Source of the DNA: Phycisphaerae bacterium
GTDB lineage: Bacteria; Planctomycetota; Phycisphaerae; Phycisphaerales; SM1A02
DNA: 34,213 bases
Reading direction: 5' to 3'
Assembly: GCA_018656645.1 (NCBI GenBank)
Contig: JABHZL010000077.1
Location: 1-34,213 of the forward strand
The translations under genes were made by a program, and so were the position numbers. The notes beneath the pieces were generated by a model. The model was not told where the DNA came from and did no database searches. It saw only the letters and a list, made by a program, of their open reading frames with translations. Shown piece by piece: positions 1 to 34,213 of this stretch. Position 1 is the stretch's first letter. The number at the start of each line of letters is the position of its first letter.

Positions 1-615
1 GGAAGTTGCTTCAGCAGTATCTTCAGCAGGTGCTTCCTCAGGTGCTTCCTTAGTTTCAGCTTCGCTCTCTTCGTTAGAAGGAGTTGCTGCTTTCTCAACA
101 ATGATGAGGTTGCCTTCGTCGTCAAATTCCATCTCTTCACGATCTTCAAGTGGGCGATCTGGTTTAACGGCAATGTCAATGTCTGTTCGTAGATCTTTGC
201 CAAACTGAATAGTCACGCTGTACTCACCAACGCGACGGATCGCTTGATGTAAACGTATGGCACGAGTAGGTACTTCAAAACCATTTTCAGAGAGGGCATC
301 GGAGATATCACGTTGTGTGACTGAGCCGTAGAGACCACCTTGATCGTTTGCACTTCGAGTAAGCGTCAATGCAACCTCTGCAAGCTGTTCGATCAATGCA
401 GATTGCATGGTCTTGTTTTCTTCGTATTTTTGTAGTGCAATCTCGCGTTGTGCTGCAAGAGCTTCTATTTTTTCTGGGGTTGGAATTTCCGCAAGTCCCA
501 TTGGGATGAGGAAGTTTCGGGCAAAGCCCATTCGTACACGAACTACGTCGCCAACAATTCCCAAGTTTTCTACATTGCTGTTAAGCAGGAGTTCAATTCT
601 TCGAGTACTAGCCAT
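1..615 (-). CDS. rplI: 50S ribosomal protein bL9 (3' end outside window)
   Basis: This is a structural protein of the large ribosomal subunit that binds 23S rRNA. The N-terminal half carries the bL9 signature GDVVRVRMGFARNFLIP at about residues 22-38, followed by the long connecting helix and the C-terminal rRNA-binding domain to about residue 150. The frame stays open to base 1, so at least 205 residues are present and the stop lies outside the window. Family members are usually about 150 residues; here an extra tail rich in Glu, Ala and Thr (EESEAETKEAPEEAPAED) follows. The ATG at 613-615 has an AAGGA-type ribosome-binding site about 10 nt upstream. It is the last visible gene of the minus-strand operon, 89 nt after ssb. 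Identity is secure; the function of the tail is unknown. Confidence 0.95.
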   Translation of the reverse strand, partial: MASTRRIELLLNSNVENLGIVGDVVRVRMGFARNFLIPMGLAEIPTPEKIEALAAQREIALQKYEENKTMQSALIEQLAEVALTLTRSANDQGGLYGSVTQRDISDALSENGFEVPTRAIRLHQAIRRVGEYSVTIQFGKDLRTDIDIAVKPDRPLEDREEMEFDDEGNLIIVEKAATPSNEESEAETKEAPEEAPAEDTAEATS

Positions 616-647
616 ATTGGTGTCCTTTCAAGGAAAGTTAGAAGTCG

Positions 648-685
648 CCGGTACGACCTCAGCTGATGTGTTAAGCGGCTACCGG
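648..685. repeat. Inverted repeat in ssb-rplI spacer
   Basis: CCGGTA at 648-653 and TACCGG at 680-685 are perfect inverted arms separated by 26 nt. A second short hairpin (CTTTC-CTT-GAAAG on the minus strand) overlaps the rplI ribosome-binding site. Together they could form an RNA structure that tunes rplI translation, but the arms are short and no regulator can be named. Confidence 0.3.
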
Positions 686-704
686 ACCGCGGTGTGAGAT
701 TATA

Positions 705-1106
705 TTAGAAAGGGACGTCGTCTGATGGAGGGGCAGTCGTGGTCGCCGCAGCAGGAGGAGTCGATGATTGACCGCCACGGCTGTCGATGAATTGGAAGCT
801 TTCGATCACAACACGTAGTTTTGACCGGTTATTGCCTTCTTTATCTTGCCATTGATCTAATTTGAGGCGACCTTCAACGAAGACTGGTTTGCCCTTGCTG
901 AGATATTTGGACATTGTTTCAGCTGTGCGACCCCACGCTTCACAATCGACATAGGTGACTTCTTCTCGCATTTCGCCATCTTTGCCCTTGAACTTGCGAT
1001 TGCAAGCAAGACCGATTTCAGCAACAGACATATTGTTTGGTGTCTGCTTGAGTTGGGGGTCTCGTGTGAGATTACCCATGAGTAAAACTTTGTTGTAGCT
1101 AGGCAT
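705..1106 (-). CDS. ssb: Single-stranded DNA-binding protein
   Basis: SSB coats single-stranded DNA during replication, recombination and repair and recruits partner proteins. The 133-residue protein has one OB-fold in its first ~108 residues, starting MPSYNKVLLMGNLTRDP, with the typical YVDCEAWGRTAE segment. A short Pro/Ala/Thr-rich linker follows, and the protein ends with the diagnostic acidic tip DDVPF that binds partners. Length is somewhat below the common 150-180 residues because the linker is short. The ATG has a GGAG ribosome-binding site 8 nt upstream. The gene lies between rpsF and rplI, a conserved bacterial arrangement. Confidence 0.95.
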   Translation of the reverse strand: MPSYNKVLLMGNLTRDPQLKQTPNNMSVAEIGLACNRKFKGKDGEMREEVTYVDCEAWGRTAETMSKYLSKGKPVFVEGRLKLDQWQDKEGNNRSKLRVVIESFQFIDSRGGQSSTPPAAATTTAPPSDDVPF

Positions 1107-1164
1107 GTTGTTTCTCCATTAATTAATGCATACATTCATTCTACCAGAAGATTTCTTGATTCCA

Positions 1165-1185
1165 TAAAAATATGCCAAAAGGCAT
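1165..1185 (-). terminator. Possible weak intrinsic terminator/attenuator after rpsF
   Basis: On the minus strand, ATGCC-TTTT-GGCAT (1172-1185) forms a 5-bp stem with a 4-nt loop and is followed by ATTTTTA. The hairpin starts at the rpsF stop codon. The stem is short, so it may only attenuate transcription into ssb. No strong separate ssb promoter is visible, although a TAGAAT hexamer lies in the gap. Confidence 0.35.
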
Positions 1186-1718
1186 CATGCTTCTGAAGAT
1201 ACTTCTTCACTAGACTCGGGTGCCTCTTCTGTGACCTCAGGGGCGTCATCAACTACTTCAGCAACCTCTTCAACTTTTGCCTTTGCTTCTTTTTCTTCGC
1301 TCTTCTTAGAAATTTTGCTGCCTGATTTTGAACTACTGTCAGCTTTTTTCTCACTGCGTAGCTTAATTTCAGCTTTTAGGTCTTCTTGACCTTCATTTGC
1401 TTCAATAATTTCGGATGGAATATGTTCAGCAGAAGTTACCATCGTACGGAGAATTTCTTCAGAGAGATTGCATCGTCGCTCGATTTCAGCAAGTGCCGAA
1501 GTTGGTGCAGTGAAGTATGCCAAGAAGTATACGCCTCGTTTGTTGCCTTGTACTTCGTAAGCGAGACGGCGATCGTCCCACTTTCGAAAACTGACGATTG
1601 ATGCACCACAACGATCAAGAATTGCTTTGACGTGGTCAGCAGCTTCTTGCAGGTTTGCAGTTGCAGATTGTGGGAAGAGGAACATGCCCTCATAGGTTCG
1701 GATTCGTTCGTTGCTCAT
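1185..1718 (-). CDS. rpsF: 30S ribosomal protein bS6 with long charged tail
   Basis: This is a small-subunit ribosomal protein that pairs with bS18 on the 16S platform. The S6 fold covers about residues 5-105, from RTYEGMFLF through RKWDDRRLAYEV and GVYFLAYF. After about residue 115 the protein departs from the family: a Lys/Ser/Glu-rich stretch is followed by a strongly acidic end (EEAPESSEEVSSEA), giving 177 residues against a usual 95-135. The start codon directly abuts the pth stop, so translation is probably coupled. The usual partner gene rpsR is not found nearby. Identity is secure; the tail function is unknown. Confidence 0.95.
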   Translation of the reverse strand: MSNERIRTYEGMFLFPQSATANLQEAADHVKAILDRCGASIVSFRKWDDRRLAYEVQGNKRGVYFLAYFTAPTSALAEIERRCNLSEEILRTMVTSAEHIPSEIIEANEGQEDLKAEIKLRSEKKADSSSKSGSKISKKSEEKEAKAKVEEVAEVVDDAPEVTEEAPESSEEVSSEA

Positions 1719-2315
1719 TTAGTTTTCCTCATTAGGTTGTGCGGTTTCCCGCTTTTGATTGTGTTGGTTCATTGCAGCTTCTGCACCGGATTCGATCCAA
1801 GTGATCGATGATGCAACAGCCGCCTCGATTGCAGGTTCCATGAATTCCTGCTGCTCTGGAGTAAAACGTCCAAGAACATACGAAGCTTGTGGGATGTTGC
1901 CCGGTTCATCAACGCCGATGCGAAGTCGAGACCAGTTTCCATTTCCAATATGGTTCGTGATGTCCTGGAGTCCGTTATGTCCACCGTCTGATCCCTCGTT
2001 ACGGAGTCGTAGAGAGCCGCAAGGTAAATGAATGTCGTCAACAATGACGAGAAGTGCATTCTCTGGATCAGTTTTGAAGAAGGTCAGTGCTTGTTTCACT
2101 GCTTGCCCGCTTCGATTCATGAACGTTTGAGGTTTCATGAACAATATTTTTTCGCCATTATGTTGTGTTTCAACAATGACGGAATCAAACTTTGATCGTG
2201 CAGGTTCGCCGCAAGCGACTTTTGAAGCCAATAGGTCTACGACATCGAACCCGACGTTATGTCGGGATCCGTTGTACTTGGAACCGGGATTGCCTAAACC
2301 TACGATCAGTTTCAT
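1719..2315 (-). CDS. pth: Peptidyl-tRNA hydrolase
   Basis: Pth cleaves the ester bond of peptidyl-tRNAs released by stalled ribosomes, recycling tRNA in the cytoplasm. The 198-residue protein has the normal length. It opens with GLGNPGSKYNGSRHNVGF, which contains Asn9 and the catalytic His19, and continues with PQTFMNRSGQAV, VIVDDIHLP (catalytic Asp) and GGHNGLQDI. It follows rplY after 3 nt and abuts rpsF. The rplY-pth pair is one of the most conserved bacterial neighbourhoods, supporting co-expression with the translation apparatus. Confidence 0.96.
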   Translation of the reverse strand: MKLIVGLGNPGSKYNGSRHNVGFDVVDLLASKVACGEPARSKFDSVIVETQHNGEKILFMKPQTFMNRSGQAVKQALTFFKTDPENALLVIVDDIHLPCGSLRLRNEGSDGGHNGLQDITNHIGNGNWSRLRIGVDEPGNIPQASYVLGRFTPEQQEFMEPAIEAAVASSITWIESGAEAAMNQHNQKRETAQPNEEN

Positions 2316-2318
2316 CGG

Positions 2319-2984
2319 TTACTCGCTGTCACCTTCTGATGAACTATCAGTTTCTGCTGCATCGTCGCCAATAACTTCTGGTGCTGCTGTTTCATCTTCG
2401 GCAACTTCAGAGTCATCTGTATCTTCAATTTCTTCTTGAATAATTGTGATGTGTGCAATGTGGCGAGCTTCGTCAAGGGTCGCTTTCACGCCATCGGGAA
2501 GTTCGAGATCGCCGATGGTGAATACTTCTTCAACTGTTGAAAGATCAGCTGTGATCATTCCTGGAATATCTTTCACCATACACTCGATTTCAATTTCAGG
2601 ACGAATGATTTCGAGCATCGCGCCAGGAGCAGATGATTGCACTGGTTGCCCAATAATATTGAGTTTTGCATTCACAGTAACAACTTGTGTGAGGTTCACA
2701 CGTGCGAAGTCAACATGAATCAGATTGTCGCCTAGGTAACCAAACTGGAGATCTTTGACCAGGACAGTAGCAGGATTGCCATCTCCATTGTCAAGTTCCA
2801 TAACATGGTTGCCATGGGTGAGGTGTGTGATAATTTCTTTTTCATCGACACTTACAGAAACAGGATCACTGCCAGAACCATAAATGGATGCTGGAAGGCG
2901 TCCGCTTTTGCGAAGACGTTGGGCATACCGTGTGCCTAACTTTTCTCGCAACTCTATTTTGATTTGTGGGGTTTCATTGGACAT
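2319..2984 (-). CDS. rplY: 50S ribosomal protein bL25 (CTC/TL5 type)
   Basis: This protein binds 5S rRNA in the large subunit. The N-terminal L25 beta-barrel (about residues 7-95) includes RLRKSGRLPASIYG and HVDFARVN, and the C-terminal TL5/CTC domain reaches about residue 185 (HIAHITI). The last ~35 residues are almost entirely acidic or small residues (DTDDSEVAEDETAAPEV, ending EGDSE). It starts at an ATG with an AGGAAAG ribosome-binding site and lies 15 nt downstream of prs. The two-domain form is sometimes called Ctc, a general-stress-linked variant in firmicutes; such a role here is not shown. Confidence 0.95.
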   Translation of the reverse strand: MSNETPQIKIELREKLGTRYAQRLRKSGRLPASIYGSGSDPVSVSVDEKEIITHLTHGNHVMELDNGDGNPATVLVKDLQFGYLGDNLIHVDFARVNLTQVVTVNAKLNIIGQPVQSSAPGAMLEIIRPEIEIECMVKDIPGMITADLSTVEEVFTIGDLELPDGVKATLDEARHIAHITIIQEEIEDTDDSEVAEDETAAPEVIGDDAAETDSSSEGDSE

Positions 2985-2999
2985 AAAATTCTTTCCTAT

Positions 3000-3986
3000 C
3001 TATTTCTTAGGGCCTTCGCCGCGTGTAAACAATGCGGAGATTGACATGTGGTGGTGAATTCTGTGGATCGCTTCGCCAAGATAGCGAGCCACTGAGAGAA
3101 CATTTAGTTTGTCGCCAAGACCATCGAGACGATCGTCGGGGAGGATCGTGTCGGTGATGACAACTTCGGTAATTGGTGATTGGTTGATGCGTTCGACGGC
3201 AGGGCCGACACAAACGCCATGGGTAGCTGCTGCAATTATTTTTGTTGCGCCGTGTTCAGTGACAAGCTTTGCTGCTTCGCAAATTGTGCCAGCTGTTGAA
3301 ATCATATCGTCGACCATCAGGACGACTTTTCCTTCGACATTACCAATCAATCGTTTTGATACAACTTCGCTTCCTGAATCACGTCGTTTATCGACAATTG
3401 CAAGTTTCGCATCGAGTAAGCCCGCGTACATGTTTGCAACTTTAACGTTGCCAACGTCTGGAGAAACGATCACCATGTTGTCGCCTTGCATATCGTCTTG
3501 GGTTGCGAAGTGATCGCAGAAAACTTTTGTTGCGGTGAGGTGATCTACAGGAATATCAAAGAAACCTTGAATTTGTGCTGCGTGTAAGTCCATGCAAAGG
3601 ACTCTGTCGGCACCAGCGGCAGTAATGAGATTTGCAACAAGTTTGGCAGTAATTGGAACGCGACCTTCATCTTTTCGGTCCTGTCTTGCATAACCAAAAT
3701 AAGGGATGACGGCTGTGATTTGCCCAGCAGAAGCTCTGCGGAGCGTATCAATCCAGATCAGTAGTTCCATGAGCGTTTCATTGACTGGCATGGAAGTTGA
3801 TTGCACGATGAAGCAATCTCGACCACGAACATCTTCGTCAATTTTCACGATGATTTCGCCGTCAGGAAATCTCTCAACCGTTGCTGATGCAATCGGAAGT
3901 TCTAAGTGTTTACACATCGCTTCTGCAAGATGGGCACCGCCTGTTGCGGAAAAAATCTTCATTTGTTTGTGGTCATCGTGGCTCAT
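3000..3986 (-). CDS. prs: Ribose-phosphate pyrophosphokinase (PRPP synthetase)
   Basis: The enzyme transfers pyrophosphate from ATP to ribose 5-phosphate to give PRPP, the precursor for purine, pyrimidine, NAD, His and Trp synthesis. The 328-residue sequence has FPDGE at about 40-44, the ATP-binding YFGYARQDRK at about 96-105, VPITAK, the metal and ribose-binding MDLHAAQIQGFF, the catalytic-loop segment AIVDKRRD, and the PRPP loop MVDDMISTAGT. Length and motif order match class I enzymes. Its start overlaps the stop of the upstream GlmU-like gene in an ATGA, so the two nucleotide-sugar/nucleotide enzymes are probably translationally coupled. An N-terminal extension of about 8 residues is harmless. 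Confidence 0.96.
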   Translation of the reverse strand: MSHDDHKQMKIFSATGGAHLAEAMCKHLELPIASATVERFPDGEIIVKIDEDVRGRDCFIVQSTSMPVNETLMELLIWIDTLRRASAGQITAVIPYFGYARQDRKDEGRVPITAKLVANLITAAGADRVLCMDLHAAQIQGFFDIPVDHLTATKVFCDHFATQDDMQGDNMVIVSPDVGNVKVANMYAGLLDAKLAIVDKRRDSGSEVVSKRLIGNVEGKVVLMVDDMISTAGTICEAAKLVTEHGATKIIAAATHGVCVGPAVERINQSPITEVVITDTILPDDRLDGLGDKLNVLSVARYLGEAIHRIHHHMSISALFTRGEGPKK

Positions 3987-4759
3987 GATGTAGACTCCAG
4001 AGTTGTGTCGAGTCGTGCTTGGAGCATGGCTTCGACTTCTGCAAGTTGCTGTGGGGTATTTATCGAAAGAATATCTTCTGGTGGTACTGCGTTGACGATT
4101 TCTACTTTTTCTCCTCGAGCGAGCATCATTGCTGGCACTTCAGTTAAGTAGTACTCGTTACTGACAGGATTTTTTTCAAGATTATCAAGGCACGACCAAA
4201 GCGATGCAGCGTTGAAGATTGCATAGCTTGGATATACCTCATGAATGTCGAGTTGTTCTGGTGTAGCATTTTTATGTTCTACGATCGCAGAGAATCTGTC
4301 GTTGGTATCGCGAACAATCCGTCCGTATCCAGTTGGATCAGGAATGGTTGAAGTTGCAAGTGTTGCTGATGCTTGCGTTTCTTTTTGTTTTTCTACCATC
4401 TGTGTAATGGTCTGGGCGCGAATAAGTGGACCGTCGCCGCCGAGAATCAGGATATCGCCTTCAAAGTTCGCGAGTGTTTCTCTACAAACGTCTACTGCGT
4501 GACCTGTCCCAAGTTGTGGTTCTTGCAAAACGAATTCACAGTTTGGTATCTGCTTCTTTACTTCATCTGCGCCGTGCCCAACGACGAGAAGCGTTCTCTC
4601 AACACCAGCTTCGACGACTGCATCAACGACCCATTGCACCATTGGTTTCTGAGAAACAGGGTGCAGAACCTTTGGCAGATCACTGTTCATGCGAGTGCCT
4701 TTTCCAGCTGCGAGAATGATCGCTGCAAGTGGTGTTTGATTGTTCGTTTCTATAGTCAT
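3983..4759 (-). CDS. glmU: GlmU-like N-acetylglucosamine-1-phosphate uridylyltransferase, single-domain
   Basis: This is a sugar-nucleotidyltransferase that probably makes UDP-GlcNAc from UTP and GlcNAc-1-phosphate for peptidoglycan. Motifs are the signature LAAGKGTRMNSDLPKVLH near residue 17, the metal-site loop GGDGPL, YGRIVRD, VEHKNA and NEYYLTEVPAMM, all as in the GlmU N-terminal half. The protein stops at 258 residues, just after the linker helix. The left-handed beta-helix acetyltransferase half of classical GlmU (about 450 residues) is therefore absent, and acetylation must be done by another protein. It starts 13 nt after the tRNA-Gln gene and overlaps prs by 4 nt. Another NTP-sugar transferase specificity is possible but less likely. 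Confidence 0.85.
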   Translation of the reverse strand: MTIETNNQTPLAAIILAAGKGTRMNSDLPKVLHPVSQKPMVQWVVDAVVEAGVERTLLVVGHGADEVKKQIPNCEFVLQEPQLGTGHAVDVCRETLANFEGDILILGGDGPLIRAQTITQMVEKQKETQASATLATSTIPDPTGYGRIVRDTNDRFSAIVEHKNATPEQLDIHEVYPSYAIFNAASLWSCLDNLEKNPVSNEYYLTEVPAMMLARGEKVEIVNAVPPEDILSINTPQQLAEVEAMLQARLDTTLESTS

Positions 4760-4772
4760 CTCTGTAAGTAAA

Positions 4773-4844
4773 CTGGCCCGCCAAGACTTGAACTTGGAAT
4801 GCCTGGATCAAAACCAGGTGTGTTACCGATTACACCACGGGCCA
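4773..4844 (-). tRNA. tRNA-Gln (anticodon UUG)
   Basis: The minus strand folds into a 72-nt cloverleaf. The acceptor stem is TGGCCCG paired with CGGGCCA, with discriminator G at 4773. The anticodon stem is CCTGG/CCAGG with loop TTTTGAT, so the anticodon is TTG (complement of 4809-4811). The T-arm contains GTTCAAGTC. The 3' CCA is not encoded; the bases after the discriminator are TTT. It lies 13 nt upstream of the GlmU-like start codon and downstream of a GC-rich leader, so it is probably excised from a joint tRNA-mRNA transcript. Confidence 0.95.
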
Positions 4845-5060
4845 AATGTTGAGATACGAAGTGCTGTGCACAACGCAGCGCTGTCCTCCAGCCGATCATA
4901 AATTGATCGACGCGTCAAAAATCGCGGAGGGTGCTTGCTGGGTACCAAGGCACATCCGCGGCGAATTCTCTCCGAGGCTCGAGCATCAATCGCCGCGACG
5001 ATGCCCAGTGCGGCGCCAGATATCCGATCTGTCACCGACGGCCCCATTCTGGGGAGAAGG
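4845..5060 (-). ncRNA. Candidate structured leader or small RNA upstream of tRNA-Gln
   Basis: This gene-free stretch is visibly richer in GC than its surroundings and full of complementary segments. On the minus strand, CGCGGCGA/TCGCCGCG (4957-4964 with 4990-4997) makes a perfect 8-bp stem, extended by GGCATC against GATGTGCC. CGATCA/TGATCG (4893-4898 with 4904-4909) makes a 6-bp hairpin enclosed by CCTCC/GGAGG (4885-4889 with 4926-4930). Near the 5' end are CCCC-AGAAT-GGGG (5042-5054) and CAGAT/ATCTG (5017-5031). An extended -10 promoter lies just upstream. I found no hallmarks of RNase P RNA, SRP RNA, tmRNA, 5S rRNA or known riboswitches. It may be a 5' leader removed by RNase P, or a stable sRNA. 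Confidence 0.35.
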
Positions 5061-5066
5061 AGGGGG

Positions 5067-5075
5067 ATTATAGCA
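5067..5075 (-). promoter_or_regulatory. Extended -10 promoter for the tRNA-Gln/glmU operon
   Basis: The minus strand reads TGCTATAAT, a perfect TGn plus TATAAT extended -10 element, so transcription should start near 5060. No good -35 hexamer is seen at 17 nt spacing, which fits an extended -10 promoter. It would drive the structured leader, the tRNA and the downstream translation operon. Confidence 0.6.
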
Positions 5076-5196
5076 AAAGTAGCTACCTTGTAGGTCATTT
5101 TCACGATTGATATTGGCACCGGACAGAAACAATCACGCTTATCGTGCTTCTTGCCCATAATGAGCGATGAGCAAGTAGGATTCCCATACTTCTCAC

Positions 5197-7362
5197 ATGC
5201 TGCTCTTTCACCGTCGTCTTATTGCTCTTGCCATCATCTTTATTGGAGTATGTGGCCTGCTTTCATATCAAGCAGTGCAACTCACGATAGTGCAGGGAGC
5301 CAAGCGGCTCGAAAAGGCAAAGGCCCGTCTGTATCACACCCAATACCTCCCCACGTGGCGAGGGCGAATTATTGATGCAAAAGGGATAGTTCTAGCGGAA
5401 GATGAAGCCTCATATGAGGTTGCTGTCCCATGGGACATCATCACTGGTGATCGGGCAAAGGAAAGGGCAAGAATACTAGCTCGCAAGCAGGTAGGGCGAG
5501 AAAGTTGGAATGCGATGTTGCCGGAAGATCGTCAGCAAATAGTAGATCCCTTCCTGCCTGAACAATTTGCTGAACTCGAAAATTTTTGGGCACTGATTTC
5601 TGAAACAGGGAAAGTTTCACAAAGTGAATTGGATAAGCGAATTGCAACAATTCAGCGTAAAGTGAATAAGACCACTGAGGCTGTCTGGAGTCGGCAGGAA
5701 GATGCGCATCTTAAACGGTATGGAGATCTAAAAGATTATAAACAAAGGCCAATAGCTGAGGAACGATCTGCACATGTTGTATTTTCTGCAGTTGATGATG
5801 AAACTGCAATGGATTTTATGCAGTTAAGCGAGCAACATGATGACGCGATTGAAGTGCAGCATTCTCGGAGCCGGCATTATCCAGAGAAAGAGCAAACGGT
5901 ATTCATTAAGAGAGAAACTATGCCTCGGTTTCTTAGGGCACCTACAATCGAAGAGGTACATCTTCTTGGTGTAGGTGATTTGTTACTTGGCGACATTCGA
6001 TTGGAAATATGGGCTGAGGATTTGGAGCGCCGCCCTTTTAATTATGGAAATGATCTTGGTGGATATCGAGATGGAGATGAGGTAGGAAATCGAGGTCTAG
6101 AATTATCGCTTGAAAAAAAATTGCGTGGTTTACGTGGAAGTGTAGTTAGTGATCGACTTGGTCAAGTAATGGAACGAACTTCGCCGCTTGGAGGTAGCGA
6201 TGTGCAACTAACGTTGGACATCGCTTTGCAAACAAGAATAGAAGCGCTTTTATCTCCCCAAATCGGTTTAATGACAGTGCAATCATGGCATCGAAATTCA
6301 GGTTTAGCTAATGGGACACCTCTTCGCGGCGCAGTAGTGGTCTTAGATGCCAACAGCGGTGTGCTTGCAATGGCTTCAACGCCTGCTTTGAGAGACGAAG
6401 AAGATGTTGAAGGATATCCATGGTTAAACCGCGCAGCTGATGGGCTCTACCCAGCAGGTTCAGTCGTGAAACCACTTGTACTTGCAGCAGCATTTTCTGA
6501 AAATGAGTACTTTGAAGAAGAAGAGATTGCATGCACAGGGCATTATTTTGAACATGTGAAAAACGCAGCAAGATGTTGGATTTACAGGGAAAGGCATAAC
6601 TTTGCTACGCATGGAAAACTCGTTGCAGTCGATGCACTTGCTCGTTCGTGCAATATATTTTTCTACGAACTTGGAACAAGGCTAGGGTTTGACCGATTGC
6701 TCAGTTGGTATCAAAAATTTGGACTCACGCAGCCTTTGTCGGCAAAACTTACGAACTCTTCTGCGAGTGGATCCCAAGGACATTCGCCATCGCAAGAAGA
6801 TGTTGTCCGTTGGAAAGAACGAGGAGAACTTGCGTTTGAAACAATCAGCATGGCAATTGGACAAGGTCCTATTACTTGGTCGCCATTGCATGCAGCTGCG
6901 TCGTATGCCACACTTGCGCGAGGTGGTATTTGGAGATCCCCAACGTTAGTTAAAAACGGTGAGCAGGAAATAATCGATCTTGCGCTCAATCCTGTAGGTG
7001 TGCAGTTAGCGATGAAGGGTTTGCATGATTCTCTTTCAAAGGATTACGGAACGGGATCGCGGCTTAGATACGGGGCAAGAGATCATGACCCAATTTTTAA
7101 CGTCAATGGTGTTCGCCTTTGGGGAAAAACAGGAACTGCTGAAGCACCGCCGTATAAGCAATCACCAGATGCAGAACCAATTACTGGGTTAGATCATTCT
7201 TGGTTTTTAGTCATGGCTTCTGGCACGAATGAAACAAAACCAAGCGTGATTGTTGCAGTACTCATTGAGCACGGCGGTTCTGGCGGTAGAGTTGCTGGTC
7301 CAATTGCGAATCAAGTGATTCACGCACTACAAGATGAAGGGTATTTGGGTGGAGTACGATGA
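5197..7362 (+). CDS. mrdA: Penicillin-binding protein 2 (peptidoglycan D,D-transpeptidase)
   Basis: This class B PBP crosslinks peptidoglycan during elongation, anchored in the inner membrane. A single N-terminal membrane segment covers about residues 7-25. The non-catalytic dimer/pedestal region runs to about residue 310, starting YLPTWRGRIIDAKG, and contains a long charged, probably helical section at about 85-250. The transpeptidase domain has all three motifs: S422-V-V-K425, S484-C-N486 and K644-T-G646. At 721 residues it is longer than typical PBP2 (about 600-650). The ATG at 5197 is the first in frame after a stop; no good Shine-Dalgarno lies at normal spacing. It overlaps rodA in ATGA, which supports PBP2 rather than FtsI. 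Confidence 0.9.
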   Translation: MLLFHRRLIALAIIFIGVCGLLSYQAVQLTIVQGAKRLEKAKARLYHTQYLPTWRGRIIDAKGIVLAEDEASYEVAVPWDIITGDRAKERARILARKQVGRESWNAMLPEDRQQIVDPFLPEQFAELENFWALISETGKVSQSELDKRIATIQRKVNKTTEAVWSRQEDAHLKRYGDLKDYKQRPIAEERSAHVVFSAVDDETAMDFMQLSEQHDDAIEVQHSRSRHYPEKEQTVFIKRETMPRFLRAPTIEEVHLLGVGDLLLGDIRLEIWAEDLERRPFNYGNDLGGYRDGDEVGNRGLELSLEKKLRGLRGSVVSDRLGQVMERTSPLGGSDVQLTLDIALQTRIEALLSPQIGLMTVQSWHRNSGLANGTPLRGAVVVLDANSGVLAMASTPALRDEEDVEGYPWLNRAADGLYPAGSVVKPLVLAAAFSENEYFEEEEIACTGHYFEHVKNAARCWIYRERHNFATHGKLVAVDALARSCNIFFYELGTRLGFDRLLSWYQKFGLTQPLSAKLTNSSASGSQGHSPSQEDVVRWKERGELAFETISMAIGQGPITWSPLHAAASYATLARGGIWRSPTLVKNGEQEIIDLALNPVGVQLAMKGLHDSLSKDYGTGSRLRYGARDHDPIFNVNGVRLWGKTGTAEAPPYKQSPDAEPITGLDHSWFLVMASGTNETKPSVIVAVLIEHGGSGGRVAGPIANQVIHALQDEGYLGGVR

Positions 7363-8531
7363 GTCGTTTTGGAGCGAAAAAGTTAAATGTATCTTCAATA
7401 CGAATTTTTCATGCTGGCTGGCTCGTTGTCGCTTCAGCGTTTATGCTTTCGCTGATTGGTGTAACCACGATTGATACGACGCGCCCAAATACAGCGAAGT
7501 ATCAACTTGGTCTTGCATGTTTAGGTGTTGTGGTTGGGATAGGCATTGCAATCATTCCTGCTAAACGTTTACGACAGGCAAGTTGGTGGTTACTTGGTTT
7601 TGGGTTGATGCTTCTTATTTTCTTGTTAATTCCCGGTGTCCCTGATTTTATCGTCCATCCCCGGCATGGTGCACGAAGGTGGATCAATCTTGGCTTGATG
7701 GATTTTCAGCCTTCTGAATTGGTAAAGATTGCGTTTGTGCTTGCTTTGGCATCACATCTACGGTTTAAACAACACTACCGAAATTTTAGTGGGCTACTTG
7801 TCGCACTTTGCGTCGTTGTGCCATCAGCATTTCTCATTTTGATCGAGCCAGACCTTGGAACGGCAATGTTATTTTTACCTGCAATGCTTGCTATGTTGAT
7901 TGCAGCAGGTGCGAAATACAAACATTTAGTCATCATTGCATTCCTTGGTATTTCAGCATCTGCCCCCATGTATATGATGTTGAAGCCCCATCAAAAAGAT
8001 CGAATTAACGCACTCATTGCTCAAGTTCAAGGAGATGATCGCTTCGAACAGAGTATTGGATATCAAGGTGCCAGAGCGATGACACTGATTGGTGCAGGTC
8101 AAATGTGGGGAGTTGGGGAAACAGATGCGAAGGAACTTCTTGCAGCGAATCACTTGCCAGAAGAACATAACGATATGATTTTTGCAGTGATCGTTTTACG
8201 CTGGGGATTGCGAGGAGCGATCATTGTATGGGCGCTCTATGCAATACTGGGTATCGGGGGAATACTCGCTTCGATTGGATGCCGCGATCCATTTCCAAGG
8301 CTTGTTGCTGTTGGGCTGACAGCAATATTGCTTTCTCAAATGGTGATTAATACTGGGATGACACTAGGCCTTGCTCCAATAACTGGCTTAACGCTCCCTT
8401 TTATGAGCGCAGGTGGTTCAAGTTTAGTAGCCGCTTGGATGATGGCGGGTATCCTGTTCGGGATTGCGATGCGTCGCGATCCACTTATGACTCGCGAAGG
8501 GTTTACTTTTAGAGATGGAGTGTATGACTAA
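7359..8531 (+). CDS. rodA: Rod-shape-determining glycosyltransferase RodA (SEDS family)
   Basis: RodA is a polytopic inner-membrane enzyme that polymerises lipid II into glycan strands with PBP2. The 390-residue protein has about ten hydrophobic segments and the SEDS landmarks HGARRWINLG followed by DFQPSELVKIAF, then EPDLGTAML, the EEHNDMIFAVI loop containing the conserved Asp, and a C-terminal GLTLPFMSAGGSS. The start overlaps the PBP2 stop by 4 nt, and the stop overlaps the rsmG ATG by one base. FtsW is the main alternative, but pairing with PBP2 favours RodA. Confidence 0.92.
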   Translation: MSRFGAKKLNVSSIRIFHAGWLVVASAFMLSLIGVTTIDTTRPNTAKYQLGLACLGVVVGIGIAIIPAKRLRQASWWLLGFGLMLLIFLLIPGVPDFIVHPRHGARRWINLGLMDFQPSELVKIAFVLALASHLRFKQHYRNFSGLLVALCVVVPSAFLILIEPDLGTAMLFLPAMLAMLIAAGAKYKHLVIIAFLGISASAPMYMMLKPHQKDRINALIAQVQGDDRFEQSIGYQGARAMTLIGAGQMWGVGETDAKELLAANHLPEEHNDMIFAVIVLRWGLRGAIIVWALYAILGIGGILASIGCRDPFPRLVAVGLTAILLSQMVINTGMTLGLAPITGLTLPFMSAGGSSLVAAWMMAGILFGIAMRRDPLMTREGFTFRDGVYD

Positions 8532-9262
8532 TGCATGCAGTTGAATGTATACCAGAAGATTTTTACCGACAAACAGCAGTGCTTGGAATTGCATTTGATG
8601 ACGGAGATATGACAAGGCTTGGTCAATATTTAGATTTGTTGTTGGAAACAAATCGAATGTTCAATTTGACAGCAGTGAAGGATCCAGAAGAAAGTTGGAA
8701 CCGTCATATCCTTGACAGTTTGTCTTTGCTGCCAGTTCTTGCAAAAGAAGAAGCGAAACACGTGATAGATGTTGGTAGTGGCGGAGGTTTGCCGGGGATT
8801 CCACTTGCGATCACAATGCCAGAGACAACATTTGTTTTAGTGGATGCAACTGGGAAGAAAGCTGATTTTCTCAAGCATATAGTTGAGGTTTTAGAACTAG
8901 ACAATGTGACTGTTGCTCATGCACGTGCTGAAGATATTGGCACAAAGAATGGTGGTTTTCGTGACGCAGCAGATGCGGTGATTGCTCGCGCGGTAGGGCC
9001 GCTTCAAGTTTTGTTAGAACTGACGATTCCTTTGGCTAAAGTTGATGGAATCGTGATAGCAATCAAAGGTGAAAAGGCGCAGGAAGAAATCGAACGTGCA
9101 AAGAAAGCATTGCATGTTTTGCACGCAGAAGTTGAATCAATGGATCGGTCTACGACAGGTACAGTTGTCATCATTCGTAAAAAAGAACACACGCCTCAAA
9201 AATACCCAAGAGTACCAGGAGAACCAAAACGTGATCCAATCGGTGGGAAACATAAGAAGTGA
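8531..9262 (+). CDS. rsmG: 16S rRNA (guanine527-N7)-methyltransferase RsmG
   Basis: RsmG uses S-adenosylmethionine to methylate G527 of 16S rRNA; its loss gives low-level streptomycin resistance in several bacteria. The 243-residue protein has the RsmG opening NLTAVKDPEESWNRHILDSL, the SAM-binding VIDVGSGGGLPGIPLA, VLVDATGKKADFL, and the late ARAVGPL segment. Length is slightly above the usual 200-240. The C-terminus is basic (KYPRVPGEPKRDPIGGKHKK). The ATG overlaps the rodA stop as TAATG, and its own TGA overlaps the next gene's GTG start. Confidence 0.93.
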   Translation: MHAVECIPEDFYRQTAVLGIAFDDGDMTRLGQYLDLLLETNRMFNLTAVKDPEESWNRHILDSLSLLPVLAKEEAKHVIDVGSGGGLPGIPLAITMPETTFVLVDATGKKADFLKHIVEVLELDNVTVAHARAEDIGTKNGGFRDAADAVIARAVGPLQVLLELTIPLAKVDGIVIAIKGEKAQEEIERAKKALHVLHAEVESMDRSTTGTVVIIRKKEHTPQKYPRVPGEPKRDPIGGKHKK

Positions 9263-11271
9263 CTAAAGTTGTAGATTCAATGTTCACAGAAGATGGCCCT
9301 TTGAGCAAATGTTTAGTTGGATGGGAGCCTCGCTTGCAACAGGTAGATATGGCTTGTGCAGTTGCAAATGCGTTAGAGACGAAGAAGACTTTGCTCGTTG
9401 AGGCTGGGACTGGAGTTGGTAAATCGTTTGGTTATCTTGTGCCAGCGATCAGGAGAATTCGTGAACATGGAGAGAAAGTTGTAATCGCAACAAACACGAT
9501 TACTTTGCAAGAACAATTGATGAATAGTGATGCGCCGACACTGCATAAAGCGTTCGGTGGTGGTTTTTCGCCGGTTCTTGTGAAGGGGAGAGCAAATTAT
9601 GTTTCGATGCGAAGGTTGGAGCGTGCAAAACAAAGATCTACTACTTTGTTAAGTGATGCAAAGGCGATCAAATCGTTAGAAAAACTTGATCGTTGGTCGA
9701 AAGCTACAACGGATGGTTCGAAGGCAACAATGCCTGAGTTGCCTCGAGGAGATGTATGGGATTTAGCGAGAAGTGATGCGGGGAATTGTCTTGGTCGAAA
9801 GTGTCCAAAGCATGAGACATGTTTTTATCAAGAAGCTCGTCGTGAAATGGAGCGTGGTAATTTGCTTATTTGCAATCATGCGTTATTTTTCTCTGATCTA
9901 GCGCTCCGAATGATCGACCGAGGTTTTTTGCCAAAATATGACCATGTGATTCTTGATGAAGCACATTCGATCGAAGATGTTGCCTCCGATCACTTTGGCG
10001 CATCAATTTCAGAGGCACGAGTTGCGTATTTTCTTCGTTCGTTGCTTTCCTCTTCTCGCAAAGCAAAGTCAGCTGGTTTCTTGCAATCATTACAGAGAGA
10101 TGGTGCAGATCCAGAATTAGTATCGCAATGCGTAGATTGTGTAACAAGATGCGAGATTGCTTCCCATGCATTTTTTGATTCTCTAGTTCTTTGGAGCAGA
10201 GAAAAAGCGCCGCGTAATGGTCGAATTACTACTCCTGGGATAGTAGAGAACACTCTTTCAATCCCAATGATGGAACTCGGTAAACACCTTATTTTACTGC
10301 GTGAATCATTGACTAGTGATGCAGAGGCTGCCGAAGCCGGAGGGTATGGGCAGAGAGCGATTGACATGGGAAAAAGTTGTGCATTTTTGGTAAATCAGGA
10401 ATTGAGTGGCTGTGTCTATGCAGTTGAGGGTGTTCCGATGCACGCCTCCAAGGGAAGACCGCCTAGACCATCGCTTCGCGCAATGGCGGTTAATATTGCA
10501 CCTATTCTTAAAGAGCATTTGTTTGATGCATCTCCTTCTGTCGTACTTACATCTGCAACACTTGCAACAGGGGGTGGTGATTTTTCATTAATTAAGTCAC
10601 GCTTAGGTTGCGAAGAAGTTGATGAATTACGCCTTGGTAGCCCGTTTGATTTCGCTCGTCAAATGCGAGCATGGGTTGATACCACAATGCCTGAGCCATC
10701 AAGCAGTGAATACACGCAAAAACTTGCTGATCGTGTTGTGGATCTTGTTGGAAGAACCAGCGGCGGGGCGTTTGTATTATTTACTAGTTATAAATTGTTG
10801 AATGAAGTTGCTCAATTGACGCGGCACGAGATTGAAGGTCGAGGGATGACCTTGTTGGAGCATGGTTCTTCAGTGACTCGTACACTTTTGCTTGAGCAGT
10901 TTCGCTCTCAAGAAAACTCGGTTCTTTTTGGAACAGCGAGTTTTTGGCAAGGTGTGGATATTCGCGGCGAAAATTTGCGGAATGTTATTATCACACGACT
11001 TCCATTTGAAGTGCCAGATCGTCCGATTGTTGAAGCAAGGCAGGAAATTATTAAAGATAGCGGCGGAAATCCTTTTATGGATGACCAACTGCCAAGGGCA
11101 ATCATTCGATTCAGACAAGGCATTGGGCGCTTGATTCGAAGCAGTAATGATCGTGGCGACATTTCAATTTTGGACTCAAGAGTTGTTCGGAAGTTTTATG
11201 GTGGGGCGTTCCTTGCTTCTTTGCCTGAAGGTGTGGAAGTTGTTGACTTAGCAGCAGAGGATTGCTTCTAG
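9259..11271 (+). CDS. dinG: DinG/XPD-family ATP-dependent DNA helicase
   Basis: This is a superfamily 2 helicase, probably unwinding DNA 5'-3' at replication-blocking structures. The Walker A motif is AGTGVGKS at 49-56, the DEAH box is at 233-236, and the C-terminal helicase domain has TASFWQGVDIRG and FRQGIGRLIRSS. The iron-sulfur region keeps three cysteines, C177, C182 and C188, with the spacing known for DinG. The first ligand position, normally Cys in NYLC-type sequences, is Ser116 in GRANYVSMRRL. C205 in LLICNHALF might compensate. No exonuclease domain is attached. The start is a GTG overlapping the rsmG stop; the ATG at 9280 is an alternative. Family assignment is firm, exact orthology less so. 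Confidence 0.88.
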   Translation: MTKVVDSMFTEDGPLSKCLVGWEPRLQQVDMACAVANALETKKTLLVEAGTGVGKSFGYLVPAIRRIREHGEKVVIATNTITLQEQLMNSDAPTLHKAFGGGFSPVLVKGRANYVSMRRLERAKQRSTTLLSDAKAIKSLEKLDRWSKATTDGSKATMPELPRGDVWDLARSDAGNCLGRKCPKHETCFYQEARREMERGNLLICNHALFFSDLALRMIDRGFLPKYDHVILDEAHSIEDVASDHFGASISEARVAYFLRSLLSSSRKAKSAGFLQSLQRDGADPELVSQCVDCVTRCEIASHAFFDSLVLWSREKAPRNGRITTPGIVENTLSIPMMELGKHLILLRESLTSDAEAAEAGGYGQRAIDMGKSCAFLVNQELSGCVYAVEGVPMHASKGRPPRPSLRAMAVNIAPILKEHLFDASPSVVLTSATLATGGGDFSLIKSRLGCEEVDELRLGSPFDFARQMRAWVDTTMPEPSSSEYTQKLADRVVDLVGRTSGGAFVLFTSYKLLNEVAQLTRHEIEGRGMTLLEHGSSVTRTLLLEQFRSQENSVLFGTASFWQGVDIRGENLRNVIITRLPFEVPDRPIVEARQEIIKDSGGNPFMDDQLPRAIIRFRQGIGRLIRSSNDRGDISILDSRVVRKFYGGAFLASLPEGVEVVDLAAEDCF

Positions 11272-11283
11272 TAGAATGCCTTC

Positions 11284-12654
11284 ATGACAGTGTTTAAAGC
11301 CTACGATGTTCGCGCGGTTTATCCGGAACCGCTTTGCGAAGAAACTGCACGAAAAATTGGTTTAGCAACGGGAAGGTTAATGCTCGTTGAATCAGATGGT
11401 CCTACGACGGTTGTTGTTGGGCATGACATGCGGCTCAGTAGTCCGGCGCTTGTTAAAGCATTGAAAGATGGGTTGCTTGAAGTAGGTTGTGACATAATTG
11501 ATGTAGGTTTGGTTGATACACCGTTTATTGCATTCGCTGTAAATCATTTGAATGCGATTGGTGGGATTCAAACAACGGCATCACATAATCCTGCGCAGTA
11601 CAACGGGTTTAAAATTTGCAGAGCAAAAGCGAAACCAGTTGGTATGGGAACTGGGCTTGAGAAAATTCAAGCGATGGCAGAAGATATTGATGAGCCAACC
11701 ATTGCAACGGATCGTGGTTCAGAAAAATCCATGGATCTGTGGGATGCGTATCGGGAACATGTATTCACATATCTTGATCCGAAGATTCAAAGTGGCGAAA
11801 TAACAATCCGCGCTGCTGTTGACGCATCAAATGGAATGGCAGGAACGATGGTTCCAAAACTGTTTCGCGATGTCAAAGGTCTTGAGTTAGTTGAGATTAA
11901 CTTCGAAAATGACAAGGGTACGTTTGTGCACGAGCCAAACCCACTTGTTGATGCAAATTTGCAGCAAACGATTGATGCTGTAAAAGAACACAATTGCCAT
12001 TTAGGAATTTGTTTTGACGGTGATGCTGACAGATGTATGGTTGTTGATGAGAAAGGCAGCATCGTTGGTTGTGATTTAATTACTGCTTGGCTTGCGCCAA
12101 AATTCTTAGCGAATGAAGAAGCAGGTTCAATTGTGTACGACCTCCGTTCAAGTCATGCGGTTGCAAAATCGATTGAATCTGTTGGCGGCTCTTCTGTCAG
12201 AAGCCGTGTTGGTCATGTGTTTATGAAACAGGCAATGGCGGAACATGATGCCTCATTTGGTGGAGAACTCTCAGGTCATTTTTATTTTCGAGACAATTTT
12301 TACGCAGATAGTGGGGCGATGGCATTTGCTGCTGTTGTGAGTGCACTTGCAAATAGTGATGCTTCAATGAGCGAACAAATTGTTCCACATCAACAATTTT
12401 CTCAAAGTGGTGAAATTAATTTTGAGGCTGAGGATAAAGATGCATCCATGGCGATGCTTGTTGCTGCATATCCAGATGCAACCGTCGATCGTCTTGATGG
12501 GGTGACTGTAGATTGTGGCGATTGGTGGTGCAATGTTCGTGCGAGCAATACTGAACCTCTGCTTCGCCTCAACCTTGAAGCGGCCTCCCCAGAAGCCGTC
12601 ACTACGCACGTTGCAGAAGTTTCTCCACTTCTGGGCATCCGCGTCGACCATTAA
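11284..12654 (+). CDS. manB: Phosphomannomutase/phosphoglucomutase
   Basis: This is an alpha-D-phosphohexomutase interconverting hexose 6- and 1-phosphates for nucleotide-sugar and exopolysaccharide synthesis. The phosphoserine motif is TASHNP with Ser100. The metal-binding loop is DGDADR at 245-250, the sugar-specificity loop is GGELSGH at 326-332, and the phosphate-binding RASNTEPLLRL lies near the C-terminus. The 456-residue length is typical for the bifunctional PMM/PGM type rather than GlmM. It starts 12 nt after the helicase stop and ends convergently 20 nt from thiG. Substrate preference cannot be fixed from sequence alone. Confidence 0.9.
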   Translation: MTVFKAYDVRAVYPEPLCEETARKIGLATGRLMLVESDGPTTVVVGHDMRLSSPALVKALKDGLLEVGCDIIDVGLVDTPFIAFAVNHLNAIGGIQTTASHNPAQYNGFKICRAKAKPVGMGTGLEKIQAMAEDIDEPTIATDRGSEKSMDLWDAYREHVFTYLDPKIQSGEITIRAAVDASNGMAGTMVPKLFRDVKGLELVEINFENDKGTFVHEPNPLVDANLQQTIDAVKEHNCHLGICFDGDADRCMVVDEKGSIVGCDLITAWLAPKFLANEEAGSIVYDLRSSHAVAKSIESVGGSSVRSRVGHVFMKQAMAEHDASFGGELSGHFYFRDNFYADSGAMAFAAVVSALANSDASMSEQIVPHQQFSQSGEINFEAEDKDASMAMLVAAYPDATVDRLDGVTVDCGDWWCNVRASNTEPLLRLNLEAASPEAVTTHVAEVSPLLGIRVDH

Positions 12655-12674
12655 ATTGCCTACGAGGTAGTTTA

Positions 12675-13520
12675 TTATTCGCCAGCGATGGTGCCATCCC
12701 AAGGGGATGAAGCGGTTGCGTGAAGTTTACGTGGGATGCGACCAGCGAGGAAGCCATGGTAACCAGCATCACAAGCAAATCGCATTGCAGTAGCCATTTG
12801 GACAGGGTCAGTAGCATGTGCGATGCCTGTATTGAGAAGTACTCCATCAGCACCTAGTTCCATGGCAACAGTGACATCACTAGGTGTTCCAACACCAGCG
12901 TCAATGATAACTGGATAATTTGGATCGCCGCCATGCTCGGGTTTTTTAAGCAAATCGATGCACAACTGAATTGCACATGGATTTGCAACGCCGCGGCCAG
13001 TACCAATCGGACTGCCCGCTGGCATCACACACGTTGCGCCTGCGTCTCTAATACGAGCCGCCATAATTGGGTCATCACTTGAATAGCACATGACCGAAAA
13101 ACCGTCAGCAACTAATTCCTTGCACGCTTCTAAAGTACCAACAGGATCAGGCAATAACGTTGTTTTATCACCTAGTACTTCTAGCTTTACCCAATTACTC
13201 CCCGCGTTATTCATTTGCTCAAGAATGTCTCGTCCAAGGCGAGCAACTCTCACTGCATCTTCAGCGGTGAAACACCCCGCGGTGTTTGGAAGAATTGTGT
13301 ACTTGTCACAATCAATAAAATCTAAAATAGATCTGCCTTCACTGTCGACAAGGCGTTCTCTGCGAACTGCGACTGTGACAGCAGAACAACCACTTGCCTC
13401 AAGTGCGGCTTGCATTGTTTCATAATCAGGATATTTACCTGTTCCAACAACTAGGCGGCTTGTTAACGTGACATCTTGAAGTTGAAGTGGTGGAATTGCG
13501 TTAGTGGTCATTGTTGTCAT
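12675..13520 (-). CDS. thiG: Thiazole synthase ThiG
   Basis: ThiG builds the thiazole phosphate ring of thiamin from 1-deoxy-D-xylulose 5-phosphate, dehydroglycine and sulfur carried by ThiS thiocarboxylate. The (beta/alpha)8 protein shows [14 protein letters not shown], the Schiff-base Lys112 in [31 protein letters not shown] and [11 protein letters not shown]. At 281 residues it is slightly longer than the usual 255-265, with extra residues at both ends. A GGAGG Shine-Dalgarno embedded at the end of thiS supports the first ATG, although a second ATG three codons later is possible. thiS lies 4 nt upstream. Other thiamin genes are not in the window. Confidence 0.95.
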
Positions 13521-13524
13521 TTCT

Positions 13525-13719
13525 TTATCCTCCTCCTACAAGTGTGACAATTTCAACAATATCACCATCTTGCAGTTCGCATGTTTCTCTTTCTTTGTGT
13601 GGCACGAGCGTCTTGTTGACTTCAACAGCGCACAATTGATTGGCTAATTCCATGCGAACGAGTAAATCGTGTAGTTGCATATTCTCAATGTCGAGTTTTT
13701 TGCCGTTAACAGTAATCAC
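13525..13719 (-). CDS. thiS: Sulfur carrier protein ThiS
   Basis: ThiS is a small ubiquitin-like protein whose C-terminal thiocarboxylate donates sulfur to ThiG. The 64-residue product ends with the required Gly-Gly, here VTLVGGG, and contains the typical [10 protein letters not shown] before it. The start is a GTG, because no in-frame ATG lies between the upstream stop and residue 1. It is the usual partner of the adjacent thiG. It lies 15 nt downstream of the universal stress gene, so it may be read through from that operon. Confidence 0.93.
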
Positions 13720-13734
13720 AATGTAATTGTACCG

Positions 13735-14562
13735 CTAGTGGTGTAAGAAAATTGGTTTTGTTGAATTTTCTAGAGCAAATCTCGCAGTGTCGCCAAGTAG
13801 TTTACGACCAAGACGAGTGCGCTTTGCAGCGCCCATCACGAGTAAATCAGCTTCACGCTCGTCCATTGTTTCAAGGATTGCGGTGCGTGGTTTTTCCTCA
13901 ATTATCTTCTTTGTTGTAGCAAAAGCATGTGATTCTAGATAAGCAGCGGCATCGCTGAGTAGCGTATCTGCTTCTTCATTGTGACCCTTGAAACAAGCAA
14001 CAGTAACAGGCATAGGATTCCAAATATCTAGCATGCAAAAAGCCTTCATTGCCCGAGCAGCGAGTGGCGAACCGTCGTATGCAACCATCGCAGACTGAAT
14101 TGGTCTGTATGCTTCACTGACTGCAAGGAGTGGTCGCAATCCAGCGCCAATAACGTCAAGCACGAGATGCCCGTGATCATGCAAGACTCCATATTCAAAC
14201 AACCCTCGTAAACCAATGACTGTCAAATCGTGGTATCGCCAATCAGCAAGTAACCTCTCAGCACTGTCACCTGTCTCTTTCAAAATTCGGCTTGTAACAC
14301 CAGCATCGCCACACGCTTTTTCGAATTGTCCGATTGATTCTTCAATGTGTTCAGATGCCAATTGCATTCGGTGTTCTGCAAGTTCATGCGCAGCAGCAGC
14401 ACCGCCAATTGGAATTGGTCCAACATCTTGTAAGCGATTTGGATCAATTACTGTGACACCCGTTAGTTCTGCGTTGTGTTGTTTAGCTAATTCAACACCA
14501 TGTGCAATTGCAGATTGCGTGCATGGTGTTCCACTGAGTGCGACAAGAATTCGTTTGATCAT
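13735..14562 (-). CDS. Universal stress protein, tandem UspA domains
   Basis: This cytoplasmic protein has two UspA-type alpha/beta domains, at about residues 1-147 and 155-275. The first begins MIKRILVALSGTPCTQSA and the second SAMVAYDGSPLAARAMKAF, both typical beta1-loop starts. The C-terminal repeat has a degenerate nucleotide-binding series, MGAAKRTRLGRKLLGDTA, where ATP-binding members usually end G(S/T), so ATP binding is uncertain. The gene starts 12 nt after the stop of the antiporter-like gene. Usp domains are known as partners or fusions of cation transporters, so this one may regulate that transporter; this is inference. Confidence 0.85.
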   Translation of the reverse strand: MIKRILVALSGTPCTQSAIAHGVELAKQHNAELTGVTVIDPNRLQDVGPIPIGGAAAAHELAEHRMQLASEHIEESIGQFEKACGDAGVTSRILKETGDSAERLLADWRYHDLTVIGLRGLFEYGVLHDHGHLVLDVIGAGLRPLLAVSEAYRPIQSAMVAYDGSPLAARAMKAFCMLDIWNPMPVTVACFKGHNEEADTLLSDAAAYLESHAFATTKKIIEEKPRTAILETMDEREADLLVMGAAKRTRLGRKLLGDTARFALENSTKPIFLHH

Positions 14563-14574
14563 TGCAGGTTCACC

Positions 14575-16032
14575 TTAGAGCAGGAAGAAAATCGTAATAA
14601 GAACAAAGATTGGAATTAATACAGGAATACTGTACTTGAACATATAACCGAAGAACGATGGCATTTCGACACCTTCTTGTTCAGCAATCGCTTTCACCAT
14701 AAAGTTTGGACCATTGCCAATATACGTCATTGCACCCATAAATACTGAGCCAAGGCTGATTGCGATGAGCAATAGAACCGGAACACTCCCATTATTTACA
14801 GCGAGCATCTCGCCCTCTGGTAGTGATTGCGAAAGTTTAAAGAATACAACGTAGGTAGGCGCGTTATCAAGAAAACTTGAAAGCGTTCCTGTAGACCAAA
14901 AGAAATGCCAAGGTTGGTTCATTGTTGCGGTAATTGCCTTGCCACTTGCTTCGAGGACTGCAAGTGGTACTTGCATCGCAATAAAAATCCCAGAAAACAA
15001 TGCTGCAACTTCAAGTATCGCAGCGTAGGTAAAATTGTTTGCTTTGTGTATTGCTTTTGAGGTTGTTTGTAGTGAAAGCACAACGAAAACAAGCATGATT
15101 AGTTCTCTGCAATAGGGGAATGGAGTCCATTCTGTTCCGATCAATGGCTTTGCGCTATCAACGAGAGCAGCAGTTGCAACGATCCCTGCGATCCAGACAA
15201 AGTTAATGCCGCCTTGTAATCGAAGTGGTTCTTGTTGCGACTCGTCTTGTCTGTGATCCTTTGCAGATTCTTTTTTGTACAACAAAGAATCCCAAACAAA
15301 ATAAACGAACAACAAAATGCAACACGCAGTCGCCCACATTGGCCAAAGACCAAGCGTCCACATAAATGGTACGCCTCGCAAATACCCAAGGAAAAGAGGA
15401 GGGTCGCCGATTGGTAAAAGAGTTCCGCCAATATTGCTCACTAAGAAAATAAATACAACAATGGTGTGGACTTTATATTTCCGTTGTGAGTTTGTTTTGA
15501 GCAAAGGACGAATCAATAACATACTCGCGCCTGTTGTGCCTATGAAACTTGCAATACCTGCACCGATTGCTAGGAAAGAGGTGTTGATTTTTGGAGAGGC
15601 AGCCAAATCCCCACTAAGATATATGCCCCCACTGATGACATATAAACTGAAGAGAAGGACAATAAACGGGATAAAGTCCTTCATGATCGAGTGATCAAGC
15701 ATTGGGCCAATCGATTCGCTGCCAGAGGTGAATATCATGTAGGCAATTGTTGCTGCAGAGCAGAGCATCGCTATGAAGAATCGATTGATGTTTAATTCCC
15801 ACCAATGTCTCGTGTAATTAAGGAGTGGGAGTACAGCGATCGCTCCAAGGATCGCGATAAATGGAAGAATCCCTACGTACCAAAGGTGTGGCATGTGCGG
15901 TTCATGATGCCCGCCGTGCCCATCGTGGTGACCTGCGAGAAACCACCCAAGCCAACCAGCAATGCCGAGTGCAATTACGGTCGTAAAGATGATAATTGGA
16001 AGTTTAGATTTTTGGTATTGATCTTGGTGCAT
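14575..16032 (-). CDS. Putative Na+/H+ antiporter or citrate-type (IT superfamily) transporter
   Basis: This is a polytopic inner-membrane transporter of about 485 residues with roughly 11-13 hydrophobic segments. The centre contains SNIGGTLLPIGDPPLFLGYL and the C-terminal half contains SSFLDNAPTYVVFF and FMGAMTYIGNGPNFMVKA. These resemble the paired signature loops of the NhaD/ArsB/CitM ion-transporter superfamily. After the first membrane segment comes a His-rich stretch with seven His between residues 35 and 49, which could bind metal. I chose the ATG at 16030-16032; the frame can be extended to a TTG at 16062, but that would overlap the divergent gene. The substrate (Na+/H+, citrate or another anion) is not settled by sequence. 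Confidence 0.75.
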   Translation of the reverse strand: MHQDQYQKSKLPIIIFTTVIALGIAGWLGWFLAGHHDGHGGHHEPHMPHLWYVGILPFIAILGAIAVLPLLNYTRHWWELNINRFFIAMLCSAATIAYMIFTSGSESIGPMLDHSIMKDFIPFIVLLFSLYVISGGIYLSGDLAASPKINTSFLAIGAGIASFIGTTGASMLLIRPLLKTNSQRKYKVHTIVVFIFLVSNIGGTLLPIGDPPLFLGYLRGVPFMWTLGLWPMWATACCILLFVYFVWDSLLYKKESAKDHRQDESQQEPLRLQGGINFVWIAGIVATAALVDSAKPLIGTEWTPFPYCRELIMLVFVVLSLQTTSKAIHKANNFTYAAILEVAALFSGIFIAMQVPLAVLEASGKAITATMNQPWHFFWSTGTLSSFLDNAPTYVVFFKLSQSLPEGEMLAVNNGSVPVLLLIAISLGSVFMGAMTYIGNGPNFMVKAIAEQEGVEMPSFFGYMFKYSIPVLIPIFVLITIFFLL

Positions 16033-16033
16033 A

Positions 16034-17407
16034 ATGAATAAGGGGGCACAGAATACCCGCAAGGTCGGGTACAGTGTTGATATGTTTGTAGCACCTTTGG
16101 TAGTTATTCTTCTTGCAGCACCACATGGCGAATTTATTCAGCAAATTGATGGGTTTCTTGAGCCTATTCACGCCATAGAATTGCCAAATGGCGGGTTTGC
16201 GGTTGCTGATCGAATGGCAGATGAAGTAGTGCTACTAGATAGAAGTGGAAAACGTGTAGGAGTTTTGGGGGGTGAACACGAGTCGCCAATGCATCTTTCG
16301 ATAGTTGATGGTGAAGTTGTAGTTGATTCTGTGCCGACGACGCATCCAACTTGGGAAGGCGTAGAAATGAGAGCACCTGGGATCGGTGTGAAGACCCAGC
16401 ATGGATGGATTGTTCCTGATCGCCTTGGTCATTCGATTCATCATTTTGATCAAGAGGGCAACTCGATTGGGAAGTGGGGAACGCATGCAGTCTTGCCTCA
16501 TGAAGGAAATGGGAAATTGCACTATCCAGATTCCGTATCTCTTACACAAGATGGAAAACAACTTATTGTTTGTGAAGGGTTTGAAGGACGCATCCAAATT
16601 TTTGAATTAGGGGAAGGCGAACCTGAAGCCCCGCCACCGATTACAAATATCGCCCACTTTGGAAAGTACATCGACTCCTTCGGTGACCTTATTGTGGTCG
16701 GGGAGCCAGAACTTGGCGATATTTATTTGTTTCGTACTGGATTAAAAGTACCAATACAACTGACACGTTTTGGAGGTGAGGGAGATGCGCCGCACCAATT
16801 CAATTGGATCGATGGGCTATGGATTGGCGATGGGGTCGTGAAAGCAATCGGGAATGGAAGTTTGAAAACGTTCACTTTTGAGCACGACCCAGAAAGTAAA
16901 ATGCGTGCGATTCCAGGCATGGTGAAATTTCAACAATCTGTTACTGACACATGTTTCTCCGGACCGCTTGACAAAGGTATGGTGATGGCTAGTGCTTCTG
17001 ACATTGCAGTTTTAGAAGATAAAAAAAGTATGTGGACTGTCGATAGATCTGCAGAAACTGTGCAATTAGTATCCACTGAAGATTTTGTTCCATTGGTGAC
17101 TATCTCTGGGTTTGTTGAACCACAAGGTGTCGCAATTGAACGAAATGGCGATATTCTTGTGTCTGACATTGGTGCTTCACACATTAAACGTTTTTCTCCC
17201 GAAGGTGCATTACTCCTTACATTTGGTGAAAAAGGGTTCGACCCGCATCAGATGAATAAACCAGCGGGAATTACTGTGTTAGATGACGGGACTATCGTTG
17301 TGGTTGATTGGGGAAACCATCGTGCTCAGATGTATGATCACGATGGAACTTGGATTTCGACCTTTGGTCGAGGAAGATTTTGGACGAATAAAAATGTTGA
17401 AAAATAG
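16034..17407 (+). CDS. Secreted NHL-repeat beta-propeller protein
   Basis: This is a 457-residue exported protein with repeated propeller blades. The first repeats are FLEPIHAIELPNGGFAVADR and RSGKRVGVLGG; the last are EPQGVAIERNGDILVSDIG, MNKPAGITVLDDGTIVVVD and WGNHRAQMYDHDG, all classical NHL blade sequences. The N-terminus is a signal peptide with basic residues (K3, R9, K10) before a hydrophobic VAPLVVILLAAPHG. The start is uncertain: the ATG at 16034 gives the charged n-region, while the ATG at 16082 would leave room for regulatory DNA from the divergent transporter. The lipoprotein gene overlaps its end by 14 nt. NHL propellers bind ligands or proteins; its partner is unknown. Confidence 0.75.
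   Translation: MNKGAQNTRKVGYSVDMFVAPLVVILLAAPHGEFIQQIDGFLEPIHAIELPNGGFAVADRMADEVVLLDRSGKRVGVLGGEHESPMHLSIVDGEVVVDSVPTTHPTWEGVEMRAPGIGVKTQHGWIVPDRLGHSIHHFDQEGNSIGKWGTHAVLPHEGNGKLHYPDSVSLTQDGKQLIVCEGFEGRIQIFELGEGEPEAPPPITNIAHFGKYIDSFGDLIVVGEPELGDIYLFRTGLKVPIQLTRFGGEGDAPHQFNWIDGLWIGDGVVKAIGNGSLKTFTFEHDPESKMRAIPGMVKFQQSVTDTCFSGPLDKGMVMASASDIAVLEDKKSMWTVDRSAETVQLVSTEDFVPLVTISGFVEPQGVAIERNGDILVSDIGASHIKRFSPEGALLLTFGEKGFDPHQMNKPAGITVLDDGTIVVVDWGNHRAQMYDHDGTWISTFGRGRFWTNKNVEK
16054..16071. promoter_or_regulatory. Inverted repeat at divergent transporter/NHL junction
   Basis: TACCCG and CGGGTA are perfect 6-bp arms with a 6-nt spacer, located between the transporter start (16032) and the alternative NHL start (16082). 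The position fits an operator shared by divergent genes, but no regulator gene is adjacent and the repeat could be chance. Confidence 0.3.
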
Positions 17408-17774
17408 TGTACTACTTTTGCTTTTGCTCACAGGGTGCGCAACGAGCACAAACCCTCACGTTGTCAGTAATGCTAAGAATTGGACAGTGGAGTTTTCCCC
17501 TGCGCCGGATGAAATGCCATTGAACGAAGTATTCGAAATTACATCATGGGTACGAGGTACTAGTGAGGTAGATTCCTTACGTGTTGATGCTGCAATGCCA
17601 GCCCATGGACATGGCATGATGACAGACCCAAATACAACAAAGCAATCTGATGGTTCTTTTCTTACTACGGGCATGTTGCTACACATGCCCGGTGCATGGG
17701 AAATTTACTTTGATATTCGCTATGAAGGCGACATTGTTGAGCGTGCGCAGGTTCCTTTGGATTTAAAACCATAA
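17394..17774 (+). CDS. Small lipoprotein with YtkA/FixH-like domain
   Basis: This is a 126-residue exported lipoprotein. The N-terminus is MLKNSVLLLLLLTGC with a lipobox LTGC and Cys15 as the lipidation site. The rest is a single immunoglobulin-like beta domain resembling YtkA/FixH proteins: a buried ITSWVRG strand, the motif MPAHGHGMM at 68-76, and the LLHMPGAWEIYFDIRY strand pair. The His/Met cluster could bind copper. I place the start at 17394 because it begins the signal peptide; the frame is open further upstream without such features. It overlaps the NHL gene by 14 nt and converges on the di-haem peroxidase gene. The domain call is moderate; copper binding is inference. Confidence 0.75.
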   Translation: MLKNSVLLLLLLTGCATSTNPHVVSNAKNWTVEFSPAPDEMPLNEVFEITSWVRGTSEVDSLRVDAAMPAHGHGMMTDPNTTKQSDGSFLTTGMLLHMPGAWEIYFDIRYEGDIVERAQVPLDLKP

Positions 17775-17786
17775 ATTTGCAGCAGG

Positions 17787-18908
17787 TCAGCGTATTGGTG
17801 GAGATTTGAGGAGATGGTCAGGAGGGGGTGATCCAGTTAAGGATTTGAGGAAGGCAATGAGATCGACTTTGCCTTGCGTGTCGAGATCAAGTGGCACAAG
17901 GATTGTTTCGCGGTGATGATCTGCGGTGACGAAGTTTTCGAGCGTGGAGTAGTGTTCAACTACATCTGCAAGTGTCGCAAGTTGCCCTGCGTGCATGTAC
18001 GGTGGTGTTTTAGCAACGTTTCGTAAACTCGGCGTTCGAAATGCACCCCAATCTTCTCGTCTTCGTGCGATATGTTTTGAAATAATAGCGCGAGTACCTT
18101 TTTGATCATCGCTTTGCGCACTTCGAGCTGTGAATTTTGAGGTTTGTAATTTTTCAATTGCATCGAATCTTCCTGCGTCTCGTAGTGCTCCGCCATCAAG
18201 TGGACCCACTCCGACTGTATGAAAAGCACCATCGGTAAACCACGGTCCAAAATGACACCGTAGACATCCTCCTTCTCCGATGAAAAATAGTAGCCCGCGC
18301 TGCGCAGATTCACTCATTGCAGTTTTGTCGCCTAGTGCAAAGCGATCAAATGGCGCATCAAGTGCAACCAATTTTGTTTCGTAGGCAGCAAGACATTTCG
18401 CAACGTTAGCAGCAGTTTCATCAACTGGATCATCTTTAGAGTCGCCAAACACTTCTTGCCATAAAGTTGCGTACACAGGATCGCTTGTTACTATATTTGC
18501 GATGTTATTTCTATCTGCGCCCATTTCTGCTGGGTGTTCAAAGGTTTGAATAGGCTGACCCCAAAGCGTGTCTGCTCGCCCGTCCCAAAAAAACCACCGT
18601 TGATGCGCAGCATTTAGAACTGTCGGCGCGTTTCGAGTGACTGCGGAAATTCCTGTAGAAACGGCCTGCCCATCAGTGAAGTACAGTTCAGCTTTGTGGC
18701 AAGTAGCACACGAAACTTCGCCATTGGCTGAAAACTGTGGGTCAAAAAAGAGATGCTGCCCAATAATGGCAGCTTGTTCATTTTGTTCAACTGCATTTGT
18801 TGAATCAGATTCAATGATCGGATTCGCCATCGATTCAAGAAGAGAGAGTTGTTCTTGTGTGAAGATTGGTGGTACACAAAGGAGTGAAAGGATCAAGTAG
18901 AAGTTCAT
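17787..18908 (-). CDS. Di-haem cytochrome c peroxidase / MauG-like protein
   Basis: This is a periplasmic c-type cytochrome of the bacterial CCP/MauG family. A short signal peptide (MNFYLILSLLCVPPIFT) precedes two haem-binding motifs, C67-A-T-C70-H71 and C215-L-R-C218-H219. Other family marks are QHLFFDPQFSANGEVSC, RNAPTVLNAAHQRWFFWDGR, and a Met305 in PPYMHAG as a possible distal ligand. Peroxidases reduce H2O2 using electrons from cytochrome c or cupredoxin; MauG relatives instead oxidise protein side chains. The start overlaps the coaB stop in ATGA. Its 3' end faces the lipoprotein gene across 12 nt, and a joint role with it is plausible but unproven. Confidence 0.9.
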   Translation of the reverse strand: MNFYLILSLLCVPPIFTQEQLSLLESMANPIIESDSTNAVEQNEQAAIIGQHLFFDPQFSANGEVSCATCHKAELYFTDGQAVSTGISAVTRNAPTVLNAAHQRWFFWDGRADTLWGQPIQTFEHPAEMGADRNNIANIVTSDPVYATLWQEVFGDSKDDPVDETAANVAKCLAAYETKLVALDAPFDRFALGDKTAMSESAQRGLLFFIGEGGCLRCHFGPWFTDGAFHTVGVGPLDGGALRDAGRFDAIEKLQTSKFTARSAQSDDQKGTRAIISKHIARRREDWGAFRTPSLRNVAKTPPYMHAGQLATLADVVEHYSTLENFVTADHHRETILVPLDLDTQGKVDLIAFLKSLTGSPPPDHLLKSPPIR

Positions 18909-19546
18909 AAACAGATGTCCGTTATTTGTTCAATGAGCCAAAGGCTAAAGGCGGATTTTTTACAATCTCTAGGTGGAGAGAAGATTCGACCATCTTTGCA
19001 ATACACTGTTGCGGAAATGTTTTCTGCATCCATTGTTTCCAAAGGATTAGCAACAATTGCATCTACGCCTTTTCTTTCTAATTTTTCTTTTGCAACTTGC
19101 TCAAGGGTTTGTGGTTTGCCAAGAGCGAAGGCGATGATTCTTTGATCGTCCCTCGCAGACTTCGAAGCGCTTGCCACAATGTCTTGTGTTGGGACAAGTT
19201 CAAGGTTTAATTTTGTTTGTCGTGGTAGTTTGTCTTGAAGTGACCCGCCTTTTGGAGTGAAATCGGCAACCGCTGCAGCCATTATTAAATATTGATGACT
19301 TGGCCAATGCTGGTGGATAAGAGCATCTAGGTCGCGGGTCGAAGTGAAAGTGTGTGTTTGGAGGCGAGGGTGGCAATTTGGACTCTCGCAACCAGATCCT
19401 AGAAGAAGGGTCGTATGGAAACCAGCAATTGCCGAAGCGATGGCAAGTTGAGATCCAAGGTGCCCCGAAGAACGGTTTCCGATAAACCTGACGGGGTCGA
19501 TTTGCTCCCTTGTGGGGCCAGCAGTGATAAGAATAGTTGTTGACAT
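18905..19546 (-). CDS. coaB: Stand-alone phosphopantothenoylcysteine synthetase (CoaB domain)
   Basis: CoaB ligates cysteine to 4'-phosphopantothenate in coenzyme A synthesis. The sequence carries the DFP family opening ILITAGPTREQIDPVRFIGN with RSSGHLG, then AAAVADF, KLPRQTKLNLELVPTQDI and GVDAIVANPLE. The usual fused N-terminal flavoprotein decarboxylase (CoaC) is missing, so the protein is about 213 residues against about 400 for CoaBC. The ATG at 19546 gives the family's normal start; an ATG at 19585 would add 13 residues. The usual GFAxET segment reads AFALGKPQT, a local deviation. It is translationally coupled to the di-haem protein through ATGA. Activity as the main cellular CoaB is likely but not proven. 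Confidence 0.85.
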   Translation of the reverse strand: MSTTILITAGPTREQIDPVRFIGNRSSGHLGSQLAIASAIAGFHTTLLLGSGCESPNCHPRLQTHTFTSTRDLDALIHQHWPSHQYLIMAAAVADFTPKGGSLQDKLPRQTKLNLELVPTQDIVASASKSARDDQRIIAFALGKPQTLEQVAKEKLERKGVDAIVANPLETMDAENISATVYCKDGRIFSPPRDCKKSAFSLWLIEQITDICL

Positions 19547-19633
19547 GATGATCTGAGCCTTGCGGTAGGCGTGAATGCCGATCATACTACCGTTAACTCG
19601 GCGTGAAAACTCCGTTCATATCTAAAAGGTTTT

Positions 19634-21373
19634 ATGGCACGAAAAAGAAGAAAAAAAATAGGTGAGATCCTTGTCTCACAGCGAGTTGTGACGAAAGATC
19701 AATTCCGAGAGGCCTTAAAGGCGGCGGAAGGCACAGCAAAGCGAGTTGGTGAGTTGCTGATAGAGCAAGGCGCCTGTAATGAACAAGCGATCGTTAAAGC
19801 ACTTGCTGAACAATTCGACATGGATTACATCCCACTTGATGGAAGTGAAGGGTGTCCTACGCCAGATATGCAACTCATCCCAAAGGATGTCATCCAGAAA
19901 CATGCGATTTTACCACTGAGTAAAGAGGGCGGAAAACTTAAACTGATCATTCATGATCCACTGAATTTAGAATTACTTGACCTTTTGCGGTTTAGGCTTA
20001 ATTGTGAAATCGAACCAGCATTGTCGACAAAAGAAGCGATTCAAGCATTTATTTCCGGTGATTCTGGTGGCTCTGAATCGATGTTTACTGACAGTTCCCT
20101 CGTCACTGATTCAGTTGATGTGACAGTCGATCGAAGTGTTGATACTTCTGTTGATACGTCAATTGACGTAGACAGTGATCAGGCGCCTATTGTTAAACTT
20201 GTAACTCGATTGATTACCGAAGCGGTACGGAACAACACGTCTGATATCCACGTGGAACCGATGGAAGATCGTGTTGTCCTTAGATATCGTATCGACGGTG
20301 TTTGTCATGTTCGTGATAACTTGCCAAAGCGAATGCAAAGCGCGATTCTCGCACGTCTTAAACTTATGGCTGGTGTAAACATCGCCGAAAAACGTATTCC
20401 GCAAGATGGTCGCATTAAGATGGGTGTCGATGGGGATCAAATCGACTTTCGTGTTAGTGCTTGCCCTGCATATCACGGCGAATCAGTTGTTTTGCGAATT
20501 TTACGTCCCGATTCTGTACGAATCGGTTTGAGGAATCTTGGTTTTGAACAGGAAAACCTCGACAGATTTAACAAATTGATCCGTAGACCAAACGGCATTT
20601 TGCTTGTGACTGGTCCGACTGGTTCTGGTAAAACAACAACACTTTATTCTGCATTGGATGTATTAAACACTTCCGATCGTAAAATTATTACTGCAGAAGA
20701 TCCAGTTGAATATAGTTTTGCTGGTATCAATCAATGTCAAATACGTGAATCAATTGGTTTGACATTCTCAGCAATTTTACGTGCAATGTTGCGTCAAGCG
20801 CCTAACATTATTCTTATAGGTGAAATTCGTGACCGTGAAGTTGCAGATATCGCTATTCAAGCTGCGTTGACAGGTCACTTGGTTTTCTCAACACTGCATA
20901 CCAATGATGCGCCTTCTGCAATAACTCGTTTGATTGATATGGGTGTGAAGCCGTATCTTGTTGCAAGTTCGATTCAAGCAATCATGGCGCAGCGACTTAC
21001 AAGACTGCTTTGTTCAAAATGCAAAAAAGCAGATAAGTCACCAGATAAGAAATTCCTCAAACTGCTTGGAATTACCCCAGAAGAAGCAGCGAATGCAGAC
21101 ATTTGTAAACCAGTTGGTTGCAGTGTGTGTAATAATCGTGGTTACAAAGGTCGAAAAGCGATCTTTGAAATGATGGTTATGAATAATGAAACGCGAGAGT
21201 TAGCATTTAACCGAGCTCCGCTTGGACAACTTCGTTCTGCAGCTGTTCGAGGCGGGATGAAGTCTCTCGTGGAAGATGGAAAAATTAAAGTGCTTAGGGG
21301 TGATACAACTCCTGAAGAAATCGCACGATTCGCACAGGCTGAAGCTCTCCTTGATGGGAATGTAGATATTTAA
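19634..21373 (+). CDS. gspE: GspE/PilB-type assembly ATPase (first copy)
   Basis: This is a hexameric cytoplasmic ATPase that drives extension of a type IV pilus or type II secretion pseudopilus. The N-terminal MshEN/T2SSE domain covers about residues 8-145 (GEILVSQRVV, GELLIEQGAC). A linker at about 153-183 is built of repeated Ser-Val-Asp/Thr units. The core has SDIHVEPMEDRVVLRYRIDG, Walker A GPTGSGKT at 327-334, the Asp box AEDPVEYSF, Walker B IILIGEIRD and the His box TLHTNDAPSAITR. A zinc site is formed by C460/C463 and C496/C499. It lies 20 nt before pilT. A second GspE-like gene follows, so this one may be specialised. Confidence 0.92.
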   Translation: MARKRRKKIGEILVSQRVVTKDQFREALKAAEGTAKRVGELLIEQGACNEQAIVKALAEQFDMDYIPLDGSEGCPTPDMQLIPKDVIQKHAILPLSKEGGKLKLIIHDPLNLELLDLLRFRLNCEIEPALSTKEAIQAFISGDSGGSESMFTDSSLVTDSVDVTVDRSVDTSVDTSIDVDSDQAPIVKLVTRLITEAVRNNTSDIHVEPMEDRVVLRYRIDGVCHVRDNLPKRMQSAILARLKLMAGVNIAEKRIPQDGRIKMGVDGDQIDFRVSACPAYHGESVVLRILRPDSVRIGLRNLGFEQENLDRFNKLIRRPNGILLVTGPTGSGKTTTLYSALDVLNTSDRKIITAEDPVEYSFAGINQCQIRESIGLTFSAILRAMLRQAPNIILIGEIRDREVADIAIQAALTGHLVFSTLHTNDAPSAITRLIDMGVKPYLVASSIQAIMAQRLTRLLCSKCKKADKSPDKKFLKLLGITPEEAANADICKPVGCSVCNNRGYKGRKAIFEMMVMNNETRELAFNRAPLGQLRSAAVRGGMKSLVEDGKIKVLRGDTTPEEIARFAQAEALLDGNVDI

Positions 21374-21393
21374 AACACGGACGGAATTACTTT

Positions 21394-22497
21394 ATGTCAA
21401 CGATTCAAATAGATAGATTACTCGACACCGTTGTTCGCACTGGCGCATCGGATCTTCACTTAACAGTAGGTCGAAAGCCCACGTTACGTTTGCATGGTGG
21501 TTTAAAGAATCTTGATACAAAAGTACTTGATGGTGATGACTGTGTCGCGTTAATGAAGCAGATTACACCAGAAAAAGCACAGCAAGAATTGCAAGAAGAG
21601 GGCAGTTGTGACTTTGGTTTTGCCTTTGGCACCCAAGCTCGTTTTCGAGTCGCAATTTTCCGCCAACGTGGTGATATTACACTTTGCCTTCGGTTGATTC
21701 CAAACGAGTTGCTAACCTTTGAACAAATCGGTTTACCGAAAATTTTGAAAGAGTTGATTCGCAGGCCACGTGGGTTGTTTATTGTGACTGGGCCAACAGG
21801 CTCTGGCAAAACTACTTCACTAGCGACGATGATCGACTACGTGAATACAAATCTTGAGCGTCACATTGTGACAGCGGAAGATCCAATTGAATATTATCAC
21901 TATCACAAAAAATCGATTGTCAATCAGCGTGAAGTGGGCAATGATGTTCCGAGTTTCTCGGAAGCACTTCGGCGTGTATTGCGTGCAGACCCCGATGTGA
22001 TTCTTGTCGGCGAAATGCGAGACTTGGAAACAATCGAAGCGGCAATTCAAGCGGCAGAAACTGGTCACTTGGTTTTTGCAACCTTACATACCACCGGTGC
22101 TGCTGGCACGATCAACAGAATTGTCGATGCATTTCCAACGAATCAGCAGGAACAGGTGCGAGTGCAACTCTCCACATCTCTCATCTCAGTGCTCTCGCAA
22201 GTTTTGCTCCGAAGAATTGATAAATCAGGGCGGGTTGCTGCGTATGAATTCCTTGTCGTGACGCCTGCTGTTGCGAACTTGATTCGTGAAAATAAAACAT
22301 TCCGGATTGACTCAGCGATTCAAACCGGTCGTAAATTTGGCATGCAACTCCTTGATTCCCACCTTTGGTCGCTTTACGAACGGGGTATGATTGCAGCAGA
22401 AGAGATGATCGATAAGGGCAGGGACTCAAATGCATTAACCCAAAAGGTTCACAGTACAGGTGAAACAGTGGGTAGAACAGAGCTAGATGAGGACTAG
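21394..22497 (+). CDS. pilT: Type IV pilus retraction ATPase PilT
   Basis: PilT depolymerises type IV pili and powers twitching motility and DNA uptake. The 367-residue protein lacks the long GspE N-terminal domain and zinc site. It shows GASDLHLTVGRKPTLRLHG, Walker A GPTGSGKT at 133-140, the Asp box AEDPIEYYH, Walker B VILVGEMRDLET and the His box LHTTGAAGTINRIVDAFP. The retraction-associated C-terminal AIRNLIRE motif reads AVANLIRE, so its first Arg is replaced by Ala. The gene lies 20 nt after the first GspE and 174 nt before the second. PilT presence favours a retractable pilus over a pure secretion system. Confidence 0.92.
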   Translation: MSTIQIDRLLDTVVRTGASDLHLTVGRKPTLRLHGGLKNLDTKVLDGDDCVALMKQITPEKAQQELQEEGSCDFGFAFGTQARFRVAIFRQRGDITLCLRLIPNELLTFEQIGLPKILKELIRRPRGLFIVTGPTGSGKTTSLATMIDYVNTNLERHIVTAEDPIEYYHYHKKSIVNQREVGNDVPSFSEALRRVLRADPDVILVGEMRDLETIEAAIQAAETGHLVFATLHTTGAAGTINRIVDAFPTNQQEQVRVQLSTSLISVLSQVLLRRIDKSGRVAAYEFLVVTPAVANLIRENKTFRIDSAIQTGRKFGMQLLDSHLWSLYERGMIAAEEMIDKGRDSNALTQKVHSTGETVGRTELDED

Positions 22498-22520
22498 TGT
22501 AAGGAATATTAGATTTGCAC

Positions 22521-22549
22521 TTGATTTCTCTGCCTAATAAGTGAATAAT
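22521..22549 (+). promoter_or_regulatory. Candidate promoter upstream of second gspE
   Basis: TTGATT at 22521-22526 and AATAAT at 22544-22549 are separated by 17 nt, in the 174-nt gap between pilT and the second gspE. The hexamers match the housekeeping consensus only partly. It would let the second ATPase and the pseudopilin train be transcribed separately from pilT. Confidence 0.35.
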
Positions 22550-22630
22550 CTAGGTGGCAAAACTATAAAACAGCCCTCTTGCAGTTGTCAAAGGGTGTAG
22601 AAGAACCAATGATCTTCAAAGTGTAATGGC

Positions 22631-22655
22631 AGATATCCGAACCACTTGGATATCT
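22631..22655. promoter_or_regulatory. Perfect 8-bp inverted repeat before second gspE
   Basis: AGATATCC (22631-22638) and GGATATCT (22648-22655) are exact inverted arms around a 9-nt spacer. The repeat ends 2 nt before the GGAG ribosome-binding site (22658-22661) of the gene starting at 22672. It could be a protein operator or an mRNA hairpin controlling ribosome access. Confidence 0.45.
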
Positions 22656-22671
22656 ACGGAGTAAGAATACA

Positions 22672-24477
22672 ATGGCACAGGACCGAGTCAAAAAATCATC
22701 ATCAAGTAAGAGTGGTTCTAAATCTTCTAAAGCAGTCGATCCTTCCCAGCTAAAAGGTCGTAGGTTCGGCCGTGTATTGACCAAATTAAAAAAGTTAAAT
22801 CGAGAAAAAGTCCATGAAGCCCTGCAAGTTCAGAAATTGGCTCGCAAAAAGGGCGACCGAAGGAAAATTGGCGAAATCATGGTCGAAATGGGGCTCATCA
22901 AGGAGAATGATGTCCTTCAAGCCCTCTCTGGTCAGGCCGGTCTTCAGTTTATCAATTTAGAAGTCGATTCAATTCCAGATTCAGCAGTTGAAGCCTTGCC
23001 TATGGAAACTGCAACGACCTATGGAATTGCACCTGTTGCATATGATGAGAAAACGAAAACAATAACAGTTGCTTTAAAGACCCCAGATAACTTCCGAGCA
23101 GTTGATGATCTTCGCTTGCTTATGGGTTTCAAAGTGAATGCTGTTGTTGCCTTGCCCAAACAAGTTGATGAAGCAGTAAAGAAGAAATACTCCTCTGGCG
23201 GACCATCGATGTCCGACATGATGAACCAACTTGCTGAGTCGGACGACCTTTCTCGCTTTGGCGGGCGTGGCGACTCTGTGGATCTTGATGATCTCTCTTC
23301 AGCGGCAGGCGATAATAAAATTGTACGTTTACTGAATCTTGTACTTTTGCAGGCAATTAAAGACAAGGCATCTGATATCCACTTCGAGCCATTTGAAGAA
23401 GAATTTAAAATGCGCTATCGAATTGATGGTGTGCTCTATGAAATGGTCCCGCCTCCGATGCACTTGGCAATGCCAATCGTTTCTCGAATCAAGATCATGG
23501 CTAACCTTGATATCGCAGAACGCAGACTGCCTCAGGACGGTCGAATTGAATTGACAGTTGCTGCATCTCCTGTTGACCTTCGTGTTTCAGTGTTACCAAC
23601 AATGTTTGGCGAGTCAGTCGTAATGCGTGTGCTAGACAGATCGAACGTTCAATTGAGTATGGACAAGATCGGTTTACGTGCTTCTGATTACGACAAATTG
23701 GCAGATGTCATCAAAAGACCCAATGGCATTGTTGTCGTGACTGGCCCGACTGGTTCAGGAAAAACGACAACTTTGTACTCCGCCCTGAATGAATTAAATG
23801 ACCCAGAAACTAAAATTCTCACAGCTGAAGATCCTGTTGAATATGACATTGATGGCTTGATCCAATGTCAAGTGAATACGGACCAACAATTAACGTTTGC
23901 AAAACTACTACGTTCATTCCTGCGACAAGACCCAGACGTGATTCTCGTTGGTGAAATTCGTGACCTTGAGACTGCGCAAATTGCTGTGCAAGCTTCGTTG
24001 ACAGGTCACTTAGTGTTTACAACTGTGCACACCAACGATGCGCCGTCAACCATTCTTCGGCTTGTTGATCTTGGGGTTGAAAGTTTCTTGATTACGGCAA
24101 CAGTAGAAGCAATTGTTGCGCAGCGATTGGTGAGACGAATTTGTGATCAGTGTAAAGAAGAATACGAGCCAAGTGATGAGGAGTTACTTGAATTGCAACT
24201 GCATCGTGAAGATGTTGCAGGTCGTACATTCTTTAGAGGTAAAGGGTGTGATTCTTGTAACAGCAGTGGATACCGCGGACGTTTAGCATTGTTTGAAATT
24301 ATGGAATTTGATGATTCTCTCCGCGAATTAATTCTTTCTCAAGCATCGACTGCGGTTATTCGCGTCGAAGCACAAAAACGTGGGATGCGATCCCTTCGAG
24401 AATGCGGAATGCTCTCGATTTTTGACGGCCAAACAACAATAGATGAAGTGGTTCGAGAAACCATTACTAACGAATAG
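22672..24477 (+). CDS. gspE: GspE/PilB-type assembly ATPase (second copy)
   Basis: This is the second pilus/secretion assembly ATPase. It begins with a Ser/Lys-rich tail of about 25 residues, then two MshEN-like segments (FGRVLTKLKKLNREKV and IGEIMVEMGLIKENDV). The core carries SDIHFEPFEEEFKMRYRIDG, Walker A GPTGSGKT at 358-365, AEDPVEYDI, Walker B VILVGEIRDLET and the His box TVHTNDAPSTILR. A CDQC/CDSC zinc site follows. At 601 residues it has full family length. It is followed 18 nt later by the platform gene, so it is the more likely motor for the pseudopilins downstream. A GGAG site lies 10 nt before the ATG. Confidence 0.93.
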   Translation: MAQDRVKKSSSSKSGSKSSKAVDPSQLKGRRFGRVLTKLKKLNREKVHEALQVQKLARKKGDRRKIGEIMVEMGLIKENDVLQALSGQAGLQFINLEVDSIPDSAVEALPMETATTYGIAPVAYDEKTKTITVALKTPDNFRAVDDLRLLMGFKVNAVVALPKQVDEAVKKKYSSGGPSMSDMMNQLAESDDLSRFGGRGDSVDLDDLSSAAGDNKIVRLLNLVLLQAIKDKASDIHFEPFEEEFKMRYRIDGVLYEMVPPPMHLAMPIVSRIKIMANLDIAERRLPQDGRIELTVAASPVDLRVSVLPTMFGESVVMRVLDRSNVQLSMDKIGLRASDYDKLADVIKRPNGIVVVTGPTGSGKTTTLYSALNELNDPETKILTAEDPVEYDIDGLIQCQVNTDQQLTFAKLLRSFLRQDPDVILVGEIRDLETAQIAVQASLTGHLVFTTVHTNDAPSTILRLVDLGVESFLITATVEAIVAQRLVRRICDQCKEEYEPSDEELLELQLHREDVAGRTFFRGKGCDSCNSSGYRGRLALFEIMEFDDSLRELILSQASTAVIRVEAQKRGMRSLRECGMLSIFDGQTTIDEVVRETITNE

Positions 24478-24495
24478 CAAATTGGAGTCTGACAC

Positions 24496-25791
24496 ATGCC
24501 TACGTATGTATATGAAGCGCTGAACTCAGCGGGAAAAGCCGAAAAGGGTCGAATCGAAGCTGGCTCAAGTGACGAGGCGATCTCGGCAATTCGTCAACAG
24601 GGTTTTTTCCCAACATCTGTCCGCGAAGATTCCGTTGGAGGCGGTACTGGCGAAAAAACGAAGCAAGATAAAAAGGCTAAAAAAGAAAAAAAGAAAAAAG
24701 GAATGTCTATTTCTTTCGGTAAGGTTAAGACAAAGAACCTTTGTCAGTTTACTAGACAACTTTCAACACTTCAGGACGCGGGGCTCCCATTGTTGCGGTC
24801 ACTGCAAATTCTTGAGCAGCAACAAAAACCAGGCAAGTTAAAATCAATTCTATTAGAGGTTGTTGAAGATGTTGAATCTGGTAGCAGCCTTTCAGATTCG
24901 ATGAGTAAGCATCCCAAAGCGTTTGACCGCCTTTACTCAAAAATGGTTGCGGCGGGTGAAATTGGTGGTGTTCTTGATGTAATTTTGCAACGTCTTGCAA
25001 ACTTTATGGAAAAAGCAGAGCGGCTTAAAGCGAGAATTAAAGGCGCAATGATTTACCCGATTTGTGTGATCGTCGTTGCCGTTCTCATCGTGACAGGCAT
25101 TATGTATTTCGTTATTCCGAAGTTTGAAGACATTTTCAATGACTTTGAAGTTGAACTTCCTGGGTTGACTCTATGGTTGATCGAAACAAGTTTATGGGTC
25201 GCAGGGACGCCAAAAGAAGGCGAACAGGCAATCCCAGGGTTTATTTGGATTGTGACATCACCATTTTTGATTTTCTTCTTTATGAAGTTAATTCGAAGGA
25301 CTGGTCCCGGACGAGCAGCGACAGATATCATCAGAATGAAAGTTCCAGTCATCGGTCCTCTAGTTATGAAAACATCTGTAGCTAGATTTACACGAACACT
25401 AGGTACGCTTGTTGCCGCAGGCGTTCCTATTCTTGAAGCAGTGCTAATTACAAGAGACACTTCTGGTAACTATGTTTACGAAAAAGCACTTAATGGTGTG
25501 CACGATTCGATTAGAGAGGGTGAAACAGTTGCAGATCCGTTGCGTGAAGCAAAAGTTTGTGACTCGATCGTTGTCAATATGATTGAAGTTGGAGAAGAAA
25601 CCGGTGACCTTGATGTCATGCTGATTAAAATTGCAGATAACTATGACGAAGAAGTAGATGTTGCGGTAACTGCAATGTTGAGTTTGCTTGAGCCTGCGTT
25701 GGTTGTTGTTCTTGGCGGCATCGTCGGTACAATCGTGTTAGCACTCTTTATGCCTCTCGTGAAGATGATCGAATCGGTATCTCAGGATTAA
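24496..25791 (+). CDS. gspF: Inner-membrane platform protein GspF/PilC
   Basis: This polytopic protein links the assembly ATPase to pilin polymerisation. The 431-residue protein begins with the family's MPTYVYEALNSAGKAEKGRI. Two T2SF domains follow: the first has FTRQLSTLQDAGLPLLRSL and the second RFTRTLGTLVAAGVPILEA. The membrane segments are YPICVIVVAVLIVTGIMYFV, a middle segment near FLIFFFMKL, and LLEPALVVVLGGIVGTIVLA. A Lys-rich linker at about 54-68 separates the N-terminal strand from the first domain and is longer than usual. It lies between gspE and the pseudopilin genes, the standard order. Confidence 0.94.
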   Translation: MPTYVYEALNSAGKAEKGRIEAGSSDEAISAIRQQGFFPTSVREDSVGGGTGEKTKQDKKAKKEKKKKGMSISFGKVKTKNLCQFTRQLSTLQDAGLPLLRSLQILEQQQKPGKLKSILLEVVEDVESGSSLSDSMSKHPKAFDRLYSKMVAAGEIGGVLDVILQRLANFMEKAERLKARIKGAMIYPICVIVVAVLIVTGIMYFVIPKFEDIFNDFEVELPGLTLWLIETSLWVAGTPKEGEQAIPGFIWIVTSPFLIFFFMKLIRRTGPGRAATDIIRMKVPVIGPLVMKTSVARFTRTLGTLVAAGVPILEAVLITRDTSGNYVYEKALNGVHDSIREGETVADPLREAKVCDSIVVNMIEVGEETGDLDVMLIKIADNYDEEVDVAVTAMLSLLEPALVVVLGGIVGTIVLALFMPLVKMIESVSQD

Positions 25792-25798
25792 TACAGCA

Positions 25799-26956
25799 GT
25801 GCATCAACGTCGAACCAACTTGCCTTCCGCTTTTACGCTCATCGAGATGTTAATGGTCATAGTGATCATCGTCATCTTGGTTGGTGTGCTCGTTGTTGCA
25901 ACAAGTGCTGCAAGAACTGCAGCAAAACGTGCAGAAACAAAGTCGCGAATGACTGCGATGGCACAAGGAATGACTGCATTTAAAAATGATATTGGATATT
26001 ACCCGCCAATATTGAATGACAGCCGTGGCCTTGCTAACTTTCCAAATTTTCCGCCAATTGGAATGCAGGGTAACGAGCAAGTTAGTTATCGTGGTACTGC
26101 CCAAAATTGGTATTCCATCACTTCGCCAGCTGAATACTTGCTTGGCTACGGAGGTCGTGACGAGGATGGGTACGGTTCGTACCGAGATCTTGGGGGTCCT
26201 ATTCAAAATAGAGAAGAGTCGCCAGCCTTAGGCATTCGCCATCCCGCAATGGACGGTGTATGGGGCGCGACTGATCGTTGTGCATTTCCAGATTTCGATT
26301 GCGATCGAGGAACATGGGATTTTGATGATCGTGGCTACGCAATTGCAGCTGGTGGTAAAACCTACGGACCATATATAGAAGTAGAAAATGAACAAATGCT
26401 TGGAAGAATTGTCCTTGGCCCTGACAGGGATGGTGATGGAGCACGCGATGCTACACTTGATCCACTAACAGGTCAGCCGATTGTGCTGTATCCGGGGGAT
26501 CCTGATTATTCGACGAATAACAAAGATAATCCGATGGTGCTTGTAGACTCATGGGGATCACCCATCCGCTACTATCGGCAAGTCTATCCATTTAAAAATC
26601 AATTCCCTCAAACGGACGAAGTTGACCGAGAAATTGAATCAGGACTTTCTCGGATTTACCCACCAAATTCAGATTTTGCTAGACCAACTCTTAGCGATTA
26701 CATTGTGTTGCGTCCTTTCAATTTGCCAAAAAGTTCGGTAAATGCAAGTTTTGGTGATTACAACGAAGCGTATGGAAATGGTGACCCATCTACTACACTT
26801 GAATTACAAACTGGCAACATAGCATTCTTCTCTGCGGGTGCAGATAAGCAATTAAACAATCGAATACGAGCGGACGTTTTTGGTTTGCCTGGAAACGAAG
26901 ATGATGATGCAACGGATGAATTTAACGCTGACAACATAGTGGAGATCGGTCCATGA
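25799..26956 (+). CDS. Type II secretion/type IV pilus pseudopilin, GspG-like, enlarged
   Basis: This is an exported pilin-like protein. The class III leader ends at Ala11, followed by FTLIEMLMVIVII with Phe12 and Glu16 at mature positions 1 and 5. Ala rather than Gly sits at -1. The rest of the helix runs through about residue 50. The globular part is large: 385 residues against about 140 for GspG. It contains a DxDxDG-like loop, D209-R-D211-G-D213-G, and the GspG-type motif DSWGSPIRYY followed by FFSAGADKQ near the C-terminus. The start is a GTG 7 nt after gspF. It overlaps the next gene in ATGA. Whether it is the major pseudopilin is unclear. Confidence 0.82.
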   Translation: MHQRRTNLPSAFTLIEMLMVIVIIVILVGVLVVATSAARTAAKRAETKSRMTAMAQGMTAFKNDIGYYPPILNDSRGLANFPNFPPIGMQGNEQVSYRGTAQNWYSITSPAEYLLGYGGRDEDGYGSYRDLGGPIQNREESPALGIRHPAMDGVWGATDRCAFPDFDCDRGTWDFDDRGYAIAAGGKTYGPYIEVENEQMLGRIVLGPDRDGDGARDATLDPLTGQPIVLYPGDPDYSTNNKDNPMVLVDSWGSPIRYYRQVYPFKNQFPQTDEVDREIESGLSRIYPPNSDFARPTLSDYIVLRPFNLPKSSVNASFGDYNEAYGNGDPSTTLELQTGNIAFFSAGADKQLNNRIRADVFGLPGNEDDDATDEFNADNIVEIGP

Positions 26957-27669
26957 TAATTAGAAACCGCGCCTTTACTTTGATTGAAATGATGATTGTG
27001 ATTGCAATTATTGTCGTGCTTGCAGGATTAACACTTGGTATTTCTAACAAAGTGCTTCGTGGCAGTGAGATAAGAAAAACCAAAGATGCTATCACTCTTC
27101 TTGATACTGCTATTTCTGAGTGGGAAACAGAAATGGGTCGATCAATGACATTTGCATCAGTAGGGGCAGTTGATGGCACGTACGACATAGAAAATGACGG
27201 CATCCTTGGTATCCCTGCTTTTAATGCAAGTGTTTCTCAATCTGAGATGACCGAAGCAATGGATTACCGTGCAGAAGAGCTATGGAAAATACTCATAGAA
27301 CTTGAAGCAAGTAAAAATATACTTGCAAAGATTCACCCTGACTTGATAGAGGAAGAAATCCACGGTGCTCGCGTTATCGATGCGTGGGGTTTTCCTATAG
27401 GGATCGTATTTCCGTGTGGCAATTTTGAAGATTCTGGTTTGATTACACTTGCCCAAGATGCTTCTGGTGACTTAACCGTTCGTGATCAAGCCGAAGATGG
27501 GTTGGGTTCTTGTTTGAATAAACGAGCTTACTTAGTTTCTGCGGGACCTGACGGGCTTTGGGGATATCGATATCAAGCAAACCCATATTCAAGAGATGAT
27601 GAAACTTGGAGTGCAACGCTTGACAATGTGACTTCGTATGAACCATTTCTTGTGGAGGATGCACGTTGA
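26953..27669 (+). CDS. Second GspG-like pseudopilin
   Basis: This pilin-like protein of 238 residues starts MIIRNRA|FTLIEMMIVIAIIVVLAG, with Ala7 at -1 and Glu12 at mature position 5. The C-terminal part has the motif VIDAWGFPIG and YLVSAGPDGLWGY, both matching GspG-type C-termini, where such loops bind calcium. The gene overlaps the previous one by 4 nt and the next by a TTGA. Having two GspG-like proteins in a row is unusual; one may be the major subunit and the other a minor one. Confidence 0.82.
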   Translation: MIIRNRAFTLIEMMIVIAIIVVLAGLTLGISNKVLRGSEIRKTKDAITLLDTAISEWETEMGRSMTFASVGAVDGTYDIENDGILGIPAFNASVSQSEMTEAMDYRAEELWKILIELEASKNILAKIHPDLIEEEIHGARVIDAWGFPIGIVFPCGNFEDSGLITLAQDASGDLTVRDQAEDGLGSCLNKRAYLVSAGPDGLWGYRYQANPYSRDDETWSATLDNVTSYEPFLVEDAR

Positions 27670-28601
27670 ATCGAAAGTCTCCAAACTTGATGCATGGTTT
27701 TACACTCGTCGAGTTGGTCGTTGTAATTATTATTATTGCGTTGATTGCTGGTTTTTCTGCAATGGCTTATTCCAAAATTGCAAAGAACATGCGACTTTCA
27801 ACTGCAAAGAACACAATTATTTCAGCGCTCGATAATGCTCGCGCGTATGCAATAAAAAACAATCGGTATGTAATTACTGTTTTTCGACCTAAGTTATCAG
27901 GTGATGGCAGTGAGCAATATTACGAATGTGTAGTAGCAGATTGGGATGGAGATTCTGCAAATTCAGGCGATTGGACTTACGATAGATTCATTCCAATTGA
28001 TGGGCAAAAACCAAAAAATCTCCCAATTGGAATCGGCGTAGCCGCTCCTGGAATCGCATTGAATGCAGATCATATTTGGTGGGTATGTACGTACTTGCCT
28101 TCGAATGCCGTTGTAAAAAATAACTTGTTAATGGGTGAAATGGTTGGCATTCTTTATAATCCAGAGGGGCGTGTTGTAGTTCGTAACTCTGAAAGTGGCA
28201 GTGACCGCATCTGGGTTGATTTCGATAGAGATGGAATTCAAACTATCGATCTTGCATTACGAAACGATGATGAATTTGATCCTATTTTCGTTGATTGGAC
28301 ACAACCTGTAGATGACCTTCCTGGTGGAGCCTATTTTGATGTGGAGGCTCCTGAAAGTGAGACCTACATTGGGCTAGCTAATTTGCTTTCAATTTTTGAC
28401 TATGATGCTTTCCGTGAAAAATGGGGCGCTACTCGAACTAACTACCCAAACTTTACAGATATTGCACGATCGGATTGGGAACGTAATCCTAGCAACGGTA
28501 CTGTTGACAAGTACGATCGTGATTGGCATTTTACCGATTTTATAAATAACACAACAGATCGAATTCAATTTAATAGGTATAGCGGGGTTCCTGAAAAATG
28601 A
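27666..28601 (+). CDS. GspH/FimT-like minor pseudopilin
   Basis: This pilin-like protein of 311 residues has the leader MNRKSPNLMHG|FTLVELVVVIIII with Gly11 at -1 and Glu16 at +5. The following segment, SALDNARAYAIKNNRYVITVF, resembles the GspH/FimT pattern in which a helix leads into the first beta-strand. The start is a TTG that overlaps the preceding stop; the internal ATG at 27690 would leave only a three-residue leader without basic charge, so the TTG is preferred. The globular part is longer than in GspH and rich in Asp and Trp. The precise minor-pilin class is tentative. Confidence 0.75.
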   Translation: MNRKSPNLMHGFTLVELVVVIIIIALIAGFSAMAYSKIAKNMRLSTAKNTIISALDNARAYAIKNNRYVITVFRPKLSGDGSEQYYECVVADWDGDSANSGDWTYDRFIPIDGQKPKNLPIGIGVAAPGIALNADHIWWVCTYLPSNAVVKNNLLMGEMVGILYNPEGRVVVRNSESGSDRIWVDFDRDGIQTIDLALRNDDEFDPIFVDWTQPVDDLPGGAYFDVEAPESETYIGLANLLSIFDYDAFREKWGATRTNYPNFTDIARSDWERNPSNGTVDKYDRDWHFTDFINNTTDRIQFNRYSGVPEK

Positions 28602-29821
28602 TTCGTCCTAGAAAAATAATTAACCGTAAACCACAAGGTTTTTCTTTGATTGAACTTTTGTTGGCTATATTTATACTTGGCATTGGGATCATTAGTATCG
28701 CAGCTCTATTGCCTGCAGGAATTCGCCAACAACAACGTGCTGCGGACGATCTTATTGGCCCAATCGTTGCTAACAATGCAATGACTTTCCTTCGGTCTAA
28801 ACTCAAGCCAGATGATTTCGGATATTGCGAAGTATTTGATCCTATTAATTGGTCACCAGATTTATGCGATTTTAATGTTGGTACTCCAAGTGGTAATTCA
28901 AATAATTGGAGAACAATTTGTGGCGATTGGATGTGGCGTCGTCCTGCTTTTATTCCTTCAGGATTTGGTGATGCTTCAAACCCAGTTGATGTGACATTGC
29001 GTGGCGCAATAGACATTTTTGGTTACCCTGATTCCGACCATATAGCAGAGCAATGGGCTTCATCAACTGACATCCCAGGCATCCCGTATAACAAAGAAAA
29101 ATATCCAAATGAAATCGATGACTCAGGGAACCCACTCGCCGATCGCCCCCCTGTAATTCGTATTACTGCTTCTGAACGTCAATACCCAATGTGGGACGGT
29201 GATCCCAGAGCAAACACACTTAAGGCGTATGACCCTACTTCACGTGATGGTGGCAAGTATTTTTGGGATTGTATGTTCCGCAGATATGAACAGCGAATTT
29301 TAGTTGCGATTTTTGTTTACCGAGTTATTGATTCAAATGAAACGGGCCCGTATTTGGTTGACACCACGAATTGGCAAACTCCGCAATTACCGTTTTATCG
29401 TTCACTCATTGGGAGTTCTACCGGAGCGTGGGATGCAACAACAAATGTACTTGCAGGCACCGAAGCAGATAATCCAAACGAACCGGATAATCATTGGCAG
29501 GGGGTTGGTCAGTGGATGATTGATCAGAATGGGCATATACATCGGGTGCAACGTGGCAGGCGTAAACTTTCCGACGAAGAAGTGAAACTTGTTTCCTCTC
29601 CTGCAACTGTCATGGTTTCGCCATCGGTTTATAGCCCGAGTTTTGCAGCCCCTACAAATGTGAATTGGTGGGAAGGTGCATCTCAAAATCCACCAGTCAT
29701 CCCAAGCAGTACAGGGGGTATGGTAGAAGAGGGAGTGGTGACTGATATTTGGTATTTGCCAACGAGCGATTCCTTGAACAGATCAATAGTCCCAGTTTTT
29801 GCGACGGTGGAGGAACTGTGA
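28598..29821 (+). CDS. GspI/PilV-like minor pseudopilin
   Basis: This protein of 407 residues has a basic leader MIRPRKIINRKPQG followed by FSLIELLLAIFILGIGIISI, a perfect prepilin site with Gly14 at -1 and Glu19 at +5. The sequence after the helix, ALLPAGIRQQQRAADD, resembles GspI/PilV proteins. The C-terminal region is far larger than GspI (about 120 residues) and is rich in Trp, Asp, Asn and Pro, with no recognised enzymatic motif. It starts in an ATGA overlap with the upstream gene. Classification rests on the N-terminus and gene order. Confidence 0.75.
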   Translation: MIRPRKIINRKPQGFSLIELLLAIFILGIGIISIAALLPAGIRQQQRAADDLIGPIVANNAMTFLRSKLKPDDFGYCEVFDPINWSPDLCDFNVGTPSGNSNNWRTICGDWMWRRPAFIPSGFGDASNPVDVTLRGAIDIFGYPDSDHIAEQWASSTDIPGIPYNKEKYPNEIDDSGNPLADRPPVIRITASERQYPMWDGDPRANTLKAYDPTSRDGGKYFWDCMFRRYEQRILVAIFVYRVIDSNETGPYLVDTTNWQTPQLPFYRSLIGSSTGAWDATTNVLAGTEADNPNEPDNHWQGVGQWMIDQNGHIHRVQRGRRKLSDEEVKLVSSPATVMVSPSVYSPSFAAPTNVNWWEGASQNPPVIPSSTGGMVEEGVVTDIWYLPTSDSLNRSIVPVFATVEEL

Positions 29822-29823
29822 TC

Positions 29824-31707
29824 ATGCAATGTAAAAGAAATTCATCCCACTTTTCGCACTTCCGTTATAACTCTTTACAGGGTGCACATTACGGAGCAAT
29901 CCAGAGAAAACAAGTTAATGCACAAAAGCTAAGCCGAAAAGCGCTTGCCCTATACGGTTTCACATTGATGGAACTTATGGTTTCAATCGTCGTATTACTT
30001 GCAATTATGATTGCTGTCTCTAGAATTTTTAGCGTGACAAGCAAAGTGGCTGCCATAGGAACTGCTACATCTAGCACGTTGCAGCAGGCGATTGCAATTG
30101 AACAACAACTCCGAGAAGACATCGCAAAAATTTCGCCAGAAGGTTTCTTTGTTATTAGAAGTGTTGCAGTTGCGAATAATGTGCGAGGTGATTACGACTT
30201 GCTAGACCCTTCTCAAGACGCTTCAGCCATTGTTCGTTGTGATCAATTGATTTTTCTAATTGAAGCTGTCGCGAGTCCAATGGTTTTTAACGGATCATCT
30301 CCTGGAACAAATGGTGGAACAAATTTCGCTGGTCAAGGGTGTTCGGCTATGGTGTACTACGGTCACGGTTTGCAATTCCCTCGGCTTGATGGGATTGCAG
30401 AAGATGAGTATGGCGCTCCTATTTCAAATGAATCATCTGATCCAGTTCTATTTCCATCTAGTACACAGCAAGTGGTGACACCGTGGTATGAAGGAATGGT
30501 CTCTTTTCAGTCAAGGATTTATTCAGACAGTCAGGCTGAAAGATTTAACGTAGTCGACGGTGGGAGCGGTTTTGCGGCAGGGTCACAGCCGAATCCAGAA
30601 GATTGGATTCTATGTAGACAACTTGTTGTTCTCGCAGACGATGACGACAATTCACCGCGTGATACAAGCAAAACGATTTATCTTTCATCTGGTACATACT
30701 CACCGGGCGCACTTTCTGCGAGAAGTATTTTTCCTTGGGACCCACGTGTCGAACCTGGAGAGACTATTCCTCAAATACAACACGGTCGAGTAGATACTGC
30801 AGCAACGCATCTGGCTGACATTCGCGAAAGTGTTCTTCAATGGGAAGAGGGCGCTAGCACTTCAGAAGATCGAGTCTGGCAAGGCGGTTTTTTAGGAAAT
30901 ACAAATCAAACATCAGACAACATTGATCAGCAAGAACTCATTGCTAGCCTCATGTATTGGCCCAGAGTAGAGCCAGTCCCGCCAACATTAGATAGAGCAG
31001 ATCAGGCAATGCGAGTCGCCGCGATTGCACAGGGATGTGTGACTTTTCAAGTCGAGTGGACATACGATGAAGGTGTTGGGGAAGCGACTGATGCAAGCGG
31101 TCAGTGGTTCCCTGGATTTAATTACGCTGACCAATGGCAACAACCGTGGTGGGGCGGTTCAACTCGAAACGACGAGTACGACTACGAGATAGATTTTAAT
31201 ACGTTGCAGGATTTTTATGATCAAGCCACTGGTTTGCCTTGGGATGGCATGCATACACAAGATGATCCATTTGAGGTACATGATTCTGATCTTGATGACG
31301 ATGATTCAGAATTTGCAGATGTTGCTGCATGGTCTATTGACCCTTGGTTTATCGAAAGAACATTCGTAGAAGGAGAAGGCCCCTCATTGGCACCTGTTCC
31401 AACTGTAGAGGGTGTAACAGATGACGGCATCAGCGAATATTGGGCAATCTTTGGCTACAACAATGCATACCCTTTTCTTGAAAATGGATTAGATTTTGTG
31501 AATGAATATTCTGATAACTCAAACGCAGATGACGGGGATGTTGCAGATGGCGGCTGGGACAACGGGGATCAGGCAGGCAATGTTGTTTGGCGTTATACAC
31601 CAAGACCAACTGCGATCAAGATAACTCTTCGCCTACAAGATCCAGATGACCGACTGGGCGCTGGATGGACATATCAGTTCGTGGTCAATATACCGGAGCG
31701 TGAGTAA
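29824..31707 (+). CDS. GspJ/PilW-like minor pseudopilin, oversized
   Basis: This pilin-like protein of about 627 residues has a prepilin motif that comes late: Gly45 is followed by FTLMELMVSIVVLLAIMIAV, leaving a leader of about 45 residues with many basic residues. The helix and the stretch up to QLREDIAKI resemble GspJ. The large globular part contains strongly acidic clusters (HDSDLDDDDSEFAD near the middle) and ends with a beta-rich TAIKITLRLQDP. The ATG at 29824 sits 10 nt after GGAGG; a GTG at 29818 overlapping the previous stop would also fit. Starts further upstream look false. It overlaps the ATG of the next gene by one base. Confidence 0.72.
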   Translation: MQCKRNSSHFSHFRYNSLQGAHYGAIQRKQVNAQKLSRKALALYGFTLMELMVSIVVLLAIMIAVSRIFSVTSKVAAIGTATSSTLQQAIAIEQQLREDIAKISPEGFFVIRSVAVANNVRGDYDLLDPSQDASAIVRCDQLIFLIEAVASPMVFNGSSPGTNGGTNFAGQGCSAMVYYGHGLQFPRLDGIAEDEYGAPISNESSDPVLFPSSTQQVVTPWYEGMVSFQSRIYSDSQAERFNVVDGGSGFAAGSQPNPEDWILCRQLVVLADDDDNSPRDTSKTIYLSSGTYSPGALSARSIFPWDPRVEPGETIPQIQHGRVDTAATHLADIRESVLQWEEGASTSEDRVWQGGFLGNTNQTSDNIDQQELIASLMYWPRVEPVPPTLDRADQAMRVAAIAQGCVTFQVEWTYDEGVGEATDASGQWFPGFNYADQWQQPWWGGSTRNDEYDYEIDFNTLQDFYDQATGLPWDGMHTQDDPFEVHDSDLDDDDSEFADVAAWSIDPWFIERTFVEGEGPSLAPVPTVEGVTDDGISEYWAIFGYNNAYPFLENGLDFVNEYSDNSNADDGDVADGGWDNGDQAGNVVWRYTPRPTAIKITLRLQDPDDRLGAGWTYQFVVNIPERE

Positions 31708-34213
31708 TGGGAATGAGACAAAAATATAATTCGCTTCGTCGTGCAAATGCGTTGATACTAGTTGTTGGAGTATTGGTTTTACTTGTTCTTGTTACAACAG
31801 CTTTCTTGACACGTACGCAAGGCACGAGGTTGACTGCTAAAGCCCAACGTATTGCTGCTGCGAGGAGCAACAGTGCAAGATTTATAGGCCAAGCAATTGC
31901 TGACGATATTGCTCTTTCACTTTTTGTTAAACCAGAATTGCCAACTGGTGGCGCGCCGCAGGGAAGCGCAAATAATAGAAGGCGATTGCCAGATATCGGA
32001 GAGTCGCGTTGGACGCACGACCCCAACAACCCATATAACTTTGCACCATATGCAGTGGTGCCATGGACCAATCCTCCTGATGACTTCAATAGGGTGGATG
32101 ACAATGGCAGTGATTTCTTTGATGATAACGTCGGGCCTGATAATCCACTTGGTGGCCCATCATTTGGTGATGCACGTTGGCTGCGTGACACGGAGCCACA
32201 GCGAGCAGATTTACGTGTGGATGTTGCAACAGGTGATTTGCCCGATGAATGGAATGATGTTGATGGAACTCCAGACACCTTTTCGCATTGGCGTCATTTG
32301 ACTAATCTTTCACAAAGCACAAACGCGTGGCGACCCGTCCGTAATATTTCTGACATTGGTGGTGACGGAGTGATGACTGATCTAGATGTCCCCATTGAGC
32401 AGTGGCCTTCATGGCGACCGACAGTTGGGGGGCAACTTCCTGCGGCAGTAGGATTAGGCTTCGACTTGCCCATTAGTGATGGTAACGTATTGGATAACAA
32501 TGGAGATTTTTGGGCTAGGTGGTACGACTGGTATAGCTTAGAGGGCTGGGTGAATGCGCAAAATAACAGTGAACTTCTCCCGATCAACTTTTTGAATTTG
32601 AGTGATCTGGATCACGATGGTGTTCAGCACGAACAAGGTGAAAGACCAATTGACGCCTTCGATAGCGGAACCCCCCGGTGGATGGTTGAACGAACTTTAA
32701 CAGACTCCGATGGAGATGGTTTTACAGATTCAATTTGGCATCTGTCTCCTTACGAAGCAGGTCCAGATATCCGTCAAATAGTTGGCATTTCAATTACTGA
32801 TAATTCAGGGAAAGTTAATTTCAATGTTGGTTCGCGCTTTCATCGCACAAGCGTATCAGATTCAGGTTTTACTGCGTCAAGCCCTCAAAGAGGAGAAGGG
32901 TTTCCAAGTTCTAATCAAGTCATGGTACCTCTCTCGGGGCAAGGAACAAGGGGGCATACTCCTGCTGATATTGCACTTGTAGCACAAAATGACGTGTATA
33001 GTGAGACGGATTCAAATTGGAGAGTTGGGTTTCTTGACACGCCTGCTAATGAACCAAATTGGATTACGTATGGGGAAGTTGATGATCCAAATGATCCTAG
33101 AGTTTTGGTTGCTTGGGATACGGACCGCTGGCAAGATCAAGAGTATGCTTCCATTCTAGATGAGGTAGGGGCTCAAGTAATTGGCTCAACATCAAATGAT
33201 ATTTTTTATGACACAACAGCAAATCCTTTCGCAAATCTAAATGATCCTTGGGATGATATTACTTCACACTACGGACGATTATGGTATTGGCAACTTGTTG
33301 GGAGAAACCCGCTAAACGCAAGGCGTGGTTTTAGACCATATAACTTCTCGGATGAATTAGAACTTCGAATCAACGAAGGTAATAATTATCAGTTTATTGG
33401 AAGTCGTTTTGAAAACAGTATTAACAGAGTGAATGCAAATGGAGATGTTGCAAAACAATTTATACGAAGTGACTATACAAAAGCACATGAAGCAAGTGAA
33501 CTACGTGATCAACTAACAAACTCTCAACTTGTTTTTGACAACCGTAGAAAAATGACGCTGTTTAGTGGAGCAAGAAATGATCTGCTTCCTCCATGGCTTC
33601 GATGGGAAGAACGGTTTGCAAATCGTTATGACCCAGATCTCACAGAAGGGGATTTGCCAAGTGGTGATGATTTAGATCCATTGGATATAAGTTCCTATTT
33701 TTCTTATGCTGTTCCTACGAATGTCTGGGGACAAATGTATCCTATTAAGATTGTTTTTGAGGCCTTGCAAGCTGCAAGCAATTCCCCAGGGCAGGCTCAA
33801 GAAGCGTTTCTAGATGTTGCAGATACTTGGCGTAAACAATCAGGAAGCAAAGTAGATTTGCGTGAATACTATGGCACGTTTGCTTTCGGTGACCCTTGGT
33901 GGGAATCGAATGCTGATGGTAAGTTGACATTTTCCGAACGAGCGCCCTTGGCACTTTTATTGGCGATGACAGACGCTCAAGAATCCGGAGAAACGAGTAT
34001 GTTCGATGGTTCTGCAACAGGCGTATGGGATGGTTTAGGCCGAACTGTCGCAGGTGCAATGTATCCACTTTCTTCAATTGAGAACAATGGTGACTTACGA
34101 GATCCGTACCAGCAGACGAGACTCATGGCTGCAGGGTTAGCGTCCAACATGATGGCTTATAAAGATAGTGATGATACTTGGAGAGATCACTCGTTGTTGC
34201 CTTTTAACCCAAA
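31707..34213 (+). CDS. GspK/PilX-like minor pseudopilin, partial at 3' end
   Basis: The frame stays open from the ATG at 31707 to the window end, giving at least 835 residues. The N-terminus, RRANALILVVGVLVLLVLVT, is a membrane-anchoring helix without the +5 Glu, as is typical for GspK, and is followed by a helical ARSNSARFIGQAIADDIA. The exported part holds two calcium-binding-type loops, D300-L-D-H-D304-G and D333-S-D-G-D337-G, and an SDELELRINEG segment like those in GspK proteins. GspK is normally about 300-350 residues, so this one is more than twice as long. It is the last pilin-like gene in view, so a tip position is likely. The 3' end is outside the window. Confidence 0.75.
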   Translation, partial: MGMRQKYNSLRRANALILVVGVLVLLVLVTTAFLTRTQGTRLTAKAQRIAAARSNSARFIGQAIADDIALSLFVKPELPTGGAPQGSANNRRRLPDIGESRWTHDPNNPYNFAPYAVVPWTNPPDDFNRVDDNGSDFFDDNVGPDNPLGGPSFGDARWLRDTEPQRADLRVDVATGDLPDEWNDVDGTPDTFSHWRHLTNLSQSTNAWRPVRNISDIGGDGVMTDLDVPIEQWPSWRPTVGGQLPAAVGLGFDLPISDGNVLDNNGDFWARWYDWYSLEGWVNAQNNSELLPINFLNLSDLDHDGVQHEQGERPIDAFDSGTPRWMVERTLTDSDGDGFTDSIWHLSPYEAGPDIRQIVGISITDNSGKVNFNVGSRFHRTSVSDSGFTASSPQRGEGFPSSNQVMVPLSGQGTRGHTPADIALVAQNDVYSETDSNWRVGFLDTPANEPNWITYGEVDDPNDPRVLVAWDTDRWQDQEYASILDEVGAQVIGSTSNDIFYDTTANPFANLNDPWDDITSHYGRLWYWQLVGRNPLNARRGFRPYNFSDELELRINEGNNYQFIGSRFENSINRVNANGDVAKQFIRSDYTKAHEASELRDQLTNSQLVFDNRRKMTLFSGARNDLLPPWLRWEERFANRYDPDLTEGDLPSGDDLDPLDISSYFSYAVPTNVWGQMYPIKIVFEALQAASNSPGQAQEAFLDVADTWRKQSGSKVDLREYYGTFAFGDPWWESNADGKLTFSERAPLALLLAMTDAQESGETSMFDGSATGVWDGLGRTVAGAMYPLSSIENNGDLRDPYQQTRLMAAGLASNMMAYKDSDDTWRDHSLLPFNP

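Follow-up and report, generated by a model that had tools for sequence, protein, structure and literature searches.

A predicted pseudoknotted RNA family upstream of tRNA-Gln(UUG) in the class Phycisphaerae

Background

T-box leaders bind tRNA and are located upstream of synthetase or amino-acid genes, and the put and EAR elements are processive antitermination leaders, which act in cis from the 5' end of a transcript without a local expression platform. Small RNAs are also released from tRNA precursors, as in the spacer-derived sponges of E. coli, where the spacers concerned are short. We know of no structured RNA family that is defined by its position before a tRNA gene. A planctomycete precedent for a candidate structured RNA is the Rhodopirellula-1 motif, which is tabulated for Proteobacteria and Planctomycetes with no Rfam number (PMC2864571).

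The leader RNA described here is connected to a tRNA, as T-box leaders are, but has no match to the Rfam T-box model. With orphan riboswitch candidates and the cis-regulatory leaders of Rfam it shares a pseudoknotted RNA that directly follows a promoter-like site and heads an operon, with mutually exclusive pairings possible; it differs from them in having no Rfam match, in preceding a tRNA gene, and in the lack of a visible conserved terminator. The likeness to put and EAR, proposed below, is cis action from the 5' end without a local platform, whereas the leader again has no Rfam match. Like the E. coli sponges, it would be made together with a tRNA and be separable by processing, but the domain that it carries upstream of the tRNA is covarying and pseudoknotted. 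Judged by comparison of sequences, the leader is a new family of predicted structured RNA that no Rfam 15 family accepts, though it may yet prove to be of a known biochemical kind.

Location and predicted parts of the leader

The window, which is the whole stretch of DNA that was analyzed (34,213 nucleotides), belongs to a genome assembly of 2.0 Mb in 137 contigs, in which a DNA search found the leader once. ARAGORN placed a tRNA-Gln(TTG) gene at 4772-4845 on the minus strand. The leader lies on the same strand at approximately 5060-4846, ahead of the tRNA at 4845-4772; it is approximately 215 nt long, with a presumed start and a 3' end one base short of the tRNA. The first-pass annotation had described an extended -10 element followed by a leader running into tRNA-Gln, and this arrangement was recovered, with TGCTATAAT at 5075-5067 and the tRNA beginning at 4845 on the minus strand. 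A -35-like ATGACC is located 20 nt upstream of this -10, with poor spacing, and transcription is expected to start near 5060. The predicted parts, all on the minus strand, are as follows.

5067-5075, minus: extended -10 promoter-like element, TGCTATAAT, read from the sequence; promoter-like sites head the core in 36 of 81 Phycisphaerales loci
4846-5060, minus: whole predicted structured leader RNA, approximately 215 nt, presumed start; homologues in genus, order, and class
4967-5057, minus: predicted helix P1, 5057-5051 with 4973-4967; both-side changes in 4 of 7 pairs (12 sequences), 80.5% of cells paired
4974-5045, minus: predicted helix P2, 5045-5041 with 4978-4974; 98.3% of cells paired, both-side changes in 1 of 5 pairs
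5011-5037, minus: predicted hairpin P3 with a GUGAC / GGCGC base, 5037-5027 with 5021-5011; both-side changes in 6 of 10 pairs
4980-5007, minus: predicted hairpin P4, 5007-5000 with 4987-4980, whose loop holds segment A; both-side changes in 6 of 8 pairs
4992-4998, minus: segment A, UCGCGGC, in the P4 loop, putative 5' side of the pseudoknot, from comparison
4956-4962, minus: segment B, GCCGCGG, able to pair with A or C, found in Phycisphaerales; from neighboring-pair counts in 81 loci
4922-4927, minus: segment C, CCGCGA, whose counterpart is predicted to pair with A in sister families; from the motif count in 81 loci and A:C covariation
4846-4921, minus: 3' domain of variable hairpins and a GGAGG segment, alignable within the genus as far as the tRNA; from the genus alignment
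4772-4845, minus: tRNA-Gln(UUG); ARAGORN and Rfam match
3983-4759, minus: glmU-like gene, 12 bases past the tRNA; open reading frame, putative name, following the first-pass annotation
3000-3986, minus: prs-like gene (ribose-phosphate pyrophosphokinase); open reading frame, putative name, from sequence and gene order

The genes beyond the prs-like gene are, by sequence and order, putatively rplY, pth, rpsF, ssb, and rplI. The glmU-like protein of the window (3983-4759) has 258 amino acids, approximately half the usual length, and is perhaps the uridylyltransferase part only; the corresponding open frames of four sister-family genomes have 319-436. Two open reading frames overlap the leader, one of 111 amino acids on the minus strand and one of 75 on the plus strand. 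Both were rejected as coding, since 75 of the 87 gap runs (end gaps included) in an alignment of ten same-genus sequences were not multiples of three, which agrees with the original description of the stretch as non-coding.

Folding and covariation

When folded as a single sequence, the minus strand was not significantly better than its shuffles (z -1.36, with 24 of 200 shuffles as good), and the plus strand gave z -1.82, with 7 of 200 as good. The stems seen in the window alone are therefore no evidence of structure, and comparison with relatives was needed. The nested stems reported in the first-pass annotation are present in the sequence.

The loci of relatives share a common plan, in which P1 and P2 are stacked, P3 and P4 form hairpins, and three GC-rich segments are placed in the P4 loop (A), right after P1 (B), and further downstream (C). 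Across 12 Phycisphaerales seed sequences, 91.6% of cells were paired versus 81.2% after shuffling, and the covariation score was 0.391 versus 0.183, a value reached by none of 500 shuffles. Sliding the partner strands lowered pairing to 52.5% or less, and P1 was the weakest helix. A set of 51 sister-family sequences gave 97.4% of cells paired versus 87.0% shuffled and a score of 0.455 versus 0.250, again reached by 0 of 500 shuffles, with pairing at or below 51.3% in every slid register. Both-side changes occurred in 21 of its 27 pairs, including five of the six pseudoknot pairs, and across all four helices a total of 197 cells carried such changes versus 54.0 in shuffles, where cells count sequences and not evolutionary events. 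The sister alignment was fitted to P1, P2, and P4, and the pseudoknot was not used in the fit. A combined alignment of Phycisphaerales and the sister group aligned poorly and was set aside. Covarying helices across diverged homologues are strong comparative evidence that the leader is a structured RNA, and conservation of the stems in relatives, which had been named beforehand as a check, was found in both the 12 seeds and the 51 sister sequences.

Pseudoknot and segments A, B, and C

In the 51 sister sequences the predicted A:C helix had 97.7% of its cells paired, with both-side changes in five of six pairs. Examples of its variants are UCGCAG:CUGCGA, UCACGG:CCGUGA, ACGCGG:CCGCGU, UUGCGG:CCGCAA, and GCACGG:CCGUGC, and one locus (L332) carried a swap of the two sides, CCGCGA:UCGCGG.

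In Phycisphaerales both B (GCCGCGG) and C are available, B being able to form pairs with either A or C, though not fully with both. CCGCG or CCGCA was present downstream of B in 80 of 81 loci, and within 118 nt in 99% versus 45% of shuffles. The A:B pairing gains support because two pairs adjoining its invariant core exceed shuffles: A+5:B-1 was found in 44 of 81 loci versus 32.1 (8 of 2000 shuffles) and A+6:B-2 in 51 of 81 versus 40.6 (9 of 2000). The helix would end at A+7:B-3, since that pair was rarer than in shuffles (20 of 81 versus 32.0). For A:C outside the invariant core there was a trend only, with 39 of 64 versus 34.0 (P 0.054), or 34 versus 29.5 when Watson-Crick pairs alone were counted (P 0.074), 17 of the 81 rows having been left out of this test. 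A generic best-complement test gave little signal (5.88 versus 5.59 shuffled and 5.62 with the A segments of other loci). For B:C beyond the invariant core, seven positions were considered; one, a bulged position, stood at 38 of 2000 shuffles and the others were not above shuffles. Mutually exclusive A:B and B:C pairings could serve as a switch in Phycisphaerales.

Distribution among genomes

In a DNA search of 61 genomes, the first 120 bases of the leader recurred beside tRNA-Gln in several same-genus genomes as well as in genomes from other genera of the family. Covariance model R1 matched 118 of the 251 genomes searched in the order, each of them once; 88 are in the family of the window (its own genome counted) and 30 in other families of the order; this search, like all those of more than 40 genomes, used stricter filters with at most 14 candidates scored per genome, and misses are not proof of absence. 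No R1 match was found in four listed genomes of the window's own family. Model R2, built from 81 sequences, matched 12 of 343 genomes in a phylum sample and, in a class sample, 37 of 297, all within the order. Confinement of the RNA to the order, as the R2 phylum search suggested, was rejected: the model was too narrow, and reading the sequence around glmU in other families of the class revealed a shorter relative of the RNA upstream of tRNA-Gln.

A pattern search matched 17 of the 297 genomes; ten of these matches were the RNA and the other seven span 27-31 nt, the one of them that was read (L281) having no tRNA in its vicinity. Six of the ten pattern-found sequences were used to build model R3, which matched 58 of 297 genomes at E values up to 0.05, in families f7, f8, f9, f110, f112, f114, and f115, with one match in f5 (G048). 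The last (G048:C80, E 0.017) was dismissed as probably chance, since R2 places the copy of that genome at C59, before tRNA-Gln. Eight of the 58 matches (G463, G753, G675, G764, G798, G794, G048, and G690) were not among the loci fetched with flanks, G463 being seen through locus L288. The families reached by this model are referred to here as sister families, which we take to be the Sedimentisphaerales.

Diverged copies were found in some genomes of the order with filters off, at E values of 0.065 to 0.72 (L251-L253, L256), or by eye. In genome G045 (locus L262) the leader RNA was not seen and no second copy was found, with the limit that a diverged copy could be missed; tRNA-Gln precedes glmU there, with TTGACA/TAGACT, read by eye, approximately 40 nt ahead of the tRNA. 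This genome seems to have lost the RNA and offers a natural deletion for comparison.

A loose pattern scan of named genomes returned at least 116 stretches, of which R1 matched 21, every one in planctomycete records: 19 of 80 stretches, and L115 and L122 among the other 36. At E 0.01 R1 had no match in the planctomycete records L051 and L068 (both with tRNA-Gln), L119, and L126. As a check of specificity, there was no match in the 91 non-planctomycete stretches among those scanned. A collection of phages was also searched; it gave no match, and a phage origin was set aside. By these homology searches, the predicted RNA is present in much of the class Phycisphaerae.

Linkage to tRNA-Gln and to the genes behind it

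The tRNA-Gln(UUG) gene followed on the same strand in all 60 Phycisphaerales loci that were fetched (60 of the 118 matching genomes), in all 50 fetched sister-family loci (30 of 30 and 20 of 20; 50 of the 58 matches), and in 21 of 21 scanned loci of named planctomycetes, a set that overlaps with the others. A glmU homologue followed the tRNA in 85 of 88 Phycisphaerales loci, a set in which 81 had a model match and four genomes were counted twice; two of the other three loci end within 100 bases past the tRNA. Neighbors other than tRNA-Gln change, PBP2 being found upstream in 16 of the 88.

Among the 50 sister loci, prs came directly after tRNA-Gln in 13 and after glmU in 26, and was beyond the fetched stretch or not found in 11. 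In L013 prs likewise directly follows tRNA-Gln, without glmU and with the RNA present, and G052 has the RNA, tRNA-Gln, and prs with no glmU between. Since the RNA stays where glmU is missing (the 13 sister loci, L013, and G052), tRNA-Gln is its constant partner, with prs wherever that gene is visible. The same loci weaken glmU as the regulated partner, and with it the amino-sugar sensing that had been suggested in the first-pass annotation. In G041 (L296, L297) glmU and prs are present without tRNA-Gln and without the RNA; this genome has tRNA-Gln(CUG) at another place, with no model match before it.

Promoter-like sites, spacer, and 3' region

Of 81 Phycisphaerales loci, 36 have the pattern TTGA[CAT]-N16-19-TAnnnT at the core start, against 0.25 expected, whereas none of the 81 spacers between core and tRNA contains it (0.48 expected). 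In the sister set it was found at the core start in 19 of 50 loci (1.17 expected) and in 8 of 48 spacers (2.72 expected); all expectations are from mononucleotide shuffles. Promoter-like matches at the core start, with none in the spacers, suggest a transcript common to the RNA and tRNA-Gln, in Phycisphaerales at least. In some loci of the sister families the tRNA may have a start of its own.

Between the core model and the tRNA lies a spacer of 51-349 nt (median 145). No conserved expression platform was found: spacer length varies, and 3 of the 81 spacers contain TTTTT. A few sister genomes (L302, L308) have, between the RNA and tRNA-Gln, a hairpin and then a U-run that look terminator-like by eye. 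Leaders of the genus are alignable up to the tRNA and have predicted hairpins, one of which adjoins it. AGGAG or GGAGG lies shortly before the tRNA (within 70 nt) in 18 of 21 f2-like loci (L204, L205, L208-L226) versus 3.2 in shuffles, these loci having been picked after the motif was seen; the overall count was 32 of 81 loci versus 8.4 expected, and the window has GGAGG at 4889-4885.

Comparison with known RNA families

A scan of the window against Rfam 15 matched the tRNA alone. With E up to 10, the leader gave chance-level hits only, namely Acido-1 (13.7 bits of 50, E 4.5) and TtnuCD25 (13.1 bits of 85, E 4.7), and the leaders of 13 relatives' loci (seven at E up to 5 and six at E up to 2) gave no hit. 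T-box was not hit in the all-family scans of window, leader, and relatives' loci. The Rfam comparison had been proposed beforehand as a check, and no family matched the leader above chance; together with the strong covariation in relatives, this bears out the original designation as an uncharacterized structured RNA before tRNA-Gln.

Identity with a known housekeeping RNA was rejected, as the leader matches neither 6S, SRP, tmRNA, nor RNase P RNA. The 6S model (RF00013) matched at other places in 3 of 21 genomes, with one match above the cut-off (G041:C99:18602-18786), in a genome where the leader RNA was not found; a second, below the cut-off (G043:C57:40018-40198), is in a genome that also carries the leader. 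The exclusion of 6S thus rests on the missing match and not on a clear second copy, because the sole 6S above cut-off lies in G041. SRP RNA (RF00169) was found at other places in 20 of the 21 genomes, 14 above the cut-off, with none in the window's assembly; tmRNA (RF00023) was above the cut-off in 18 of 21, the window's genome having its own at G000:C32; and RNase P RNA (RF00010) was found at other places in 17 of 21, with none in G000 (the window's assembly), G008, G011, and G038. Since G004, whose leader is the most similar one, has both SRP and RNase P RNA, their lack in the window's assembly is likely an assembly gap. No report naming the RNA was found among the titles and abstract openings of the open-licence literature searched.

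Discussion

Our best guess, which we consider about evenly balanced between right and wrong, is that the RNA is a cis-acting leader of the tRNA-Gln operon. In much of Phycisphaerae the primary transcript of tRNA-Gln(UUG) would have this RNA as its 5' part. Sequence comparison shows the order to be the promoter-like site, a core with P1, P2, P3, P4, and the pseudoknot, a variable spacer, tRNA-Gln, usually glmU, and prs. The pseudoknot joins the P4 loop (A) to a downstream strand, which is C in the sister families, while Phycisphaerales have both B and C available. The core would be transcribed, fold once made, and act in cis on its own transcript, in the simplest case by determining how much RNA polymerase continues into the untranslated tRNA and the following genes, through antitermination or gated elongation; the leader would afterwards be removed by RNase P cleavage at the tRNA. 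Cis action is favored because the RNA is linked to one tRNA gene in every fetched locus. Also counted in its favor are the covariation, the single match in each matching genome, the promoter-like matches at the core start, the retention of the RNA with tRNA-Gln and prs where glmU is missing, and the TTGACA/TAGACT close to the tRNA in G045, where the RNA is not seen. Counted against it are the failure to find a conserved expression platform, the promoter-like matches in 8 of 48 sister spacers, the weak A:C signal in Phycisphaerales, and G045 without the RNA.

That no conserved expression platform was found favors either antitermination or a free RNA, and the latter is the main rival. The RNA would then be a stable, trans-acting small RNA made in one precursor with tRNA-Gln, with a 3' end formed by RNase P and trimmed towards the core, and it would work elsewhere, probably with a protein. 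This we regard as a serious possibility, somewhat less probable than cis action. The promoter-like site and conserved fold at the transcript start, the variable spacer, the single match in each matching genome, and the promoter-like sites that some sister genomes have ahead of the tRNA all speak for it. Against it, the RNA was never away from tRNA-Gln in 110 fetched loci, though other neighbors change (PBP2 being a case), and G045 shows neither the RNA nor, within the limit given above, a second copy. An aid to the folding or processing of pre-tRNA-Gln, or a protection of the transcript's 5' end, in either case without regulation, would account for the fixed place before one tRNA and for the predicted hairpin adjoining it in the genus, but the length of the spacer between core and tRNA is free and a covarying loop pseudoknot appears to exceed the need, which makes this reading improbable. 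That the leader is a diverged member of the 6S, SRP, tmRNA, RNase P RNA, T-box, or riboswitch families is very improbable indeed. Its length range is similar, and as 6S, which has matches in some families of the order, went undetected in all 13 genomes searched from the window's genus, no second copy speaks against a 6S-like role there; but the Rfam hits of the leader are at chance level, with none in the relatives, and SRP, tmRNA, and RNase P RNA lie at other places in genomes that carry the leader RNA, a separate 6S copy being weakly supported.

A more specific form of the cis-acting leader, which we put forward tentatively and think rather unlikely, is a switch class heading the tRNA-Gln/prs operon, in which the pseudoknot (A:C or A:B) would sense either a protein or a signal reflecting the supply of glutamine or PRPP, and would program read-through of the untranslated tRNA gene into the genes behind it. 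If this were true, it would be, to our knowledge, the first RNA regulator dedicated to a tRNA gene.

Conclusions

A covarying RNA with a predicted pseudoknot, common to many families of the class, stands before one tRNA gene in all loci fetched and is without a match in Rfam 15, and models R1-R3 delimit the exact region for probing. If the RNA acts in trans, a poorly studied bacterial class would have an unknown RNA. In the case of cis action, a dedicated RNA would control a tRNA gene, and it would become possible to test whether the decoding of glutamine is linked to PRPP synthesis.
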